NCBI GenBank assembly: GCA_947307225.1 | Contig: CAMZIL010000004.1 | Span: 1 to 64,000, forward strand | Direction: 5' to 3' | Length of the DNA stretch: 64,000 bases | DNA from: an uncultured Candidatus Saccharibacteria bacterium | GTDB taxonomy: Bacteria > Patescibacteriota > Saccharimonadia > Saccharimonadales > Saccharimonadaceae | Part shown: one piece after another, positions 1 through 64,000 of the stretch | How the letters are laid out: each line of letters starts with the position of its first letter | Position numbering within the stretch: position 1 is the stretch's first letter | Notes under the pieces: generated by a model | The model's input: only the letters and a program-made list of their open reading frames with translations | The model's database searches: none | Told to the model about the DNA's origin: nothing | Translations under genes and position numbers: made by a program

Positions 1-78
1 GCTGAGTGCCGCCCTGGTTCTGCTGAGTACCATTCTGCTGCTGAGTGCCGCCCTGATTCTGCTGAGTACCATTCTGCT
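1..78. repeat. 39-bp tandem repeat, two copies, in-frame
   Basis: Positions 1..39 and 40..78 are direct copies differing at one base. The unit length is divisible by three and encodes the 13-residue Gln/Asn/Gly repeat of the minus-strand gene. More copies may lie outside the window. Confidence 0.9.
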
Positions 79-445
79 GAGGAGCGGTCTGGAAGTTAGC
101 CTTCCAGAATGCCCACCTGTCGCTGATTGCCTGCACCATCGTGGGTGTGATAGCGCAGTTCGGTGCTTCCACGGTGAACTTTTCTCTTACGGCGCCATTT
201 ACGGCAACCTGGGAAGTGCCATCGTAAGCGGTGGCGAGGTTCATGCGGCGGTTGCACCAGTCGATGAGCTCCTGCTGAAGCGCATTGATCTGCGCAGCGG
301 TGATGTTTCCGCCCGTAGGGGTCTTAACGATGAACTTGCCGACGTTGTCGGTCGGGTTGTTCATGATGAGAACGACGTCCGTTGCGGCATTTGCGCTGTT
401 CTGGCCGGATACGATACTACCTGTTACGTTATAAATCTTTTTCAT
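1..445 (-). CDS. hypothetical accessory protein, C-terminus beyond window edge
   Basis: This gene runs off the left edge; the first 148 codons are visible. The start is the ATG beginning at 445, eight bases after an AGGAGG. The protein begins MKKIYNVTGSIVSG, is rich in Asn and Thr, carries a segment with IDWCNRRMN near residue 65, and passes into Gln/Asn/Gly repeats at the edge (13-residue unit QQNGTQQNQGGTQ, two copies). I see no signal peptide or membrane segment and do not recognise the family. It has its own consensus promoter (629..657) and a long structured leader, the arrangement shared by other isolated unknown genes here (for example 10413..11060 and 39629..40903). The frame is open throughout and the ribosome site is strong, so a real gene is very likely; the function is unknown. 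Confidence 0.8.
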   Translation of the reverse strand, partial: MKKIYNVTGSIVSGQNSANAATDVVLIMNNPTDNVGKFIVKTPTGGNITAAQINALQQELIDWCNRRMNLATAYDGTSQVAVNGAVREKFTVEAPNCAITPTMVQAISDRWAFWKANFQTAPQQNGTQQNQGGTQQQNGTQQNQGGTQ

Positions 446-490
446 GCTATTTTCCTCCTGTAGCAATAGAATATTTTTTGCTTGGTAATG

Positions 491-553
491 GGATTATTCC
501 AAGCGTTAGACGCGGCAGAGGAGGGCTGCTACGCCTGACGCCTGGAACAATCC
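491..553 (-). promoter_or_regulatory. long leader hairpin of the edge gene
   Basis: In the 177-base leader, bases 553..538 (GGATTGTTCCAGGCGT) pair with 506..491 (ACGCTTGGAATAATCC) over 16 positions with two G-U pairs. The enclosed sequence can form a smaller GCAG/CTGC stem. Its position between promoter and ribosome site suggests an RNA-level control or stability element. No known riboswitch class was recognised. Confidence 0.55.
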
Positions 554-628
554 GAGGAGGTAAAGCTTGAATCAATCTATATCAATGACCTGAAAATGTG
601 CTGTGCTTCATTTCTGACGCACGTTTCC

Positions 629-657
629 ATTATATCACAGATAGTCTAAAAAGTCAA
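629..657 (-). promoter_or_regulatory. sigma70-type promoter of the edge gene
   Basis: Read on the minus strand: TTGACT at 657..652, a 17-base spacer, and TATAAT at 634..629. The predicted transcript starts near 622. Its first bases can fold as GTGC-g-TCA-GAAA-TGA-a-GCAC (622..603), a short stem with a GAAA loop. Confidence 0.85.
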
Positions 658-736
658 TAGCCATAAGCTAAAATTGACAGAAAATCAAGAAAAATGCCCC
701 ATTTGGGGGACATTTTGGGAATAACAGGGGTAAAAC

Positions 737-1951
737 CTAGCGGACGAGGGCAAATTTGTTCTTGCCGCGCTTGATAAGCGCAGTGTCGTTAATAGCCTGA
801 TCGTCGGTGGCCTTGATGCCATTTACAGAGATGGCGTTGCCGGCGATGAGTTTGCGACCTTCGCCCTTGCTTGCGGCGAGACCGGTCTCGACGAGAATGT
901 CGAGGAGTTGAGCGCCTTTAGCGGCAGTGGGGAAGCTATTTGCGAGCAAATCGAGCTCGTCGGCGGTTAGATCGGAGAGCTGGCCGTCGCCGAAGAGAAT
1001 GGCGGTGATTTTCTCGGCGGATTTGGCGGCATCAGCGCCATGGACGACCTCTGTAACTTTGCTGGCGAGCTGGCGCTGACCAAAGCGTGCGCCAGGGTTT
1101 TCGGCGTGCTTTGCAAGGATAGAATCGAGCTCTTCTGGGGTGACGAGCGTGTAATACTTGAAGAATTCTTCGAGGGTCTCGTCCGGTTGGTTGAGCCAGA
1201 ACTGATAAAAGTCGAAGATGCTGGTTTTGTTGGCGTCGAGCCAGACGGCGTTACCTTCGGATTTGCCGAATTTGCGGCCGGTGACCTTGTCAATGATGAG
1301 AGGGCAAGAGTAAGCGTCGGCTTTGGCGTTTTCGAGGCGACGAATTAGGTGAATGCCAGAGGTGCAGTTGCCGTACTGATCGGCACCGCAGAGCTGGAGA
1401 TCGACGTTGTGCGTGCGGAAAAGATGAAGGAAATCGTAGCCCTGAATGAGGGTGTAGCTGAACTCTGCATAAGAGATGCCGGAGCCGCCCTCGCCGATGC
1501 GAGCTTGAACAAATTGGCGGTCGAGAAGCTGGGTCATACTAAAGGCTTTGCCGATCTCGCGGAGGAATGGGAGGATTTTTACCTCGCCGAACCAATCGAG
1601 GTTGTCGAGAATCTTGGTGTCCTCTGGGGAGTGAGTAACGCGGACAATTTGCTTGGCGAGAGCGGCTTTGTTGGCAGCGATTTCGTCGAGACCCTTTAGG
1701 TCGCGCTCAACGGTATCCTTTGGATCGCCGATTTGGCCCGTGGCGCCACCGACAAGATAGTAAGGAGTATAGCCGTGGCGAACGAAGCAGGCGCACATCA
1801 TGAGAGCAGCGAGGTGGCCGATGTGAAGAGAATCGGCACTAGGGTCGGTGCCCCAATAAAAATTACGCGGAGCTTTGTCTAGGTCTGATATCTGGTCCAG
1901 CGTATGTTCGGCAACGAAGCCGCGCCACTGGAGCTCTTCGGATAATGTCAT
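737..1951 (-). CDS. tyrS: tyrosyl-tRNA synthetase
   Basis: Charges tRNA-Tyr with tyrosine in the cytoplasm. Class I signature HIGH is at residues 43-46 (DSLHIGHL), the second signature is KFGKS (about residue 230), and an S4-type RNA-binding domain closes the protein (KGEGRKLIAGNAISVNG). Length from the chosen start is 404 residues, normal for the family. An upstream in-frame ATG at 1981 overlaps a TATAAT box (1985..1980), so it should lie outside the transcript. The ATG at 1951 follows AAAGGAG at proper spacing and begins MTLSEELQWRG, so it is preferred. The gene is transcribed away from the large surface-protein gene at 2079. Confidence 0.95.
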   Translation of the reverse strand: MTLSEELQWRGFVAEHTLDQISDLDKAPRNFYWGTDPSADSLHIGHLAALMMCACFVRHGYTPYYLVGGATGQIGDPKDTVERDLKGLDEIAANKAALAKQIVRVTHSPEDTKILDNLDWFGEVKILPFLREIGKAFSMTQLLDRQFVQARIGEGGSGISYAEFSYTLIQGYDFLHLFRTHNVDLQLCGADQYGNCTSGIHLIRRLENAKADAYSCPLIIDKVTGRKFGKSEGNAVWLDANKTSIFDFYQFWLNQPDETLEEFFKYYTLVTPEELDSILAKHAENPGARFGQRQLASKVTEVVHGADAAKSAEKITAILFGDGQLSDLTADELDLLANSFPTAAKGAQLLDILVETGLAASKGEGRKLIAGNAISVNGIKATDDQAINDTALIKRGKNKFALVR

Positions 1952-1979
1952 GGAATACTCCTTTATATTTAACTTTTTC

Positions 1980-1985
1980 ATTATA
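1980..1985 (-). promoter_or_regulatory. -10 box of tyrS
   Basis: TATAAT on the minus strand, 28 bases before the chosen start codon. The -35 region (2008..2003, TTCCCT) is poor. The box overlaps the first in-frame ATG and so argues against that start. Confidence 0.55.
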
Positions 1986-2009
1986 TAACAGGGGAGGGAA
2001 AAAGGGAAC

Positions 2010-2038
2010 TTGCGCTACGAAAATGCTTATGTTTTAAT
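2010..2038 (+). promoter_or_regulatory. promoter of the BspA-like surface protein
   Basis: TTGCGC (2010..2015), 17-base spacer, TTTAAT (2033..2038) preceded by TG at the extended -10 position. The transcript would start about 34 bases before the ATG at 2079. Confidence 0.5.
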
Positions 2039-2078
2039 GATAGTATATAGGGTCAAAATAGGTCATTAGGAGAGGTTA

Positions 2079-5000
2079 ATGTCCAAAAACAAACACGTAG
2101 TGAAAATGTTTTTGCTACTTTTTGCCGTATTTTTCGCGGCGTTATTTTTGAATGATTCCGTATTTGCCGTGAGTGTAGAGCGCGGCATCGTTGAAGATGG
2201 CAACCATATCAGATGGGAATATAGCCTGCAAACAGATGGCGAAGGAAAATCGTTGTCGGTGATGTTTTATGATAAGCCGGCAGGGCTAACGACGGTAACG
2301 GTGCCGTCTTTGGCTGATTTTCTCTCTTTGGTGCCAAATGCTCCAGCGAATCTCGATACTTATTATTTGAGAGACGCTGATACTAATGCGCAAGATGAGG
2401 CGTATCCGGATTATACTCGCCGTGAAGCAACTGCCGATACGACGAAGCTCGACATGGCCAATACCTCTAAAATTCAGGTCATGGGCGTGAAGCCGATTAT
2501 CGACAAGAATGTTGAAACGGAGCTCGTTTTTGGCCCAAATATGGTGATCGGTGATGTCCCGGCCTGGACGCTTTCGGCGACGCTCTGCGATATGGAAAGA
2601 GCAGACTGGGGCGAGGGTCCATTTTACTATTGCCAAACGTGGGATAGTACCAAGGTCCATGAAGATGAGCTCTTCCTGTCTAGCGCTGATATCCCTGGCT
2701 GGGACGACAAGACAGCGAGCGAAAAGGCGGCGTTTGTGCCTACCATGGAGACGCTGGGTTGCCTTGGAATTACGGACGATGATCGAGTTCCAGCTAGCGA
2801 GTACGCTACGCATGCTTGCTATTACATAAGTACGAATGATGTTAGGGTTGTGAGCATCCGTTCTGGCGGTGCATTCCGTGGATATAAACTGAAGCTGACA
2901 AATTTCAACGAAGATAATTTCAATTATATCGGTTGGGATAGCTTTAGGGATTCGACGCTCGATGTTGCGCATACGACGATGACGATTACCGGCGATGCTT
3001 TCTTGGGCGGCGATATTTTCCGCAACTCAAATGTGAAAAATGTTTCGATCCAGACGACAACCTACGGCACTGGTTTGTTCAGGGATTGTCGTGGCCTCGA
3101 GTCGGTTTCATTTGGTAACAATGTTACGATGATTAATCCAGACACCTTTGCTGGGTCGGGCCTAACTACGATTAGTTTTGCAAATACGAATATTACACGG
3201 ATTGGTGCGCGTGCATTTGATGGTGCAAGTTTGACGAACATTGATCTGACAAATATCCAGCGCATTAATTACAGCGCGTTTGAGGGAAACGATATTAAGG
3301 AATTATATCTACCGAAATCGATCAATTACCTCGAATCTAATCTGTTTTATGGCAATAAAAACCTCAAGAAAGTCACAGTTGCGTATGACACATTGACGAG
3401 TGGCACGACTCTGCCATTTTATATTGTCCTTGATGGCAAAGTGCGCGGTTTGAGCGATGATAATGCCGCGGAGAACCATATTGAGGAATTGATTGTACTC
3501 GCGCCGTACGCTGACGGCGAAGCAGTGAGCGCAACGCACGTAAGCTACGACGACTATCGATGGCATTATGATGCAAAGACGCAGGAGCATCGTCCAAATG
3601 AGCGGATTGATCGTTCCTCGGGTAATAACTATGGCGCAATTAGCGATACGGCATATGGATCGTCGGGCAACTTTAAGTTTGAGGATGATTATGCTGATGT
3701 GGATAGTAAGAAAAACGTAGTTGCACCGATTTACTTTACGGATATGCACGCGCTGAAGAAGCTCACGGTTGGTGATGGCTATGAATATATTGGTAGCTCG
3801 GCATTTTGGACGGCCGCTCAGAATACATGGGGCAACATGTGGGTATATCACATTAGCGACCCAGACTATAGGCCATCCGATCCAAGACCGCTTGAAGAAA
3901 TTAATTTACCAGAAGGCCTGAAGGGTGTTGGCAACCTTGCATTTGAGGAAATTTGGAGCGAAAACCTGAAGCTGAAATTGCCGAAGAGCCTTGAATTTAT
4001 TGGCATGGGCGCGTTTCGTAAACTATGGAATTATAAGTTTGATTTTGACCTCCCGAACTTGAAATATTTAGGTGATTACGCCTTTGAGTCGACGATGGCT
4101 CAAAATATCATTCTCCACGACAAGATGTTCTATTACGGCGAACACGTTTTCTCGAACTGTATGTCGATCAAAGACATTACGATCGACTATGATATTTTCA
4201 ACCCAGAGTTGAGAACAGTCTGGGCGGGCTCTTATCTCTCGACGGCGGCTGGTTCGGTTAACCACGAGAACAATTTCCGCGAGCAGTTTGGTGAATGGTA
4301 TAGCTCTATGTATAGCATCTCTGACGAAGCGATTGCACGTTGGGGCGCAGAGGTCGGCTATTACCCATTCAACTGGTCCGGCAAATTCCAGAAGTTTGGC
4401 AAGATTACATTTACCGATAAAGTCATTCATGAAGTTCCGATGCTAGAAAAGGTAACAGTCCAAGAATGGTGGGGCGGTACAACTACTTCGGATCGCAGAT
4501 TTGATGAGGTTACGGATCTGTTCTTTGGCCATTTGATTGCCGACGAGGTGGATCTTAGCAAAACTGGCTGGAAGATCCTGCCTCCGAACGCTTTCAACAA
4601 CTCGAGGATTGGAAAAATTAAGCTTCCAGAACATCTCGAAGCGCTTGGCGCGGGGACATTTAGTCAGTTAGTGACGGACCAAGAGCTTGTATTGCCGGAT
4701 ACCCTCAAATATATCGGTGCGAGCGCATTTGAAGGGTATTACACGTGGAGCAATGACGACTATGCGCCGCCAGTAATCAAGAGCCTGCCAAGCTCGCTAG
4801 AATATATTGGCGACGAGGCGTTCTGGGGCGACTATAACCTTGCTGCGGATTTGAATGCGCCGAACTTGAAATACATTGGTATTCGCGCGTTTTGGGGCAC
4901 GAATGTGCGCGACGTGTTGATTCCAAATGGAGTGAAAAGGTTGCGCGAAGGCACTTTCGCGAATGCGCCGTCACTACGCGATATTACAATTGATGCTGAT

Positions 5001-7100
5001 TTTGGCGCGATTGTAGCACCGACCGCGGTCGATCAATTTGAAACGCCGCAGTTAATCAAGAATTACATTAATGATCCAGAAGCGGAAAGGTACTATTTGC
5101 TAGGGAGGAAATGGGCAGCCAAGTATGATGATTCGTTTGTGTGCGAATCGGAAGATGACTGGACTTATGGCAGCAAATGTGTAATCGGGAAAGACTACGA
5201 AACTTTCTATACTATCTTTAATGGTATTAATAAGAGAGATTCTTCCGATACGACGAATTACCAATCGACGGTTGGTGGTGATTTCGGTACATTGACCTTC
5301 ACGGACAAGAACGTGACCGAGCTTGGTGGTATGATTGGCAACTTCTCATATCTATCATTCGATCGTGTCGATATGGGCGCCGCCAAATGGAAGAAAACGA
5401 CGATTCCGCAGTCTGCGTTCAAGAAGGCAAATATTGGCGTCTTGGTTTTGCCGCGTGGCCTCGAGACCGTGACGTCGACGACATTTGAAGAAGCGACGAT
5501 CGACGAACCGTTCGCTTTGCCGACGACGCTCAAAGAGCTCGGCTACGGTGCTTTCCAGTGGGCAAAAGGCACAATTACAAATATGTTGCCGAATGGCGTG
5601 GAGACTGTTGGCACGGCGGCGTTCTATTCGGCGGATATGACGGATAATTTGGTGGTTCCAGATTCGGTTTCGAAGATTGGCTGGTCGGCCTTTAACGCCG
5701 GAAGTGCAGATGTTTTCTACGATACGGTTTTGCTGAAGCCAAGTTTGACTAAAGAAAACTCCTCCGATCAGCTAGTGCATACGTTGTTCTGGAAGGCAAA
5801 GATGGATAAACTTACGGTCGAATCGTCGACTTTAGCTGGTTACGAGAGGGGCAACGGCGATGCTCCGGGCAACCAGGAATTTTATAACATGAAATTCAAA
5901 GAGGTCGTAATTACGAAGTTGCCAAAGATTACGTTCGGTGCGTTTGATGAATGTGGAAACCTCGAAAAAGTTGATCTCTCGGCGGATAGTGCGCTTCGTA
6001 CGATTGCCGGAGAGGCGTTCAAGAAGGCGAAGAAACTCCATATCATCAAGTTCTCACCAGCAATAAAGAACGAGACGGTGACGATCGGCAAGTATGCCTT
6101 TATGGGCACTGCATTCACGACGATTGGCGATTCTACGAAAGAATTCGACTTGAGGGCAGCAAAATTTAGCGGTGTCGATGGCTTTGCGTTTGCCGATATG
6201 CCAAAGTTGAGCACGGTTGATGTGCCAGGCACATTTAGCAGTGGGACAATTCCAGAAGCGACGTTTTACAATGACCCAGAATTGACGCAGGCAACGGTCG
6301 ACTACAAGATTACGCTAATTGGCAATGCGGCGTTTGCGAACGACAATAAGCTCGAACGCATCTTCATCTGGGGCGATACGGTTGTCTTGGATGAAAACTT
6401 GCCAGATTATGTACCGCCTATCCGTGGCGGCATGGGAGCCGATGGCGATGAATTAGAAGGTGCTGGTCCGACGATTCCGGAGGGAACTGATATCTATGCA
6501 TATTCTGTTGCGGCAACGAAAGAATACGCTGCGTTTGGTGGTCGCGAGAATTTCGAGGGGACCTTCTATCCATTAGACGAGGTGCTTTATATTACGTCGA
6601 ACAAAAAGAATGTCAGATTGAACGATGCGGAAGACGATTTCGACAAGACGGGACTAAAGATCTATGCGATGCGTCGCGATGGCGTGATCTTGCAATCGGA
6701 CAACTGGGGTGTATTCTCCGGCAAGGCGTTCCCGCGTAGCTCATCGACGCTCAACTTCGCAAAGATGGAGGCGACGATTGCGGAAAATCCAGTCTTTGGT
6801 ACGATTTGGGATACGCCGGTTCCGATAAGTGAGCTGGATTTTGGCAATGAAAACTTTGCGCAGATTGGCTTTGAGATGCAGAGAAATGCGGATAACAAAG
6901 TCGAATTGATCAATGTGATTTATACCGATAAATACACGCTCGGTAAATCCGATACCGACCTCGAGCCGGATCGCTCGATTTTGCCGCCAATTACGCACGA
7001 TACAGTATGGTTCTATGTTGCAGCATTGCTTGGCTCGGTAATCGCACTCACGCGCGCTGCAGTGGTGTTTGCGCGCCGTTCTCGCCGCTCACGCGCGTAA
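2079..7100 (+). CDS. giant BspA-like leucine-rich-repeat surface protein
   Basis: A 1673-residue exported protein. Residues 1-30 form a signal peptide ending DSVFA. From about residue 270 to 1450 there are many repeats of the BspA / Treponema type (LRR_5), recognisable as I..xAF, LPxxLxxIGxxAF and VxxIGxxAF patterns. The C-terminus has ILPPITHD, a hydrophobic segment VWFYVAALLGSVIALTRAAV and a basic tail RRSRRSRA, which resembles a sortase sorting signal with P-x-T-x-D in place of LPxTG. Such proteins in other bacteria bind host cells, fibronectin or partner bacteria; here adhesion is inferred. The start follows AGGAGAGG. The only close neighbours are tyrS (divergent) and a tRNA gene, so it appears to be a single-gene unit. 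Confidence 0.88.
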   Translation: MSKNKHVVKMFLLLFAVFFAALFLNDSVFAVSVERGIVEDGNHIRWEYSLQTDGEGKSLSVMFYDKPAGLTTVTVPSLADFLSLVPNAPANLDTYYLRDADTNAQDEAYPDYTRREATADTTKLDMANTSKIQVMGVKPIIDKNVETELVFGPNMVIGDVPAWTLSATLCDMERADWGEGPFYYCQTWDSTKVHEDELFLSSADIPGWDDKTASEKAAFVPTMETLGCLGITDDDRVPASEYATHACYYISTNDVRVVSIRSGGAFRGYKLKLTNFNEDNFNYIGWDSFRDSTLDVAHTTMTITGDAFLGGDIFRNSNVKNVSIQTTTYGTGLFRDCRGLESVSFGNNVTMINPDTFAGSGLTTISFANTNITRIGARAFDGASLTNIDLTNIQRINYSAFEGNDIKELYLPKSINYLESNLFYGNKNLKKVTVAYDTLTSGTTLPFYIVLDGKVRGLSDDNAAENHIEELIVLAPYADGEAVSATHVSYDDYRWHYDAKTQEHRPNERIDRSSGNNYGAISDTAYGSSGNFKFEDDYADVDSKKNVVAPIYFTDMHALKKLTVGDGYEYIGSSAFWTAAQNTWGNMWVYHISDPDYRPSDPRPLEEINLPEGLKGVGNLAFEEIWSENLKLKLPKSLEFIGMGAFRKLWNYKFDFDLPNLKYLGDYAFESTMAQNIILHDKMFYYGEHVFSNCMSIKDITIDYDIFNPELRTVWAGSYLSTAAGSVNHENNFREQFGEWYSSMYSISDEAIARWGAEVGYYPFNWSGKFQKFGKITFTDKVIHEVPMLEKVTVQEWWGGTTTSDRRFDEVTDLFFGHLIADEVDLSKTGWKILPPNAFNNSRIGKIKLPEHLEALGAGTFSQLVTDQELVLPDTLKYIGASAFEGYYTWSNDDYAPPVIKSLPSSLEYIGDEAFWGDYNLAADLNAPNLKYIGIRAFWGTNVRDVLIPNGVKRLREGTFANAPSLRDITIDADFGAIVAPTAVDQFETPQLIKNYINDPEAERYYLLGRKWAAKYDDSFVCESEDDWTYGSKCVIGKDYETFYTIFNGINKRDSSDTTNYQSTVGGDFGTLTFTDKNVTELGGMIGNFSYLSFDRVDMGAAKWKKTTIPQSAFKKANIGVLVLPRGLETVTSTTFEEATIDEPFALPTTLKELGYGAFQWAKGTITNMLPNGVETVGTAAFYSADMTDNLVVPDSVSKIGWSAFNAGSADVFYDTVLLKPSLTKENSSDQLVHTLFWKAKMDKLTVESSTLAGYERGNGDAPGNQEFYNMKFKEVVITKLPKITFGAFDECGNLEKVDLSADSALRTIAGEAFKKAKKLHIIKFSPAIKNETVTIGKYAFMGTAFTTIGDSTKEFDLRAAKFSGVDGFAFADMPKLSTVDVPGTFSSGTIPEATFYNDPELTQATVDYKITLIGNAAFANDNKLERIFIWGDTVVLDENLPDYVPPIRGGMGADGDELEGAGPTIPEGTDIYAYSVAATKEYAAFGGRENFEGTFYPLDEVLYITSNKKNVRLNDAEDDFDKTGLKIYAMRRDGVILQSDNWGVFSGKAFPRSSSTLNFAKMEATIAENPVFGTIWDTPVPISELDFGNENFAQIGFEMQRNADNKVELINVIYTDKYTLGKSDTDLEPDRSILPPITHDTVWFYVAALLGSVIALTRAAVVFARRSRRSRA

Positions 7101-7111
7101 AGAGCAGCGAT

Positions 7112-7140
7112 TTGAGAAGTGGTAGAAAAACTGATAATAT
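7112..7140 (+). promoter_or_regulatory. promoter of tRNA-Arg(TCT)
   Basis: TTGAGA (7112..7117), 17-base spacer, TAATAT (7135..7140). The predicted start is 2-4 bases before the mature tRNA. Confidence 0.55.
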
Positions 7141-7149
7141 TACTGGTAT

Positions 7150-7224
7150 GGGCCCGTCGTTCAACGGATAGGACATACCCCCTCTAAGGGTACAATGCTG
7201 GTTCGATTCCAGCCGGGCCTACCA
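7150..7224 (+). tRNA. tRNA-Arg(TCT), with C at position 33
   Basis: A 75-base cloverleaf with encoded CCA. Acceptor stem GGGCCCG/CGGGCCT, D stem GTTC/GGAC, anticodon stem TACCC/GGGTA, T stem GCTGG/CCAGC with loop TTCGATT. The anticodon loop is CCTCTAA, giving anticodon TCT but placing C, not the near-universal U, at position 33. Confidence 0.88.
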
Positions 7225-7241
7225 TACTGGAATTGAAGAAC

Positions 7242-7267
7242 AAAAAACAGGCATACGCCTGTTTTTT
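7242..7267. terminator. bidirectional Rho-independent terminator
   Basis: AAAAAACAGGC-ATAC-GCCTGTTTTTT: an 11-bp stem whose A and T runs work on both strands. It ends the tRNA-Arg transcript on plus and the zinc-ribbon membrane protein gene on minus. Confidence 0.85.
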
Positions 7268-7269
7268 GA

Positions 7270-7632
7270 TTAGATGATTTTCTTTTGCCAGGATTTTTGG
7301 CCGCATTTTGGGCAGCGTAGGTGGCGCGTGCGACCAAAGTGCATCGCTACAAAGATTGCGCCGAAGGTTGGGACATGTTTATGGCCGCATTTGGCGCATT
7401 GGTAATGCCCGGCGATCTGTTCGATTTTTAGGGCAAAGAACATGGCGACCGAAAAAATGATAAAGCCGACCACATACATTGCAATTGCGACGGGCAGGTT
7501 CGTCTCGACAATAGGAATTGCTAGGAAAATTGATGATATGAAAGAAGCGAGGCCGATGCCGCCAAGCACCCATTCGAATGATAAGAGTTGTTTGTCTTTG
7601 CGTTGGATTTCTTCGTTATTTTTCATGTCCAT
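7270..7632 (-). CDS. small membrane protein with C-terminal zinc ribbon
   Basis: A 120-residue protein of unknown role. Two membrane segments (about residues 20-40 and 46-68) are followed by a cytoplasmic zinc ribbon with CAKCGH near residue 79 and CPKCGQ near residue 106, four cysteines suited to bind Zn. The gene overlaps the end of the metallophosphoesterase gene. The first ATG is at 7632, and a second in-frame ATG at 7626 gives a 4-base ATGA overlap typical of translational coupling, so 7626 is an equally good start. The two genes are probably co-transcribed. No family was recognised beyond the ribbon. Confidence 0.75.
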   Translation of the reverse strand: MDMKNNEEIQRKDKQLLSFEWVLGGIGLASFISSIFLAIPIVETNLPVAIAMYVVGFIIFSVAMFFALKIEQIAGHYQCAKCGHKHVPTFGAIFVAMHFGRTRHLRCPKCGQKSWQKKII

Positions 7633-8591
7633 TTCTCATATTTTTTACGAATATCGGGTTTACGTGCGTAGACTTCATTGTGGCTGGTCTCGATCGTGGC
7701 ATAGTTTACCGGAAAAGCGCGGTTAAGAAAGCGGAGCGAGCCAGCGCCTTTTTGAATAGTCGTAACGGCGCCTAGAACGATGAGCTGGTCATCGTAGAGG
7801 CCAGTGCGGGTATTATGGTTTTTGAATAAATGTTTCGACGGTGTGATGATGCCAGCGCGACCGCGCCAGATTTCGTTCAAAAGAGGTGGAACGACGCCAT
7901 TATGCATGTGGCCAGCAAAGATGAAATCAAACTCGGATAGTTTGGCTTTGATGGCCCCGTCAAGAAGGTGGACAGGGGAGTGGATGAGCAAAATCTTGGT
8001 CTTATTTTTTGGTAATTTCGTCGTGAACTCGGCGAATTCGTCGAGTTTTTCGAGCAAAACATTTATATCTTCGCTGCCTGGGCTGAAAATATTGCCTTGT
8101 TTTTCGGTGACGTAATCGAACTGATAATAAACCGGCGGGAGGGTAAAGCCAAAGACGTAGAACTCGTCGTTTTCGAAACTGGCGTCATCGAGATAATGGA
8201 CATTTTCGATTTGTCCGATGGTCTTGAGGAAATCGTCGTTACGCTCGGCGATGTAGCCGCGATCTTTGCTGAGGCCGGATTTAAAGCCGGGTTTTTGGCG
8301 GTAAAAATCATGATTGCCGAGGCAGAGACAAACGGGCGCCACTTTGCCAAGGCGGGTGAGCCAAGCGCTCACGCGGGCGATTTCGTGCGGTTCGTCGACG
8401 GATTCTAGGGAATCGATTAAATCGCCGGAAATTGTAATGATTTGTGGCTTTTGCTGTTCGGCCTTTTTGGCGATCTGATCAAGATTGTCGGTTGTGCCAT
8501 CGCTAAAATGAATGTCGCTGATAGCAAAAATTTTGTGTTCTTTCTGATGGGGCTTGTAAAAACGGTAGCGGGAATGATAGAAGTTTTTCAT
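7623..8591 (-). CDS. calcineurin-like metallophosphoesterase
   Basis: A 322-residue phosphoesterase-fold protein. The metal-binding motifs appear in order: SDIH (residues 25-28), SGDLIDS (about 56), GNHD (about 95), HSP (about 197) and GHMHNG (about 226), which together bind two metal ions. Members hydrolyse phosphomono- or diesters; the layout recalls the YkuE-like group, but the substrate cannot be read from sequence. There is no signal peptide. The start is 7 bases after a TATAAT box (8604..8599) with no ribosome site, so the mRNA is predicted to be leaderless. It is coupled to the zinc-ribbon protein downstream. Confidence 0.85.
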   Translation of the reverse strand: MKNFYHSRYRFYKPHQKEHKIFAISDIHFSDGTTDNLDQIAKKAEQQKPQIITISGDLIDSLESVDEPHEIARVSAWLTRLGKVAPVCLCLGNHDFYRQKPGFKSGLSKDRGYIAERNDDFLKTIGQIENVHYLDDASFENDEFYVFGFTLPPVYYQFDYVTEKQGNIFSPGSEDINVLLEKLDEFAEFTTKLPKNKTKILLIHSPVHLLDGAIKAKLSEFDFIFAGHMHNGVVPPLLNEIWRGRAGIITPSKHLFKNHNTRTGLYDDQLIVLGAVTTIQKGAGSLRFLNRAFPVNYATIETSHNEVYARKPDIRKKYEKWT

Positions 8592-8638
8592 TGAAATTAT
8601 TATACCAGTTATGGCATATTTTTAGAGATTTTCGAGTC

Positions 8639-8667
8639 TTGTATAGACGGAGGAAATAACTTATGCT
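8639..8667 (+). promoter_or_regulatory. promoter of pyrG
   Basis: TTGTAT (8639..8644), 17-base spacer, TATGCT (8662..8667). The predicted start is about 40 bases before the pyrG ATG. Confidence 0.5.
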
Positions 8668-8714
8668 AGAGGTGTGTATTAATGGGTAGGGCAAGATAAG
8701 GAGGTGTGCCCAAG

Positions 8715-10313
8715 ATGAAAACAAACACTAAATTCATTTTCGTGACCGGCGGCGTTATCTCTGGCGTCGGTAAAGGTATTATGGCGGCCAGTATTGGCGC
8801 CATTTTGAAGGCAAAGGGACTAAAGGTCTCGATGCAAAAATGTGACCCGTATCTAAACGTAGATGCTGGTCTTTTGAATCCACGCGAGCACGGTGAATGC
8901 TTCGTGACGCAGGACGGCGCTGAGACCGACTTGGATCTTGGGCACTATGAGCGCTTCCTCGACGAAGAGATGACCGGTAACTCGATCTGGACTTCTGGCA
9001 AGCTTTACAAGCGTTTGATTGATGCTGAGCGCGCCGGTGAGTTTGGCGGTAATACCGTTCAGCTCATTCCGCACGTGACGGGCATGATTCAGAAAACTTT
9101 CATTGAAAACGCAGAGCACTTCAAGTCTGACGTCCACATTGTTGAGATTGGTGGTACGGTCGGCGATATGGAAGGACAGCACTTCATCGAGGCGATTCGT
9201 GAGTTTGGCACGAAGGTTGGCCGCTCGAATTGTCTCTATGTCCATGTTTGCTATGTGCCTTGGCTATCCACTTCCGAGGAATTTAAGACAAAACCAGCAC
9301 AAAACTCTTTGCGTGATTTGCGCGAATTTGGCATTATCCCAGATATGGTCGTCGCACGCATGGACGTCGATAGAATCGTGAAGGCCCCACAGGTTGCACG
9401 TAAGCTTGCAACTTTCTGTGGCGTGAACGAAAACGCCGTCGTGTTGATGCCGGATGCGAAGTCCGTTTACGAGGTTCCGCTAAATGCCGTGAAGGGTGGC
9501 GTCTTGGCTCCACTCGAAGAGTTCATCGACCATGGCGATCCAGATATGACGCATTGGGAAAAGCTCGTCAAGCAGATTGAGTCGAATCCAAAGAAGGTCG
9601 TAAAGATCGGTCTCGTGGCGAAATACATCGACAACACTGACACTTATCTATCTGTGACTGAGGCGTTGAAGGCTGCAGCTTGGAATAATGACGTAAAGCT
9701 TGAGACGGTTTGGGTTAACGCTGAAGAGGCGACGATTCGCGACTTTGAGCAGGTTGATGGCATTGTAGTTCCTGGCGGCTTCGGCTCGCGTGGCGTTGAA
9801 GGCAAAATCGCAGCAGCAGAGTATTGCTTGCGCAATAACAAGCCTTACCTTGGCCTTTGCTTGGGCCTCCAGACGGCCGTGATTGCAGCGGCACGTATCG
9901 GCGGCATCGAAGGCGCAAACTCCGAGGAATTCGACGCGCCAGAAGGCAAGAATGTTGTTTACATCATGGAAGGCCAGAAGGGCAAGGAAAGCACCGGCGG
10001 CACGATGCGTCTCGGTGATTATCCAGCAAAGCTCGTAAAGGGTTCAAAGATTGCTGGTTTGTATGGATCAGAAGACGTTATTGAGCGCCATCGCCATCGC
10101 TATGAGGTCAACCAGAAGTTCCTCAAAGAGATTAATGCAGGTGGTTTGGTTGTGGCTGGTACTTCGCCGGATGGCTCGCTTGTCGAGTTCGTCGAGGCGC
10201 CAAATTGCGATTACTTTGTCGCAACTCAGGCACATCCAGAGTTCCGCTCGCGCCCATATCGTGCGCATCCGCTCTTTGATGGTTTGATCAAGGCTGCTGC
10301 CAATAGACAATAA
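8715..10313 (+). CDS. pyrG: CTP synthase
   Basis: Makes CTP from UTP, ATP and glutamine, the last step of pyrimidine nucleotide synthesis. The N-terminal synthetase domain starts with FIFVTGGVISGVGKG (P-loop) and contains QKCDPYLNVDAG and ETDLDLGHYERF. The C-terminal class I glutaminase domain has nucleophile Cys near residue 382 (GLCLGLQ) and a His-Glu pair in AHPEFRSRP. Length is 532 residues from the ATG at 8715, normal for the family. A GTG at 8706 is in frame but too close to the AAGGAGG (8698..8704); the ATG ten bases after that ribosome site fits better and matches the usual MKTxxIFVTGG beginning. It stands alone between a promoter and two terminators. Confidence 0.96.
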   Translation: MKTNTKFIFVTGGVISGVGKGIMAASIGAILKAKGLKVSMQKCDPYLNVDAGLLNPREHGECFVTQDGAETDLDLGHYERFLDEEMTGNSIWTSGKLYKRLIDAERAGEFGGNTVQLIPHVTGMIQKTFIENAEHFKSDVHIVEIGGTVGDMEGQHFIEAIREFGTKVGRSNCLYVHVCYVPWLSTSEEFKTKPAQNSLRDLREFGIIPDMVVARMDVDRIVKAPQVARKLATFCGVNENAVVLMPDAKSVYEVPLNAVKGGVLAPLEEFIDHGDPDMTHWEKLVKQIESNPKKVVKIGLVAKYIDNTDTYLSVTEALKAAAWNNDVKLETVWVNAEEATIRDFEQVDGIVVPGGFGSRGVEGKIAAAEYCLRNNKPYLGLCLGLQTAVIAAARIGGIEGANSEEFDAPEGKNVVYIMEGQKGKESTGGTMRLGDYPAKLVKGSKIAGLYGSEDVIERHRHRYEVNQKFLKEINAGGLVVAGTSPDGSLVEFVEAPNCDYFVATQAHPEFRSRPYRAHPLFDGLIKAAANRQ

Positions 10314-10332
10314 AAAATAAAATGGCATTGTA

Positions 10333-10362
10333 AAAGGGCGTCTCCTTGCGGGGGCGCCCTTT
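10333..10362 (+). terminator. terminator-like hairpin after pyrG
   Basis: AAAGGGCG pairs with CGCCCTTT around a GC-rich loop; the T run is short. It is followed within 30 bases by a second hairpin. Confidence 0.6.
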
Positions 10363-10386
10363 CATAGAAAGTTATAGAGGTATATC

Positions 10387-10410
10387 AATAAGGGCGTAAC
10401 CCTTATTTTT
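10387..10410 (+). terminator. second terminator after pyrG
   Basis: AATAAGGG-CGTAA-CCCTTATT followed by TTT. It lies directly beyond the stop codon of the convergent gene 10413..11060. Confidence 0.65.
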
Positions 10411-10412
10411 CG

Positions 10413-11060
10413 TTAAACCAGAGCCTGAAGTTCCGTGACGTAATTGATCACTGCTCTGGGACCTGTGTAGCCGGCTGCGGCAGCCTGCTCACTCAGGATT
10501 TTCATGGTTTCTTTGCCGGTTGAGGACATCTCTTCGAGGTCCTTTTCGGCTTTCTTTGCTGTTTCGTCAGCATAGAGGCGGTGGATGTTAGTTACTTCGG
10601 CTCCATCACGACGCGCTGTTCTGGTCTGGGTCTCGTGTACCTGTCCGAGAAGGAATTTCAGCCTTGCCGGATCTGTTGTTGAGAGTCCAAGCTTGGTCAG
10701 TGCTTCCGCTTTTCTTGCCAGCGTGTACGTGGCGACGGTTTCGCATTTCGGCTGCTTTTTGCGAGATTTCTTTGCCGTTTGTTCTGCTGCGGACAAATTA
10801 TTCTTCGCTTTTTTCTTGGTTGCCGGGGACTGTGCCCTGTGGGTGATCTCGTCATACTTGAGGTAGTCTTCGACTTTCTTCATGTTGTCTGAGATGATGA
10901 TCATGTCGCTGACTGTTTCGGGATCCAGCTTGGGGTTAACACCGCACATTTCGAGTGCGTGTCTTGCCTTGTCGCGTTCCTTCTTTTCCTCTTTCGAGAG
11001 ACCCTTGCGTCCGTCGAGTTCTGAGTACTTCTCCCACGCTTCTTTTGCCTTTTTTGCCAT
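10413..11060 (-). CDS. lysine-rich accessory protein of unknown function
   Basis: A 215-residue soluble protein beginning MAKKAKEAWEKYSEL. It is highly charged, with long helical, coiled-coil-like stretches (LSKEEKKERDKARHALEM; ADETAKKAEKDLEEM) and a very basic central part around residue 95 (KKSRKKQPKC). There is no signal peptide, membrane segment or known motif. The start follows TAGGAGG at good spacing. It has its own promoter (11133..11161), and a 6-bp stem-loop sits exactly at the predicted transcript 5' end, the style of the isolated unknown genes in this window. The basic composition could suit nucleic-acid binding, but that is only composition. Confidence 0.75.
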   Translation of the reverse strand: MAKKAKEAWEKYSELDGRKGLSKEEKKERDKARHALEMCGVNPKLDPETVSDMIIISDNMKKVEDYLKYDEITHRAQSPATKKKAKNNLSAAEQTAKKSRKKQPKCETVATYTLARKAEALTKLGLSTTDPARLKFLLGQVHETQTRTARRDGAEVTNIHRLYADETAKKAEKDLEEMSSTGKETMKILSEQAAAAGYTGPRAVINYVTELQALV

Positions 11061-11108
11061 GTTTATACCTCCTAAGCTACATGGGTGCTTGTGCGCACCA
11101 CAAAATTT

Positions 11109-11161
11109 TACCGCATATAAGCGATAGGATTTATTATAGCACAGTTTTTACTAAAAAGCAA
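11109..11161 (-). promoter_or_regulatory. promoter and 5'-terminal hairpin of the lysine-rich gene
   Basis: TTGCTT (11161..11156), 17-base spacer, TATAAT (11138..11133). The predicted start, 11126, is the first base of the stem TATCGC-TTATAT-GCGGTA (11126..11109). A second small hairpin (GGTGC/GCACC) lies between it and the ribosome site. Confidence 0.7.
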
Positions 11162-11197
11162 GTGGTTATTCAAAAATGTGATAAAATATAGGTAATT

Positions 11198-12877
11198 ATG
11201 GATAGTTTGAAAGCAAAAATTTCTGAAGTTATAAAGAAGCTTTACGGCGTAGAGGTGCCGGTAGAGTTTGCGCCGGTGCCGGCTGAAATCGAGGGCGATT
11301 ATTCGTGTAATGTTGCGATGCGTCTTGCAAAAGCGGCAGGGAAAGCGCCGCGCGATATCGCTGCAGAAATTATTGCTGAGCTTCCGACGGACTACGAATA
11401 TACCGTGGCCGGCCCTGGCTTTATTAATATCGCCGTGTCTGGCAAGGCGTTGGCAGGGCAGCTAAGCGCGGCTTGGACCGATGATTATGGCTACAATCAA
11501 TCCGGCGCGGGCAAGACTGCAGTTTCGGAATTTCCGAGCACGAACATGGCGAAGCCGTATTCGGTTGGTCATTTGCGCCCCGGTACACAAGGTTGGGCGG
11601 CAAAGCGCATTCTCGAGGCGAACGGCTGGAAGGTGATTACTGACAACCACCTCGGCGATGCTGGTACACCGTTTGGTATTTGGGCGACTGGCTTCAAACG
11701 TTCCGGCAAATCAATTGATGAGGTGACGATTTACGACCTCGGTGAGATTTATATTCAGATGAAGGCCGATATGAAGGCCGAGGAAGCCGCGGGCGAGCAT
11801 GCTTTGGCGGATTCCGCACAGGATTGGCTGTTGAAACTCGAGGCGGGCGATGCTGAGGCAACGGAGCTTTCAGAGCGCTTTAATAAGATTTCGCTCGACC
11901 ATATTCATGGCGTGATGAAGCGCATGAATCTTTCGACGGATTATGAGCTCGGCGAGAGCTTCTTTGTGGAGCGCGGCAAGGCTTTGGTTCAGAAATATCT
12001 TGATGAGGGTGTGTTTGTAAAGAACGAGGACGGCTCGGTGATCTGTCCGCTGGATGAGTTTGGCATTGAGGTGCCGATGCTCGTTTTGAAGAGCAATGGC
12101 GCGGCTTTGTATGCGACGACGGACTTGGGTTGTTTGGATTATCGCCTCCACGAATGGAAGGCGGACCGCTTGATTTATGCGGTTGGTGCAGAGCAGAAAT
12201 TCTATTTTGAGCAGCTCTTTGCAGTGGCAAAGAAACTTGGCTGGAATGCCGAGATGCAGCATGTTTGGTTCGGTACGATTGATCAGGTCGGCCCAGATGG
12301 CAAACGCGAAAAGATGTCTTCTAGGAAGGGCGTAGTGCTGCTAGAAGCGATGCTCGACGATGCGGAAAAGCGCGTGCGCGAGAACTTTGCCGAGGCGGAG
12401 CTGGCCGATGAAGACGTGCGCCGCATTGCGACGGGCGCGATCAAGTATTCTGATTTTATTGCGGACCGCAAAACTGGTATTTTGTACGATCCGGACAAGA
12501 TTTTTGCGCTCACCGGTCAGTCTGGCCCATTCTGTCAGTATGCATGTGTGCGTATGCGCAGAATTCTAGAGAAGAATGCCGATTTTGCGGGTGCGGATTT
12601 CGGCGATTATGACTTTGCGGCAGAGAAGGGCGTTTTGCAGAAATTGCTAGAATTTCCAGCGCTTGTTGCAGGCGTGGCAGAGAATTTGGAAGCACACCGC
12701 ATCGCTGGTTATTGTTTCGAGCTCGCACAAGAGATGAACCGCTACTATGAGAATGCGCCAATTTCGACGGCCGAGCCAGCTACGAAGGCGGCTCGCCTAT
12801 GGTTGGTTGCGCGCGCGGCGACGGTTTTGGAACGTGGCCTAGATCTGCTCGGTATCGAGATTCCAGAGAAGATGTAA
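11198..12877 (+). CDS. argS: arginyl-tRNA synthetase
   Basis: Attaches arginine to tRNA-Arg. The N-terminal domain (residues 1-100) is followed by the class I signature as SVGHLRPG near residue 122, preceded by FPSTNMAKPY; the second signature is KMSSRKG near residue 371. A C-terminal DALR-type helical domain ends the protein (PATKAARLWLVARAATVLERGLDLLGIEIPEKM region). Length is 559 residues, typical. The ATG is ten bases after a TAAAAT box with no clear ribosome site, so the leader is minimal or absent. It is preceded by the divergent lysine-rich gene. Confidence 0.95.
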   Translation: MDSLKAKISEVIKKLYGVEVPVEFAPVPAEIEGDYSCNVAMRLAKAAGKAPRDIAAEIIAELPTDYEYTVAGPGFINIAVSGKALAGQLSAAWTDDYGYNQSGAGKTAVSEFPSTNMAKPYSVGHLRPGTQGWAAKRILEANGWKVITDNHLGDAGTPFGIWATGFKRSGKSIDEVTIYDLGEIYIQMKADMKAEEAAGEHALADSAQDWLLKLEAGDAEATELSERFNKISLDHIHGVMKRMNLSTDYELGESFFVERGKALVQKYLDEGVFVKNEDGSVICPLDEFGIEVPMLVLKSNGAALYATTDLGCLDYRLHEWKADRLIYAVGAEQKFYFEQLFAVAKKLGWNAEMQHVWFGTIDQVGPDGKREKMSSRKGVVLLEAMLDDAEKRVRENFAEAELADEDVRRIATGAIKYSDFIADRKTGILYDPDKIFALTGQSGPFCQYACVRMRRILEKNADFAGADFGDYDFAAEKGVLQKLLEFPALVAGVAENLEAHRIAGYCFELAQEMNRYYENAPISTAEPATKAARLWLVARAATVLERGLDLLGIEIPEKM

Positions 12878-12889
12878 GCATAAGCCAGC

Positions 12890-12945
12890 TTGACAAAAGA
12901 GGTCATCTGTGATATAATGGAAGGGTAGCCTAGTTTTATATTAGG
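12890..12945 (+). promoter_or_regulatory. promoter and 5'-terminal hairpin of gene 13113
   Basis: Perfect TTGACA (12890..12895), 17-base spacer, TATAAT (12913..12918) with TGTG before it. From about the predicted start, AGCCTA (from 12927) pairs with TAGGTT across a short loop. Confidence 0.75.
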
Positions 12946-12996
12946 TTGCAGTACTTTTATTTTTTTGGAACTAAGTCGTTAACTTTAGCATAAGTT

Positions 12997-13094
12997 TTCG
13001 GGTTAGTTTTCTGCAGCTGGGAGCGGAAAACTAGCCCGAAGACAAGCAAAACCGCGCTTGTCCTCTCGGGGTAGAAAATATTGCCCAGAAGGGC
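12997..13094 (+). promoter_or_regulatory. structured 5' leader with three hairpins
   Basis: The leader of gene 13113 is about 190 bases. A 15-bp stem with one G-U pair joins 12997..13011 to 13026..13040 (core CGGGTTAGTTTTC with GAAAACTAGCCCG). Next, GACAAGC (13041..13047) pairs with GCTTGTC (13056..13062), and GCCC-AGAA-GGGC (13083..13094) sits just before the ribosome site. It may be a regulatory leader or a processed small RNA. No known riboswitch signature was recognised. Confidence 0.6.
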
Positions 13095-13112
13095 GAGAAA
13101 GAGGTGTAGATA

Positions 13113-13601
13113 ATGTTAAAATACGGTTTATTCAAAGCGGTTAATGGGGAAGATGAGGAAGTCCTTGAGTTTCAGCCTGATTCGTTTCCGACGATGACAG
13201 TTGAGCCGAACCAGAAGTATCAGGATCGTGCGGTCGCCGATGAAATGGGGATTCGCAATGAGCTTGGTATGGCTGGCGGCGGAGTAAGAGTTGCTCGCAA
13301 TGACGAAGAGCTGGAAGCGCTTCCGGAGGAGGCTTATAACTCCGAAGAAGAGCGTTTACTCGACGAGTTGGCGGATGCCTGGCTTCGTGGCGAGGTGCTG
13401 GGAGTTTGTATTCCGGCTTCCGCAACCGATGCTCAGGACTTTTCCGCAATGGTATCGGACTTGCTCGCTGCAAAAACAGAGGAGGAGTTCGACCTTGTTT
13501 TGTCTTGCTATGGCAATCCGATGGAGCGCAGCTCTATCAAGAAGTTTGTCGAATACAAGATTCAGCAGGAGAAGGAGAAGAAAGTCGCCGAGAGCGCTTA
13601 A
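13113..13601 (+). CDS. acidic accessory protein of unknown function
   Basis: A 162-residue soluble protein beginning MLKYGLFKAVNGEDEEVLEF. It is strongly acidic in the middle (NDEELEALPEEAYNSEEERL) with a basic, helical tail (EYKIQQEKEKKVAESA). There is no signal peptide, membrane segment or known motif. The start follows AGAGGTG. It stands alone: strong promoter at 12890, long structured leader, and a strong terminator at 13635. It belongs by architecture to the same class as 10413..11060, although the proteins show no clear similarity by eye. Confidence 0.78.
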   Translation: MLKYGLFKAVNGEDEEVLEFQPDSFPTMTVEPNQKYQDRAVADEMGIRNELGMAGGGVRVARNDEELEALPEEAYNSEEERLLDELADAWLRGEVLGVCIPASATDAQDFSAMVSDLLAAKTEEEFDLVLSCYGNPMERSSIKKFVEYKIQQEKEKKVAESA

Positions 13602-13634
13602 CTTCATAATCGCAAAAACAGTTCCAAAAAAAGA

Positions 13635-13669
13635 ACCCCGGGACATATTTGTTCCGGGGTATCTTTTTT
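13635..13669 (+). terminator. Rho-independent terminator
   Basis: ACCCCGG (13635..13641) pairs with CCGGGGT (13654..13660), followed by a run of seven T. It ends gene 13113. Confidence 0.85.
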
Positions 13670-13678
13670 TGATTGCCT

Positions 13679-14317
13679 TTAGTCTTCTGGGCGCTTTATT
13701 TCCACGATCTTTGTTGCGGAGTTGTTGCGAGCGATGACGGCTTCTTCTAGCGTCGTCATAATGATTTCGTCCGCTTTGTCAGCTCTGCCGAGCTCGGAAT
13801 CGTAGGGAAGATAACGGAATGATGCTTCCCATAGATCCTTGTCGATTTCGCTGTTAATCATGGCGAAGGCGTACACCACAAAGGCGGCTAATTTTAAGCC
13901 TTTCTTTGCTGTGCCTTCATTGTCGTACCAGCCGCAGCCGAACACGCCGTCTACGCTTTTGACGAAAACTGCGTTATAGCAGTCCCTTCGCTCTTGGTAG
14001 ATGTCTCTTGGAACTTTTATGGCGTCTTTGGCCGCTGGGGCAGCTTGGTCAATCATGCATAGCAATGTTTTCTGGTTCTCTGTGAGCTCCTTGAGCTTCG
14101 ACGGGGTTATGGTGCCGTCCGGTTCGGTGGGCACATAACCGCGCATTAGCTCAGCGACGGAGCCGTCCTGCTTGTAGTGCTTGACAACGAACAGATCCGT
14201 GCCAATACTGCGTGAGTGCTCAAAGTAAGCACCGATAGTCCGCGGTAGGACCTGATTGTATCCATCGACCTTCTTGAAAGAGAAGCCCGGTGGAATAATT
14301 TGGTAAAGCTTTGCCAA
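13679..14317 (-). CDS. accessory protein of unknown function, TTG start
   Basis: A 212-residue soluble protein read as MAKLYQIIPPGFSFKKVDG. The TTG at 14317 lies 8 bases after GGGAGG, whereas the in-frame ATG at 14374 has no ribosome site and is buried in a 5' hairpin, so the TTG is preferred. Visible features are a Cys/Gly/Trp patch (VFGCGWYDNEG) near residue 125 and a hydrophobic helix GLKLAAFVVYAFAMI that is probably internal. No known family was recognised. It shares a divergent, interleaved promoter region with mscL and follows the stem-loop-plus-GGAGG style of the other isolated genes. Confidence 0.72.
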   Translation of the reverse strand: MAKLYQIIPPGFSFKKVDGYNQVLPRTIGAYFEHSRSIGTDLFVVKHYKQDGSVAELMRGYVPTEPDGTITPSKLKELTENQKTLLCMIDQAAPAAKDAIKVPRDIYQERRDCYNAVFVKSVDGVFGCGWYDNEGTAKKGLKLAAFVVYAFAMINSEIDKDLWEASFRYLPYDSELGRADKADEIIMTTLEEAVIARNNSATKIVEIKRPED

Positions 14318-14368
14318 TGCCAACACCTCCCTTTCTCTCTGTGTTTTGGCAACCTTTAAAGGTCGAAA

Positions 14369-14435
14369 AATCATCGCGATAAAGATTTGCGATGATTATC
14401 ATTGCCATTATAGCACAGATTGCTAAAAATGTCAA
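14369..14435 (-). promoter_or_regulatory. promoter and 5'-terminal hairpin of gene 13679..14317
   Basis: Perfect TTGACA (14435..14430), 17-base spacer, TATAAT (14412..14407). About two bases after the predicted start, AATCATCGC (14397..14389) pairs perfectly with GCGATGATT (14377..14369), followed by U residues, so it could act as an attenuator or as a protective 5' stem. Confidence 0.75.
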
Positions 14436-14448
14436 GATTTGTTATAGT
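14420..14448 (+). promoter_or_regulatory. promoter of mscL-orn
   Basis: TTGCTA (14420..14425), 17-base spacer, TATAGT (14443..14448). It is interleaved with the minus-strand promoter at 14407..14435, so polymerase can occupy only one of the two at a time. Confidence 0.6.
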
Positions 14449-14475
14449 GAAATTAAGTTTAAACAAGGGAAGAAT

Positions 14476-14871
14476 ATGGCTGAAAAAGCAAAGAAAGTCG
14501 AAGAAAAACCGGCTGGTGCAACTTCGAAGGTTAAAGGTATTGCGAAGGCAGGCCTCGGCAAGGCAAAGAACCATGGCGGCGGCTTCATGCAGTTCATTCG
14601 CGAGCAGAACATCGTTGGTCTCGCAGTAGGCTTGGTACTTGGTACTCACGCTGGCGCATTGGTCAACTCGCTCATCAATAACGTTTTCATGCCACCAATT
14701 GGCCTTCTCCTCGGTTCTACCGAAGGTTTGAAGGGCTGGACGATCGCTCTTGGCGATACTGGTGCAGTTTTGTCACTCGGTGCCTTCCTTAACGATTTGA
14801 TCAACTTTATCATCTTGGCACTTGTTATCTATATCGTTATTAAAGCTTTGAAGCTCGACGTCAAAAAATAA
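14476..14871 (+). CDS. mscL: large-conductance mechanosensitive channel
   Basis: A 131-residue inner-membrane channel that opens under membrane tension to release solutes after osmotic down-shock. After a basic N-terminal extension of about 38 residues comes the MscL core: FIREQNIVGLAVGLVLGTHAG (first membrane helix), NNVFMPPIGLLLG, and a second helix FLNDLINFIILALVIYIVI followed by the short tail KALKLDVKK. The extension is longer than in classical MscL. The ATG at 14476 follows AAGGGAAGA; an upstream in-frame start at 14392 lies before the promoter and is rejected. The stop codon overlaps the orn start by one base, so the two are one operon. Confidence 0.85.
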   Translation: MAEKAKKVEEKPAGATSKVKGIAKAGLGKAKNHGGGFMQFIREQNIVGLAVGLVLGTHAGALVNSLINNVFMPPIGLLLGSTEGLKGWTIALGDTGAVLSLGAFLNDLINFIILALVIYIVIKALKLDVKK

Positions 14872-15410
14872 TGACGGCGAAAAAAGAAAAATCGATGTTG
14901 CTCTGGATTGACCTCGAAATGACGGGGTTGTCTCCGGTGCACGACAGAATTCTTGAGGTTGCGGCGATTATTACCGATTGGGACCTTGAGGAAAAAGCAA
15001 CCTATACAGGCATCGTGAAGGTTTCAGACGAAATCATTGCGAAGCGTATGGTTGGCGAATTCTGGGAGAAAAACAAAGCTTCCTACGATGGCTTAGTGGC
15101 GCAGAATGCGAATGGTAAGCCAGCAGCGACGATTGAAAAAGAGCTCTTGGACTTCGTGTCTGAGAACTGTGGCGACGCCGTAGTTTATCTCGCTGGTAAT
15201 TCGATTCACCAGGATCAGAAATTTATTGAACGCGAATGGCCGACGCTAAATGCGCGTTTGCATTACCGTCAGTTGGACGTGTCGGCGTGGAAGGTGTATT
15301 TCGAGAATGCTTTGGGGCAGAAGTTCCTAAAGCCAGAAAATCACCGTGCGCTCGATGATATTCGTGGCAGTATTGAGGAATTGAAATGGTATCTGAAGAA
15401 GCTATCATAG
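14871..15410 (+). CDS. orn: oligoribonuclease
   Basis: A 3'-5' exonuclease that degrades two- to five-base RNA fragments, finishing mRNA decay. DEDDh signature: IDLEMTG (Asp14, Glu16), GNSIHQDQKFI and HRALDDI. Length is 179 residues, as in Escherichia coli Orn. Translation is coupled to mscL (TAATG overlap), and it overlaps the following YjbR-like gene by 25 bases. Having the small-fragment nuclease in an operon with MscL is probably an economy of the small genome rather than a functional link. Confidence 0.94.
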   Translation: MTAKKEKSMLLWIDLEMTGLSPVHDRILEVAAIITDWDLEEKATYTGIVKVSDEIIAKRMVGEFWEKNKASYDGLVAQNANGKPAATIEKELLDFVSENCGDAVVYLAGNSIHQDQKFIEREWPTLNARLHYRQLDVSAWKVYFENALGQKFLKPENHRALDDIRGSIEELKWYLKKLS

Positions 15411-15697
15411 AATATCTCGGTCGTTTCGACGACATTGCGGAACGCTCCGAAAAAGGTTGGCGCATTTTCGAGCGCGGCGAGAAGATTTTCCTCTGCGTTG
15501 AACAGGGCAAAACGCCGGTGCGCTTGGAGCTCCGCTGCGATAGAAAGCTAGGGCAGACTTTGCAGGGGCGCTACGAGAGCGTGATGGAAAGCCGCGCTTT
15601 GGGCCGCAACGGTATTGAGATTATTTGTTCTGGACAATTAACCGACGACGAGGTCTTCGACTTGATTCGTCACGCCTACGAAGTTTCAGCAGAATAA
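15386..15697 (+). CDS. MmcQ/YjbR-like protein
   Basis: A 103-residue protein. The stretches GEKIFLCVEQGK, RLELRCD and the ending LTDDEVFDLIRHAYE match the general pattern of the MmcQ/YjbR (DUF419) fold, small CyaY-like proteins sometimes linked to DNA binding; function is unproven. It begins inside the last codons of orn (25-base overlap) and ends at a strong bidirectional terminator, so it is the last gene of the mscL-orn operon. Confidence 0.65.
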   Translation: MVSEEAIIEYLGRFDDIAERSEKGWRIFERGEKIFLCVEQGKTPVRLELRCDRKLGQTLQGRYESVMESRALGRNGIEIICSGQLTDDEVFDLIRHAYEVSAE

Positions 15698-15730
15698 AAA
15701 ATATCTCCTCTTTGCCGAGGAGATATTTTT
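15697..15730. terminator. bidirectional terminator
   Basis: AAAAATATCTCCTC-TTTGCC-GAGGAGATATTTTT, a 14-bp stem with A and T runs on both sides. It serves the mscL-orn operon (plus) and gene 15731..16342 (minus). Confidence 0.88.
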
Positions 15731-16342
15731 TTATTTATTGCCGTTGTATTTCCTGAACTGCTCTTGCAGGGCGTTAAGGTCGTTAGTGGACTGGTCGAGC
15801 ACGCCGGCGAATTCTTCGTTTGGCGTCTTGGCGCGAGCCTCTGCCTCGATAGCGAGAAGGAGGGTAATCTGATGGTAGGCCTTGGCGGCGTAAGTCTGAT
15901 CGATGGTGCCCATGAGCGCGGCGTCCTCGAAGCTGCCGTTGAGTTCGCTGAGGTTGCCGTCATTTTCGCTTTGGACCTCTTCGGAGATTTCGTCTGGATT
16001 GATACCGATGCTCTCAGTCATGCCGGAAAGGCTGATGTTGGTCGACTTTAGGGAAGAAAGCATAGTCTGTGCATAAGAGCGGAGATCGGAATCTTTGACC
16101 TTGTCGAGATACATCCTGAATGGGCTTTCCTCACTGGCGAGGGAAGCGATGCGGAGATATGCGCGTTCGTAAGACTGGGTTACTTTTTTGTTGCTACCGC
16201 TGATAACGCTGCCAACGATAAAGATAGTAATTAACATCATGACGCCAGCAACAAGAAGCTTAATAAGCATCGGGGAAAGAACTGGTCCCGTTTTTACTTT
16301 TTGTTTTACGGCAATTTGATCAAGATAGGCTTTGTTATCCAT
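15731..16342 (-). CDS. single-pass membrane protein of unknown function
   Basis: A 203-residue protein with a short cytoplasmic N-terminus, one membrane segment (residues 26-48, LIKLLVAGVMMLITIFIVG) and a helical extracytoplasmic domain rich in Ser, Glu and Ala. No known family was recognised. TATAAT (16354..16349) ends six bases before the ATG, so the mRNA should begin at the start codon (leaderless). It is divergent from dnaG across a large inverted repeat (16361..16480). Confidence 0.75.
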   Translation of the reverse strand: MDNKAYLDQIAVKQKVKTGPVLSPMLIKLLVAGVMMLITIFIVGSVISGSNKKVTQSYERAYLRIASLASEESPFRMYLDKVKDSDLRSYAQTMLSSLKSTNISLSGMTESIGINPDEISEEVQSENDGNLSELNGSFEDAALMGTIDQTYAAKAYHQITLLLAIEAEARAKTPNEEFAGVLDQSTNDLNALQEQFRKYNGNK

Positions 16343-16360
16343 GACGACATTATACCATAA

Positions 16361-16480
16361 GCGGTATTTTTTTATATATCGTTTAGAAGCGACGTTCGCT
16401 CGGCCCGTCGTTACGGGCGAGCGCCGTCTCGCACTCGCCTCGTCGGCTCCGTATGTTCTAAAGATATATAAAAATACCGC
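16361..16480. repeat. 120-bp inverted-repeat element with GC-rich core
   Basis: The AT-rich arms 16361..16388 and 16456..16480 are inverted copies (about 25 bp, three extra bases on the left). The core holds a second hairpin, CGCTCG-g-CCCGT-CGTT-ACGGG-CGAGCG (16397..16423). It lies between two divergent leaderless genes, where no terminator is needed. It could be a small palindromic mobile element remnant or a structured RNA. Confidence 0.6.
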
Positions 16481-16509
16481 CTAAGATATAGAGGTGCTAT
16501 AATTGTAGT

Positions 16510-18132
16510 ATGGAGGATGCCAAAGAGGAAATTCGGGCACGGCTAGCTGTAGAAGATGTGATTGGGCAATACATCGAGTTGAAGCGTGCCGGAAGAAATT
16601 TCAAAGGGCACTCACCTTGGGGGACAGACAAGACGCCGAGCTTTATGGTCTCGCCAGAAAAGGGTATCTGGCATGATTTTTCGAGCAATAAGGGCGGTGA
16701 CATTTTTACCTTTGTGATGGAGATGGAAGGTATCACCTTCCGCGAGGCGCTGGAAAAGCTGGCAAAGCAGGCCGGCGTGGAACTAAAACATTATTCTGGT
16801 GACGATAAAAAGCAGGCGCAGCACAAGCAGCGACTTTATGACGCGCTGGAGCTTGCAACAAAGTACTTCCAATTTTGCCTGACGAAAAATAAAGCCGTGA
16901 TGAAATACGTGTTTTATAAGAGGAATTTGAATAAAAACACGGTTGAGAAATTTCGCATTGGTTATGCGCCAAAATCTGGCCGGGCGCTAGTAGACTTTTT
17001 GACAAAGCGTGGTTTTACGAAGCAAGAAATTGAAGATGCTGGTCTCGTGAACCGGTTCGGCGGCGACCTATTCAAGGGCCGTATGACGGTGCCGCTCATG
17101 GATGTTTCGGGGCGCGTGATTGGCTTTACGGCGCGCATCATCGAAAAAGACGAAAACTCGCCAAAATATCTAAATACACCAGAAACGATTCTATATAACA
17201 AGGGCCGCCATATTTTCGGCCTGAGCCAGGCGAAGGATGCAATTCGTCGCTCGGAGTTCGTCGTGGTGGTCGAGGGAAATATGGACGTTATTTCGTCGCA
17301 TCAGGCTGGCGTTTGCGAAGCGGTCGCGACGGCCGGTACGGCAATGACCGAGATGCATTTGAAGAGCTTTTCGCGCATGACGAACGACATTCGTTTGGCC
17401 TATGACGGCGATGAAGCGGGCGTGCGCGCGGCGGAACGTGCGATTTCGATGGCAAGTAAATTCGGCATTTTCTTATCTGTTATTGATGATTATCATGGTT
17501 GCAAAGATGCGGACGAATTAATTCAGAAAGATCCAGCTTTGTGGCAAAAAGCAGTGCAAAGCTATCGCCCGGCGCTGGAATGGTTGCTAGAAAAATATGA
17601 AGGCAAGTATAACTTGCGTACTGAAAAAGGCTTCGCGGAATATGCGACCGAGGCAAGGCGTTTGATTGACGATGTCGAGGATGCGGTTTTGCGCGAAAAA
17701 TATGAGCGTCAGGTGGCCGAGCGTCTGGGTATTTCGCTTGAAGCATTTCGCGCGAAAAAGATTGCTACGTCAGAGAAGAAGTTGCGTAAAAATGTCGCAA
17801 AGCGCGGCGAAAAGGCTGAGGTGTCGCGGGCGGAGAAGAACTTGGCGGCGCTCATTAAATTTGGGCCAGTCGAGCTTGCAGATTTCGAACCGATCGATGG
17901 GCTAGACGAGGATGAATTGTCGCTAATATTTGATGAATTGTACGCGAAGCTCGATGCGGCTGGGCGTGAACGGGAAGCAAAGCAGCTTCAAAAGAAGGTG
18001 ATGCGCGAGCGTCTAGAAGTTGAGCGCGCTGGTTTAGCTGAACAGATTCGCCAGGCCGAAGCGGCCGGTGAGGACGACAAGGTGGATGAGCTTTTGCGCC
18101 AGATGCAAACTTTGGATAAAAAATTAGCCTAG
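16510..18132 (+). CDS. dnaG: DNA primase lacking zinc-finger ligands
   Basis: Makes RNA primers at the replication fork. The CHC2-type N-terminal domain is recognisable (FKGHSPWGTDKTPSF, VSPEKGIWHDFSS, GGDIFTFVM), but the usual Cys/His zinc ligands are replaced by Ser, Gly, Asp and Ser; there is no Cys in the first 100 residues. The catalytic core has VVVVEGNMDV near residue 251 and YDGDEAG near residue 297 (TOPRIM). The C-terminal helicase-binding part is short (540 residues in all, against about 580-600 usually). TATAAT (16498..16503) ends six bases before ATG, so it is leaderless. It is followed by rpoD, the classic dnaG-rpoD order. Confidence 0.93.
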   Translation: MEDAKEEIRARLAVEDVIGQYIELKRAGRNFKGHSPWGTDKTPSFMVSPEKGIWHDFSSNKGGDIFTFVMEMEGITFREALEKLAKQAGVELKHYSGDDKKQAQHKQRLYDALELATKYFQFCLTKNKAVMKYVFYKRNLNKNTVEKFRIGYAPKSGRALVDFLTKRGFTKQEIEDAGLVNRFGGDLFKGRMTVPLMDVSGRVIGFTARIIEKDENSPKYLNTPETILYNKGRHIFGLSQAKDAIRRSEFVVVVEGNMDVISSHQAGVCEAVATAGTAMTEMHLKSFSRMTNDIRLAYDGDEAGVRAAERAISMASKFGIFLSVIDDYHGCKDADELIQKDPALWQKAVQSYRPALEWLLEKYEGKYNLRTEKGFAEYATEARRLIDDVEDAVLREKYERQVAERLGISLEAFRAKKIATSEKKLRKNVAKRGEKAEVSRAEKNLAALIKFGPVELADFEPIDGLDEDELSLIFDELYAKLDAAGREREAKQLQKKVMRERLEVERAGLAEQIRQAEAAGEDDKVDELLRQMQTLDKKLA

Positions 18133-18147
18133 CTTTTAGTTTTATGG

Positions 18148-18206
18148 TATAATTCGCTTTGAATGCGCTGGAAATGCGGGAAGTTTTTGTTTATACCCCG
18201 CGCCAG
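18148..18206 (+). promoter_or_regulatory. rpoD -10 box and leader hairpin
   Basis: Extended -10 TGGTATAAT (TATAAT at 18148..18153) with a weak -35. In the leader, CTGG (18168) pairs with CCAG (18203..18206) and GCGGG (18176..18180) with CCCGC (18197..18201). The leader is about 110 bases. Confidence 0.5.
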
Positions 18207-18271
18207 GAAGAAGTTATTTAGATAAAACGAAAACCATAAAACAAAGCAAAAAATAACAACTTAAGGGGCAT

Positions 18272-19249
18272 ATGGACGAAGACGATAGAGATGATTTGAG
18301 GCTCGACAGCGATTATAGCGATGAGCCTGACTTCGACGATATTGATGAAGAATCCGAAGAGGATCTCAATATCGATTTGGAATCGGCAAGCTACGATGAG
18401 GTAGCAGACGATTCTGTAAAGCTATACCTACGCGAAATTGGTAAAATTCCGCTACTTAGCCAAGACGAAGAGTACGAATTGGCGCAAAAGATTATTAATG
18501 GTACGCCAAAAGAGCAGAAAAAAGCCAAGGATAAAATGGCCGAATCGAACATGCGTTTGGTAGTTTCGATTGCGAAGCGCTATTCTGGCCGTGGCCTAGA
18601 TTTCTTGGATTTGATTCAGGAAGGTAACACTGGTTTGCTACGTGCGGTTGAGAAGTTTGATCCAGATAAAGGCTTCAAATTCTCGACTTATGCGACTTGG
18701 TGGATTCGCCAGGCGATCACCCGCGCAATTGCCGACCAGGCTCGTACGATTCGTATTCCAGTTCACATGGTTGAGACGATTAACAAGGTGCTTCGCACGC
18801 AGCGCCGTCTCACTCAGGATCTTAACCGTGAGCCATCGACTGAGGAAATTGCAAAGGCGATGGGCATGGAACCAGAGAAGATTGAATACGTAATGAAGAT
18901 TAAGCAGGATATCGCATCGCTTGATGCATCCGTTGGCCGTGATGGCGATGATGACGATTCTTCGCTCGGTGATTTTATCGAGGACGAGGATCGTGTTTCT
19001 CCAGAAGACTCCGCTGCAACGCAGCTTCTAAAGGAGCAAATTGCATCGATTCTTTCGACGCTTTCCGATCGTGAGCAAAAGATTATCAAGATGCGCTTTG
19101 GCATCGGCGGCGGCAAGAGTCACACGCTCGAGGAGGTCGGCGCAGAGTTTTCGGTCACGCGTGAGCGTATCCGCCAGATTGAGGCAAAAGCCTTAGCAAA
19201 ACTGCGCAAAAACAAGGACACGAAAAAACTTCACGAATATTTGAAGTAG
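18272..19249 (+). CDS. rpoD: primary sigma factor of RNA polymerase
   Basis: Directs RNA polymerase to the -10/-35 promoters found throughout this window. After an acidic N-terminus (residues 1-45, no full region 1.1) come region 1.2 ([16 protein letters not shown]), region 2 ([56 protein letters not shown] region), region 3 and region 4 with the helix-turn-helix [23 protein letters not shown]. Length is 325 residues, short like primary sigma factors of reduced genomes. The start follows AAGGGG. A strong terminator follows. Confidence 0.96.
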
Positions 19250-19251
19250 AG

Positions 19252-19278
19252 AAGTAGGGCGAAAGCCCTACTTTTTTG
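19252..19278 (+). terminator. Rho-independent terminator after rpoD
   Basis: AAGTAGGGC-GAAA-GCCCTACTT followed by TTTTT: a 9-bp stem with a GAAA loop. Confidence 0.9.
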
Positions 19279-19313
19279 TTGTCTTTTTGAAAAAACATAA
19301 GTATAATGGTGGT

Positions 19314-20456
19314 ATGGAACAAAGTGGGCAGGTAGGCGCTGCGCCAGATATGGCGACGCCAAGTGTAACTCCGAATACGAATGCGGCTAGCAACGCTAAT
19401 ATTCGCATCGAGAACCTCCTTGAGGAATGCGTTCGCACGAAAGCGAGCGACCTTCACCTTCAGGTTGGTCTACCTCCAGTATTGAGGATTGATGGTGCTT
19501 TGCAGCCAGTTTCTGGCTATAGCGCGCTCGATGAAGCGACGGTCGAAAAGTTGGTATTCGCTACACTCGAAGAAGATCAAAAACAAATTTTAATTAAAGA
19601 TAAAGAGTTCGATTATTCGTTCTCGTTTGGTGATTTGGGCCGCTTCCGCGTGAACGCCTTCCATGAGAAGGGCAACCTTGCGGCAGCTTTCCGTCTTATT
19701 CCGAACCAGATTCAGTCAATCGCTGAGCTCGGTATGCCAGCAGTCGTGACGAGCTTCGCGGATTTCCCGCGCGGCCTGGTTCTCGTTACTGGTCCTACCG
19801 GTTCTGGTAAGTCTACGACCTTGGCAGCCTTGGTTGACAAGATTAACTCTGAAAAAGCTTGCCACATCATTACGATTGAGGATCCAATTGAGTTCACTCA
19901 CAAATCCAAGCGCTCTGTAGTTGTACAGCGCGAAGTCCACTATGATACTTATTCTTTCTCCGCAGCATTGCGTAGCGCACTCCGCGAAGACCCTGATGTG
20001 GTCTTGATCGGTGAGATGCGCGACCTTGAAACGATTTCTGCGGCTATTACGATCGCAGAGACCGGCCACTTGGTCTTTGCAACGCTACATACTAACTCTG
20101 CTTCTCAGAGTATTGACCGTATGATTGACGTGTTCCCGCCACATCAGCAGCCACAGGTGCGTTCGCAGCTATCTAACATCTTGATGGCAATTTGTGCACA
20201 GCGCCTCGTCCCAGCTATTGGCGGTGGCCGTGTTGTTGCAGCTGAGATTCTCGTCGCTAACCCAGCAGTTCGCTCGGTGATTCGCGAAGGTAAAACCCAT
20301 CAGCTCGATACGATTATTCAGACCGGTGCAGATCAGGGTATGCAGACGATGGATCGCACGCTCGTTAAGCTCGTTCAGACCGGTGTTATTACGCACGATG
20401 CAGCACGTGAATACGCTGTAGATTTGCAGGAATTTGAAAGGTTGTCTCGCGGATGA
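19314..20456 (+). CDS. pilT: type IV pilus retraction ATPase
   Basis: Hexameric ATPase that pulls pili back, giving twitching movement and helping DNA uptake. It has a PAS-like N-terminal part (KASDLHLQVGLPPVLRIDG), Walker A GPTGSGKS near residue 160, an Asp box (IEDPIEFTH), Walker B GEMRD near residue 233 and a His box (HLVFATLHTNSA). Length is 380 residues. TATAAT (19302..19307) ends six bases before the ATG at 19314, so that ATG is the start and the mRNA is leaderless; an upstream in-frame ATG at 19287 lies before the promoter. pilC overlaps its end by four bases (ATGA). Confidence 0.95.
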   Translation: MEQSGQVGAAPDMATPSVTPNTNAASNANIRIENLLEECVRTKASDLHLQVGLPPVLRIDGALQPVSGYSALDEATVEKLVFATLEEDQKQILIKDKEFDYSFSFGDLGRFRVNAFHEKGNLAAAFRLIPNQIQSIAELGMPAVVTSFADFPRGLVLVTGPTGSGKSTTLAALVDKINSEKACHIITIEDPIEFTHKSKRSVVVQREVHYDTYSFSAALRSALREDPDVVLIGEMRDLETISAAITIAETGHLVFATLHTNSASQSIDRMIDVFPPHQQPQVRSQLSNILMAICAQRLVPAIGGGRVVAAEILVANPAVRSVIREGKTHQLDTIIQTGADQGMQTMDRTLVKLVQTGVITHDAAREYAVDLQEFERLSRG

Positions 20457-21649
20457 AACGATTTGTCTACAAGGCCAAGGAACAAAGTTCTGGCAAGGTA
20501 ATTAAGGGTACGATTCAGGCAGAAACCGAGCGTATTGCCGGTAAGCTTTTGGTGGATCGTGGCTATGTGCCAGAAAGCATCAAGGAAGAGGGGAAAGGCT
20601 TTGGCGACAAAATCAACAGAGTAACGAGCCGCGACCGCATTAACTTTACTCGTCAGTTTGCAACGCTCGTTGGTGCAGGTTTGCCAATCGCGCAGTCTTT
20701 GCGCACGGTTTCCGAGCAGACTCAGAACAAGGCAATGAAGGCCGTTATCGAAGAGATTTTAGCCGAGGTCGAAGCTGGTCATGCGCTTGGTGACGCATTC
20801 GCAAAGCATCCGGATGTATTCAGCAATGTTTATCTTTCCCTTATCCGTGCCGGTGAAGTTTCCGGTACGCTCGATGAAAGCTTGAAGCGCATTGCGTCCC
20901 AGGAAGAGAAGGATGCGAAGATGATGAGTAACATTAAGGGCGCAATGGTCATGCCGATTATCACGCTCGTTGTGATTTTCGCAGTGTTCATGTATATGAT
21001 GCTCGCAGTCGTTCCGCAGGTTGAGAGTCTCTATCAGGATTTGGGCGAAAAACTCCCAGCTCTTACTCAGGCATTTGTGTCGATTAAAGACTTTATTATT
21101 AACTTCTGGTGGCTAGCATTGCTTATTCTTGCCGGTATCGTGGTTGGCTTTATGCAGTTCCGCAAGACCGAGCAGGGCATTCGTATGGCCGCAAAGATCA
21201 AGTTGAACATTCCAATGTTCAACGGCCTCTTTAGAATGCTTTACATGGCACGTCTTACTCGTATTTCGCAGATTTTGCTTTCGACCGGCGTTGCGGTGCT
21301 CGATACCTTACACATTGCCGGCGAGGCAACAAACAACGTGATTGTTATCGAAGAAATTAATGATGCGGCAGAGAAGGTCCAAGGTGGTAAGGCAATGTCC
21401 GAAGCTTTGAAGGATCACCAATATATCTTGCCGCTGGTTTATCAGATGGCGGCAATTGGCGAGCAATCCGGTAAGATGGATGAAATGCTTGGCAAGGCAG
21501 CACAGGTGTTCGAAGATGACCTCGATGAGAAGGTCGCAGCAATCTCGTCGGCAATTGAGCCGGTGATGATGATCTTACTTGCTATTATGGCTGGTGGCTT
21601 GGTTGGTGGTATTCTATTCCCAATCTACGCCCTCGTAAACTCTATTTAA
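20453..21649 (+). CDS. pilC: type IV pilus inner-membrane platform protein
   Basis: Polytopic GspF/PilC protein that forms the base of the pilus machine and couples the ATPases to pilin assembly. Two T2SSF domains are visible (NFTRQFATLVGAGLPIAQSL and LTRISQILLSTGVAVLDTL), each followed by membrane helices (near residues 170, 220 and 375). Length is 398 residues, usual. Translation is coupled to pilT by the ATGA overlap. pilB and the alignment genes pilMNO are not in this window. Confidence 0.93.
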   Translation: MKRFVYKAKEQSSGKVIKGTIQAETERIAGKLLVDRGYVPESIKEEGKGFGDKINRVTSRDRINFTRQFATLVGAGLPIAQSLRTVSEQTQNKAMKAVIEEILAEVEAGHALGDAFAKHPDVFSNVYLSLIRAGEVSGTLDESLKRIASQEEKDAKMMSNIKGAMVMPIITLVVIFAVFMYMMLAVVPQVESLYQDLGEKLPALTQAFVSIKDFIINFWWLALLILAGIVVGFMQFRKTEQGIRMAAKIKLNIPMFNGLFRMLYMARLTRISQILLSTGVAVLDTLHIAGEATNNVIVIEEINDAAEKVQGGKAMSEALKDHQYILPLVYQMAAIGEQSGKMDEMLGKAAQVFEDDLDEKVAAISSAIEPVMMILLAIMAGGLVGGILFPIYALVNSI

Positions 21650-21655
21650 TAAACC

Positions 21656-21684
21656 TTGCATTTTGCTTAAGCTTAGTGTATACT
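21656..21684 (+). promoter_or_regulatory. promoter of the pilin gene
   Basis: TTGCAT (21656..21661), 17-base spacer, TATACT (21679..21684) with GTG before it. The transcript starts near 21691. Confidence 0.7.
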
Positions 21685-21694
21685 AGCGGTAAAT

Positions 21695-21764
21695 GCAGTT
21701 TTGCAAGCTGTGGTTTCTCGGGCTGGTGCCCAGGAAGGGCACGGTGAAAATTGCAGTTTGCAAA
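21695..21764 (+). promoter_or_regulatory. large leader hairpin of the pilin mRNA
   Basis: TTGCAAGCTGTGGTTT pairs with AAAATTGCAGTTTGCAA over about 16 positions including G-U pairs, and encloses a GTGCCC-AGGAA-GGGCAC hairpin. The ribosome site AAAGGAG follows downstream. It probably stabilises the abundant pilin mRNA or controls it. Confidence 0.6.
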
Positions 21765-21787
21765 AATAAAAACAAAGGAGCATCTAT

Positions 21788-22339
21788 ATGACAAAAAATA
21801 AAAAAGGCTTTACGATCATTGAGGTCGTCTTGGTGCTTGCTATCGCAGGTCTCATCTTCCTTATGGTCTTTATCGCTCTTCCAGCACTTCAGCGCTCTCA
21901 GCGCAACACGCAGCGTGAGGATGATCTCTCTCGCTTCTTAACTGCTGCTAACGATTATCAGACCAACAACAGCGGTAAGACTCCATTCGGCAAGTCGTCT
22001 ACCGGCTCTCATGCTGGCGTCGACGACAAGTTCGTTATTCGCTACATTGATAATAAGTGTGAAAAGGATGGATCTGCTGACGGTACTTACAAGAACTGTC
22101 AAAGCGAATTTACCGATCCAGATGGCACCATTTACGCTATGAAGTGGTATGAGAAGGTTAACGCCGGTAAAGATGTTATCGGCAGCACCAAGTGGGCTGA
22201 TTCCAAGCATCAGGTTCGTGTTTACACCAACGCTACCTGTGGCGACGAAGGTAAGGTCGTCAAGGGCAGTGGTGAACGCCAGTATGCAATGTTCTACATT
22301 CTTGAAGGTGACGCTATCACCTGCAACGATAACCACTAA
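21788..22339 (+). CDS. type IV pilin-like protein
   Basis: A 183-residue prepilin. A short basic leader MTKNKKG is cut before Phe by prepilin peptidase (KKG/FTIIEVVLVLAIAGLIFLMVFIALPAL), with the conserved Glu at +5 and the long hydrophobic helix. The globular part has four Cys (CEKDG, NCQSE, TCGDE, TCNDN) that could form two disulfides. It is transcribed alone from a strong promoter with a structured leader and its own terminator, as expected for a major pilin. pilD follows. Confidence 0.9.
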   Translation: MTKNKKGFTIIEVVLVLAIAGLIFLMVFIALPALQRSQRNTQREDDLSRFLTAANDYQTNNSGKTPFGKSSTGSHAGVDDKFVIRYIDNKCEKDGSADGTYKNCQSEFTDPDGTIYAMKWYEKVNAGKDVIGSTKWADSKHQVRVYTNATCGDEGKVVKGSGERQYAMFYILEGDAITCNDNH

Positions 22340-22350
22340 TATCGGTTAGA

Positions 22351-22378
22351 AAAGACCTCCTTCGGGAGGTCTTTTTTT
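22351..22378 (+). terminator. Rho-independent terminator after pilin
   Basis: AAAGACCTCC-TTCG-GGAGGTCTTT plus further T: a 10-bp stem with a TTCG loop. Confidence 0.92.
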
Positions 22379-22401
22379 AATGCTTGCGGTATAATAAAGA
22401 T

Positions 22402-23208
22402 ATGAATGTGGCGGTAATAATATCTCTAGCAATTCTTGGCGCAGGCTTCGGTTCTTTTGCGTGTTGCCAGGCGTGGCGCATTAAGAAACGCGATGTATCT
22501 GCGCGTTCGCATTGCATGAGCTGCGATTATCAGTTGAAATGGTATGACAACATTCCAGTTATTAGTTGGTTGATGCTTGGCGGTAAATGCCGCAAATGCC
22601 ATAAAAAGATCGGTGCGGCGGAATTATTCGCAGAATTGATTATGGCGGCAGCCTTTGCGTTGAGCTATGCGTTCTGGCCGCAGGCTGAAGGACTGGAATT
22701 AAAAAATGTGTTCGCTATCACGCGTTTTGTAATATTTTTAGTTCAACTTGTCTTGTTCATGGTCCTTGCTGTCTACGATGCAAAGTGGAAAGAGATGCCT
22801 TCAATCGTTTTGTATATATGCATCGGCATTGGCGTTGTCTTTTGGGGTCTGAACTTGATCGAGCTGATTACGCTTGGCGCATTTTCGATAGAAATACTGA
22901 TGCATCTGGCCGGTGCATTGCTGATTTTGCCGGGTTTCTATTACTTTATGTATAAAGCCAGCAAGGAAAGCTGGGTTGGTGGCGGCGATCCGATTCTATG
23001 CGTGCCGCTAGCTATGATGCTGGGCAATTTCTGGTTGGCACTATTTTGTCTATTCGCTTCAAATATGATTGGCTCACTCGTAATGGTGCCGGTTTTGGCG
23101 GTCAAAAAGAAAAAACATGCCATGATCCCATTTGGTCCATTCTTGATCCTCGGCTTCTTGGTTGTATTTTTCCTACAGAGCGCGATTTTGAACCTCGTGA
23201 GGCTTTAA
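22402..23208 (+). CDS. pilD: prepilin peptidase / N-methyltransferase
   Basis: Membrane aspartyl protease that removes the pilin leader and methylates the new N-terminus. The cytoplasmic loop has the two Cys pairs (HCMSCDYQ, KCRKCHKK) of the full-length enzyme. The catalytic Asp residues lie in AVYDAKWKEMP and GGGDPIL, the second being the GxGD motif. There are several membrane helices and 268 residues. TATAAT (22390..22395) ends six bases before ATG, so it is leaderless. Three bases separate its stop from the recombinase start. Confidence 0.92.
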   Translation: MNVAVIISLAILGAGFGSFACCQAWRIKKRDVSARSHCMSCDYQLKWYDNIPVISWLMLGGKCRKCHKKIGAAELFAELIMAAAFALSYAFWPQAEGLELKNVFAITRFVIFLVQLVLFMVLAVYDAKWKEMPSIVLYICIGIGVVFWGLNLIELITLGAFSIEILMHLAGALLILPGFYYFMYKASKESWVGGGDPILCVPLAMMLGNFWLALFCLFASNMIGSLVMVPVLAVKKKKHAMIPFGPFLILGFLVVFFLQSAILNLVRL

Positions 23209-23211
23209 ATA

Positions 23212-24150
23212 ATGTATGTTTCAGATCTTATTAATGACTTCCTAGAGTCGCTGGAGGTTGAAAACGGGCGCAGTCGCTATACCTCGCGTAATTATGAGCT
23301 CTGCTTGCAGCGTATCGTAGATTTTAGCGCGGAATACTATCCAGACAAGGATTTGCGCCCGGAGGATATTACGCAGGAATGGTTGCGTAAGTATCGTTTA
23401 TGGCTGAATCGTTTTGAGATTGAGAATTCGCGCGGCAAGACTCTGTCGGTGACGACGCAGGCATATCATTTGATCGCCTTGCGCGGTTTTTTGAAATATT
23501 TAACAAAGCGCGGCATTAAGACGCTGGACCCAGTGTTAGTTGAACTGCCACGTACGCATCGTCCACAGGTGACTTTCTTGCATGTCGATGAGATTGAACG
23601 GATTTTTGCCGAGATTCCGACTGATACAGAGACGGGTTTGCGCGACAAGGCCATCTTGGAGTTGCTATTTTCGTCGGGCTTGCGTGTGTCGGAGTTGATC
23701 AATTTGAACCGCGACAGCGTCAACTTGGAACGCAAGGAGTTCATGGTTCGTGGTAAGGGCCAAAAAGATAGGCCAGTGTTTATTACCGATTCGGCTGCTG
23801 AGGCAGTTGGCGACTATCTGGATGAGCGTAAGGATTCTTTGCCGGCATTATTTCTAAATAACTCGCGCAACACGCCGCTCCAGGGTACGAGCGGGAATTA
23901 CCGTAGGTTAACGCCACGCAGTGTCCAGAGGATTATCGAGAAATATGTACGTGCAGCCGGTATTACAAAACACGTAACGCCGCATACCTTCCGCCATTCG
24001 TTTGCGACCGATTTATTAATGAACGGGGCAGATTTGCGCTCGGTGCAGTCTCTCTTGGGGCATTCGAATATTTCGACGACACAGATTTATACGCACGTAA
24101 CAGATCCGCAGCTACGCGAAATCCACAAAAAGTTTCATAGCGACGTTTGA
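23212..24150 (+). CDS. XerC/XerD-type tyrosine recombinase
   Basis: Site-specific recombinase, probably the single Xer enzyme that resolves chromosome dimers at dif. It has an N-terminal SAM-like DNA-binding domain (NDFLESLEVENGRSRYTSRNY), then the catalytic set: Arg in SSGLRVSEL (about 158), Lys in GKGQKDRPV, HTFRHS (about 259-264), LGHSNIS and the Tyr nucleophile in TQIYTHV (about 293). Length is 312 residues. No integron, phage or repeat signs surround it, so a housekeeping role is more likely than a mobile one. It is probably co-transcribed with pilD. Confidence 0.88.
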   Translation: MYVSDLINDFLESLEVENGRSRYTSRNYELCLQRIVDFSAEYYPDKDLRPEDITQEWLRKYRLWLNRFEIENSRGKTLSVTTQAYHLIALRGFLKYLTKRGIKTLDPVLVELPRTHRPQVTFLHVDEIERIFAEIPTDTETGLRDKAILELLFSSGLRVSELINLNRDSVNLERKEFMVRGKGQKDRPVFITDSAAEAVGDYLDERKDSLPALFLNNSRNTPLQGTSGNYRRLTPRSVQRIIEKYVRAAGITKHVTPHTFRHSFATDLLMNGADLRSVQSLLGHSNISTTQIYTHVTDPQLREIHKKFHSDV

Positions 24151-24189
24151 CTTTTTGTTCACCCTAGCTTATGCTTATAAGGTAGAGTT

Positions 24190-25746
24190 ATGAAGAATAG
24201 GAATCGTTTGTTTGTCGCACTGGCGGCCTTGGGCGCCGTGTTGCTAATTGGGGGAACAATTGCGTATAGCCAAGATAAAGCATTCTTTCGCGGTATCTTT
24301 GGCACACCTGAATATAAAACAGTAAGTACAGAGGTATTTACTAGCCCAACAAACTGGAAAACCTGCGAATCGATACCGAAGACAGTGACAGTTAAAAATG
24401 AGTCCTCGGCTCCAGTTGTTGTGCGCGCAAAATACGAAGAGGATTGGATTGCCTCTGATAGGACTACGCATTTGCCACTAAAAGATAGTGCGACTGGCTT
24501 GACGATGGCGATTATTAATCGCGGAAATGTAAGTAAGTGGATTCTAAACGAGGCTGATGGTTATTATTACTATTATCAGCCGTTGCAGCCGGGCGAAACG
24601 ACGGCTACTTTTCTCGAGTCCGTTACTTTGAACTGTGATGCAAATTTGAACGCATCTGTAACAAATACCTGTACGACGCAAGATGGCCAAACGGTGTGTA
24701 CCTCTAGCTCAAAGAGTGAATATGCCGAGGCGACCTATACTTTGCGTGTCGTAACAAATACGATCCAGAATAATGCTGCTGCTGAAGAGTGGGGTTATGG
24801 TGAGCAACAGACGGCTAGCGAAGCGACTTTGCTACGCGGCGATGCCATTGCGGCGCGTATTGGTGATAATACGAATATTGTGCGCGTAGATGCGTTGCCG
24901 GAAGATTTTCCGTCTGCTGGTGCTGCGCTTCTAGGCGATGACATTACGACTGGCGGTATGCGCGCTTCGACTGAAACCTCAACCGAGCCGATCTATATGT
25001 GGACGGTCGATACTTGCGCCAATTGGGGCGAGGCAGATTGTAGTAGCTACGCGGAGAATACGGTTTATTGGTACAGCGCCGCTGCGAAGCTTTATTACAA
25101 CCCAAATATGGAAGGTTTCTTGTCGAGTGGTGGCGCAAAGCTAAACAGCGAGGCGATGAGCTTCTATAGCTTGTTTGATGCGTCGAAGATTACGACGCTC
25201 GATCGCGCTTTCAATGGTCTCGACCGCAATGACTTTAACTGGCTTTCAAACTGGGATGTCAGTGGCGTGAAGACAATGAATTACGCCTTCTCGCGCACGC
25301 GTTTGCAGAACCTGACTGCGTTTTCTAGCTGGCGCTTAAAGAGCCTAGAAAGCATGGTTGGCACTTTCGATAATAACAGCCAACTCGCAACGCTTGATGG
25401 CGCACAGAATTGGTTCAACGAAGGTGTGAGCCTGACGAGCCTAAATTCGACCTTTGCAAGCGATACGACACTTGCTGATATCTCAGCCATTGCTAGCTGG
25501 GATGTCTCGAAGGTGACGGATTTCTCCTCGATGTTTAAAGAAGATTCGGCGCTCACAAGTATTAGTGCACTTAATGCTTGGAATATGAGCAGCGCGACGA
25601 CGATTAGCGGCATGTTCTTGCGCTGTGCGGCGATTACGGATGGCGACAGCGTCAGCGCTTGGGGGGAGAAGTTTGGCGAATCGGTCAATATGAGTGGGGC
25701 ATTCACCGGCGTCGAGAAGAAACCTGAGTGGTACACTGGAATTTAG
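24190..25746 (+). CDS. exported surface protein with DUF285 repeats
   Basis: A 518-residue exported protein. Residues 1-28 form a signal-like helix (RLFVALAALGAVLLIGGTIAYS). Residues 30-200 (GIFGTPEYKTVSTEVF, PKTVTVKNESSAPVVVRAKYEEDW) recall the beta-sandwich of TasA/camelysin-like exported proteins. The C-terminal 170 residues carry DUF285 repeats (NWDVSGVKTMNYAF, SWDVSKVTDFSSMF, AWNMSSATTISGMF), found in surface proteins of mycoplasmas and firmicutes. There is no C-terminal anchor. The start ATG follows AAGGTAGAG. A role in adhesion or partner binding is inferred from the repeats only. Confidence 0.8.
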   Translation: MKNRNRLFVALAALGAVLLIGGTIAYSQDKAFFRGIFGTPEYKTVSTEVFTSPTNWKTCESIPKTVTVKNESSAPVVVRAKYEEDWIASDRTTHLPLKDSATGLTMAIINRGNVSKWILNEADGYYYYYQPLQPGETTATFLESVTLNCDANLNASVTNTCTTQDGQTVCTSSSKSEYAEATYTLRVVTNTIQNNAAAEEWGYGEQQTASEATLLRGDAIAARIGDNTNIVRVDALPEDFPSAGAALLGDDITTGGMRASTETSTEPIYMWTVDTCANWGEADCSSYAENTVYWYSAAAKLYYNPNMEGFLSSGGAKLNSEAMSFYSLFDASKITTLDRAFNGLDRNDFNWLSNWDVSGVKTMNYAFSRTRLQNLTAFSSWRLKSLESMVGTFDNNSQLATLDGAQNWFNEGVSLTSLNSTFASDTTLADISAIASWDVSKVTDFSSMFKEDSALTSISALNAWNMSSATTISGMFLRCAAITDGDSVSAWGEKFGESVNMSGAFTGVEKKPEWYTGI

Positions 25747-25759
25747 TCTAAGAGCAGAG

Positions 25760-25794
25760 AACTCCTTTTTGTGATATACTCGCAAAAAGGAGTT
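25760..25794 (+). promoter_or_regulatory. inverted repeat holding the ndk -10 box and ribosome site
   Basis: AACTCCTTTTTG (25760..25771) pairs perfectly with CAAAAAGGAGTT (25783..25794). The 11-base loop contains the extended -10 element TATACT (25775..25780), and the right arm contains the AAGGAG ribosome site of ndk. Followed by TTTATTTTT, the hairpin can also end the upstream transcript. RNA starting inside it would lack the left arm, so ndk translation stays free. Confidence 0.65.
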
Positions 25795-25802
25795 TTATTT
25801 TT

Positions 25803-26423
25803 ATGGCAGATAAAAAAGACGCTAAGAAAAAAATCGGTAAAGCTACGGAAAAGGTCGCTACCGAGATGAATCATGAGGTAAATGCTTGGAATATCGGCTT
25901 CAACAAGACGAACAATCCGAATGGTATGATTCAGCGTACTTTGATTATCTTTAAGCCTGACGCAGTTCAGCGCGGTATCGTTGGCGAGATTCTTTCTCGC
26001 TTTGAACGTGTTGGTTTGAAGATTGTTGCTACAAAGATGGTTAACCCTGACAAGGATCACTACTATCACCACTATGAGAGCATCTCAAAGATGGTTTCTC
26101 GCCGTGGTCAGCGCGCATTTGATCTCGTTGTCGACTTCATGCTTTCCGGCCCAGTGATTGCAATGGTGCTCGAAGGCGTCGAGGCGATTCCAGTTGTCCG
26201 CAAGATTGTCGGTTCCACTGAGCCAATGGCAGCAGATATGGGTACGATTCGTGGTGATTACGCACATGTCTCCTTCGGTTATGCTGATGCTCGCAACGAA
26301 GGTGTTGCAAACTTGATTCACGCTTCCGGCAACGCCGTCGAAGCAGAGCAAGAGGTTTCTTACTGGTTCAAGCCAGAAGAAATCCAGATCTACAAGACTT
26401 TGTCTGAGCGCTTTACGCGCTAA
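25803..26423 (+). CDS. ndk: nucleoside diphosphate kinase, extended
   Basis: Transfers phosphate from ATP to other nucleoside diphosphates through a phospho-His. The core runs from QRTLIIFKPDAVQRGIVGEI to the catalytic region NLIHASGNAVEAEQEV; DFMLSGPVIAMVLEG and GTIRGDY are diagnostic. At 206 residues it is longer than the usual 140-150: there is a charged N-terminal extension of about 43 residues (MADKKDAKKKIGKATEK...) and an insertion of about 15 residues before the catalytic His. The ATG follows AAGGAG at about 12 bases. It is a single-gene unit with a terminator. Confidence 0.93.
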   Translation: MADKKDAKKKIGKATEKVATEMNHEVNAWNIGFNKTNNPNGMIQRTLIIFKPDAVQRGIVGEILSRFERVGLKIVATKMVNPDKDHYYHHYESISKMVSRRGQRAFDLVVDFMLSGPVIAMVLEGVEAIPVVRKIVGSTEPMAADMGTIRGDYAHVSFGYADARNEGVANLIHASGNAVEAEQEVSYWFKPEEIQIYKTLSERFTR

Positions 26424-26427
26424 TACG

Positions 26428-26460
26428 AAAGCCGGGCGTTGTCTAAGCGTCCGGCTTTTT
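26428..26460 (+). terminator. terminator after ndk
   Basis: AAAGCCGG (26428..26435) pairs with CCGGCTTT (26451..26458), then more T. Confidence 0.8.
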
Positions 26461-26490
26461 GTTGTCTCGAGATGGTATAATGTAGGGAGT

Positions 26491-26566
26491 GGCCCAGTAG
26501 CTCAATGGATAGAGCGGCTCCGTCCTAAGGAGAAGGTTGTGCGTTCGACTCGCGCCTGGGCTACCA
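26491..26566 (+). tRNA. tRNA-Arg(CCT)
   Basis: A 76-base cloverleaf with encoded CCA. Acceptor stem GGCCCAG/CTGGGCT, D stem GCTC/GAGC, anticodon loop GTCCTAA (anticodon CCT), T stem GTGCG/CGCGC with loop TTCGACT. The outermost anticodon-stem pair is G-A. A TATAAT box at 26476..26481 lies ten bases upstream. Confidence 0.93.
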
Positions 26567-26584
26567 TTTTTTTGGCGTTAAAAA

Positions 26585-26604
26585 GGTTGGCACCAAAGCC
26601 AACC
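26585..26604 (-). terminator. terminator of the small gene 26632..26823
   Basis: On the minus strand, GGTTGGC pairs with GCCAACC, followed by TTTTT. It can also fold on plus, downstream of tRNA-Arg(CCT). Confidence 0.75.
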
Positions 26605-26631
26605 CTTTTAGATGAACATGAGAAGTGAGGT

Positions 26632-26823
26632 TTACGGTCCGTAATCGTGCAGATATTGCTCCTTGAAAGCAGTATTTTTTTGCGGTTTTTTGGACTTGGG
26701 TGTTGCGGTGGATAGTTGTTGGTGCCTATAGACATAGTCGTCCGGCGCGCAGCCTTCGCAGTGTGTGTTTACCTCGGTCATATCATGTTCCAAATAGCTT
26801 CCTTCTGTTTTGCGGTTCGGCAT
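26632..26823 (-). CDS. small accessory protein, 63 residues
   Basis: A short soluble protein beginning MPNRKTEGSYLEHD with a Cys pair in THCEGCAPDD, a Lys/Pro-rich middle (TPKSKKPQKN) and the ending HDYGP. No known family was recognised. The ATG at 26823 lies nine bases after GGAGG, a strong ribosome site. The gene has its own promoter (26876..26904), a 5'-terminal stem-loop and a terminator, the same layout as the larger isolated genes of this window. An upstream in-frame start at 26871 lies at the transcript end and lacks a ribosome site. Confidence 0.65.
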   Translation of the reverse strand: MPNRKTEGSYLEHDMTEVNTHCEGCAPDDYVYRHQQLSTATPKSKKPQKNTAFKEQYLHDYGP

Positions 26824-26847
26824 AGAAAAGGACCTCCAAAGAACAAG

Positions 26848-26904
26848 ATTGTCTCTGATGGGCAGAGACAATTATTTTATACCATATTTTTGGCAAATAG
26901 TCGA
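26848..26904 (-). promoter_or_regulatory. promoter and 5'-terminal hairpin of the small gene
   Basis: TCGACT (26904..26899), 17-base spacer, TATAAA (26881..26876). ATTGTCTCT (26872..26864) and AGAGACAAT (26856..26848) form a perfect inverted repeat; with the start near 26869, at least six pairs form at the very 5' end of the RNA. Confidence 0.6.
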
Positions 26905-26948
26905 CTGGTACGGTGGTCGTGAATGGCCGCTTATGGTAAAATATAGAT

Positions 26949-27422
26949 ATGGAATTTGAAGGCCAGCGTAAGGGGGAAGAGGTCATCTACGTCTTTCGTA
27001 GGCATATTTTTACGGCGATCAAAGGTTTTTTGTGGTTTATCGTCGTGACGGCTCTTGGGTTAATCCCAATGTTTATCTGGCCGGATAATGGACAGCTATT
27101 CTTTGTTTGGCTAATCTTTGTCGGCGTAGGTGTTTTGGGTGCGGCTTACAGCTGGACTTTGTGGCATTTTAGCTTCTATATCGTGACGAATCAGCGCCTG
27201 CGTCAGGTGCGCCAAAAAGGCCTCTTCAATAAGAGCGTGGTCGACTTGGAACTCGGCGATATTATGAACATGAGCTATGGCGTGCACGGTCTCTTTGCGA
27301 CGATTTTTGATTATGGTGCGATTTTGATTCAAACAGAGGCGGGCGACCTCGTGTTGAGCATGGTTAGCCACCCTGAGGTAGTGTATAATGAATTGGAGAA
27401 TACTTGGCATGATAAGAGGTAG
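26949..27422 (+). CDS. membrane protein with bacterial PH domain
   Basis: A 157-residue protein. Two membrane helices (about residues 25-45 and 52-75) are followed by a bacterial pleckstrin-like domain of the YdbS/bPH_2 type: FYIVTNQRLRQVRQKGLFNKSVVDLELGDIM is the typical start of that fold. Function is unknown. TAAAAT (26937..26942) ends six bases before the ATG, so it is leaderless. The next gene starts inside its last codons, suggesting the two form an envelope-related operon. Confidence 0.78.
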   Translation: MEFEGQRKGEEVIYVFRRHIFTAIKGFLWFIVVTALGLIPMFIWPDNGQLFFVWLIFVGVGVLGAAYSWTLWHFSFYIVTNQRLRQVRQKGLFNKSVVDLELGDIMNMSYGVHGLFATIFDYGAILIQTEAGDLVLSMVSHPEVVYNELENTWHDKR

Positions 27423-28488
27423 AAAAAAGAAAGACATAGCGATCACTCAGCAAAATCTTGAGGAGAGTCGCGATGAAATCTTGGCGAAAGGTAAGAAGTT
27501 TCGCTATCCATTTCAGTATGCAAAACACCGCTTGGTGATTATTACGATTTTGATTTCGATTGTGGCGCTCGCTACTTTTGGTTTTGTCGGCTGGATTCAG
27601 CTGTACAAGGTTCAGAATACGAGCGACGTGATGTATCGTTTTACGAAGGCTTTTGCTTTTCCAGTCGCGAAAGTCGATGGCATCAGCGTACGCTATAGTG
27701 ATTACTTGATGCTTTATCGTAGCAGCATAAAGTCCGTTGAGCGTCAGCAGGGCACTTTGGACGATTCTGATGATTCGAAGCTTTTGAAGGATTATTATAA
27801 GCGTCAGGCGTTGGACAATGCCGAGGAATACAGCTACGCAATGGCAAAGCTTGAAGAAATGGGCAAGCCAGTTACCGAGTCTGAGATTGACGCAGTGATT
27901 AATGAGCACAAGACGATAGATGGCGAAGTGCGTACTGACGCGGCATTTGAAAGCATCATCAGCACGAACTTTGGTCTCAATATGTCTGAGTACCGCCGTT
28001 TGATCAAACTTTCGCTCGCGAAGAAGAACTATGCGATGGAAATTGATAGCCGCGCAAGGGATTTGACGGAGCAGATTGCGAAGGATCTCGAGACGAGCAA
28101 GGACCTCAAAAAGATTGCCGGCAAGTACGAAAATAACGATATAGTCGAGTTTGAATCTTTGACCGAGATGGTTGAATCGTCCAACCTAGACTCTGGCCGC
28201 GCTGCGACGGCGTCGATGCTCAAGGCAGTCGGCGATGTTTCTAGCCGCTTTGTTTCGAAGAATGGCGATGGTTATTACTTTGTGAAGCTCACCGCGCGTG
28301 ATGGCGACAAGGTTCAGTATGATTCGATTTGGGTACGCTTTACTAAGTTTGACAAGTTGATGAAGCAAATTCGTGCCGACAACAAGGTTGAAGAGCTTAT
28401 CAAGGTCGAGGCGGGCGACGAAAACCGCGAGGAAAGTGGCGCGACTGAAAAAGATAGCGGCACGGCTGACCCGAGCGCTAGTGAATAG
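27409..28488 (+). CDS. membrane-anchored SurA/PrsA-like chaperone
   Basis: A 359-residue protein anchored by one helix (about residues 38-60, LVIITILISIVALATFGFVGWI) with a large extracytoplasmic part. KVDGISVRYSDYLMLYR and the helical stretch KRQALDNAEEYSYAMAKLEEMGKPVTESEIDAVINEH resemble the SurA N-terminal chaperone fold, followed by a region that could be a degenerate parvulin domain (GDVSSRFVSKNGDGYYFVKL). It may help fold the surface proteins encoded nearby; that is inference. The ATG at 27409 follows TTGGAGA and overlaps the end of the PH-domain gene by 14 bases. The tail is Glu/Ser/Thr rich. Confidence 0.68.
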   Translation: MIRGRKKKDIAITQQNLEESRDEILAKGKKFRYPFQYAKHRLVIITILISIVALATFGFVGWIQLYKVQNTSDVMYRFTKAFAFPVAKVDGISVRYSDYLMLYRSSIKSVERQQGTLDDSDDSKLLKDYYKRQALDNAEEYSYAMAKLEEMGKPVTESEIDAVINEHKTIDGEVRTDAAFESIISTNFGLNMSEYRRLIKLSLAKKNYAMEIDSRARDLTEQIAKDLETSKDLKKIAGKYENNDIVEFESLTEMVESSNLDSGRAATASMLKAVGDVSSRFVSKNGDGYYFVKLTARDGDKVQYDSIWVRFTKFDKLMKQIRADNKVEELIKVEAGDENREESGATEKDSGTADPSASE

Positions 28489-29206
28489 AGAAGTGATACA
28501 TTGCTAAGGCGGCGGCGACAGATAGATTTAGGCTGTCGACGTCATCGCTTTGTGGGATAAATACGGATTCTGCGCCGGTTTTTGCGGCGAAATCTTTTGG
28601 TAGGCCAGCGGCCTCATTGCCGAGAATGAGAGCATAGTTTTGGTCGGCTGGTTTTTCGGCATCATCAAGCTGCGTAGCGTTTTGATCAAGTAGAAATGCG
28701 AATAGTTTGCGGCTCTGATTTTGGGCTTGGTAGTTTGCGAAGTCGTCAAATTGAACGATGTTTAAGTGGAAAATTGCGCCCATAGACGCACGGATTACTT
28801 TTGGATCATAAGGGTCGACGGCCGGGGTAATAATGCAAAGATTTTTGTAGCCAAAGGCGGCAGCGGTGCGGATGATCGTGCCGAGGTTGCCAGCATCGGA
28901 AGGGTTAACGAGAGCAATATGCGGAGTTTTGTCATCGAGCTTTGCCTCTGGTTTGGTAAACTCGGCGGCGAGTAGACAGTTTTCTTTCGCGCCAAGAATA
29001 TTGAAAGCTTTTTTCGATTCAACAATTTCGATGTTTTTTGCGCGAAGTTTTGCGAGAATGGCATCAAGATCTGCGCCATGTTTTTCGACGGGGCGGAGAA
29101 ATACGCGCACGATGAGCTCTGGGCGAGCGTTAAAAAGCTCGGCGACAAGGGTGGCGCCGAGGGCAAAAGAAGTTTTTGAGGCGTGTTTGTATTTTTGAAT
29201 AGCCAT
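28478..29206 (-). CDS. SpoU/TrmH-family RNA 2'-O-methyltransferase
   Basis: Methylates ribose in rRNA or tRNA using S-adenosylmethionine. The knotted SPOUT fold is shown by motif 1 ALVNPSDAGNLGTIIRTA (about residue 95), motif 2 LILGNEAAGL and motif 3 DSLNLSVAAALAMY. The N-terminal 80 residues form a likely RNA substrate-binding domain. Length is 242. A perfect promoter (TTGACA, 17 bases, TATAAT at 29218..29213) ends six bases before the ATG, so it is leaderless. It converges on the SurA-like gene with an 11-base overlap of coding ends. Confidence 0.9.
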   Translation of the reverse strand: MAIQKYKHASKTSFALGATLVAELFNARPELIVRVFLRPVEKHGADLDAILAKLRAKNIEIVESKKAFNILGAKENCLLAAEFTKPEAKLDDKTPHIALVNPSDAGNLGTIIRTAAAFGYKNLCIITPAVDPYDPKVIRASMGAIFHLNIVQFDDFANYQAQNQSRKLFAFLLDQNATQLDDAEKPADQNYALILGNEAAGLPKDFAAKTGAESVFIPQSDDVDSLNLSVAAALAMYHFSIH

Positions 29207-29212
29207 ATGTCT

Positions 29213-29241
29213 ATTATATCAAATTTTGCTCGATTTGTCAA
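29213..29241 (-). promoter_or_regulatory. consensus promoter giving a leaderless mRNA
   Basis: TTGACA (29241..29236), 17-base spacer, TATAAT (29218..29213), then six bases to the ATG at 29206. This is the clearest single example of the leaderless layout. Confidence 0.85.
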
Positions 29242-29281
29242 GATGAGGACGGGGCTGGGGCGTGGTATAATAAGTGAAGTC

Positions 29282-29356
29282 GCGGGTATCGTATAGCGGC
29301 TATTATGTTTGCTTCCCAAGCAAGAGATGAGGGTCCGACTCCCTCTACCCGCACCA
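29282..29356 (+). tRNA. tRNA-Gly(CCC), with C at position 55
   Basis: A 75-base tRNA with encoded CCA. Acceptor GCGGGTA/TACCCGC, anticodon stem TTTGC/GCAAG, loop TTCCCAA (anticodon CCC), T stem GAGGG/CCCTC. The T loop is TCCGACT, so position 55, normally U (pseudouridine), is C. The D stem is weak, as in many glycine tRNAs. Confidence 0.85.
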
Positions 29357-29360
29357 ACAA

Positions 29361-29386
29361 AAAACGCCCTTTCGGGCGCCTTTTTA
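29361..29386 (+). terminator. terminator after tRNA-Gly
   Basis: CGCCC-TTTC-GGGCG followed by CCTTTTT. It overlaps the last codons of the convergent mscS-like gene. Confidence 0.75.
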
Positions 29387-30193
29387 TTTGATGTTGTGGA
29401 TGTCGAGCTGCCGGTATGGAATGGAAACACGATGGCGCTCGCAGGTTTTGAGGACGATTTTGTTGGCGGCGCGTTTTGCGACGATCTTTTTGCCTTGATT
29501 TTGATCGATACGAATACGATAAAGAACATTGGATTCGCCAAGTTCCTGAACGCCGAGATACTTGCAATCGCGAACGGAATCTTCGGCTTTGATTTGCTCG
29601 ACGATTTCGTTGACGAGCGATTCGGCGCGATCGACCTTTAGCTCGTAAGGGAGAGGGATGTTATAGAGGAAATGATCGCCGGCAACCTTTACTTTTTCGA
29701 TGTTGCGGTTGGCAATGGAAATAATGCTGCCATCGGCGGCGTTCATAATACGCGTGGTTTTGAGGCCAATTACGACGACGCGGCCTTCGGTTTCGCTGTC
29801 GATAGTGACATAATCGCCGACCTGGAAGTAGCCGTCGCCGATGAGAGTGGTACCGCGGATGATGTCCTTGAGAGCGTCCTGAAGCGCGAGACCGACGATG
29901 ACGGAAATGACACCGACGCTGGCGAGAATGGTTGAGACATCAACGTTGTTGATCTCGAGAACGATGAGCACGGTTAGAATGGTCATGACATAGCGGAGAA
30001 CGCTGACGATGAGGTTGATGTAGGTACTACTCTTGCTGCCGACGGCAAGCTTTAGGTCGTGCTTTTTGCGTTTGTTGCGAATGGCGCGACTGATGATGGT
30101 GTAAATAATGATGTTGATTACAATAACAGCAATGGAACTAATGAGGGCATTAGTAGATAACTGTGCTTTGATTTGAGAGAAAAATTCAGTCAT
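29384..30193 (-). CDS. MscS-family mechanosensitive channel
   Basis: A small-conductance channel of 269 residues. Three membrane helices (about 18-36, 58-80 and 85-110) lead into the pore-lining helix and the diagnostic stretch ASVGVISVIVGLALQDALKDIIRG, then the beta domain (FQVGDYVTIDSETEGRVVVIG, NRNIEKVKV) and a cytoplasmic alpha/beta domain. With MscL at 14476 the cell has two tension-gated valves. TATAAT (30205..30200) ends six bases before the ATG, so it is leaderless. Confidence 0.9.
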   Translation of the reverse strand: MTEFFSQIKAQLSTNALISSIAVIVINIIIYTIISRAIRNKRKKHDLKLAVGSKSSTYINLIVSVLRYVMTILTVLIVLEINNVDVSTILASVGVISVIVGLALQDALKDIIRGTTLIGDGYFQVGDYVTIDSETEGRVVVIGLKTTRIMNAADGSIISIANRNIEKVKVAGDHFLYNIPLPYELKVDRAESLVNEIVEQIKAEDSVRDCKYLGVQELGESNVLYRIRIDQNQGKKIVAKRAANKIVLKTCERHRVSIPYRQLDIHNIK

Positions 30194-30258
30194 AAGCTTA
30201 TTATACTATGGGCGCGGAGAATAAAAAAATAACGCCCGAGAGGCGTATTTTTCGTAAG

Positions 30259-30335
30259 TGGCGGGCCCGACGCGACTCGAACGCGCGACCTCCTCCGTGA
30301 CAGGGAGGCGCTCTAACCAACTGAGCTACGAGCCC
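30259..30335 (-). tRNA. tRNA-Asp(GTC)
   Basis: A 77-base cloverleaf with encoded CCA on the minus strand. Acceptor GGGCTCG/CGGGCCC, anticodon loop CTGTCAC (anticodon GTC), D arm AGCTCAGTTGGTTAGAGC, standard T loop TTCGAGT. Confidence 0.95.
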
Positions 30336-30400
30336 TTACCTTTCATAGTATATAGGATTTTCCGCTGAAATGCAAGCGCTTTATGATATAATAGCTCTAT

Positions 30401-30476
30401 GCCGTTGTAGCTCAGCTGGCAGAGCAGCTCATTCGTAACGAGCAGGTCGCTGGTTCGATCCCAGTCAACGGCTCCA
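30401..30476 (+). tRNA. tRNA-Thr(CGT)
   Basis: A 76-base cloverleaf with encoded CCA. Acceptor GCCGTTG/CAACGGC, anticodon loop TTCGTAA (anticodon CGT), T loop TTCGATC. A TATAAT box with TG extension sits at 30387..30392. It is divergent from tRNA-Asp. Confidence 0.94.
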
Positions 30477-30490
30477 TTAATGGCATTATG

Positions 30491-30519
30491 AAACTAACTC
30501 GGAAACGGGTTAGTTTTTT
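30491..30519 (+). terminator. terminator after tRNA-Thr(CGT)
   Basis: AACTAACTCG-GAAA-CGGGTTAGTT followed by TTTT, with one G-U pair. Confidence 0.9.
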
Positions 30520-30537
30520 GTTATACGCCAAGTGAAA

Positions 30538-30566
30538 TTGACATAAGCATTATCTTGAGCTAAGAT
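30538..30566 (+). promoter_or_regulatory. promoter of the GH20 gene
   Basis: Perfect TTGACA (30538..30543), 17-base spacer, TAAGAT (30561..30566); about 18 bases from the predicted start to the ATG. Confidence 0.65.
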
Positions 30567-30589
30567 TAAGAAAATAGGTCAAAATAAAA

Positions 30590-31813
30590 ATGAAAAAAAT
30601 AACAGGGATATTATTGGCGCTTATCATTGCAATCAGTGGCAGTGCGTCGGTTTTTGCAAAACAAATTGTAATTGAGGAAAATTCTGAAAGTACGATTATG
30701 CTCGACGTGGCGCGTCGCTATTATCCAATGTCTGAAATTAAGCAGTATATTGATGCGTTGTCCGTGAATGCGAATTCATCGATTCAGGTTCACTTTACCG
30801 ATGATGAAAATGTCGGCATCGAGTGCACCTATCTTGACCAGACCGAGGCGAATGCGACAAAAGAAGGCGACGTCTATACGAATCCGGCCACCGGGCGCAA
30901 GTTCCTGACCTATGCGCAGGTGCGCGAGTTGATGAATTATGCGGACGAAAAAGGTGTGATCTTTATTCCGGAAATTGATATGCCGGCACATATGACTGGC
31001 TTCTTTGATCTTGCCGCGATTAAGTTTGGCGAGTCGTATGTGCGCGATCGCGATACTGGAATTGCTTGGGGCACGGGTGACGAGGCGGGGAACCTTGATA
31101 TCGTGCGTCCAGCAGCGAAGCAGTTCCTAATGAATATTTATGACGAATATACGGAATTCTTTAAGAGTCGCAAATACTTCCATATGGGCTTTGATGAGTA
31201 TACTTTTCGCATCGATGAAAAGATTGATTTTGCGAATGAAATGTATGAATATCTAGCTGATAAAGGCTTCACGGTTCGCATGTGGAGCGATGCGGTGACG
31301 AAAACTAATATTTCGCAGCTTAACAACAATATTGAAATTGTCTATTGGGGTTGGTGGGCGGACGTTGAACAATATGGTTATGCAACGGTACCAGACTTCC
31401 AGCAGGCTGGCTTTAAGCTAATTATCACGAATCGTTTTTATCTGTTCTTCGTGCCAAATTTACAGTTAATGACGGACGAAATAAACGCACATACGGTGCG
31501 TGATATTGAAGAGAACTGGGAGCTAGAGAGCTGGAACTATAACTTCCCAAGCACGCTCGAAAATCACGATGGAATTATGGGCGGCATGGTCTGTATTTGG
31601 GGCGAGAATTCGGCTGGCGTGACTGACGCAGCGATTCGCGAACAGGGCGTGAAGATGTATAACGCGATGTTCCCGAAGCTCGACAAGTTCCGCCGCGTGA
31701 TCGAGGTTCCGGATGAAGTAGATAACCCGGCTACGGGCGATGAAATTGTGTGTTTTATTACCATTGGTATGGCCTCAGTGATTGGCCTAGCGGCAATTAA
31801 GCGTAAAAAATAG
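30590..31813 (+). CDS. cell-wall-anchored GH20 beta-N-acetylhexosaminidase-like protein
   Basis: A 407-residue exported enzyme of glycoside hydrolase family 20, which removes terminal GlcNAc or GalNAc from glycans. A signal peptide (residues 1-23, ending SVFA) is followed almost at once by the barrel: MLDVARRYYPMSEIKQYID, VHFTDDENVGIE, IPEIDMPAHMTGFF and the catalytic Asp-Glu pair in FHMGFDEYTF near residue 200. No separate GH20b domain is present. The tail NPATGD plus a hydrophobic helix plus KRKK is a sortase-type sorting signal. Possible substrates are host mucin glycans or the host cell wall. It has its own promoter and follows tRNA-Thr. Confidence 0.87.
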   Translation: MKKITGILLALIIAISGSASVFAKQIVIEENSESTIMLDVARRYYPMSEIKQYIDALSVNANSSIQVHFTDDENVGIECTYLDQTEANATKEGDVYTNPATGRKFLTYAQVRELMNYADEKGVIFIPEIDMPAHMTGFFDLAAIKFGESYVRDRDTGIAWGTGDEAGNLDIVRPAAKQFLMNIYDEYTEFFKSRKYFHMGFDEYTFRIDEKIDFANEMYEYLADKGFTVRMWSDAVTKTNISQLNNNIEIVYWGWWADVEQYGYATVPDFQQAGFKLIITNRFYLFFVPNLQLMTDEINAHTVRDIEENWELESWNYNFPSTLENHDGIMGGMVCIWGENSAGVTDAAIREQGVKMYNAMFPKLDKFRRVIEVPDEVDNPATGDEIVCFITIGMASVIGLAAIKRKK

Positions 31814-31833
31814 GCCAATTGGCCATAAAAAAG

Positions 31834-31909
31834 TGGTGGAGCGTGCGGGAATCAAACCCGCGACCTCGGCAATGCGAATGCCGCGCTCTATCAGCTGAGC
31901 TAACGCCCC
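31834..31909 (-). tRNA. tRNA-Ala(CGC)
   Basis: A 76-base cloverleaf with encoded CCA on minus. Acceptor GGGGCGT/ACGCTCC includes the G3-U70 pair that marks alanine tRNAs. The anticodon loop TTCGCAT gives anticodon CGC. TATAAT on the minus strand lies about 12 bases upstream. Confidence 0.94.
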
Positions 31910-32020
31910 ACGACTAGAGAATATTATAGCACGAAAAACTGTTGAAAATAGAGGTCTTATAGTATAATAAACATTAGTGGAATGTGCGAGTAAAAAACAA
32001 AAGTAATTGTTTTTGGTTTT

Positions 32021-35000
32021 ATGCATATCGCACGAAGGAGAGCTCGTCGCTCAGATACGACGAAGCGCAGACTAGTAGGAGGTAGTATTTTCGCAGTTAT
32101 CTGCGGTTTTTTGGTATATACCTTTGCGATTGTGCCGATTTTTGCTACTGCCGATGCTCAGTATTTGTCTGGTTTGGTTGTGGCGGATAACGGCGAAGTG
32201 ACGTTTGCGTCTGGTAATCCAGCAGACTTTAGCTTTGTGCGTAACGGGGCATTCGGCGCTACGTCGAAGATTTATGATGCGAAAATCGTTGTTCGTGACT
32301 TGCCGTCATCTGGCGTTGCCGAAAAGAAGCTTACGATTGCTTTGCCGCTCGGTATGAACTGGGTAGATGATGCATCGGCGGACAAAAACTTACAATCCCA
32401 GTTGGACGCTTCGAAAGGAAATAATGGTGTCGAGAAAATCGCGGCCAATCAAGAGCCAGTGCTGGGCTATACCTTCTCGGGCGCTGGCGCACGTACATAC
32501 TATATGCTTACCGGCACGCAGTCGGTTACGGTGAATATTAAGGTCAGTCTCGATACGGCGTTGGACCTTGGTTATATAACAGATGCGATTAAGGCGACTT
32601 TGACACTAGATGATTATGAGGAATCGATTGCGATTGATGTGAATGCGCCTTTGAACGCGAGTGCGCCGGGTAAATTCCATCAGCCAAACTATACGTATTT
32701 CGTGAGCGCCGGTTCAACATATTCTACGAATGAAGGGTATAACAAGTTGATTCGTGCGAGCTGGGCAGGTGGTGCCTATGACGTGAAGCGTCTAGCAACG
32801 CAAGCTCGCATCTATCTCCACGTCGAGAATAGCGCTGCGACGCTTCAGCTTACTACGACGGACGTGCGCTATAGTCTCGAAGATAAGGGTAATGGTGATT
32901 ATATCTTGTACTATACGCCAACGGCGGCATCGAACATGGACTTTACAGCGCCGTTTGGCGTAGTTGTGCCAAATGATGCGGTGGGCGGTTCGACGATTAC
33001 TCTTACTGGCCGCGGCGAGACGGATTATTGGCAGATTGGCGGCGGTACACGCACGGTCGATTTTCAGAACACTTGGACGCTAAAACTTAGGGTGGCTCCA
33101 ACTGATGAGAAAGTGACAATCGGCTACAACTCGCTAAATCCGGACCCAACGTTTACGGCGCAAAATTTGAACGTAACGACACGCGTTCCGGTTGCCCCAC
33201 AAGAAGAGATGACCGGTGTGCTTGGTTATAACTACATTAATAACCGCGGTTCGCAGGATTCTGCGCCAAAAACCGTGAAGATGACCTTTGATACGGAAGT
33301 CTTGGGCGTGATGATGGTCCGTCTGTCCTGCACGCCTGGCGGTACGATTTCGACGGTGCACATCAAGACGAAGTCTGGTCTCGAAAAAGATGTTGCACTG
33401 AATAAGACTTGTAATGCCTATGGTTGGGCGGGCGAGTTTTCTTACGTAGATTTTGGCACAGAACGCACGGATTATCTTGCGGAAGTTGTATACGATGCTG
33501 GTGTGATCCCGGCAGTAACGCAGCTACGTCGCGCAATTACGGACGATAGCACTTGGAGTATTACTTATGTCGGCGCACGTTTGAGCGATGAACGCAACGG
33601 TGTTTCGACTTTGGAAGTATATGATACGGCAAATCCAGAAAATACGACCGGCATTTCGAAAATGACGACAGTATTTTCGGCGGCCGGTTCGGTTGATTTG
33701 ACTACGATGCCGACACAGGTAGTCGAAGCTGGTTCGACTTTGAAGTTTAATATCAGAATTGCGCCGTACGCTTCTTCGCTTATTTATCAGTACAGTATTT
33801 TGGAGCCGATTATTTATATCCGCCAAGAGTTGCGTGATAAAGATGGCAACTTCTTGCCGATTTCGAATATTAAAGTGACGAACGGTTCTGCGCGCGGCAA
33901 CGTCGATATTACTAGCAAGTTTGGACAAATTACGTATCGCGATACAGATACGGCTCGCGTATATATGATTGACGGACGAGGCCTGACGGATGGTTCGGCA
34001 AATGTTTCGATTGGTGTCGTAAATAGCCAGGGTAAATTTAATAATACGTCTTTGGATTTATCCTATTCGATCGAAACAAGCCTTACGACGCCAGATCAAA
34101 CCTATAACATGCGCGATATGGTCTTTGTTCAGGAGGCGGGTGTTACGTCGTCGCCGGCAACACACCATTATTCTGGCGATACTTTCAACATCGCAAATGG
34201 CGTAGCGGGTTCGATGGTGCATGCGGTCGGTTCGACCTATTATCAGGTACGCGGCTCGCAGTCGATTGAGGTTGATAATAAAGCAAAGCATGCCAGTACG
34301 GATACTTGGTCGACCTGGAGCGAAGATACAAATCCGATTGCGATTGGCACTTCGGAGAGCTCGGCGCTCGACATGAGCATGCAGGCGATTAATAATTCTG
34401 GCGTTGAGGTGCCTGGTCCGACCGTTATGTATATGCCAGTACCAAAGCAGAGCGAGAATTGGGGCACTTTGAATTACAACGAAGAGCCGTTTGAGTTTTC
34501 AACGATGCTGAAGGGGGCTTTGACGAATCCGGATCCGAATATTTTTGAAATTTACTATGGCAAAAATATTGTTCCGACCGATAATGGTACGGAGTTGGAC
34601 AGCCGTAGTGCACAGTTCGCGAGCGACGTGAGTGGTTGGACGGAAGACGATTGGCGTGCGGTAAACTGCGTAAAGATTGTTGCGCGTAACATCCCGCCTA
34701 GCTCGGTCGGCGATGATGGGAATTATGATTTTGGCTATGAGTTGAAGGTGATTGATATTGATCGCGTACGCGACGGCGCAACGGATACTTGGCGCGCAAT
34801 TTACTATCAGCAGTTAACAAACAGTAATAATGATGTGTTTTCTGGTTGGTATGGCAAGAGCTTCATTTCGATTCGTTTGTCGGATAGCAAAATTAACGGT
34901 ACGTTATTCGTTGATTCGAATGAAAACGGCAAATGGGACAATGGAGAGCAGGCGCTCGCCGAGAGTGGTTGGCGCGTTGAGCTCTATGATCGTAGTTCAA

Positions 35001-36109
35001 ATAGGCTAGTGCAGACAACTGAGACGGATGCGCAGGGCAAGTATGAGTTTATTGAGCTGCTCGAAGGCGAGGATGGTTACTATATTAACGTCGTTAATAA
35101 ACATCCGGTAACGGCCGGCACGGATGGTGGCTATTTGTTTACAAAGAAGGGCGATGCAAGCAATATCGGTTCATATAATACGGACAACCAGGCAGTCGGC
35201 AACAAGAACTCGACGCCGATTCATGATGTTGGTTATATTGGTCCGGTTTCTCCTGCGCGCGAAGAGGGCGTGGCAATTTATAACGCGGGCGTAATTGGCT
35301 ATGTTGCGAATGAAAACTATACTTTGAAAGCGATTTTTGCTGATGGCGATAATGCGGATAACTTGAGACCGGTGAAGGCTAAGATAACCGCGAAGGCGGA
35401 AGGGGCCGAAGATACGGTCATAGAGCTTGATCCGACGGGCGCAGAGCAGACCGTCGAGTTACCACTATATTCGGCGACTGGCGATAAACTCTACTACAGA
35501 TTTACGGCAGAAGATTTGCTGTATTATGACAAGACGTTTACGGTTTCGGGTAAAAATGTGACGGTGAAGTATACACAGAAGCAGATGCGCGTTGAATCGA
35601 AAATCAATATCAAGGCGCCGGGAGCGGTCGATACGAAGGATGCGAAGATAGATTATGAAATTGAATATGATGCGACGATCACGAATTATGTTGGTGATGT
35701 AGATATAGAAATTGTCCAGAAGCTGCCGTATGCGATTGACGTCGACGAGTCGGAGCTTGACGGGGCAATCTACGATGAAGATGCGCGCACTTTGACTTGG
35801 ACGGTGAGTATGGATGATGTAAATACATTCGCCGAGGATGAAGCGTTGGTCAGTGTTTCGCGCAGGTTTAATGTCGCACTGATCTATAAGGGCGTAAAAG
35901 CGCGTGATAATTTGCGCGTTACGGTTACTGGTAATTCTTCGCTTTCGCGCAGCGCTAACGTTGTGAGTGATAGCGTGAATACGTCTGTTGCAACGCCGGG
36001 CGAGAACCCGACAACCTATGACAATGTTTGGATGTGGGCGCTAATGCTGGCAGGTACGGCATTTGCATTGAGTGGGTTAATGGTATATCGAGTCAAGAGT
36101 AAGATATAG
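32021..36109 (+). CDS. giant surface protein with SdrD-type domain
   Basis: A 1362-residue exported protein. A basic N-terminus and one hydrophobic helix (about residues 19-42, ending FATADA) act as signal. The long middle is Thr/Asp/Gly rich and beta-predicted, without a family I can name. Near residues 955-1070 is an SdrD B-like domain (NGTLFVDSNENGKWDNGEQ, TDAQGKYEFIEL), which binds Ca2+ and stiffens stalks in staphylococcal adhesins. The tail ENPTTYDNVWMW, a membrane helix and KSKI form a sorting-like signal. TATAAT at about 31963 begins a leader of some 50 bases without a clear ribosome site. The CaCA gene starts directly after its stop. Confidence 0.82.
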   Translation: MHIARRRARRSDTTKRRLVGGSIFAVICGFLVYTFAIVPIFATADAQYLSGLVVADNGEVTFASGNPADFSFVRNGAFGATSKIYDAKIVVRDLPSSGVAEKKLTIALPLGMNWVDDASADKNLQSQLDASKGNNGVEKIAANQEPVLGYTFSGAGARTYYMLTGTQSVTVNIKVSLDTALDLGYITDAIKATLTLDDYEESIAIDVNAPLNASAPGKFHQPNYTYFVSAGSTYSTNEGYNKLIRASWAGGAYDVKRLATQARIYLHVENSAATLQLTTTDVRYSLEDKGNGDYILYYTPTAASNMDFTAPFGVVVPNDAVGGSTITLTGRGETDYWQIGGGTRTVDFQNTWTLKLRVAPTDEKVTIGYNSLNPDPTFTAQNLNVTTRVPVAPQEEMTGVLGYNYINNRGSQDSAPKTVKMTFDTEVLGVMMVRLSCTPGGTISTVHIKTKSGLEKDVALNKTCNAYGWAGEFSYVDFGTERTDYLAEVVYDAGVIPAVTQLRRAITDDSTWSITYVGARLSDERNGVSTLEVYDTANPENTTGISKMTTVFSAAGSVDLTTMPTQVVEAGSTLKFNIRIAPYASSLIYQYSILEPIIYIRQELRDKDGNFLPISNIKVTNGSARGNVDITSKFGQITYRDTDTARVYMIDGRGLTDGSANVSIGVVNSQGKFNNTSLDLSYSIETSLTTPDQTYNMRDMVFVQEAGVTSSPATHHYSGDTFNIANGVAGSMVHAVGSTYYQVRGSQSIEVDNKAKHASTDTWSTWSEDTNPIAIGTSESSALDMSMQAINNSGVEVPGPTVMYMPVPKQSENWGTLNYNEEPFEFSTMLKGALTNPDPNIFEIYYGKNIVPTDNGTELDSRSAQFASDVSGWTEDDWRAVNCVKIVARNIPPSSVGDDGNYDFGYELKVIDIDRVRDGATDTWRAIYYQQLTNSNNDVFSGWYGKSFISIRLSDSKINGTLFVDSNENGKWDNGEQALAESGWRVELYDRSSNRLVQTTETDAQGKYEFIELLEGEDGYYINVVNKHPVTAGTDGGYLFTKKGDASNIGSYNTDNQAVGNKNSTPIHDVGYIGPVSPAREEGVAIYNAGVIGYVANENYTLKAIFADGDNADNLRPVKAKITAKAEGAEDTVIELDPTGAEQTVELPLYSATGDKLYYRFTAEDLLYYDKTFTVSGKNVTVKYTQKQMRVESKINIKAPGAVDTKDAKIDYEIEYDATITNYVGDVDIEIVQKLPYAIDVDESELDGAIYDEDARTLTWTVSMDDVNTFAEDEALVSVSRRFNVALIYKGVKARDNLRVTVTGNSSLSRSANVVSDSVNTSVATPGENPTTYDNVWMWALMLAGTAFALSGLMVYRVKSKI

Positions 36110-37066
36110 ATGCTTGCACTAAATCTCGTAATGCTGGTCTTGGGCCTAGTGGCGCTCGTGAAGGCGTCGGATGTTTTTGTGGACGCGGCGTCATCGCTTG
36201 CTACGCGGCTACGCGTGCCAAAGATGCTGGTCGCTTTGACGATTGCAGCATTTGGCACCTGCGCACCGGAACTCGCAATTTCATTTACGTCGATTGCCAG
36301 CCATAACGTCGATATGACGCTCGCGAACGTGATTGGGTCGTGTATTGTAAATATTCTGTTGATTGTTGGTATTGCGACGATTGTGAAGCCAATTGAGGTA
36401 AAAGAGCGAACCGTGAAGCGCGAATTGCCACTTTTGGTGGTCGTGACAGCAGTCTTCTTTATCGTTTTGAATGATTCGATTTTCTTCGGCGGAAAGAACG
36501 GATTGTCGCGTTTGGACTCGTTGATTTTGTTGGCGCTTTTTGGAGTTTTCATGCTATATATCATGTTCACGGTACACGTGCGCAAAACGAAGCGCGGACG
36601 CTTGCCGAAGACGAAGTATACGTTGGGTTATGCCATACTTTATATCGTGTTAAGCCTTGCGACGATTGCTTTGTCGGCCGATATTGTCGTCGATAACGCC
36701 GTAGCAGTGGCGAGTGCGGTTGGTATCTCGCAGAAGATTATTGCGATGACGGCGATTGTGATTGGTACTTCGTTGCCGGAGCTCACAATGACCGTTGGGG
36801 CATCAAAGAAGGGCGAATTTGACCTAGCGGTGGGTAATATTATCGGTACGAATATCTTTAATATTTGTATTGTTTTGGGGCTGCCGACTTTGATTTTTGG
36901 CGGTTTCGAATCGCAGTCGTTCGGCATTATCGATACTCTAGTTGTGCTAATGGCGGCAGTGTCATATTACGTTTTTGGCCGCAGCAACAAGAAGTTGACG
37001 CGCAAAGAAGGTTTCCTAATGGTGGCCCTATTTGCGGCGTACTATGCCTACGTCTTGTTAGCATAG
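36110..37066 (+). CDS. CaCA-family cation exchanger
   Basis: A 318-residue membrane protein of the Na+/Ca2+ exchanger superfamily (YrbG type). The two inverted alpha repeats are clear: ALTIAAFGTCAPELAISFTS with NVIGSCIVNILLIVG, and AMTAIVIGTSLPELTMTVGAS with NIIGTNIFNICIVLG; the Pro-Glu pairs bind the cation. Ten helices are expected. It begins immediately after the stop of the giant surface protein, so the two are co-transcribed; if the SdrD-type domain binds Ca2+, the pairing is suggestive but unproven. Confidence 0.9.
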   Translation: MLALNLVMLVLGLVALVKASDVFVDAASSLATRLRVPKMLVALTIAAFGTCAPELAISFTSIASHNVDMTLANVIGSCIVNILLIVGIATIVKPIEVKERTVKRELPLLVVVTAVFFIVLNDSIFFGGKNGLSRLDSLILLALFGVFMLYIMFTVHVRKTKRGRLPKTKYTLGYAILYIVLSLATIALSADIVVDNAVAVASAVGISQKIIAMTAIVIGTSLPELTMTVGASKKGEFDLAVGNIIGTNIFNICIVLGLPTLIFGGFESQSFGIIDTLVVLMAAVSYYVFGRSNKKLTRKEGFLMVALFAAYYAYVLLA

Positions 37067-37087
37067 AAAAAGCCCCCGCGTGGGCTT
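37067..37087 (-). terminator. terminator of the HAD hydrolase gene
   Basis: AAGCCC-loop-GGGCTT followed on the minus strand by TTTTT. On plus it lies right after the exchanger gene, where the T run is lacking. Confidence 0.7.
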
Positions 37088-37862
37088 AGATTTGCGGGAG
37101 CTTTTCGATGAGACCATACAAGTTGTCATGCACGTGGTTGTAATCCAACAAATCCCACATGTATTGATTATTCGGACGCTTAATGACGTGGCCATTGAAA
37201 TCGTTGATCATGGCTTTGTCATTAAGATCGTCTCCGACGGTGACGATGGAGTTCTTTTGGATGCCGAGAATGGTGCAGAGTTTTCTAATCGCGCTGGCTT
37301 TATTAGTGCGAGCCAGTGTGATATCGATAAGACTGCACATGTTGTGACTGATCCAGTCCAGACGGATGTCATCATTAAAGAAAACTTCCGTATATGAATA
37401 CCAGTGCAGGGTATCCTTGAACAGGTATTCGAGGACTTTTTCGGTTTTTACCATGTCGACGACATTGTCGAACCATAGACGGACTTTGCTGGCATTTGCT
37501 GTGATTGTTGGCGACTCCTTATGGCCGTCGCTGAAGCAAACGACCGCATGCTTGCCGTCGTAGTCGATCTTTGATAGAGAACTGTTTAAGCGATCGACTA
37601 GGTCGGCGCCAAATCTATCAGTATGAATTGACGACTGTCCACTATCCAGGATGGTAGCGCCATCGTCGAGTACGTAGAAATCCGTAAATTCCGTATATTC
37701 GGGCAGAACGGACTTGATGCTCTGTGCGCTGCGACCACTAGCAATGGCGAAAAGATTACCATCATTACGGAATTTCTTAATCGCAGCAATGTTCTTGTCG
37801 GTTACGTCTTGTTGACCATGCATGTACATCGTATAGTCAAAATCAGATAATAAAAAAAACAT
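37086..37862 (-). CDS. HAD-superfamily (Cof-like) hydrolase
   Basis: A 258-residue phosphatase-type enzyme. Motif I is LLSDFDYTMY (nucleophile Asp8), motif II IASGR, motif III a Lys before the end and motif IV VGDDLNDKAMI, the Cof/type IIB pattern that usually acts on sugar phosphates or nucleotides. The ATG at 37862 follows TAGGAGG; an upstream GTG at 37871 overlaps that ribosome site. It has a perfect promoter (37887..37915) and a very short leader without a hairpin, so it only partly resembles the other isolated genes. Confidence 0.85.
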   Translation of the reverse strand: MFFLLSDFDYTMYMHGQQDVTDKNIAAIKKFRNDGNLFAIASGRSAQSIKSVLPEYTEFTDFYVLDDGATILDSGQSSIHTDRFGADLVDRLNSSLSKIDYDGKHAVVCFSDGHKESPTITANASKVRLWFDNVVDMVKTEKVLEYLFKDTLHWYSYTEVFFNDDIRLDWISHNMCSLIDITLARTNKASAIRKLCTILGIQKNSIVTVGDDLNDKAMINDFNGHVIKRPNNQYMWDLLDYNHVHDNLYGLIEKLPQI

Positions 37863-37886
37863 AGGCCTCACCTCCTAACGCTCTAT

Positions 37887-37915
37887 ATTATATCAAAAAT
37901 TCTACGTTTTGTCAA
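37887..37915 (-). promoter_or_regulatory. promoter of the HAD hydrolase gene
   Basis: Perfect TTGACA (37915..37910), 17-base spacer, TATAAT (37892..37887). Confidence 0.85.
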
Positions 37916-37999
37916 TGGGATATAACGGGGGTATGACAAATAATAGTCGGCCATAGCCCTTATGATATAATTCAGTTAAAGATAATATGGAGTTTTCAG

Positions 38000-38824
38000 A
38001 TGGCAACGACCAAGAAAAGCGCAAAAAAACTTAATCAAAAGACGAAGATCTGGATTGCTATTGGAGTTGTTCTTGGTATTGCTGCGGTCGTCTCGATAAC
38101 CATTGGTGTGCTTGCGCTTTGCGGCGCCTTTAAGGGCGGCGATAGTGGCAACGGCGGCAATGGCACTGCCCGGGAAAAGTGCGAAGAGGGCTACGAGTGG
38201 GTCTGTACGCCACTTATTGATGACGGCACCGAAAAAACCTGTGGCTGCGTGGAAGAAAGCGTAGCTTTGAAGCCAATCATTTATCTTTATCCAGAGACAA
38301 AAACAGATGTGACTGTAAAATTGGGCGCTCCTGAAAGATTGACTGCTAGCTATCCGAAATATACTGATGGCTGGAACGTGACGGCTTATCCAAATGGCGA
38401 TTTGATTGATAAGAAGTCTGGCAACAAGCTTTATTCGCTCTATTGGGAAGGCAAGCGCGCAAACTCTAATGTCGATAAGACGGTTGGTTTCGTTATAAAA
38501 GGCTCCGATGCGGCAAAGTTTCTTGAGGAAAAACTTGATATCCTAGGCCTAAACTACAAGGAAAAGGAAGAGTTCATTGTCTACTGGTTGCCGAAGCTTG
38601 AGGAAAATGCCTACAATTATATCTACTTCGAAACTGGTGCAGCGGTAGATAAGAACGACATGTCGCTCTCGCTATCCGTAAAGCCTGACACGACGATTCG
38701 TATTAGGATGCTTTTCGAGGGGCTCGCAGAAAAGAAGGAAGTAAAAGAACAGACTTTGGCGTCTGCGCCGGCACGCAAAGGCTTCACGGTAGTAGAGTGG
38801 GGTGGGGTGGATCTCTCTAAATGA
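38000..38824 (+). CDS. membrane-anchored protein of the KPIIYLYPE family, unknown role
   Basis: A 274-residue protein with a basic N-terminus, one membrane helix (about residues 18-42) and an outer domain. A Cys cluster (KCEEGYEWVCTP, KTCGCVEE) precedes the conserved-looking core KPIIYLYPETKTDVTVKLG, SYPKYTDGWNVTAYPNGDL and YSLYWEG. I recall this core in uncharacterised secreted proteins of several phyla, with no known activity. A TATAAT box lies near 37971. Its stop overlaps the S51 peptidase start (ATGA), so the two are co-translated. Confidence 0.75.
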   Translation: MATTKKSAKKLNQKTKIWIAIGVVLGIAAVVSITIGVLALCGAFKGGDSGNGGNGTAREKCEEGYEWVCTPLIDDGTEKTCGCVEESVALKPIIYLYPETKTDVTVKLGAPERLTASYPKYTDGWNVTAYPNGDLIDKKSGNKLYSLYWEGKRANSNVDKTVGFVIKGSDAAKFLEEKLDILGLNYKEKEEFIVYWLPKLEENAYNYIYFETGAAVDKNDMSLSLSVKPDTTIRIRMLFEGLAEKKEVKEQTLASAPARKGFTVVEWGGVDLSK

Positions 38825-39468
38825 GACTCTTTCTAGCCAGTGAAGATTTGAGCGAGCATCCTGATGAGCTTTTGCGTCTCGCGAATGGCGGTCGCAAGAT
38901 GCTAGTAATAACGAATGCGCGCGATTATTATCCGCTCGAGAAGCGCATCGCAAAGATCGGCGAAAAACTGGATAATTTTCGCGATGCCGGCTTTGAAATA
39001 GAGGAGCTAGATCTCCGCGATTATTTTGGTAGGGAGGAGGAGCTGAAAGCTATTGTCGACGAGCGCCGACCGGATATCATTTTCTCGATTGGCGGCAACG
39101 TTTTCTTGCTGCGTACGGCGATGCAACTTTCTGGCATGGACAAGATTATTTGGGATGGCGTAGAAACGGACCGTTTTGTCTATGGTGGCTATAGCGCTGG
39201 ATCGATGGTAACGACGAAGAATTTGCGCTACTATGGCCACGCCCATCTTGTGCCCGAGCGTGTTCCGGAGATCTATGGCGTTGACGCTGTGATGGACGGA
39301 CTTGGCTTGATTGACGAGTATATTGTGCCGCATGCCGATGTAGAGAAATGGGTCGAGACGACAAAGATGTACGCCGACAAGATTGAAAGTGACGGCAATC
39401 AGGCGGTTCTCTTGAATCAATCGTCGGTGTTCGTAGTGAACGGCGATAATAAACAGTTGTTGGCATAA
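38821..39468 (+). CDS. S51-family peptidase (PepE-like)
   Basis: A 215-residue cytoplasmic serine peptidase of the dipeptidase E family, class I glutamine amidotransferase-like fold. The nucleophile elbow is YGGYSAGSM (Ser near 125), and the chain has the expected IIFSIGGNVFLL and LGLIDEYIVPHAD stretches (His of the catalytic site). Relatives cleave Asp-X dipeptides or cyanophycin fragments. It is translationally coupled to the membrane-anchored KPIIYLYPE protein, which suggests a shared task in peptide handling. Confidence 0.82.
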   Translation: MRLFLASEDLSEHPDELLRLANGGRKMLVITNARDYYPLEKRIAKIGEKLDNFRDAGFEIEELDLRDYFGREEELKAIVDERRPDIIFSIGGNVFLLRTAMQLSGMDKIIWDGVETDRFVYGGYSAGSMVTTKNLRYYGHAHLVPERVPEIYGVDAVMDGLGLIDEYIVPHADVEKWVETTKMYADKIESDGNQAVLLNQSSVFVVNGDNKQLLA

Positions 39469-39469
39469 A

Positions 39470-39489
39470 AAAAGATCCCTTGCGGGAGT
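39470..39489 (-). terminator. terminator of tRNA-Val
   Basis: On minus: TCCC-GCAA-GGGA followed by TCTTTTTTT. Confidence 0.65.
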
Positions 39490-39492
39490 ATA

Positions 39493-39569
39493 TGGTGGGT
39501 TGTGAGGGATTTGAACCCCCGACCCCCTCGGTGTAAACGAGGTGCTCTAGCCAGCTGAGCTAACAACCC
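39493..39569 (-). tRNA. tRNA-Val(TAC)
   Basis: A 77-base cloverleaf with encoded CCA on minus. Acceptor GGGTTGT/ACAACCC, anticodon stem CCTCG/CGAGG, loop TTTACAC (anticodon TAC), T loop TTCAAAT. TATAAT lies about 10 bases upstream. Confidence 0.95.
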
Positions 39570-39588
39570 ATGTCAGGGATTATAGCAT

Positions 39589-39623
39589 AAAAATGGCCCA
39601 AGCGAAAGTGCTCGCCTGGGCCA
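39589..39623 (-). terminator. terminator of the DUF1704-like gene
   Basis: On minus: TGGCCCA pairs with TGGGCCA with an inner GCGAG/CGC stem, then TTTTT. Confidence 0.8.
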
Positions 39624-39628
39624 CGGTT

Positions 39629-40903
39629 TTATTTACCGTTGAGGATTTCGTCGGCAATGATGCCGACTGCATCCAAACAAGGATAGCAGCACGACTTTTC
39701 GTCGTGGTACGGCCAAGATTCGAAAATTGATTCAATTTCGCCAAGCGTGAATGTCGAGTAATCAAGGTATTCTTTTTCCTCGAGTTCACGGGCAAGCTTG
39801 TAGCCCTTCCGATAGATGTGATCCTTCGGGAAGAGGTAAATGCCTGCCTCGGTGTTGGTCGAACCACGTGTGATGCGGTATGTAGTTGTCCAAGCGCCGC
39901 TGAGCGCCTTTTTGTCATCTTCGCCAGCTTTCTTGCGCTGAGTGAAGATAATTTTTGCAACATCTGCGAAACTTTCGCCGCGCTTTGCGTGGTTGCAGGC
40001 GATTGTCGCATAAGGCAGCGGGAGTGCACTTGCTCCGTTTACCTTAACGTCGGACATCTTGGCTGCGCCCTCATAGAGGGTCTCGTCGTCACTCTTCGCC
40101 ATGATGCGAAAGAGGGGAGCGAGCAGACTGTCGACGCCCAGAATGCTCTGGATCAGTACGATGCTGTTCTCGGAACTACGGAGATGAGATTCGATCTCGT
40201 GCCCGATCAGTTCGAGCAATTTCAGGCCGTCAACTTTGCGGTCGACTGGGATACCGACAACAGGGGTACCGGAGAGGTTCTTATCTCTGACGTCGATGCA
40301 GGTATACTTCTTGTCGATCTCAACTCGCCAGCCCTTGAAGCCGTAAAGCTTAATTACGCGATCAAACCAGTATTTGATCTGTTGCGCGTTGTACTTTTTC
40401 GTTCTCAGCTTTTCCTGTTCTTCTTCGCTGAAGCGGGATGCCGGTACGGCCGGCGTGTTCGGCGATACAGAGTCGTAAGCCTCGATGATTTCTGTACTAG
40501 TAGGGAGACCATAGAGCTTCTTTGTGATACTTGCTGCTACTTTGTCATCTTTGATATAGATGCTTGCGGCCAGTTCTGTGGTTGCGATTGCGCTGTTGAT
40601 GCGGCTGATGAGAATGTCTTTCATCGCGTCTTCGCCAGGGAATTCAGGGACTAAGCCGTAGTTGAATACCTGACGGTAGCGGACGAGCTCATCGTGATAA
40701 GCAACGATTTCTTTTAGGGTATTGTTACTGTATTCGAATACGGGGTTTGTAAAGACGGCGAGATCGCTGCTTGCACAATTAATCCAGGTCTCTTTCGCAC
40801 TCTTCGCATTATGCGGAGTGACGATTTCGACTGGATTTAATTTGCTGAGGATCTCAGCAAGTCTTAAAACGGCGCCTTTGGTTACTTTCTTGGAGTACTG
40901 CAT
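39629..40903 (-). CDS. DUF1704/MATCAP-like metallopeptidase
   Basis: A 424-residue protein starting MQYSKKVTKGAVLRL. The motif LIGHEIESHLRSS near residue 235 fits the HExxxH zinc site of the DUF1704 family, which includes eukaryotic tyrosine carboxypeptidase MATCAP. A downstream Glu in LYEGAAKM could be the third ligand. The later TTYRITRGS and FPKDHIYRKGYKLARELE match the family's RG and KDxxYxxG landmarks. There is no signal peptide. The ATG at 40903 is placed about 11 bases after AAAGGA, while the ATG at 40915 overlaps that site. It has its own promoter with a 5'-terminal hairpin and a strong terminator. Substrate unknown. Confidence 0.68.
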   Translation of the reverse strand: MQYSKKVTKGAVLRLAEILSKLNPVEIVTPHNAKSAKETWINCASSDLAVFTNPVFEYSNNTLKEIVAYHDELVRYRQVFNYGLVPEFPGEDAMKDILISRINSAIATTELAASIYIKDDKVAASITKKLYGLPTSTEIIEAYDSVSPNTPAVPASRFSEEEQEKLRTKKYNAQQIKYWFDRVIKLYGFKGWRVEIDKKYTCIDVRDKNLSGTPVVGIPVDRKVDGLKLLELIGHEIESHLRSSENSIVLIQSILGVDSLLAPLFRIMAKSDDETLYEGAAKMSDVKVNGASALPLPYATIACNHAKRGESFADVAKIIFTQRKKAGEDDKKALSGAWTTTYRITRGSTNTEAGIYLFPKDHIYRKGYKLARELEEKEYLDYSTFTLGEIESIFESWPYHDEKSCCYPCLDAVGIIADEILNGK

Positions 40904-40959
40904 AAATACTACCATCCTTTCTTAAAGATCATTTGTCATTGAGGGCAACAAAAATTCCG

Positions 40960-41013
40960 AGCCCAGCGTGCTGAGCTTGCTGCTATTATAGCACAAAACG
41001 TATAAAAAGTCAA
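40960..41013 (-). promoter_or_regulatory. promoter and 5'-terminal hairpin of the DUF1704-like gene
   Basis: TTGACT (41013..41008), 17-base spacer, TATAAT (40990..40985). One base after the predicted start, AGCTCAGC pairs with GCTGGGCT (40977..40960), soon followed by UUUUU, so it may also act as an attenuator. Confidence 0.72.
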
Positions 41014-41092
41014 GGATAAGCAAGAGCGTTTGCCAACAGGGGCGAAAAAGTGGTAAAATATACGGGTAAAAATTAATCAAGAAAGGGCAGCG

Positions 41093-42841
41093 ATGTCAGA
41101 AGAATTAGTCATGAAGCAACGTCATACGCTCAGCCATATTATGGCCGCGGCGATTAAGCAGGTCTATTCTGGCATAACAACAATCCAGTTCGGTGTTGGC
41201 CCTGCGATTGATAATGGCTTTTATTACGATATTGATTTCGGCGGCGTGAAGGTTTCCGATGAGGATCTAAAGAAGATCGAAAAAGAGATGCGCAAGATTA
41301 TTGCGCAGAAACTTCCAATGGTCTACAGCGAAAAGTCTCGCGCAGAGGCTTTGAAGTGGGCAGAGGAGAATGGTCAGAAGTTCAAAGCCGAGCTTATCAA
41401 TGATTTGCCAGAGGATGAGACGATTTCATTCTATACGCTTGGCGATTTTGAGGATCTTTGCAAGGGGCCTCATGTTGAGGATACCGGTAAGGTTGGCGCA
41501 TTCAAACTTGAGAAGGTTGCTGGCGCATATTGGCGCGGTGACGAAAAGCGCGAGATGCTAACCCGTATCTATGGTTTAGCTTTCGAAACTCAGGAAGAGC
41601 TTGACGAATACATTAAGAAACAGGAAGAGGCAAAGCAGCGTGACCATCGCAAACTAGGTAAAGAGCTAGATTTATTCTGCTTCTCAGAGCTTGTTGGCTC
41701 CGGTTTGCCAATGTTTACTCCTCGCGGCACGATTCTCCGCAACGTTTTGAACGAATTTGCGCAGAGCTATCGTGTAAAGCGCGGCTACCAGAAGGTTTGC
41801 ATTCCGCATATTGCCTTGGTCGACCTATATAAGACCTCTGGCCATTATGAGAAGTTCCCAGAGATGCTCCAGTTTACGAGCCAGGAGAGTGGCGATCATC
41901 TCGCATTGAAGCCTGTAAACTGTCCGCATCACTCCCAGATTTATGCTTCTCAGCCACGTTCATACAAGGATTTGCCAATTAAGTACCTCGAGACGACGAT
42001 GGTCTATCGCGATGAACGTAAGGGTGAGCTCGGCGGCCTTAGCCGCGTGCGCGCGATTACGCAGGATGATTCGCATGTGTTCTGTACCGAAGGTCAGATT
42101 GGCGATATCTTTGGTGAGTTGATCGAGTCCGCACAGGATCTTTACCAGCGCATCGGTATGGACTTGAAGCTTCGCTTGAGCTTCCGCGACGATGGCGATG
42201 GCTATACCGGCACGCCAGAGATGTGGGAGAAGGCGCAGAGCGCAATCCAGGGCATGGCAGACAAATACGGTATCGAATATTACATCGGTATCGGCGAAGC
42301 TGCAATGTATGGTCCAAAGATGGACTTTATGGCAACGGATGCTTTGGGTCGCGAATGGCAGGTGGCAACGGTTCAGCTCGATTATGCAACGCCAACCCGC
42401 TTTGGCCTCGAATATACCGAGGCTGACGGCAGCAAAAAGACCCCTGTTATGGTCCACTGCGCATTGGTTGGTTCGATTGAGCGCTTTATGAGTGTCCTTA
42501 TCGAGCATGCGGCCGGTTGGTTCCCATTCTGGATGGCGCCAGAACAGCTACGCATCTTGACCGTTAATGATTCCGTAAACGAATATGTCGAAAAGATTAA
42601 GGCAGAGCTCGCTGATTTTGAGCTCGATATTCCAATTGAGCACAACAAGCTTCGCATGACGGTCGATGACCGCAATGAGAGCCTTGGCAAGAAGATCCGC
42701 GAAGCGACCAAGATGAAGATTCCTTGCGTCTTGATTGTCGGTCCGAAAGACGTCGAGGCCGGTGAAGTCTCCGTGCGTTTGCGCGATTCTGAGCAAAAAG
42801 TGAAGCTCGCAGAACTTAAAGATTTCCTGCGCGCGCTTTAG
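41093..42841 (+). CDS. thrS: threonyl-tRNA synthetase without TGS domain
   Basis: Class II synthetase that charges tRNA-Thr and edits mis-attached Ser. It begins directly with the editing domain (HTLSHIMAAAIKQVY with the HxxxH site, and CKGPHVEDTG); the ubiquitin-like TGS domain of about 60 residues found in most homologues is missing. The catalytic core has NCPHHSQIY, YRDERKGELGGLSRVRAITQDDSHVFC and GPKMDF, and the anticodon-binding domain closes the protein. Length is 582 against about 640 usually. The ATG follows AAAGGGCAGCG; a TAAAAT box lies about 35 bases upstream. Confidence 0.95.
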   Translation: MSEELVMKQRHTLSHIMAAAIKQVYSGITTIQFGVGPAIDNGFYYDIDFGGVKVSDEDLKKIEKEMRKIIAQKLPMVYSEKSRAEALKWAEENGQKFKAELINDLPEDETISFYTLGDFEDLCKGPHVEDTGKVGAFKLEKVAGAYWRGDEKREMLTRIYGLAFETQEELDEYIKKQEEAKQRDHRKLGKELDLFCFSELVGSGLPMFTPRGTILRNVLNEFAQSYRVKRGYQKVCIPHIALVDLYKTSGHYEKFPEMLQFTSQESGDHLALKPVNCPHHSQIYASQPRSYKDLPIKYLETTMVYRDERKGELGGLSRVRAITQDDSHVFCTEGQIGDIFGELIESAQDLYQRIGMDLKLRLSFRDDGDGYTGTPEMWEKAQSAIQGMADKYGIEYYIGIGEAAMYGPKMDFMATDALGREWQVATVQLDYATPTRFGLEYTEADGSKKTPVMVHCALVGSIERFMSVLIEHAAGWFPFWMAPEQLRILTVNDSVNEYVEKIKAELADFELDIPIEHNKLRMTVDDRNESLGKKIREATKMKIPCVLIVGPKDVEAGEVSVRLRDSEQKVKLAELKDFLRAL

Positions 42842-42858
42842 TCGAGAATAACAGCAAG

Positions 42859-42885
42859 AGCCCCCTCCTTACCGAGGGGGCTTTG
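42859..42885 (+). terminator. terminator after thrS
   Basis: AGCCCCCTC-CTTACC-GAGGGGGCT then TTG; a 9-bp stem with a weak T run. Confidence 0.75.
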
Positions 42886-42945
42886 TTGAATTTTTGGGCA
42901 TTTTGTGGCATAATATAAGAATAAGTTGGCGTGTTTTTTCGCCGA
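42886..42945 (+). promoter_or_regulatory. promoter and 5'-terminal hairpin of genes 42992-43522
   Basis: TTGAAT (42886..42891), 17-base spacer, CATAAT (42909..42914). About five bases after the predicted start, TTGGCG (42926..42931) pairs with CGCCGA (42940..42945). Confidence 0.65.
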
Positions 42946-42991
42946 AGTTGCTTTATAGTTTATTTTCAGTTCCTAAGAAGGAGGGAGCGCG

Positions 42992-43525
42992 ATGAGGGTG
43001 GTCATTATTGTTTCACTCGTTTTACTGGTGTTGGGGACGATGATTTTAGTCCTCTATGTCTTGGCTAGCGAGGCTTTGACGAAATCACTATTGCCTTGGC
43101 AGAAAGAACAGGCCAAGAGAAAACTTAAAGCTCTAAAACAGTATGTTGATACTGACACGCGTGAGTTCTATCTCATGCGCCTGCTGCGAGATGCTGGTGC
43201 GCCCTATGAAATCAAGCCAACTGATACGCAGTTTTGTCTCCCGAAGAAGGGAGAATACTTGTCTCTGGACATCTGCGACCGAGACGATTTGAACGGATCG
43301 ACCTTTACGGCGGCGAGTAGAATTTGGCGGCTCAGACGACGGATGTGGTTTGACTGCTACTTTGGCCCCCGTGAGAAAATCTGGTCGTTTAGCGACCATG
43401 ACAAGAGTAATTACTATTGGATTAGCGCTAAAAATGCGATGCTCCCGGATAATGTGTATATCACCGAGCGAGCAATCATGGTAATTTACGACATATGTAA
43501 TGACGGAAGGGGTGGCTTTATATGA
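42992..43525 (+). CDS. single-pass membrane protein, first of a tandem paralogue pair
   Basis: A 177-residue protein with an N-terminal membrane helix (residues 3-26), then SLLPWQKEQAKRK and a cytoplasmic or outer domain with FYLMRLLRDAGAPYEIKPTD and QFCLPKKGEYLSLDICD. The following gene has the same plan and related motifs (FLSDIKAPDMF, RICTPETGVFLDLYF), so the pair looks like an old duplication. No known family was recognised. The ATG follows AAGGAGGG. It has its own promoter with a 5' stem-loop. It overlaps the next gene by four bases. Confidence 0.75.
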   Translation: MRVVIIVSLVLLVLGTMILVLYVLASEALTKSLLPWQKEQAKRKLKALKQYVDTDTREFYLMRLLRDAGAPYEIKPTDTQFCLPKKGEYLSLDICDRDDLNGSTFTAASRIWRLRRRMWFDCYFGPREKIWSFSDHDKSNYYWISAKNAMLPDNVYITERAIMVIYDICNDGRGGFI

Positions 43526-44067
43526 AAATTGTGTTCATTGTTGCAGTTGTACTGATGTGGGTGGCGGCAATAGTCATCTATGACGCAAAGGCGCATCTGA
43601 ATCTGATTTGGTGGCCCTGGACGAACAAGTCCCATCAAATGAAGCTCCTCCAGGAAGACAAGCCTGAAATCGCGATGGAAAAGTATATGTCACAGGACGG
43701 TTTCTTTGACATCGTGAGCTTTCTGTCGGACATCAAGGCGCCGGATATGTTTCGAGTGCGGGAAAAGGACAAAAAGATGCGAATTTGCACGCCGGAAACA
43801 GGGGTATTTCTTGATTTGTATTTTTCAATGACAGAAGACCAAAAGATGCTTTCGCGTATCAAGCGCGTGCGCGTTCGAAACGTCTTTGAGTATCTATTCA
43901 TGCCAAGCAAGGAGCTCTATTCGGCCTCTTCGGAAGAAGACGGCATGGAGCCGTGTTATGAATATGTGATGCATGACCCGCGAGAACAAATCGAGTGCGA
44001 TTTTATGCTGACCGGCTATGCGCTGGACATGTTCTACTACGAGATGCTTGCTTGTGTTGGGAAATGA
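43522..44067 (+). CDS. single-pass membrane protein, second paralogue
   Basis: A 181-residue protein: membrane helix (residues 3-20), WWPWTNKSHQMK, then FFDIVSFLSDIKAPDMFRV and RICTPETGVFLDLYF, which line up with the first paralogue (APxxxxV, CxPxxGxxLDL). The two share an ATGA overlap and are co-translated. The extra C-terminal region has several acidic and Cys residues. Function is unknown; a hetero-oligomer with its partner is a reasonable guess. Confidence 0.75.
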   Translation: MKIVFIVAVVLMWVAAIVIYDAKAHLNLIWWPWTNKSHQMKLLQEDKPEIAMEKYMSQDGFFDIVSFLSDIKAPDMFRVREKDKKMRICTPETGVFLDLYFSMTEDQKMLSRIKRVRVRNVFEYLFMPSKELYSASSEEDGMEPCYEYVMHDPREQIECDFMLTGYALDMFYYEMLACVGK

Positions 44068-44082
44068 AAAAAAGACTAAATT

Positions 44083-44108
44083 GAGGCGTTTCTTTGACGC
44101 CTCTTTTT
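44083..44108 (+). terminator. terminator after the paralogue pair
   Basis: GAGGCGT-TTCTTTG-ACGCCTC followed by TTTTT; it is only four bases before the -10 box of the helicase gene. Confidence 0.88.
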
Positions 44109-44125
44109 AGTGTAAAATAGATTGT

Positions 44126-46072
44126 ATGACTGAAATTTTGTCGGGTTTAAACAAAGCGCAGCAAGAGGCAGTTTTGACGAAGACTGGCCCAGTTTTGATT
44201 TTGGCAGGCGCTGGATCCGGCAAAACAAAGACTTTGACGCATAGAATCGCGGCATTGATTGAGGGCGGGGTGTTGCCGAGCGAGATTTTGGCATTAACAT
44301 TCACGAACAAGGCGGCGCGCGAGATGCGCGAGCGCTTGGCGCGATTGCTTGGGCGTGAGAATTCCTTTAGTTTTATGCCTTGGATGGGCACTTTTCACTC
44401 AATTTGTGTAAAGATTTTGCGCATTGAGGCTGAGAATGTTGGGCTAGATAAGAGCTTTGTGATTTACGACACGGATGATCGCTTGGCGCTAATCAAAAGA
44501 GCGATGAAAGAGCTGCAAATTAGCGACAAAAGCGTAAAACCGCGCGCGGCTGAGGCATCGATTTCGAAGGCGAAAAATGAGGGTAAAGAGCCGGACGAGA
44601 TGCTGGCGGAGTCGTACTATCCGAACCAGCAGCAGATTGCGCGAATTTATGGCCGCTATGAAGAGATGCGCAAGGGCGCAAATGCGGTAGATTTCGATGA
44701 TTTGTTGCTTTATGTGGCACGTTTATTGCGCGAGCGCAAAGATGTGCGCGAGAAGTGGCGCAATCGTTTTAAGCACATTTTGATTGATGAGTATCAGGAT
44801 ACGAACCATATTCAGTACGAGATCGTTAAGTTACTCGTGAATGAGGAGCGTAATATCTGCTGCGTTGGTGACGACTGGCAGTCGATTTACTCATGGCGCG
44901 GGGCAGATTTTACGAATATTTTGAACTTTGAGCGCGATTTCCCAGGGGCGAAAGTTATCAAGTTGGAGCAGAACTATCGTTCGACACAGAACATTTTGGA
45001 TGCTGCGCAGATGGTCATTACGAAGAATACCCAGCGTAGCGACAAGACGCTATTTACGGAGGCCGGGAAGGGTGCTCCGATTACAATTCAGCAGGCGCGT
45101 GACGAGCAAGATGAGGCTAGGTGGGTGGCGATGCAGATTCGCAAAACGCGCCGTCCGCTCTCGGATTTTGCGGTTTTGTACCGTACGAATGCGCAGTCGC
45201 AGGCGTTTGAGCGTGCATTTATGGACTATAGAATTCCGTACAAGTTGGTCGGTGGCGTACGCTTCTACGATCGCAAGGAAATCCGCGATATCGTGGCGTA
45301 TTTGCATCTTATTGTGAATCCGCGTGACGTAGTGTCGTTAGCTCGCATTATTAACGTGCCGGCGCGTGGAATTGGTGAAAAATCTGTTCAAAAGATTCTC
45401 GAGGGAAATATTGCGGGATTGACGGCGAAAACTGCTGCCGCGTATGAGCGCTTCACGGGCGTTCTGAGCGCTTTGCGTGAGAAAAACGCATCTGGAGTCG
45501 GTCCGGCCGATATCATTGAAGAATTGCTGCGTAAAATCGATTACAGGAGCTATTTGGATGACGGGGATAAGCTAAAGGCTGAAGAGCGCAACGAAAACTT
45601 AACGGTGCTCATTGGTGAGGCGGGCGCGTATGAGACTTTGGATGAGTTTTTGGCGGATGCGGCTCTGATGTCGTCTTCGGATGAAGAGGCGGGGAAGGAT
45701 GCGGTGACGCTGATGACCCTACATGCTGCGAAGGGCTTGGAATTTCCAGTCGTATTCCTCGTAGGCCTAGAGGAGGGATTGTTGCCACATGTCCGCTCGA
45801 TGGAGGAGTCGCTCGAGGATATTGAGGAAGAACGACGCCTCGCCTACGTTGGCATGACGCGTGCGATGCAGGAGCTTTTCCTTAGTTATGCGAATTCGCG
45901 TTTTATGTTTGGCGGCCGTAATTACAACTTCCCATCGAGGTTTTTGACTGACCTTGGATATAACCCTTATGGGAAGCGTGATGTGGACGGTGACGGCTTT
46001 AATGATTTTGATGATGACGATGATTTTGGCGCCGACGATCCATTCCCGGACGACGGGCCGATCTACGAATAG
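44126..46072 (+). CDS. UvrD/PcrA-type DNA helicase
   Basis: Superfamily 1A 3'-5' helicase used in repair and replication restart. Walker A is AGAGSGKT (residues 27-34), motif Ia TFTNKAAREM, motif II LIDEYQDTN, motif III GDDWQSIYSWRGAD, motif IV/V RTNAQS and TLHAAKGLEF, motif VI YVGMTRA. Length is 648, slightly short of typical PcrA (about 720), with an acidic Asp-rich tail instead of the usual Tudor-like C-terminal region. TAAAAT (44113..44118) ends seven bases before the ATG, so it is leaderless. It is a single-gene unit. Confidence 0.93.
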   Translation: MTEILSGLNKAQQEAVLTKTGPVLILAGAGSGKTKTLTHRIAALIEGGVLPSEILALTFTNKAAREMRERLARLLGRENSFSFMPWMGTFHSICVKILRIEAENVGLDKSFVIYDTDDRLALIKRAMKELQISDKSVKPRAAEASISKAKNEGKEPDEMLAESYYPNQQQIARIYGRYEEMRKGANAVDFDDLLLYVARLLRERKDVREKWRNRFKHILIDEYQDTNHIQYEIVKLLVNEERNICCVGDDWQSIYSWRGADFTNILNFERDFPGAKVIKLEQNYRSTQNILDAAQMVITKNTQRSDKTLFTEAGKGAPITIQQARDEQDEARWVAMQIRKTRRPLSDFAVLYRTNAQSQAFERAFMDYRIPYKLVGGVRFYDRKEIRDIVAYLHLIVNPRDVVSLARIINVPARGIGEKSVQKILEGNIAGLTAKTAAAYERFTGVLSALREKNASGVGPADIIEELLRKIDYRSYLDDGDKLKAEERNENLTVLIGEAGAYETLDEFLADAALMSSSDEEAGKDAVTLMTLHAAKGLEFPVVFLVGLEEGLLPHVRSMEESLEDIEEERRLAYVGMTRAMQELFLSYANSRFMFGGRNYNFPSRFLTDLGYNPYGKRDVDGDGFNDFDDDDDFGADDPFPDDGPIYE

Positions 46073-46079
46073 TTTCATC

Positions 46080-46165
46080 TTGTGCTAATCTGTCGATTGT
46101 GATATAATTGCAGCAATATTAGCTCAGCAGAAGACGACTCTACAGAGAGAATAACGTGCTTCTGC
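46080..46165 (+). promoter_or_regulatory. promoter and leader hairpin of rpsF operon
   Basis: TTGTGC (46080..46085), 17-base spacer, TATAAT (46103..46108). The 70-base leader has GCAGAAG (46127..46133) pairing with CTTCTGC (46159..46165) around an inner CTCT-ACAG-AGAG hairpin. Many bacteria control this operon by S6:S18 binding to such a leader, but the CCG loop of that motif is not evident here. Confidence 0.6.
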
Positions 46166-46184
46166 TTTAACCAAAGGAGTGTTC

Positions 46185-46532
46185 ATGAAAGAATACGAAC
46201 TAACCGTGCTCATTCATCCTGATCTAGAGATGAATCTCGAGCCGGCAACCGACAAGATCAAGGCTTTGATCGAGGGCAATGGCGGTAAGATCGCCAAGGA
46301 AGCCAACGAGGGCAAAAAGCGCCTCGCTTATCAGATCAAGGGCCAGGATTTCGCGGTTTACTACTATTACGAATTGGAACTTCCTGCAGCTGCACCAGCG
46401 AAGATTTCTTCCGTGCTCAACATTACGGACGAAGCTATCCGCTACTTGCTAGTCGCAAAGGATCCACGTCGTGAGAAGCTCATGGCAAAACGCCAAGAGC
46501 GCAAAGCGCAAGAAGAAAAAGAGGAGGAATAA
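46185..46532 (+). CDS. rpsF: 30S ribosomal protein S6
   Basis: Binds S18 in the platform of the small subunit. MKEYELTVLIHPDLEMN at the start, GKKRLAYQIKGQDFAVYYYYELE in the middle and ITDEAIRYLLVAKD near the end are typical; a Lys/Glu-rich tail follows. Length is 115 residues. The ATG at 46185 follows AAAGGAG by five bases; a GTG at 46179 overlaps that site. First gene of rpsF-ssb-rpsR, the widespread order. Confidence 0.95.
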   Translation: MKEYELTVLIHPDLEMNLEPATDKIKALIEGNGGKIAKEANEGKKRLAYQIKGQDFAVYYYYELELPAAAPAKISSVLNITDEAIRYLLVAKDPRREKLMAKRQERKAQEEKEEE

Positions 46533-46535
46533 AAA

Positions 46536-46973
46536 ATGGCGCGAGGTTTTAGCAAAGTTATAATTGTGGGCAACATTACTAGGGATCCAGAACTACGTTC
46601 TACTCCAAGTGGTACGCAGGTTTGTGGCTTCTCCGTTGCGGTTAATCGCAATTATCGTGATGGCTCTGGTGAGCAAAAAGAGAATGTTTCGTTCTTTGAT
46701 TGTTCTGCTTGGGGCAAATCCGGCGAACTTATCGCGCAGTACGCAAAGAAGGGTAGCGGCATCCTCGTTTCCGGTCGTCTAGAACAGCGTAGCTGGGAAG
46801 ACAAGGAAGGTCAAAAGCGCTCCCGCGTTGAAATCGTCGTCGAAGATTTCAACTTCATCGGTGGTAATGGTGACGGTGGCAATGCTGGCGGCGGCAAGAG
46901 CGCTGCTTCTAGCGACGTCGCACCAGATGATATCAGCGATGAGCCAATTGATTTAAGTGAAATTCCATTTTAG
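46536..46973 (+). CDS. ssb: single-stranded DNA-binding protein
   Basis: A 145-residue OB-fold protein that coats single-stranded DNA. It begins [21 protein letters not shown], continues with [29 protein letters not shown] and [21 protein letters not shown] Gly-rich linker leads to the acidic tail [13 protein letters not shown], the partner-binding tip that in other bacteria ends DDDIPF. It lies between rpsF and rpsR. Confidence 0.96.
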
Positions 46974-46984
46974 AAAGGTTAAGG

Positions 46985-47182
46985 ATGAGAAAATACAAGA
47001 ATGATCCAGATATGTATTTCGATTATCGCGATGTAAAGACCTTGCAGCGCTATGTCGATGCATATGGCCGCATTGAGCCAATCAGCAAGACTGGTCTTTC
47101 GGCAAAGCAGCAGCGCCAACTAGCTGTAGCTGTTAAGCGCGCACGCCATCTAGCATTAATGCCATTTGTAGCAAGCGCATAG
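46985..47182 (+). CDS. rpsR: 30S ribosomal protein S18
   Basis: A 65-residue protein with [18 protein letters not shown] and [30 protein letters not shown], the S18 signature. It lacks the Cys residues of zinc-type S18. Last gene of the ribosomal trio; the start follows AAAGGTTAAGG. efp follows 12 bases later and may be read through. Confidence 0.95.
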
Positions 47183-47194
47183 TGAGGTTCGAAT

Positions 47195-47755
47195 ATGTAC
47201 GGACCAACTGATTTGAAGAAAAACACCTTGATTACCCTTGATGGTCAGCCATACAAGGTGATCGAGTACTCCCAGAAAGTTATGGGTCGCGGTGGTAGCA
47301 TCGTGAACGTTAAGGTTAAAAACCTTATCACGGGTGCATTGCTCCCAAAGACTTTCAAGGGTCAGGAAAAGATTGAGCCAGCAGAGGTTACGAACCAGAC
47401 TGTTCAGTACCTCTACAATGATGGCGAGAAGTTCTACTTCATGGATCCAACCAGCTTTGAGCAGTATGAGCTCGCTGCCGATATGGTCGGTGACGCAAAA
47501 GACTTCCTCAAAGAGGGTTCTGAGGCAGAAATTCAGTTTTATAGCGAAATGCCAATCAACCTAAACCTTCCAAAGAACGTTTGGTTGACGGTCGAGTATA
47601 CCGAGACGGCAGTGAAGGGTGATACTTCCTCTTCCATCGTCAAGGATGCAAAGCTTGAGACTGGCGTTGTCGTGAAGGTACCAGCATTCATCAAGACTGG
47701 CGACGTCGTATCGATTGATACGGAGACTTACGCTTATCGTGAACGTCAAAAATAA
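47195..47755 (+). CDS. efp: translation elongation factor P, Arg at the tip
   Basis: Relieves ribosomes stalled at consecutive prolines. Three beta-barrel domains, 186 residues. The tip loop reads VMGRGGS, with Arg32 at the place of the modified Lys of most EF-P proteins; Arg at this place is rhamnosylated by EarP in Pseudomonas-type bacteria, but no EarP is seen here. Otherwise it is typical (FMDPTSFEQYEL, NLPKNVWLTVEYTE, LETGVVVKVPAFIKTGD). miaA begins within its last codons. Confidence 0.94.
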   Translation: MYGPTDLKKNTLITLDGQPYKVIEYSQKVMGRGGSIVNVKVKNLITGALLPKTFKGQEKIEPAEVTNQTVQYLYNDGEKFYFMDPTSFEQYELAADMVGDAKDFLKEGSEAEIQFYSEMPINLNLPKNVWLTVEYTETAVKGDTSSSIVKDAKLETGVVVKVPAFIKTGDVVSIDTETYAYRERQK

Positions 47756-48524
47756 AACTAGTGATGGCCGGGAGCTTCTAGACCAGAAAATCCCGGTCAT
47801 TATTGGTCCCACGGGGTCGGGTAAGACGGGGCTATCAATAGATGTAGCTTTGGAGCTCGAGCGACGTGGGATTTTTGATGGCTGCGAAATCATATCGGCC
47901 GATTCGCGTGCGATCTATAAGGACATGGATATTGGCACGGCGAAACCGACGGCAGAGGAGATGCGCGGCGTGCCACATTGGGGGATTGATTTGGTCGGGC
48001 CGGGTGAACGGTTCACGGTCGCCGATTTTAAGGCCTATACTGAACAAAAAATTAAAGAAATTATTCAACGAGGGCATTTGCCAATAATTGCAGGCGGAAC
48101 AGGGCTTTATGTTGACGCTGTGATATATAATTATTCATTTTCCGAAAACGCGAAAAAAAGTTATGCAGATCGTGAGCAAATGAGTGATCGATTTTTGGTC
48201 GTTGGCATTGATTGGCCGCGCGATGTGCTGCGCGAACGTCTGCGCCAACGTGCGTTGCAATTTTTTGATCAGCCGATTGAGGATGAGTGTAAAAAAGTTG
48301 CAGCCGAGTATGGTTGGGATTGCCAGGCCATGAAGTCCAATATTTACCCGATTGTTCAGGATATGATGGATGGCAAGATTACTCGCGAGGAAGCGATTGA
48401 GCTATTCATTACGGATGATTGGCATTTGGCTAAAAGACAGCTTACTTGGTTCAAGCGCAATCCAAATATTGTATGGTTGCCGCTTTCTGAAGCAAAAGAT
48501 TATATTTTGAACACTTACGCTTAA
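47739..48524 (+). CDS. miaA: tRNA dimethylallyltransferase
   Basis: Adds the isopentenyl-type group to A37 of tRNAs reading UNN codons. Walker A is IIGPTGSGKTGLS, followed by IISADSRAIYKDMDIGTAKPT and IAGGTGLYVDAVIYNY; the end has LAKRQLTWFKRNPNIVWL. Length is about 261 residues. The start is uncertain: GTG at 47739 overlaps the end of efp by 17 bases and lacks a clear ribosome site, but no ATG occurs before the P-loop. Translational coupling to efp is likely. Confidence 0.92.
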   Translation: MNVKNKTSDGRELLDQKIPVIIGPTGSGKTGLSIDVALELERRGIFDGCEIISADSRAIYKDMDIGTAKPTAEEMRGVPHWGIDLVGPGERFTVADFKAYTEQKIKEIIQRGHLPIIAGGTGLYVDAVIYNYSFSENAKKSYADREQMSDRFLVVGIDWPRDVLRERLRQRALQFFDQPIEDECKKVAAEYGWDCQAMKSNIYPIVQDMMDGKITREEAIELFITDDWHLAKRQLTWFKRNPNIVWLPLSEAKDYILNTYA

Positions 48525-48559
48525 TAATTTTTTATGCTGTGTGCTAAAATATTATTAAT

Positions 48560-49180
48560 ATGAGCAAAGAAAACGCAATGCCATTAGAAAAACTATTTGG
48601 CTCAAAGACGAGGGCTAAACTTTTAGCACTTTTCTTTGAAAACACCGAGAAATCATACTATGTTCGCGAGATTACTCGTGTAATTGAGGAACAAATTAAC
48701 TCAGTTCGTCGTGAATTGACGAATTTGTCCGCACTAGGTCTCGTAAAAATTGAGAACTATGAGAACAAAGTTTATTATTCGGCAAACATGAAGCACCCAT
48801 TTGCGCGCCCAATGACGGAAATCTTTGCTCGCTCCAGCGCAATGAACTACGCAACTGACGACCAAAAGGTCGAGGTAAAGCGTTCTTCGGTTTGGGAAAC
48901 TTATGTCCGCCCAGTTGCAAACCTTGTTTCGGCACTTATTATTACGAATCGTATTCCTGGTCAGGATGGCTTGGACCTATTAATTATTGGTGATAATCGT
49001 ACGCACAAGCTTACGCATTGGGCTGAGGTTGTCGAAAAACGCCAAGGAAAGCCGCTCAGCTATGCTATTATGAGTCGCGAGGACTTCATTTATCGTCGTA
49101 GCGTGAGAGACCGATACCTGATGGACAACGTTTTCTCCCTGCAGATTAGCGAAAAATATGACCCAGAAAAGATACTATAA
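48560..49180 (+). CDS. winged-helix regulator-like protein
   Basis: A 206-residue protein. The first 80 residues form a winged helix-turn-helix (LFGSKTRAKLLALFFENTEKSYYVREITRVI, SVRRELTNLSALGLVKIE), the type found before nucleotidyltransferase-like domains. The C-terminal part (LVSALIITNRIPGQDGLDLLIIGDN...KPLSYAIMSREDFIYRRSVRDRYL) resembles those degenerate nucleotidyltransferase folds. It may be a local transcription factor. AT-rich -10-like boxes lie 4-9 bases before the ATG, so the leader is short or absent. The MBL-like gene follows 9 bases later in the same operon. Confidence 0.72.
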   Translation: MSKENAMPLEKLFGSKTRAKLLALFFENTEKSYYVREITRVIEEQINSVRRELTNLSALGLVKIENYENKVYYSANMKHPFARPMTEIFARSSAMNYATDDQKVEVKRSSVWETYVRPVANLVSALIITNRIPGQDGLDLLIIGDNRTHKLTHWAEVVEKRQGKPLSYAIMSREDFIYRRSVRDRYLMDNVFSLQISEKYDPEKIL

Positions 49181-49189
49181 GGAGTAAAT

Positions 49190-49636
49190 ATGTTTGAACT
49201 AGAGCTGAAGAACCCAGAAGAATTGGTTATTAATGACAAAGATCGCAAGATCGCAATTAATATTGCCGAATCTACGATTAATGCCGATTTGCGTGTTGGT
49301 ACGATTGGCGGCGCCGGTGAATTCGAGATTGGTGACACTGCTATCTCGGCAAAGCCACTCACTGATGGCGGCATTATGTATCGCATCGTGATTGAGGGCA
49401 TCAAGATTGGCCTCGTTGGCTCGACTGCAAAGATGGAAGATCTAGATGAGCTCGGCCCAATCGATATCCTTGGTACTTCCAACTCAAAGTTTGTATCTGT
49501 TATTGAGCCAAAAGCAGTGATTCCAATGGGCAACATGGACTTTTCTGAGGTAAAGGGCAGCATCAAGGTCGAAAAGAAGATCAAGGTGAAAGCTGCGTCC
49601 TTGCCGGCCACTCTCGAGATTTGGAAACTTGACTAA
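49190..49636 (+). CDS. degenerate metallo-beta-lactamase-fold protein
   Basis: A 148-residue protein. The order GAGEFEIGDTAISA, YRIVIEGIKIGLVGS, LDELGPIDILGT and VSVIEPKAVIPMGN matches the second half of UlaG-like MBL-fold hydrolases (GEYEVG, IEIDGIRI, IDILLVP, PKIVIPMHY). The HxHxDH metal-binding motif and later His and Asp ligands are absent, so it is probably not an enzyme of that class. The start follows AAGGAG. It is co-transcribed with the winged-helix protein, so a sensor or partner role is possible. Confidence 0.6.
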   Translation: MFELELKNPEELVINDKDRKIAINIAESTINADLRVGTIGGAGEFEIGDTAISAKPLTDGGIMYRIVIEGIKIGLVGSTAKMEDLDELGPIDILGTSNSKFVSVIEPKAVIPMGNMDFSEVKGSIKVEKKIKVKAASLPATLEIWKLD

Positions 49637-49705
49637 CTCTTGAAATATCCCAGTTTATGGGGTATAATAGATAACAGTTTTAATTTAATAGTAAAGAGTA
49701 AAGAT

Positions 49706-49897
49706 ATGGCAATTTGTGAAATTACCGGCAAAGGCAAGATGTATGGCCACAATGTGAGCTTTTCTCAGCATAAGACTCGCAAAGTTTTCAAGCCAAACGT
49801 CCAGAAGCGCACTTTCGTGATTGATGGCCAGAAGGTTAAACTAAACGTTTCGACTTCCGCGCTACGCACGCTAAAGAAAAAAGGTTTGCTTAAATAA
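49706..49897 (+). CDS. rpmB: 50S ribosomal protein L28
   Basis: A 63-residue ribosomal protein: MAICEITGKGKMYGHNVSFSQ, HKTRKVFKPNVQKRTF and STSALRTLKKKGLLK are diagnostic. The Cys residues of zinc-type L28 are reduced to one. A TATAAT box near 49667 begins a short leader. The longer in-frame reading from 49640 starts before the promoter and is rejected. A strong terminator follows. Confidence 0.95.
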   Translation: MAICEITGKGKMYGHNVSFSQHKTRKVFKPNVQKRTFVIDGQKVKLNVSTSALRTLKKKGLLK

Positions 49898-49898
49898 G

Positions 49899-49929
49899 AA
49901 ATACGCTCCAAAAAGGGGCGTATTTTTTT
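49899..49929 (+). terminator. terminator after rpmB
   Basis: AAATACGCTCC pairs with GGGGCGTATTT around five A, with a longer T run. Confidence 0.85.
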
Positions 49930-49938
49930 GGCTCCGCC

Positions 49939-49979
49939 CTCAAACTTCTTCTCGGAAGAAGAAGTTTGGAAAGAAGAAC
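49939..49979. repeat. 41-bp palindromic repeat, copy 1
   Basis: The core CAAACTTCTTCT-cgg-AAGAAGAAGTTTG is an inverted repeat followed by GAAAGAAGAAC. A second copy, differing at one base, is at 52373..52413. Each copy is followed within 30 bases by a different terminator-type hairpin. Confidence 0.85.
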
Positions 49980-49988
49980 CATTGTGAA

Positions 49989-50022
49989 AAGAAATCCACG
50001 CACATGTCGCGGATTTCTTTTT
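49989..50022 (+). terminator. terminator-type hairpin after repeat copy 1
   Basis: AAGAAATCC-a-CG pairs with CG-c-GGATTTCTT, then TTT. There is no gene directly upstream except rpmB, already terminated. Confidence 0.65.
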
Positions 50023-50045
50023 GGTTATGGTAGACTAGGTAGTGT

Positions 50046-50717
50046 ATGGATATAAATGTCGGGTATATTGCGACTGTTTTCTTTGTGTCGATTGGCTCGA
50101 TTATTTTGCATGAGTTGGCGCATGGCTTGATGGCGCTTGCGCTCGGCGATCAGACGGCGCGACTAAGCGGCCGTCTAACTCTAAACCCTCTGAAACATAT
50201 TGATCCAGTGATGTCGATTATTGTGCCGGTATTCTTGGCGCTAATTGGTGCGCCGGTATTCGGCGGGGCAAAGCCAGTTCCGATTAATACGCGCAATTTA
50301 AGGGGTGGCGAATGGGGTTTTGCGCTCGTGGCGCTTGCCGGTCCGCTCATGAATATTATTTTGGCGTTTATCTTTTTCCTAATCGGTTACTTGTCAGGCA
50401 ACCTTGGCATTATCGAGGGGACGGGTAGCCTGGGCATGGTCCCGAATGCATGCGGAATGATCTGCTCGACGGGTATGCTGTTAAATATTGGCTTCGCGAT
50501 GTTCAATATTATTCCAATCCCGCCACTAGATGGTAGCCGCGTATTATATGCGCTAGCACCAGAGAAAGTTCAGGACTTCATGCGCCAGCTAGAGCAATAC
50601 GGCATTATTGTGATTTATCTTCTTATTGTGTTTTGCGGCACCTTCTTTACGCAGTTTATTACCACCGGCCGCTCGGTGATTATCGATTTCTTCTGCTGGA
50701 TTGTCGGCGCCCACTAG
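50046..50717 (+). CDS. site-2-protease-family zinc metalloprotease (M50)
   Basis: A 223-residue membrane protease that cuts within the membrane. The first helix carries ILHELAHGLMA with the HExxH zinc site (HELAH near residue 22), and the later helix has NIIPIPPLDGSRVL with the third ligand Asp. Five to six helices, no PDZ domain, as in the compact M50B group. Substrates may be regulatory membrane proteins. A TAGACT box nine bases before the ATG suggests a very short leader. Confidence 0.9.
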   Translation: MDINVGYIATVFFVSIGSIILHELAHGLMALALGDQTARLSGRLTLNPLKHIDPVMSIIVPVFLALIGAPVFGGAKPVPINTRNLRGGEWGFALVALAGPLMNIILAFIFFLIGYLSGNLGIIEGTGSLGMVPNACGMICSTGMLLNIGFAMFNIIPIPPLDGSRVLYALAPEKVQDFMRQLEQYGIIVIYLLIVFCGTFFTQFITTGRSVIIDFFCWIVGAH

Positions 50718-50722
50718 CGTGC

Positions 50723-50728
50723 TATAAT
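50723..50728 (+). promoter_or_regulatory. -10 box of the 133-base RNA
   Basis: TATAAT with GTGC before it; a TTGTCG -35 lies 16 bases upstream (50701..50706). Confidence 0.6.
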
Positions 50729-50734
50729 AAAAGT

Positions 50735-50867
50735 ATCCCACCTTGCGCATGATTTTCCTGAATAATCATGTTTTAGGGAGTTCGTGGTGGCTAGATTGCG
50801 GTCTAGTCGCATAAGAGCTTACCCACCGTGTCTTTATCACGGGAAAACTTGTAAGGTGGGATTTTTG
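50735..50867 (+). ncRNA. candidate structured non-coding RNA, about 133 nt
   Basis: This intergenic stretch has its own promoter and ends in T residues. Its two ends pair: TCCCACCTT (50736..50744) with AAGGTGGGA (50854..50862). Inside are CATGATT/AATCATG, CTAGA/TCTAG and CCGTG/CACGG hairpins, and GGTGG can pair with CCACC to make a central arm. No signature of SRP RNA, 6S RNA, T-box or a known riboswitch was recognised. It may be a free small RNA or a leader with terminator for the Nudix/RNase H gene, although that gene seems to have its own -10 box. Confidence 0.6.
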
Positions 50868-50894
50868 ATGATGGTTATGGTAAAATAAAGATAG

Positions 50895-51785
50895 ATGAAA
50901 CAGCGGATTCGGGTGTCGGCAATCTGTAAAAAAGACGGTGATATTTTGTTGCTGAAGCGATCCGGTGGCCGCATTGATGGGGCGGAGGTCGGTTTTGAGC
51001 TGCCAACGGGGAAGATTATCTTTGGCGAGCAACCAGAAGAGGCGATGGCGCGTGTGTTGTATGAGCATACGGGTGTTCAGACGGCTAGTTTGCAGCTGAT
51101 GGACGTAGTAGCATTCACTAGTCTCGAGGGGTCTTCGCAATTAGGCAGTCTTTATATCATATATGAGATAAAATTAGACGATGACACGCCAGTTAAGATA
51201 ACGTCTGAGCGATATTCGGCGTATAAATGGACGCCGTTAACCGAGACGTCGAATTATCCGCTAGATGAAGCAACGATGATGGTGCTTCAAATTACCGCGT
51301 CGAAGGGCGTTGAAGTGCATTCGAAGTTGCGTAGGATTGGCGACAACGAGCCAGTTTTGCCGGCAAGCGATGCAGCAACAATCTATACAGATGGCGGCAG
51401 CCGCGGGAATCCGGGTCCAAGTGGTATTGGTTACTACATCGTTGGCGCGGATGGGCGCGAAATTAAGCGTGGCGGTGAGTTCTTGGGCATGTCTAACTCG
51501 CGTTTGGCGGAGTATTATGCCTTGAAGGAGGGTCTAGAGCAGGCAATTGAGCTTGGATTGAAGCGCGTGAACTTCATGAGCGATAGTTTGATGATGGTGA
51601 ACCAATTGAATGGCGTGTATCAGGTGAAGAATATGGATCTGATGCAGGTTTATTCGGACGTTCTGGGCTTGCTCTCGAAGCTTGATTCGTATTCCTTTAC
51701 GCATATTCCGCGTGAGCAAAATAAAGAGGCCGATGCGGAAGTAAACCGCGTAATTGACGAAAACACGCAGCGCGGCGAGTATTAG
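50895..51785 (+). CDS. Nudix domain fused to RNase HI domain
   Basis: A 296-residue two-domain protein. Residues 1-150 are a Nudix fold: ELPTGKIIFGEQPEEAMARVLYEHTGV corresponds to the Nudix box, but the REUxEE core reads RVLYEH, so two of the metal-binding Glu positions are lost. Residues 160-296 are RNase HI with IYTDGGSRGNPGPSGIGYY (Asp), LAEYYALKEGL (Glu), FMSDSLMMVNQLNG (Asp) and REQNKEADAEVN (Asp); all four catalytic acids are present. It should cut RNA in RNA-DNA hybrids. A TAAAAT box (50881..50886) lies eight bases before the ATG. The end overlaps the convergent gene 51782..51985. Confidence 0.88.
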   Translation: MKQRIRVSAICKKDGDILLLKRSGGRIDGAEVGFELPTGKIIFGEQPEEAMARVLYEHTGVQTASLQLMDVVAFTSLEGSSQLGSLYIIYEIKLDDDTPVKITSERYSAYKWTPLTETSNYPLDEATMMVLQITASKGVEVHSKLRRIGDNEPVLPASDAATIYTDGGSRGNPGPSGIGYYIVGADGREIKRGGEFLGMSNSRLAEYYALKEGLEQAIELGLKRVNFMSDSLMMVNQLNGVYQVKNMDLMQVYSDVLGLLSKLDSYSFTHIPREQNKEADAEVNRVIDENTQRGEY

Positions 51786-51985
51786 TGGCGAATGCTAGCA
51801 AGTACCGTCCAGGTAATGATGCCTGCGGCGGCAAAAAGAGCAACAAAACCGACAAAAGTAAAGATCTTGTGAACCTTTGAATTGCGTTTTTGCTTGCTTA
51901 CGATGCGGGCAATAGTCGCGATAATCAGCGACAATAGACCTACGCCACCCAAGATAAATGGAGATAACTCAATCAGTTGTTCCAT
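51782..51985 (-). CDS. small membrane protein, two helices
   Basis: A 67-residue protein beginning MEQLIELSPFILGGVGLLSLI. Two membrane helices (about residues 9-28 and 43-62) flank a short basic loop (RIVSKQKRNSKVHK). No known family was recognised. The ATG at 51985 lies nine bases after TATACT (52000..51995); an upstream in-frame ATG at 52006 is before that box. Its promoter is interleaved with that of the RNase P RNA, which runs the other way. Confidence 0.6.
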   Translation of the reverse strand: MEQLIELSPFILGGVGLLSLIIATIARIVSKQKRNSKVHKIFTFVGFVALFAAAGIITWTVLASIRH

Positions 51986-51986
51986 A

Positions 51987-52016
51987 TTGCCATAAGTATA
52001 ACACATATGTTAGAAT
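51987..52016 (+). promoter_or_regulatory. promoter of rnpB
   Basis: TTGCCA (51987..51992), 18-base spacer, TAGAAT (52011..52016). The minus-strand -10 box of gene 51782..51985 lies in the spacer. Confidence 0.6.
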
Positions 52017-52019
52017 ATG

Positions 52020-52366
52020 CGCAGCTCGTTCAATGTAGTCGCTGGCCTGAAAAATGGCGAGAGGAAAGTCCGGGCAGCACAGGATACGATAGTTGCTAAC
52101 GGCAACCGCGCGCAAGCGTAGGAAAAGTGCCACAGAAACTAAACCGCCTCTTTGAGGTAAGGGTGAAAAGAGTGGGGTAAGAGCCCACAGGTCCTGCTGG
52201 TGACAGTGGGGCGAGGTAAACTCTATTGGCTGCAAGGAGACCTATATACCTTGATCCGAGGATGGTCGCTCACCGCTTGACTTCGTGAGCAATCGCGAAG
52301 CTAGATAGATGACTACAGGCTGCCGCTTGCGGTAGTTACAGAACCCGGCTTACTAGAGCGAGCTCC
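52020..52366 (+). ncRNA. rnpB: RNase P RNA, bacterial type A
   Basis: Catalytic RNA that trims the 5' ends of tRNA precursors. The conserved 5' core GAGGAAAGTCCGGGC (about 52059), the middle ACAGAAACTAAACCG and AGGTAAGGGTGAAA, and the 3' core ACAGAACCCGGCTTA are all present. The ends pair (AGCTCG at 52023 with CGAGCT at 52359..52364). Length is about 347 bases, usual. Exact ends are estimated from that pairing. Confidence 0.95.
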
Positions 52367-52372
52367 TTAAAG

Positions 52373-52413
52373 CTCAAACTTCTTCTTGGAAGAAGAAGTT
52401 TGGAAAGAAGAAC
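52373..52413. repeat. 41-bp palindromic repeat, copy 2
   Basis: Same as 49939..49979 except T for C in the loop. It lies directly after the RNase P RNA and just before a strong terminator hairpin. Confidence 0.85.
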
Positions 52414-52422
52414 TAATTCGAA

Positions 52423-52457
52423 AAATATTCCAGGCGTATGTCCTGGAATATTTTTTG
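52423..52457. terminator. bidirectional terminator
   Basis: AATATTCCAGG pairs with CCTGGAATATT, with T run on plus and A-rich left flank. It serves rnpB (plus) and gene 52473..52733 (minus). Confidence 0.85.
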
Positions 52458-52472
52458 TATATGATGAGACGT

Positions 52473-52733
52473 CTATTTCTTTTTGGTTTTTGGGGCAGTT
52501 TTGTTGGCTTTGTTGTATTTGATGATCTGAGGGATATAAAAGATAGCAGTCATCGCAGCAGCAAAGACGAGTGGCTCGATGATATAGTCGGTAGGCTTGT
52601 AAACGAATTCTGCATGAGTAAAAATGCTACCGAGGAGCATATCAAGGAGCGGCCACAAGATAAGACTGATGACAAATGTGGCGACAAAATAGATTACTGC
52701 TTGGATACTTGGGTTTTCGATTTTCTTGCTCAT
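52473..52733 (-). CDS. small membrane protein, two helices
   Basis: An 86-residue protein: MSKKIENPSIQAVIYFVATFVISLILWPLL (first helix), an outer loop, LVFAAAMTAIFYIPQII (second helix) and a Lys-rich tail (APKTKKK). No known family was recognised. TAAACT (52745..52740) ends six bases before the ATG, so it is predicted to be leaderless. It is divergent from tRNA-Thr(GGT). Confidence 0.65.
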   Translation of the reverse strand: MSKKIENPSIQAVIYFVATFVISLILWPLLDMLLGSIFTHAEFVYKPTDYIIEPLVFAAAMTAIFYIPQIIKYNKANKTAPKTKKK

Positions 52734-52752
52734 GTTTTTAGTTTAGCACGGA

Positions 52753-52781
52753 TTGACGAAAGCGGGTCGGCGTGCTAGAAT
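52753..52781 (+). promoter_or_regulatory. promoter of tRNA-Thr(GGT)
   Basis: TTGACG (52753..52758), 17-base spacer, TAGAAT (52776..52781). Confidence 0.75.
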
Positions 52782-52793
52782 TAGCAACAGGTT

Positions 52794-52868
<75 letters not shown>

Positions 52869-52879
52869 TTTTTTGTTGC

Positions 52880-53797
52880 TTATTTTAGGAAGCCATTGAT
52901 GATTTGAGATTCGGCTTGCTGGCCGGTGAGGCCGAGAGTCATGAGCTTGTTGAGCTGATCGCCGGCAATTTTTCCGATGGCGGCTTCGTGGATGAGCTGA
53001 GCGTCGACATGCTTGGCATCGAGCGACGGGGTAGCGAGAACGGTGCCGTGATCTTGGAGAATGGCATCACATTCGGAGTGACCGCGACAGAGGTTATTGC
53101 CTTCGACATGAAGGGTGAATTCTTGGCGTGACTCGTCGGTCGCAACGGAGCGGGAAACGATATCGGCAACGGAATCCTTACCGTTCAAGATAGTTTCGAT
53201 ATGACTTTTTGCGTATTGCTTACCTTGGGTGAGCATTTTTTCGCGAATGAGGATCTTGGCGCCATCTTTCAACTCTGCTTCGGTGATGCGATTAGTTGAA
53301 TCGACGCCGCGGATTTGCTCAAGCTCGGCTTCGGCGTAGGCGCCTTTCTCGAGGTAAAACTTCGAAACTGGGTTGAGAATTTTGCCTGCGCCTGGGCCAG
53401 CACCGTAATGCTTTTCGATATAGCGCACCTTGGCGTTCTTTCCGATATGGAAAGTATGGACGCCGTCATGAACGCTATCTCGAGCGCCGCAGTTATAGAT
53501 GCCGCAGCCGGCAACGATAGTGACGTCGGCATTATCGCCGATGTAAAAATCATTAATGACGACCTCTTTATGGCCAGATCTTGAGATGATGACAGGGATA
53601 TGAACTACCTCGTCTGGAGTATTCGGTGCAATGGTGATGATTAGTCCGTTTTCTTGGGGTTGGACGTCGATATACTTCGAGCTTTGACGGCCAATTGATT
53701 TGCCGTTGACGCGGAAATTGTAAGCACCAGCTGGCGGCTCATGAACACCGGCGACGGTCTGCATGAGCTCTTTTTCGATTTGATCTAGAGTTTTCAT
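52880..53797 (-). CDS. SufB/SufD-family Fe-S assembly protein
   Basis: A 305-residue scaffold component of the SUF iron-sulfur machinery. The right-handed beta-helix core is recognised by VTIVAGCGIYNC, YGAGPGAGKILN, SDAILQDHGTVLATPSLDAKHVDAQLIHEAAIGKI in pieces (the His in LIHEAAIG is at the place of the conserved AS-GH site) and the C-terminal LGLTGQQAESQIINGFL. It is shorter than classical SufB or SufD (400-480 residues). Translation is coupled to sufC (four-base overlap). SufS, SufU and a second SufB/D gene are not in the window; the pair resembles a minimal SufBC (SmsCB) system. Confidence 0.85.
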   Translation of the reverse strand: MKTLDQIEKELMQTVAGVHEPPAGAYNFRVNGKSIGRQSSKYIDVQPQENGLIITIAPNTPDEVVHIPVIISRSGHKEVVINDFYIGDNADVTIVAGCGIYNCGARDSVHDGVHTFHIGKNAKVRYIEKHYGAGPGAGKILNPVSKFYLEKGAYAEAELEQIRGVDSTNRITEAELKDGAKILIREKMLTQGKQYAKSHIETILNGKDSVADIVSRSVATDESRQEFTLHVEGNNLCRGHSECDAILQDHGTVLATPSLDAKHVDAQLIHEAAIGKIAGDQLNKLMTLGLTGQQAESQIINGFLK

Positions 53798-54507
53798 GCG
53801 TTTTCCTCCTGTAGCTTCGGAAGAACCTTATCTGGATGTCCCTCTAAGGCAATCTGGCCGTCTCTCAGGACGATAATGCGGTCCGCCTGGCGGATTAAGC
53901 GTTGTTGGTGCGAGATGATGATTAGAGAGCGTTTTGGGGCCTTCTCGCGGAACTTCTTGAAGATCTGGACAAGCTTCTCGAAGCTCCAGATATCAATGCC
54001 GGCTTCTGGCTCATCGAAGATAGTCAGTTCGGCGCCTCTAGCGAGGGCGGAAGCGATCTCGATACGCTTTAGTTCGCCGCCGGAAAGGGTATTATTAATT
54101 TCGCGCTCCAGATAGCTTTCATCGAGGCCTACGGTTTCGATGAGCTTTTTGTAATCCGTTTCGGTATCTTCAAGGAAGGTTTCGTGGCCTGTGGCGGAAA
54201 TCTGCAGAAGATCCTTGACGGTCAGCCCCTTGAAATGGGGTGGCTGCTGGAACGCAAAAGCGATACCTAGCTTCGCGCGCTCGGTGATATCCTTATCTGT
54301 TACGTTTTGTTTATTAAATACGATTTGGCCGTCGGTTGCTTTCTCGAGCCCCATGATAAGCTTGGCGAGGGTAGATTTGCCGCTCCCGTTTGGGCCGGTA
54401 ATGACGACAAATTCGCCAGGCTTAATATTTAGACTCAGGTTGTTTAAAATAGTAGAACGTTTTCGGGCAGGTCCGACGGAAAATGATAGATTTTTGACCT
54501 GTAACAT
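53794..54507 (-). CDS. sufC: Fe-S assembly ATPase SufC
   Basis: ABC-type ATPase of the SUF system, 237 residues. Walker A GPNGSGKST (about residue 40), Q-loop FAFQQPPHFKGL, signature LSGGELKRIEIASAL, Walker B LTIFDEPEAGID and switch His in IIISHQQRL. The ELKR and DEPEAGID forms are the SufC type rather than a transporter. TACAAT (54519..54514) ends six bases before the ATG, so it is leaderless. It drives the SufB/D-like partner. Confidence 0.94.
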   Translation of the reverse strand: MLQVKNLSFSVGPARKRSTILNNLSLNIKPGEFVVITGPNGSGKSTLAKLIMGLEKATDGQIVFNKQNVTDKDITERAKLGIAFAFQQPPHFKGLTVKDLLQISATGHETFLEDTETDYKKLIETVGLDESYLEREINNTLSGGELKRIEIASALARGAELTIFDEPEAGIDIWSFEKLVQIFKKFREKAPKRSLIIISHQQRLIRQADRIIVLRDGQIALEGHPDKVLPKLQEENA

Positions 54508-54526
54508 GTAGCTATTGTACCAGAAA

Positions 54527-54988
54527 CTAGTATTCGCTGCGACGTTTTTGGCCGAGATCCTGGTCGTTGTCAGTTGTGAGGTATTTCATAAAAATGCCTT
54601 GGACGAGGGCGTCGCCGCGTTTGAAGCTATGCGCGACAGTATCTTCGTTTTGGACTTTGATGAAGAGGTGACCTTCGTTGTCGGGGTTGTTGTAGTAGTC
54701 GGCGTCAATGATGCCGACCTGATTACAGAGGCGGATGTTGTATTTGAAGCCGGTTTTACTGCGGACGACTATGAGGAGGACCTCATCTGGTTGGAAGCGG
54801 GCTTTGAGACCGGTGGGGAGTTTGGCGGTTTCGCCAGGGGCAAGTTCGAGATCCGATAATAGAGGTAGATCATATCCGACGCTAGCATGGGAATCGCGCT
54901 GAGGGATAACGATGCTATCGTAGAGTGCGCGGTCGTCGGCGACGTCTTTCTTGAACTGTTTGAAGCTGATTTTCTCAAAGTCTCTCAT
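54527..54988 (-). CDS. dut: deoxyuridine triphosphatase
   Basis: Hydrolyses dUTP to dUMP, keeping uracil out of DNA and supplying thymidylate synthesis. Trimeric dUTPase motifs: AGYDLP-like VGYDLPLLSDLELAPGE, motif 2 VVRSKTGFKYN, motif 3 NQVGIIDADYYNNPDNEGHLFI and motif 4 FKRGDALVQGIF. Length is 153, and the usual C-terminal P-loop-like motif 5 is weak. TATAAT (55000..54995) ends six bases before the ATG, so it is leaderless. Confidence 0.88.
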   Translation of the reverse strand: MRDFEKISFKQFKKDVADDRALYDSIVIPQRDSHASVGYDLPLLSDLELAPGETAKLPTGLKARFQPDEVLLIVVRSKTGFKYNIRLCNQVGIIDADYYNNPDNEGHLFIKVQNEDTVAHSFKRGDALVQGIFMKYLTTDNDQDLGQKRRSEY

Positions 54989-55005
54989 AAGGTTATTATA
55001 CCAAC

Positions 55006-55038
55006 AAAAATATCTCCCCTAGAAGAGGAGATATTTTT
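55006..55038 (-). terminator. terminator after rplT
   Basis: AAAAATATCTCC pairs with GGAGATATTTTT; the minus-strand side ends in T residues. It also lies just upstream of the dut -10 box. Confidence 0.85.
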
Positions 55039-55047
55039 ATATAGCGA

Positions 55048-55389
55048 TTATTTTACGCTTTCGCAGATAGCGGTGAAGGCTTTTGGATCGTTGACAGCGA
55101 GTTCAGCGAGAACCTTGCGGTCAAGTTCGATGCCTTTGTTCTTCATACCGTTGATCAACTTGCTGTAGCTGATACCGTTGTCGCGGGCAGCGTTGTTAAT
55201 GCGAGTGATCCAGAGGGCGCGCAAATCGCGTTTGCGATTGCGGCGATCACGGTAGGAATAGCGCAATGATTTGATAACACCTTGCTTCGCGAGGCGGAAG
55301 CTACGGGTGCGGTAATGCTGCATACCCTTGGCAGCAGCGAGAATCTTTTTGTGCTTTGCGCGAGCAGCAACTCCACGTTTAACTCTCAT
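55048..55389 (-). CDS. rplT: 50S ribosomal protein L20
   Basis: A 113-residue early assembly protein of the large subunit: [62 protein letters not shown] in pieces, and [19 protein letters not shown]. Last gene of infC-rpmI-rplT; two bases separate it from rpmI. The upstream terminator-like hairpin and IF3 leader offer control points, as in other bacteria. Confidence 0.96.
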
Positions 55390-55391
55390 GA

Positions 55392-55586
55392 TTAAGCTCC
55401 CAATGCAGTTTTAACGTTTTTAGCAATTTTGCCCTTGACGGTGCCAGGGGTCTTCATGTTGCGCTTGCGCGCCTTGGACTTCTTAGCCAAGATATGGTTG
55501 CCGAATGCACGTTCGCGCATAATTTTACCAGTTCTGGTAATACGAACACGCTTGGCGGTACCCTTATGGGTTTTGAGTTTTGGCAT
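55392..55586 (-). CDS. rpmI: 50S ribosomal protein L35
   Basis: A 64-residue basic protein: [22 protein letters not shown] and [19 protein letters not shown]. Middle gene of infC-rpmI-rplT. The start follows AAAAGGTATAAA. Confidence 0.95.
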
Positions 55587-55663
55587 TTTATACCTTTTCC
55601 TACTTTAGTTTATATTCTTGACGCTTTGGGGTGTAGGGAACCGGTGGGCGTCGAACGGCAATC

Positions 55664-56179
55664 TTACTTGTGGCGAACCATGAAGGTAAGGTTGCGACCG
55701 CTCATCTGAGACTTTCCGTCGACAACGACGTCTGGTCCTAGTTTTTCGATGATACGATTCATAAGATCAGTACCGATCTCTTTGTGAGCCATTTCACGGC
55801 CACGGTAGACGATCATGATCTTGACGCGATCGCCGTCATCGAGAAACTCGAGAGTTTTGCGGATTTTAATATTGAGGTCATTTTCCCCAATCTTCAAACC
55901 AAGTCTGATCTGTTTGAGTTCGCTGCTTTTAGCGTTTTTCTTGGCGCGAGCCTGTTCTTTCATCTTTTGGTATTGGTATTTGCCCCAATCGATGATTTTA
56001 ACTACTGGTGGGTTGGCGTTAGGGGAAATCTCCACTAAATCCAAACCAGCGTCGCGAGCCATGAGCTGCGCATCGCGGCTAGACATAATGCCTAACTGCG
56101 CACCATCAGCACTGATAACGCGTACCTCTGGGTAACGAATGTCACCGTTGATGCGGGTACGAGATGTAGGATTACTGAT
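55664..56179 (-). CDS. infC: translation initiation factor IF-3, AUC start codon
   Basis: Keeps ribosomal subunits apart and checks start codons. The reading begins TSRTRINGDIRYPEVRVI, with SRDAQLMARDAGLDLVEI, PPVVKIIDWGKYQYQ and KIMIVYRGREMAHKEIG typical of IF3. GAGGAG (56192..56187) is followed after seven bases by ATC (56179..56177), which gives a 171-residue protein. No ATG or GTG is nearby, and the TTG at 56194 overlaps the ribosome site. infC in other bacteria starts at AUU or AUC so that IF3 can repress its own translation, so the AUC is taken as the start. The promoter is at 56219..56247. Confidence 0.92.
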   Translation of the reverse strand: MSNPTSRTRINGDIRYPEVRVISADGAQLGIMSSRDAQLMARDAGLDLVEISPNANPPVVKIIDWGKYQYQKMKEQARAKKNAKSSELKQIRLGLKIGENDLNIKIRKTLEFLDDGDRVKIMIVYRGREMAHKEIGTDLMNRIIEKLGPDVVVDGKSQMSGRNLTFMVRHK

Positions 56180-56218
56180 AGTTTTGCTCCTCAAAAAATT
56201 AGACTTGTTATGGGGTAG

Positions 56219-56247
56219 ATTATATCAAAACGGGGAAAATAATGCAA
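56219..56247 (-). promoter_or_regulatory. promoter of infC-rpmI-rplT
   Basis: TTGCAT (56247..56242), 17-base spacer, TATAAT (56224..56219). The leader is about 33 bases. Confidence 0.8.
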
Positions 56248-56259
56248 GCATTTTTACCC

Positions 56260-57768
56260 CTATATTTCTTGGCGGAACTGAAGGGCTTCAGCGAGGTGGT
56301 TTTTGGCGATGTTTTCGGAGCCCTCTAGGTCGGCGATTGTGCGGGCGACTTTGAGGATTTTGAAGTAGGAGCGGGCGGATAGTGAGAGCTGCTTGGCGGC
56401 AGAGTCGAGAAAGGCACGCGTTCCGGCGTCGAGTGGGCAATACTTGACCGTCTCGGCGGAGCTGAGTGAAGAATTATATTTACCGCATCTGTTAAATTGC
56501 GTATTCGTGGCCTTTTGGACGAGCGACTTGGCAGTCTCGTGCTCGACAGTGCCAATTGTTGTATTTTTTACTAAAACAGAGGTATCGACGGGTGCGACCT
56601 TGATCTGAAGGTCGATTCTGTCGAGGAGCGGGCCAGAGAGCTTGCGGCGGTAATTCATAATTGTGCTCGGGGCGCAGGTGCAGATATGGTCATCGGACCC
56701 GAGGTAGCCGCAGGGGCAGGGATTCATGGTAGCGACGAGCATGAAATCGGCCGGGTAACTGATCTTGTGTCGGGCTAGACTGAGAGTTACGCGCCTGTTT
56801 TCTAATGGTTGACGTAGAGCCTCTAGGAGGTCGCGGCGGAATTCTGGCAGCTCATCAAGATAGAGGACGCCGAGATGTGCGAGAGCGATCTCTCCGGGTA
56901 GGCCGTCGGCGCCGCCGATGAGGGCAGTCCGAGAGGCGCTATGGTGGGGTGCACGGAAGGGGCGGTGCGTGCAGGGTTCGGCATTGTCTGTATGGAGCGA
57001 GGAGATTTGAGTGAGCTCGGCGATTTCTGCTCGGTTCGGTGGCGGGAGGAGATTTGGAATAGTGCTCGCAAGCAGGCTTTTGCCGGTACCTGGCGGGCCG
57101 GAAAGGATGATATTGTGGCGGCCGGCGACAGCAATTGTGAGGGCGCGCTTTGCCTGGGCCTGGCCAACGATTTGGTCGAATAATGGGGCATTCGTATCTT
57201 TTTCTGTATTTTTTACAACATGTTTGGGTAAGGTTGGAATGGGTTCTAGATCCATCGCAATGCGCCAAAACTGGTGGAGGCTATCGATGGGAATTATCTT
57301 TGCATTGGCTGGTGAGATCAGAGAAGCCTGATAGCTATTCGCGCTAGGGATAACTAGGCGCTTAAAGTGGTGGCGCTCTGCCTCCTTAATGATGTTTAAA
57401 ATGCCGCGAATAGGGCGTATTTTGCCGTCTAGGGCCAGTTCGCCGACAAAGAGCGTATCTGCCAGGGCTTGCCTTGGAAGTTGCTGAAAATGCGTCAGAA
57501 TCGCCACAGCGATGGCGAGGTCTAGATAACTACCGGTTTTCGGGAGTCCGGCTGGAGCGAGATTGACGGTAATCTTGCGTTCGGTGGGATAAGAGAAGCC
57601 GGCGTTACGGATGGCGGAGCGGATGCGCTCGCGGCTCTCCTCGATGGTTTTGTTACCCATACCGACGATATTTAGCATCGAAAGGCCACGAGTGCTATCG
57701 CACTCAATTGTAACAGGGGTGGCAGTAAACCCGAAGGGGATTGCGGAGAATGTCTTGGAGATAGTCAT
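56260..57768 (-). CDS. YifB/ComM-family AAA+ ATPase
   Basis: A 502-residue Mg-chelatase-like ATPase. ComM homologues are branch-migration helicases that help integrate DNA taken up by transformation. An N-terminal ChlI/Lon-like domain (MLNIVGMGNKTIEESRERIRSAI, VNLAPAGLPKTGSYLDLAIA) is followed by Walker A SGPPGTGKSLLA, FRAPHHSASRTALIGG, Walker B LYLDELPEF, a Cys cluster (NPCPCGYLG, CTC) and a C-terminal helical domain. It fits with the type IV pilus genes as part of competence. No clear ribosome site precedes the ATG. Confidence 0.92.
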   Translation of the reverse strand: MTISKTFSAIPFGFTATPVTIECDSTRGLSMLNIVGMGNKTIEESRERIRSAIRNAGFSYPTERKITVNLAPAGLPKTGSYLDLAIAVAILTHFQQLPRQALADTLFVGELALDGKIRPIRGILNIIKEAERHHFKRLVIPSANSYQASLISPANAKIIPIDSLHQFWRIAMDLEPIPTLPKHVVKNTEKDTNAPLFDQIVGQAQAKRALTIAVAGRHNIILSGPPGTGKSLLASTIPNLLPPPNRAEIAELTQISSLHTDNAEPCTHRPFRAPHHSASRTALIGGADGLPGEIALAHLGVLYLDELPEFRRDLLEALRQPLENRRVTLSLARHKISYPADFMLVATMNPCPCGYLGSDDHICTCAPSTIMNYRRKLSGPLLDRIDLQIKVAPVDTSVLVKNTTIGTVEHETAKSLVQKATNTQFNRCGKYNSSLSSAETVKYCPLDAGTRAFLDSAAKQLSLSARSYFKILKVARTIADLEGSENIAKNHLAEALQFRQEI

Positions 57769-57792
57769 GGGGTGAGTGTAGGTGTGCTCATC

Positions 57793-57821
57793 TTGAAAGT
57801 GAAGCTTAAGTATGATAAAAT
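57793..57821 (+). promoter_or_regulatory. promoter of tmRNA
   Basis: TTGAAA (57793..57798), 17-base spacer, TAAAAT (57816..57821). Confidence 0.7.
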
Positions 57822-57838
57822 CTCTGTTAGTCTAACCT

Positions 57839-58205
57839 GGGGCTGACAAAGTTTAGACGGTTTATTGACAATATGCAGGCGGGTCGAGTTGTACCGTAAG
57901 TACAGTAGTAAATGCAGAAAAATCTGCTAGTAAGCACGTGGCTTATATGCCAGCTTACGCCTAAGATCTAGATTATTCGGATCTTGTCGAGCTACTCGAG
58001 ATACCATAGGATAGCTTCGGTATCATACACTTGGTATTAAGGTTGACTTTGTGACGGTGGTCGACACGAAAATTTAGTCATGACGCTTCTTGGTTTTGTT
58101 TATTCCAGCCTTGGAGGAATGTCGAGATAAAAGAATAGACTACGCTCGTAGAATGCATATCTGGAAATTTATCGGACCCGGAGGCAGTATCCGGCAGCTC
58201 CACCA
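57839..58205 (+). ncRNA. ssrA: transfer-messenger RNA with altered T-loop
   Basis: Rescues stalled ribosomes together with SmpB. The tRNA-like ends pair (GGGGCTG with CAGCTCC, including the G3-U pair for alanine), CCA is encoded, and GACGG near the 5' end and GACTAC...GTAGAA near the 3' end match other tmRNAs. The tag frame is read from GCA at 57914 to TAA at 57962..57964, giving AEKSASKHVAYMPAYA, which ends in AYA instead of the common LAA. The T arm is CCGGA-GGCAGTA-TCCGG: its loop lacks the usual TTC. Length is 367 bases. Confidence 0.93.
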
Positions 58206-58225
58206 TGAGACTGATAGGTAAAAAT

Positions 58226-58246
58226 CGCCCGTTTGGGCGCTTTTTC
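58226..58246 (+). terminator. terminator after tmRNA
   Basis: CGCCC-GTTT-GGGCG then CTTTTT. Confidence 0.88.
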
Positions 58247-58330
58247 GTGTAAAAAAGAATACGACAGGGGTCAGCTGTCGTATTCTTGGCCATAAGTACA
58301 AACTCCACATTCCATAAAATTGAGAGCATA

Positions 58331-58369
58331 AAAAAGGATCGGTAACTGCGAGTAAAACCGATCCTTTTT
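58331..58369. terminator. perfect 13-bp terminator-type hairpin
   Basis: AAAAAGGATCGGT pairs with ACCGATCCTTTTT; A and T runs allow action on both strands. There is no gene directly on either side, so its role is unclear. Confidence 0.6.
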
Positions 58370-58783
58370 CTGTGTGGAGTGTGGAGTTATTTTGGAATCG
58401 ATTTTTGTTTTTGGCTTTTGTTCAAGAATTTTGCTCAAAAGCTACCTCTATAATAAAACGCCAAAATGCTAGTGTCAATAAAAAAAGTGTTGTGTTTTTT
58501 ACATCGCATTTTGCGCAATTGTGGAAAATAATTGCACGAAAAATGGGTGGTTAAAAATTGTAAAAATGAGCAAGTAATAAAAACAACAAAACGGCATTTT
58601 GAACACGAATCGCACGGCGGCTGAACAATGGCCGTTTTTGCGGCTGGACGAGCATGCTGGCTGGCTCATGAATAACTAAGTAGGACATGTTGTAAAAAAT
58701 ACAATATTTTGAATTTCGGGATTTTAATCTGTTAGGGTGGAATGCGTTGTAAAAAATACTACGATTTTTGAGCACTATAATTA

Positions 58784-58812
58784 TTGACTTTTTCGCTTAT
58801 GTTTGCTATAGT
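58784..58812 (+). promoter_or_regulatory. promoter of the 58.8-kb structured RNA
   Basis: TTGACT (58784..58789), 17-base spacer, TATAGT (58807..58812). Predicted transcript start near 58819. Confidence 0.7.
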
Positions 58813-58818
58813 GAAGGC

Positions 58819-59250
58819 ATGCTTGAATAAACACAAAAACAAGCAAAAACAAACATAAAAATGGAGTGCAGGAAATGACCTAGGGATGTGAATTTGGCGT
58901 AGTGATAGCTTATTTCTAGCCATAAATTACAAACTACTAGGAGTAAGCTAAATGCTCCGCCAAAGCTTAACGAGAGTTAAGGAGCGTAGAGCGCTATAAA
59001 GATCAAAACGATACTAGCACATTGATACCCAGAAACAGAGAATCGTAGAGACTTTATAAAGGACGATGCCTCTCTATACGAGAGGCGGTCAATTTAGCCA
59101 ACAGGCAGATATAAAGATTGTGGCTCTAAGTAATGTATATATTTGCCAGATAATCCCCTCTGCCTTTGGCTTTTAAGACATATCTTGTGGGGAGAAGAGC
59201 AGTTAATACAGATAGCGACCGATACCGCTCAGAATTAGTCGTGGTTTATG
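58819..59250 (+). ncRNA. candidate long structured RNA with possible pseudoknots
   Basis: About 430 bases without a usable reading frame, led by a good promoter. Helices: TGCTTG/CAAGCA (58820..58825 with 58840..58845) at the 5' end; TTTGGCG/CGCCAAA (58893 with 58958); TAGCTTA/TAAGCTA (58906 with 58944); CTTAAC-GAGA-GTTAAG (58966..58981); ATCGT/ACGAT (59042 with 59063); GCCTCTC-TATAC-GAGAGGC (59068..59086); GGCAGATATA/TATATTTGCC (59104 with 59138); AGCG/CGCT (59214 with 59226). GCTCC (58954) with GGAGC (58981), and TTAGCCA (59094) with TGGCTcTAA (59121), would cross these as pseudoknots. It matches no RNA class I know. The 3' end is not defined by a clear terminator. Confidence 0.6.
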
Positions 59251-59295
59251 CATAAGGGCAGGATGAGGCGCATGCGAATGTGCTATAATTCGCTT

Positions 59296-59664
59296 ATGAA
59301 TAAGTTGCTACTAATTGTAAGCGCTTTAGCTGCGATGATTCTCCTTACGATGATGTTTTTGACATCTCCGAGCACAGTAGGACCCGTAGGTGTTTTAGTA
59401 TTTTTTACAACATCCTACTTGTTCTTCCTAGGGCTTGCAGTTTTCAGCTGCAGGCTGTTTTTTATGTTTCGCGGCAAACTCAACAAGGCCTGGAAGTCGG
59501 CTAGCCTAGATAAGAAGAGCTTGCGCTACGGTCTCGTGATTGCGCTCGCCCCTGTTATTTTGATGTTGATTGGCTCGTTCGGCGGCATTTCGATCGCAGA
59601 GGTTGTTTTGACGGTGTTGATTGAAGTTTTACTTTGCTTCTTGACTTCTCGTAATGTGATATAA
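59296..59664 (+). CDS. small membrane protein, four helices
   Basis: A 122-residue protein with four predicted helices (about residues 2-22, 29-52, 76-96 and 99-117) and a basic inner loop (FRGKLNKAWKSASLDKKSLRYG). It is reminiscent of the small PilC/VirB2-like helpers found near secretion ATPases, but no family can be named. TATAAT (59284..59289) ends six bases before the ATG at 59296, so it is leaderless, and the longer reading from 59248 is rejected. It lies 8 bases before the next gene, itself leaderless, and two genes before the TraG-like ATPase. Confidence 0.72.
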   Translation: MNKLLLIVSALAAMILLTMMFLTSPSTVGPVGVLVFFTTSYLFFLGLAVFSCRLFFMFRGKLNKAWKSASLDKKSLRYGLVIALAPVILMLIGSFGGISIAEVVLTVLIEVLLCFLTSRNVI

Positions 59665-59672
59665 TAAAGCTT

Positions 59673-60161
59673 ATGGATAATAAGGGCGGTTTCGGAGGTA
59701 GTCCGACAGGGGTAGGCGAAAATTTAAACGCCCCAGAAAACGTCATGCCGATGGGCGAGACGCCGAATTTTGATGAAGTCTTGCAGAACCGTGAAGAAAT
59801 GCGCCCAATAGGGGAGCAGCCGATTGCTGTCGAGGCGCCAGGACAGATGGGCGAAGTAGGCGGTGAGATGATGTCCAGCGCGATGCCGATGGGTATGCCT
59901 CCGGGAATGCCACCAGTTGATACGACTGCGCTAGAAGAGCCAGAGACGCCGGCCCTAACAGAGCTGAAGGGCATCAATGTCCAGAGAGACGCAGAACATC
60001 TACCGAAGGATTATGTGGCAGCGATTACAAAAATCATCAATAGCGACAAACGTGACCCCTATAGATTAGTAGCCGACCTCGATGAGGCTAGGTGGGATTT
60101 ATTAAGGAAAGCCTACGGGCGTAATCTTGGCGATGGTCTAAACGGGAACGGCGGGAACTAA
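59673..60161 (+). CDS. Pro/Met/Gly-rich cytoplasmic protein, unknown role
   Basis: A 162-residue protein with a disordered, Gly/Pro/Met-rich first 105 residues (SSAMPMGMPPGMPPVD) and a folded helical end (HLPKDYVAAITKIINSDKRDPYRLVADLDEARWDLLRKAYG). TATAAT (59660..59665) ends seven bases before the ATG, so it is leaderless. Its stop codon overlaps the start of the TraG-like ATPase (TAATG), so the two are co-translated and probably work together. No known family was recognised. Confidence 0.75.
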   Translation: MDNKGGFGGSPTGVGENLNAPENVMPMGETPNFDEVLQNREEMRPIGEQPIAVEAPGQMGEVGGEMMSSAMPMGMPPGMPPVDTTALEEPETPALTELKGINVQRDAEHLPKDYVAAITKIINSDKRDPYRLVADLDEARWDLLRKAYGRNLGDGLNGNGGN

Positions 60162-63100
60162 TGGAAGCACTAATTAAGCCAATTTCGATCGTTATCATCT
60201 CCGCTATCGTTCTAGTGATAGCGTGGAAGATTTTTGCTGGTGCGAAGCGCGACAAGAAGAACTATGCGCGTGCCCTTAAGATGGTGCCAATGCTGATTCA
60301 TCTACCGCCGGCAACAGATGACGTCCAGGTTGGTAGCCGTGATGAGCGCGATGTGGTTGGCGAGCAGATCTCTGAGGCGCAGGTAATGTACAGCATTATT
60401 TCGTCCACCCTTACCAAGGGGCTAAAGACGCGTCTTTATGGTCAGAAACATATTAGCTTCGAGATTGTGGCGCATGATGGCTTTATTAAGTATTATGCGG
60501 TCGTGCCGGCAGTGCTAACAGAGACGGTAAAGCAGGCAATTACGGCGGCATATCCTACGGCTCGTCTCGAGGAGGTTCAGGATCCGAACTTCTTTAGCAA
60601 AGAGGGCAAGATTGAGGCGATTGCCGGTGGCGAGCTCCACCTTAAAGAGGATTATTGGTATCCGATCGCTAACTACGAAGATACGAAGCGCGATGCTAGC
60701 CTTGCGATGATTAACGCGCTTTCGACCGCGAAAAAAGGCGATGGTGTTGCCGTACAAATAATGTTCCGCCCGACGGATGGCGGTTGGGTAAAAAAATCGC
60801 TCGAGCGAGTACAAAATATAAAAGACGGGAAGAAGTCCAAGAAAGCTTCAAATTTGCTCGGCCGTGTAGTCTATAACGCTGGCAACTTAGTCGGCGATGT
60901 GGCGGAGGCACTTTGGAAACCGCCAGATGAGCATGATCCATACAAGGATAAAGATAAGATTTTGACGAATCTTCAGCAGGAAGAAATTCAGCGTATCGAG
61001 GACAAGACTAAATATCCTGGCTTTGAAACTTTGATCCGCGTAATCTCTAGCTCGCCGACAAAGGCACGCTCTGAAGCGGTGCTGGCTAGCGTCGTGTCTG
61101 TTTTCTCGCAGTTTGATTTAGCACAGTATAACGGTTTCCAATACGATTTCCAGAATAACTCCGAGGAGCTAACGCGTAACTATATTCTTAGATGGTTCCC
61201 GCAAGAGCAGAATTCGATGGTTCTAAACAGCGTAGAGCTCGCGAGCGTCTTCCACCTGCCGGCACAGAATGCTATTCCAACTAGCCAGGTTGAACGCCAG
61301 GCAGTGAAGCAAGTTGATGGCCCAGCGAAGCTTGCTGAGGACGGCATCATCTTGGGCGTGAACGAATTCCGTGGCGAAAAGAAGGTGATTCGCCTGCGCG
61401 AGAAGGACCGTCGCCGTCATACTTATGCAATCGGTGCTACGGGTTCTGGTAAATCCGTGTTGCTCGAAAACTTGGCCTATCAGGATATGTGCGATGGGCG
61501 CGGCTTTGCCTTTATTGATCCGCACGGCGATGCGGTAGAATGGCTCCTTAGCCGTGTGCCGCAAGAGCGCATGGATGATGTGATTCTGTTCGAGCCGGGT
61601 AATATGGACAACCCGGTCGGTATGAATATGTTCGAGTTTAACTCGGAGGACCAGAAGGACTTCATCGTTCAGGAAGGTATTAATATGCTTACTTCCTTGT
61701 ACGATCCGGGTAACCAGGGTATCTTTGGTCCGCGCGCACAGCACATGTTCCGCAATGCAGCGCTCCTTCTCATGAGTGACCCTGAGGGCGGTACATTTAT
61801 TGATATTCCGCGTTGTTTCATTGATCCAGAGTTCGTAAAGTCAAAATTGAAGTATGTAACAGATAAGACAGTCTATGATTACTGGACGAAAGAGTTCCCA
61901 GCTTCGCAGAAATCTAGTGACGCCGGTGAGGTGACGAGCTGGTTCGTCTCGAAGTGGGGTCCATTCCTCTCGAACAAGATGATGCGCAATATCCTGGGCC
62001 AGACCCAGTCCGGCTTTAATATTCGCCAGATCATGGACGAGGGCAAGATCCTTCTCGTTAACCTCTCGAAGGGTAAGACGGGCGAATTGAATGCAAAGCT
62101 CCTCGGTATGATCTTCGTGATGAAGTTCCAGGCTGCGGCAATGAGTCGCCAGGATACGCCAGAGGACGAGCGTCGAGACTTCTGTCTATTTGTGGATGAG
62201 TTCCAGAACTTCGCAACAGAGAGCTTTGAGTCGATCCTATCTGAGGCTCGTAAGTATCGCCTGAACTTGATTTTGGCAAACCAGTTCATGACGCAGCTAA
62301 CAGATAAGATTCGCGAGGCGCTCCTCGGTAACGTCGGTACGATTATGTCTGGTCGTATTGGCGTGACGGATGCAGAGTTGATGGAGAAGGCTTTCTCGCC
62401 GGTATTTAATGCAGAGGATCTCCACAAACAGCCGAACTTTAACTGGATTGCGACGGTGATGATGTTCGATATGCCGACTGCGCCGTTTACTTTGCGCTCT
62501 TTGCCTCCAATGGGTGAAGATAATGACGAGTTGATGGAGAGGATGCGTGCTTATGCGCTCTCGAAGTACGGTCGTCCGCGCGCCGAGGTTGAGGCAGAGA
62601 TTGATGCACGCTTGGCGGCAACTGATGAACCAGAACAGGCGGCTCCGGCGCCAGCAGCAGCGGCTGCGGCAGCAGGGGCAGCAGGGGCGGCAGGTGTAGC
62701 CGCAGCGCCGAAACCGGCAGCACCAAAGAAGAACTTCCTTGATTCATGGCTAGAGAAGAAGGCCAATCTTGAGCGCGCCGCAAAGGAAGAGGTGAAAGCG
62801 ACGATTGCAGAGAAAGCCGCGGCTCCAGCTCCAAAGGCGGCGCCGAAACCGGCAGCACCAAAGCCGGCAGCAGATAACGCGCCTGCTCCGAGAGTAGCTC
62901 AGGTAGCGGCAGCGACGGATATGCGTGCGAAGGTAGCGACGGCGCCAGAGAGGATGCCGGAGGCGGCCAAGAGCGAAGTGATGCGTGATCTCGAGAATGA
63001 TGGTGATGGCTCGAGCTGGGTGGCAACGGCGGTAAAGAACGCTGAACAGGCGGCTCCAACAGAGGTAGCCCATGTTACGGAGGAAGAGGATTGGTCTCAG

Positions 63101-63241
63101 GGCGTAAAGATTAAGCACGACAGAAAGGCGGCGCCGAAACCGGCGCCAGCTCCAGCACCGGCTCCGCAACCTCAACAGCCTCAGATGACGGCGCAAAAAC
63201 AAGACAATCCTGAAGACGGCGTAGTTTTGCGTTGGCGCTAA
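60161..63241 (+). CDS. TraG/VirD4/HerA-like secretion ATPase
   Basis: A 1026-residue membrane-anchored ATPase. An N-terminal helix (residues 5-25) is followed by a 370-residue domain specific to this group, then the RecA-like core: Walker A GATGSGKS near residue 425, FIDPHGDAVEW, Walker B CLFVDEFQNF near residue 673 and the arginine-finger region NLILANQFMTQL. This is the pattern of type IV coupling proteins and related ATPases common in Candidate Phyla Radiation genomes. The last 200 residues are Ala/Pro-rich and low in complexity. No other type IV secretion gene is in view. The start overlaps the previous stop. Confidence 0.85.
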   Translation: MEALIKPISIVIISAIVLVIAWKIFAGAKRDKKNYARALKMVPMLIHLPPATDDVQVGSRDERDVVGEQISEAQVMYSIISSTLTKGLKTRLYGQKHISFEIVAHDGFIKYYAVVPAVLTETVKQAITAAYPTARLEEVQDPNFFSKEGKIEAIAGGELHLKEDYWYPIANYEDTKRDASLAMINALSTAKKGDGVAVQIMFRPTDGGWVKKSLERVQNIKDGKKSKKASNLLGRVVYNAGNLVGDVAEALWKPPDEHDPYKDKDKILTNLQQEEIQRIEDKTKYPGFETLIRVISSSPTKARSEAVLASVVSVFSQFDLAQYNGFQYDFQNNSEELTRNYILRWFPQEQNSMVLNSVELASVFHLPAQNAIPTSQVERQAVKQVDGPAKLAEDGIILGVNEFRGEKKVIRLREKDRRRHTYAIGATGSGKSVLLENLAYQDMCDGRGFAFIDPHGDAVEWLLSRVPQERMDDVILFEPGNMDNPVGMNMFEFNSEDQKDFIVQEGINMLTSLYDPGNQGIFGPRAQHMFRNAALLLMSDPEGGTFIDIPRCFIDPEFVKSKLKYVTDKTVYDYWTKEFPASQKSSDAGEVTSWFVSKWGPFLSNKMMRNILGQTQSGFNIRQIMDEGKILLVNLSKGKTGELNAKLLGMIFVMKFQAAAMSRQDTPEDERRDFCLFVDEFQNFATESFESILSEARKYRLNLILANQFMTQLTDKIREALLGNVGTIMSGRIGVTDAELMEKAFSPVFNAEDLHKQPNFNWIATVMMFDMPTAPFTLRSLPPMGEDNDELMERMRAYALSKYGRPRAEVEAEIDARLAATDEPEQAAPAPAAAAAAAGAAGAAGVAAAPKPAAPKKNFLDSWLEKKANLERAAKEEVKATIAEKAAAPAPKAAPKPAAPKPAADNAPAPRVAQVAAATDMRAKVATAPERMPEAAKSEVMRDLENDGDGSSWVATAVKNAEQAAPTEVAHVTEEEDWSQGVKIKHDRKAAPKPAPAPAPAPQPQQPQMTAQKQDNPEDGVVLRWR

Positions 63242-63305
63242 AAACATATAAATATATGGTTTTGGAACGAGAGGGGCCTTAGAAGCGGTTTTAGAGGCCT
63301 TAGAC

Positions 63306-63335
63306 TTGATTTTTGGGGGTGAGCTGTGCTAAAAT
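63306..63335 (+). promoter_or_regulatory. promoter of gyrB
   Basis: TTGATT (63306..63311), 18-base spacer, TAAAAT (63330..63335). Leader of about 30 bases. Confidence 0.55.
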
Positions 63336-63371
63336 AATACTGTTATATAAAAAGTAGAGGTAAGTATAAAA

Positions 63372-64000
63372 ATGGCTGCAGCTAAGAAGTCCGGTGGGGC
63401 CGACGAAGAGTACAATGCGTCCGAAATTCAGGTTTTGGAAGGGCTTGAGCCAGTACGCAAACGTCCTGGTATGTACATCGGCTCTACTGGTTTTGATGGC
63501 CTGCATCATCTTATCAAGGAGATTGCCGATAACTCTATCGATGAGGCAATCGCCGGCTATGCAACCCACGTTAAGGTCACTCTCCTTAATGACGGTGGTT
63601 GCCGCGTAGATGATGACGGTCGCGGTATCCCTGTAGATATCCATCCAAAAACAAAACTATCCACACTTGAGACTGTTTTGACAGTGCTCCACGCCGGCGG
63701 TAAGTTCGGCGGTGGCGGTTACAAGGTGTCATCTGGACTCCACGGCGTCGGTTCGTCGGTTGTGAACGCGCTTTCGAAGCGTATGATCGCCGAGGTTTAT
63801 CGCGACGGCAAGATTAACCACATCGAGTTTGACACTGGTAAAACTGTCAAACCAATTGAGGTAACCGGTTCAACGACGAAGCAGGGTACGAGCATCACGT
63901 TCTATCCTGACGAAACGATCTTTAAAGAGACCGTAACCTTTGATTATGACTGGGTCGTGAACTATCTACGTCACCAGGCTTATCTAACGAAGGGTATCCT
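63372..64000 (+). CDS. gyrB: DNA gyrase subunit B, C-terminus beyond window edge
   Basis: First 209 codons of the ATPase subunit of gyrase, which introduces negative supercoils. After a short extension comes the GHKL ATP-binding domain: LEGLEPVRKRPGMYIGSTG, LIKEIADNSIDEAIAGY (Asn that binds Mg2+), VDDDGRGIPVDIHP, TVLHAGGKFGGGGYKVSSGLHGVG and SVVNALS. The double Gly before YKVSSGLHGVG favours gyrase over topoisomerase IV. The ATG follows AGAGGTAAGT. The gene runs off the right edge. Confidence 0.94.
   Translation, partial: MAAAKKSGGADEEYNASEIQVLEGLEPVRKRPGMYIGSTGFDGLHHLIKEIADNSIDEAIAGYATHVKVTLLNDGGCRVDDDGRGIPVDIHPKTKLSTLETVLTVLHAGGKFGGGGYKVSSGLHGVGSSVVNALSKRMIAEVYRDGKINHIEFDTGKTVKPIEVTGSTTKQGTSITFYPDETIFKETVTFDYDWVVNYLRHQAYLTKGI

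Follow-up and report, generated by a model that had tools for sequence, protein, structure and literature searches.

Between the gene for tmRNA and an operon encoding a small membrane protein and a VirD4-like ATPase, the DNA analyzed here (64,000 nt of a contig from an uncultured Candidatus Saccharibacteria bacterium; hereafter, the window) contains some 430 bases in which the original prediction saw a promoter, many helices and no reading frame. Do these bases encode a functional RNA, and what might such an RNA do? Known families provided no answer. Rfam 15 returned no match at gathering or relaxed thresholds (nothing credible lay over the RNA when thresholds were relaxed), and a literature search found no publication on the RNA. 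SRP RNA and 6S RNA signatures had been reported as missing, and indeed RF00169 was unmatched across the genome and RF00013 was unmatched at the locus. No conserved reading frame spans the region, in keeping with the earlier reading. The predicted fold of positions 58819-59250 has an energy of -117.2 kcal/mol, compared with -91.4 +/- 5.0 in shuffled sequences (z = -5.1). The consensus promoter noted at the outset is a real feature of the locus, kept alongside the RNA across the genus. The elements discussed below are as follows.

57839-58205, plus strand: tmRNA (Rfam scan), the usual upstream neighbor, used as a synteny marker.
58784-58812, plus strand: sigma-70-type promoter, TTGACT-17-TATAGT with TG before the -10 box (sequence and genus alignment).
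About 58819, plus strand: predicted transcription start, from the promoter position.
58820-58845, plus strand: 5' hairpin UGCUUG/CAAGCA with an A/C-rich loop; by eye, a hairpin with a similar loop recurs in most genera and families inspected.
58863-58883, plus strand: possible Shine-Dalgarno GGAG (58863-58866) and two-codon ORF AUG ACC UAG (58875-58883), weak in this genus.
58893-58964, plus strand: 5' domain closed by helix P1 (58893-58899/58958-58964; alignment and covariation).
58907-58919/58937-58949, plus strand: hairpin P2, inside the 5' domain.
58916-58931, plus strand: candidate antisense element CUAGCCAUAAAUUACA, a complement of the start of infA (IF1); its loop part, from 58920, is predicted to be unpaired (probability at least 0.94).
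58966-58981, plus strand: P3, a GAGA-capped hairpin that varies among genera, with double changes in 6/6 pairs.
58984-58994, plus strand: P4, near-invariant GCGUAGAGCGC (alignments).
58995-59058, plus strand: P5 (58995-59001/59052-59058) and P6 (59009-59012/59042-59045) which surround the conserved UAGCACAUU...ACAGAG; every pair shows double changes.
59068-59091, plus strand: P7 hairpin (GCCUCUC/GAGAGGC) and, after it, GCGGUCA; of all signatures this one is conserved most widely, across the order.
59097-59170, plus strand: P8, P9 and P10, which form the 3' domain; its internal loop (5' G / 3' GAU at 59149-59151) is conserved.
59284-59289, plus strand: TATAAT box, 6 nt ahead of the downstream gene's ATG at 59296 (sequence).
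59296-59664, plus strand: small membrane protein, followed by p162 and the VirD4/TraG-like ATPase; a synteny marker, outside the RNA.

A DNA search at E <= 1e-12 placed the RNA in 36 of 37 same-genus genomes (the window's own and 35 of 36 others); the exception, genome G028 (81% complete), had only a weak match, at the promoter. Covariance models built for the 5' and 3' domains extended the RNA to other genera of the family, and a broader model reached two further families of the order. The gene order L20, IF3, usually ComM, tmRNA, RNA, small membrane protein and VirD4-like ATPase holds at almost every positive locus, and the two non-syntenic matches have the lowest two bit scores. When weak matches were checked by gene order, all those fetched, up to E 0.016 (about 0.02), proved syntenic. 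Another 20 genomes, drawn from ten genera and ten families, were inspected at the syntenic position; in 18 of them the signature hairpin with GCGGUCA lay beside the downstream operon. The GCGGUCA signature is absent at the locus in one genome (G050, L123), and one locus (L128) was left out of the count because its sole match was GCAGTCA, about 400 nt before the VirD4-like gene. The RNA was not found in the remaining phylum sample, and the phages searched, as a possible origin, gave no match to it. Where the genome collection names its records, they belong to Candidatus Saccharibacteria, and most come from ruminant gut. Models and synteny converge on one locus across Saccharimonadales.

Covariation provided an independent view of the fold. 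In an alignment of 38 homologues made from sequence only, 90.9% of cells pair in P1-P3 and P5-P10, and 41 of 63 pairs show double changes. Double-change cells numbered 383, far above the 127 +/- 11 observed in shuffles and the 80 at most observed when partners were slid. A model-fitted alignment gave 97.2% pairing cells in the 3' domain, with double changes in 15 of 21 pairs. Many of the helices first proposed are therefore real, including the GAGA-capped hairpin, which corresponds to P3 and covaries. Of the two proposed pseudoknots, the first (58954/58985) is nearly invariant and has just 2 double changes; the second (59104/59138 with 59094/59121) is contradicted, as only 55-62% of its cells pair and P9 and P10, which occupy the same positions, covary strongly. 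The G/GAU internal loop was recovered by a motif scan in 53 of 85 loci, compared with 3.4% in shuffles, although its strict form is not universal. In part of the genus, P6 encloses AUUAGAUACCC (59018-59034), a sequence identical to the 16S rRNA 790-loop motif; the window itself carries the shorter AUUGAUACCC at these positions and the sister genus has no such motif. As only part of the genus has it, we treated this resemblance as coincidence.

A structured RNA does occupy the extent first proposed, 58819-59250, but its structured part stops near 59170-59200 and not at 59250. A real structured RNA therefore spans window positions 58819 to about 59200. The 3' end is uncertain in the window's genus because a clear terminator is absent there (12 of 35 loci, with 8.6 expected). 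Other families have a terminator-like hairpin after the RNA at 7 of 8 loci (1.4 expected), and in f18 the count is 2 of 2. Promoter and terminators, both read from sequence, may point to transcription independent of the neighboring genes. The RNA is probably a transcribed, free-standing non-coding RNA of Saccharimonadales, an order of ultrasmall parasitic bacteria. With no Rfam match, no publication found, conservation at the same place and compensatory changes, the suggestion of an undescribed RNA is supported. Its distribution is order-wide.

What would it do? Across the window's genus and its sister, g27, the P2 loop CUAGCCAUAAAUUACA is near-invariant; no other element of the 5' domain varies less, even though the predicted fold leaves the loop unpaired. 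Over 16 nt, it is complementary to the start codon and short 5' UTR of the unlinked infA mRNA. A genus-wide pattern search for the complement of the loop, restricted to exact matches with no further mismatch allowed, identified a perfect 16-nt second copy in nine genomes of the window's genus. In all nine, this second site is the infA start (sense strand UGUAAUUUAUGGCUAGUC, which includes the AUG). The search gave no second site in 21 of the 30 genus genomes having the RNA; because the search was exact, infA in these genomes either differs by at least one base or is absent from the assembly. A -10 box lies about 15 nt upstream, giving a predicted leader of ~10 nt without a Shine-Dalgarno, all of which the loop pairing would cover.

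Since the pattern search itself selected the infA copies of the window's genus, their invariance is biased. As a control for this bias, infA was located by homology in two further genera. It is AGUAAUUUAUGGCUAGUC in G248 (g27), complementary to the loop at 15 of 16 positions, and of 7,265 candidate start regions it forms the strongest duplex, barring the antisense strand of the RNA gene itself. In G328, from a third genus (g52), infA (UUGUAGUUUAUGGCUAAUC) and the RNA loop (GGUUAUCCAUAAACUACUA) form 11 contiguous pairs, one mismatch and then five pairs, ranking infA 2nd of 5,394 start regions. Relative to the window's genus, two pairs in G328 have changed on both sides: a leader A-U pair has become G-C (leader A to G, loop U to C), and a codon 3 G-C pair has become A-U (codon 3 G to A, RNA C to U). 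With a wobble, the older loop too forms a good duplex with infA of G328, and two in-loop variants identified by eye, in G015 and G176/G221 (CCAUGAAUUACA, CCAUAGAUUACA), are A-to-G changes that keep G.U pairs.

Exact 15-nt matches to the RNA occur elsewhere in a genome by chance, and G248 contains two others. The complementarity of other RNA segments was set aside in G248 and G328 as chance-level matches only, and a 16-nt match of one such segment in G328 seems to lie inside a coding region. The case for an antisense role is instead built on the identity of the gene, the position at the start codon, the use of the same loop and the repetition across three genera. An accessible region complementary to the start of an unlinked mRNA across taxa, as is expected of a trans-acting antisense sRNA, is thus present in three genera. 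Our literature search found no RNA of such kind for infA. At two loci (L293 in G023 and L294 in G011), the start of a small membrane-protein ORF (GUAAUUUAUGGCUA) beside an aquaporin-like gene is also largely complementary to the loop, and may represent a minor second target.

As the P2 loop matches the start of the infA message, the RNA probably controls the amount of IF1. We therefore favor, at a probability of roughly 0.6, a trans-acting antisense RNA that controls IF1 synthesis, possibly tied to translation status. In the window's family the RNA carries an added 5' domain, in which hairpin P2 presents its loop unpaired; this loop would pair in trans with infA mRNA over its ~10-nt leader, AUG and next codons, making the start codon inaccessible to the 30S subunit and thereby setting the level of the initiation factor. 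The order-wide 3' core (P7, GCGGUCA and P8-P10) would serve as a scaffold, probably as a protein-binding site.

In other families the RNA has shrunk to ~150 nt, mostly with its own promoter and a terminator-like hairpin, and comprises a 5' hairpin with an A/C-rich loop, P7 with GCGGUCAGUC, a long 3' hairpin and the terminator-like hairpin. Because these compact forms lack the P2 domain, IF1 control cannot be the ancestral function, and the compact form implies that the RNA had an older one. The compact forms, together with a conservation that is widest in the 3' core and not in the antisense loop, are what would be expected of a housekeeping structural RNA at the core of an unknown ribonucleoprotein, with the infA complementarity coincidental or secondary. 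An unusual ribonucleoprotein is conceivable in these bacteria, since neither SRP RNA nor the Ffh M domain is detectable in them. This explanation leaves unaccounted for an unpaired loop that varies less than any other part of its domain, and whose complementarity to the infA start recurs in three genera, with double changes at two pairs; we consider this explanation unlikely.

At each of the syntenic loci inspected, including those that have lost ComM, the RNA lies immediately upstream of the membrane protein and VirD4-like operon, and terminators follow it in several families, as they might if it were a cis-acting leader (an attenuator or riboswitch-like element) of that operon. However, gene order is generally conserved in these reduced genomes, inspection revealed no antiterminator or sequestered Shine-Dalgarno, and many loci show a separate -10 box for the downstream gene, 6-7 nt from its ATG and past the terminator where one is present. 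A TATAAT-like box occurs within 22 nt of the downstream ATG in 59 of 85 loci, mostly 6-7 nt away, and this proximity suggests that the downstream gene probably has its own leaderless transcript. A cis-acting role is accordingly improbable. That the RNA is a divergent SRP RNA or 6S RNA can be dismissed almost entirely: it is single-copy and order-wide, SRP RNA (RF00169) was undetected in 61 genomes of the order (0/61) and 6S RNA was over the cut-off in 0/21, but the SRP protein Ffh was also undetected (M domain 0/21, controls 14/14), a sub-threshold 6S-like gene occupies a different locus, beside rnpB, in G038, RF00013 is unmatched here, and there is no Rfam similarity and no SRP domain IV motif to be seen.

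The possible tie between the antisense RNA and translation status comes from a tiny ORF ahead of P1. In g27, a Shine-Dalgarno-led AUG ORF stopping within 25 nt of P1 is present in 63 of 72 distinct leaders, compared with 1.8 expected from shuffles; the window's genus has a weaker signal (15 of 43, 3.1 expected), and only in g27 do Shine-Dalgarno, start and in-frame stop occur together beyond chance. Several compact forms inspected by eye have no start codon at the corresponding place. Without requiring a Shine-Dalgarno, 69 g27 leaders contain an ORF of 2 to 12 codons, encoding 60 different peptides whose last residue is Pro in 33, Thr in 22, Lys in 13 and Glu in 1. Where the stop lies exactly 3 nt ahead of P1, as it does in 46 of these ORFs, the last residue is always Pro or Thr, and no column outside the ORF region was found to covary with the choice between them. 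In E. coli, C-terminal Pro slows termination, and Thr is avoided before stop codons across bacteria (PMC7246954). In the sister genus, slowly terminating ribosomes might therefore sit against the antisense domain, at a stop usually following Pro or Thr beside P1, so that translation status would feed back on IF1. The fuller proposal, that an order-wide RNA family turned in one bacterial family into a translation-sensing switch, with ribosomes pausing at the Pro/Thr-stop ORF to control loop-infA pairing, is tentative, and we are inclined to doubt it more than to accept it.

The proposed antisense RNA resembles several known systems in part. Like trans-acting sRNAs that cover start codons, it is a predicted free-standing transcript with an accessible seed loop and a target initiation region encoded elsewhere; it differs in its length (about 380 nt), its many covarying helices, its order-wide, single-copy presence at a fixed locus, its predicted target, a universal factor, and the tiny ORF of some genera. 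It shares with uORF and leader-peptide regulators (for example, candidates in PMC11109978) a Shine-Dalgarno, a very short ORF and a stop beside a regulatory structure, and ribosome pausing that may switch folding is a common theme; here, however, the peptide is unconserved, with only the Pro/Thr-stop and its spacing kept, and in several families the RNA is followed by its own terminator, not by a regulated ORF. OLE, GOLLD and ROOL are likewise large, ornate, conserved RNAs from uncultured or gut bacteria, whereas this RNA had no match in Rfam scans and is chromosomal, vertically inherited and shorter, with a predicted mRNA target. The neighboring tmRNA (RF00023) shares a ribosome-linked theme, Pro-stop stalling, but is a separate gene, and the RNA has neither a tRNA-like domain nor a tag ORF.

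A structured RNA shared across an order, and apparently overlooked by annotation, would represent a new RNA family; it comes from the Patescibacteria, a large share of bacterial diversity whose gene regulation is little known. A dedicated RNA regulator of the near-universal, essential IF1 would be unexpected and, if the feedback is true, would constitute an RNA feedback loop on global translation initiation. The model is directly testable, because Saccharibacteria are now genetically tractable through natural transformation (PMC10633639).

Our searches also generated observations beyond the RNA. The whole signal recognition particle is apparently absent in these Saccharibacteria, where searches for the SRP GTPase domain gave weak P-loop matches only; ffh and ffs are likewise reported as lost in Parcubacteria (PMC4508563). 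The 6S RNA candidate of G038 (L253, 1501-1654), sub-threshold yet well aligned, adjoins RNase P RNA. Contigs of many draft genomes end about 10 kb from the RNA, which hints at a repeat (perhaps an rRNA operon) at a fixed distance. Finally, G221 (L078, L079) and G348 (L086, L087) each contain two differing copies of the RNA and operon, and are perhaps mixed assemblies.
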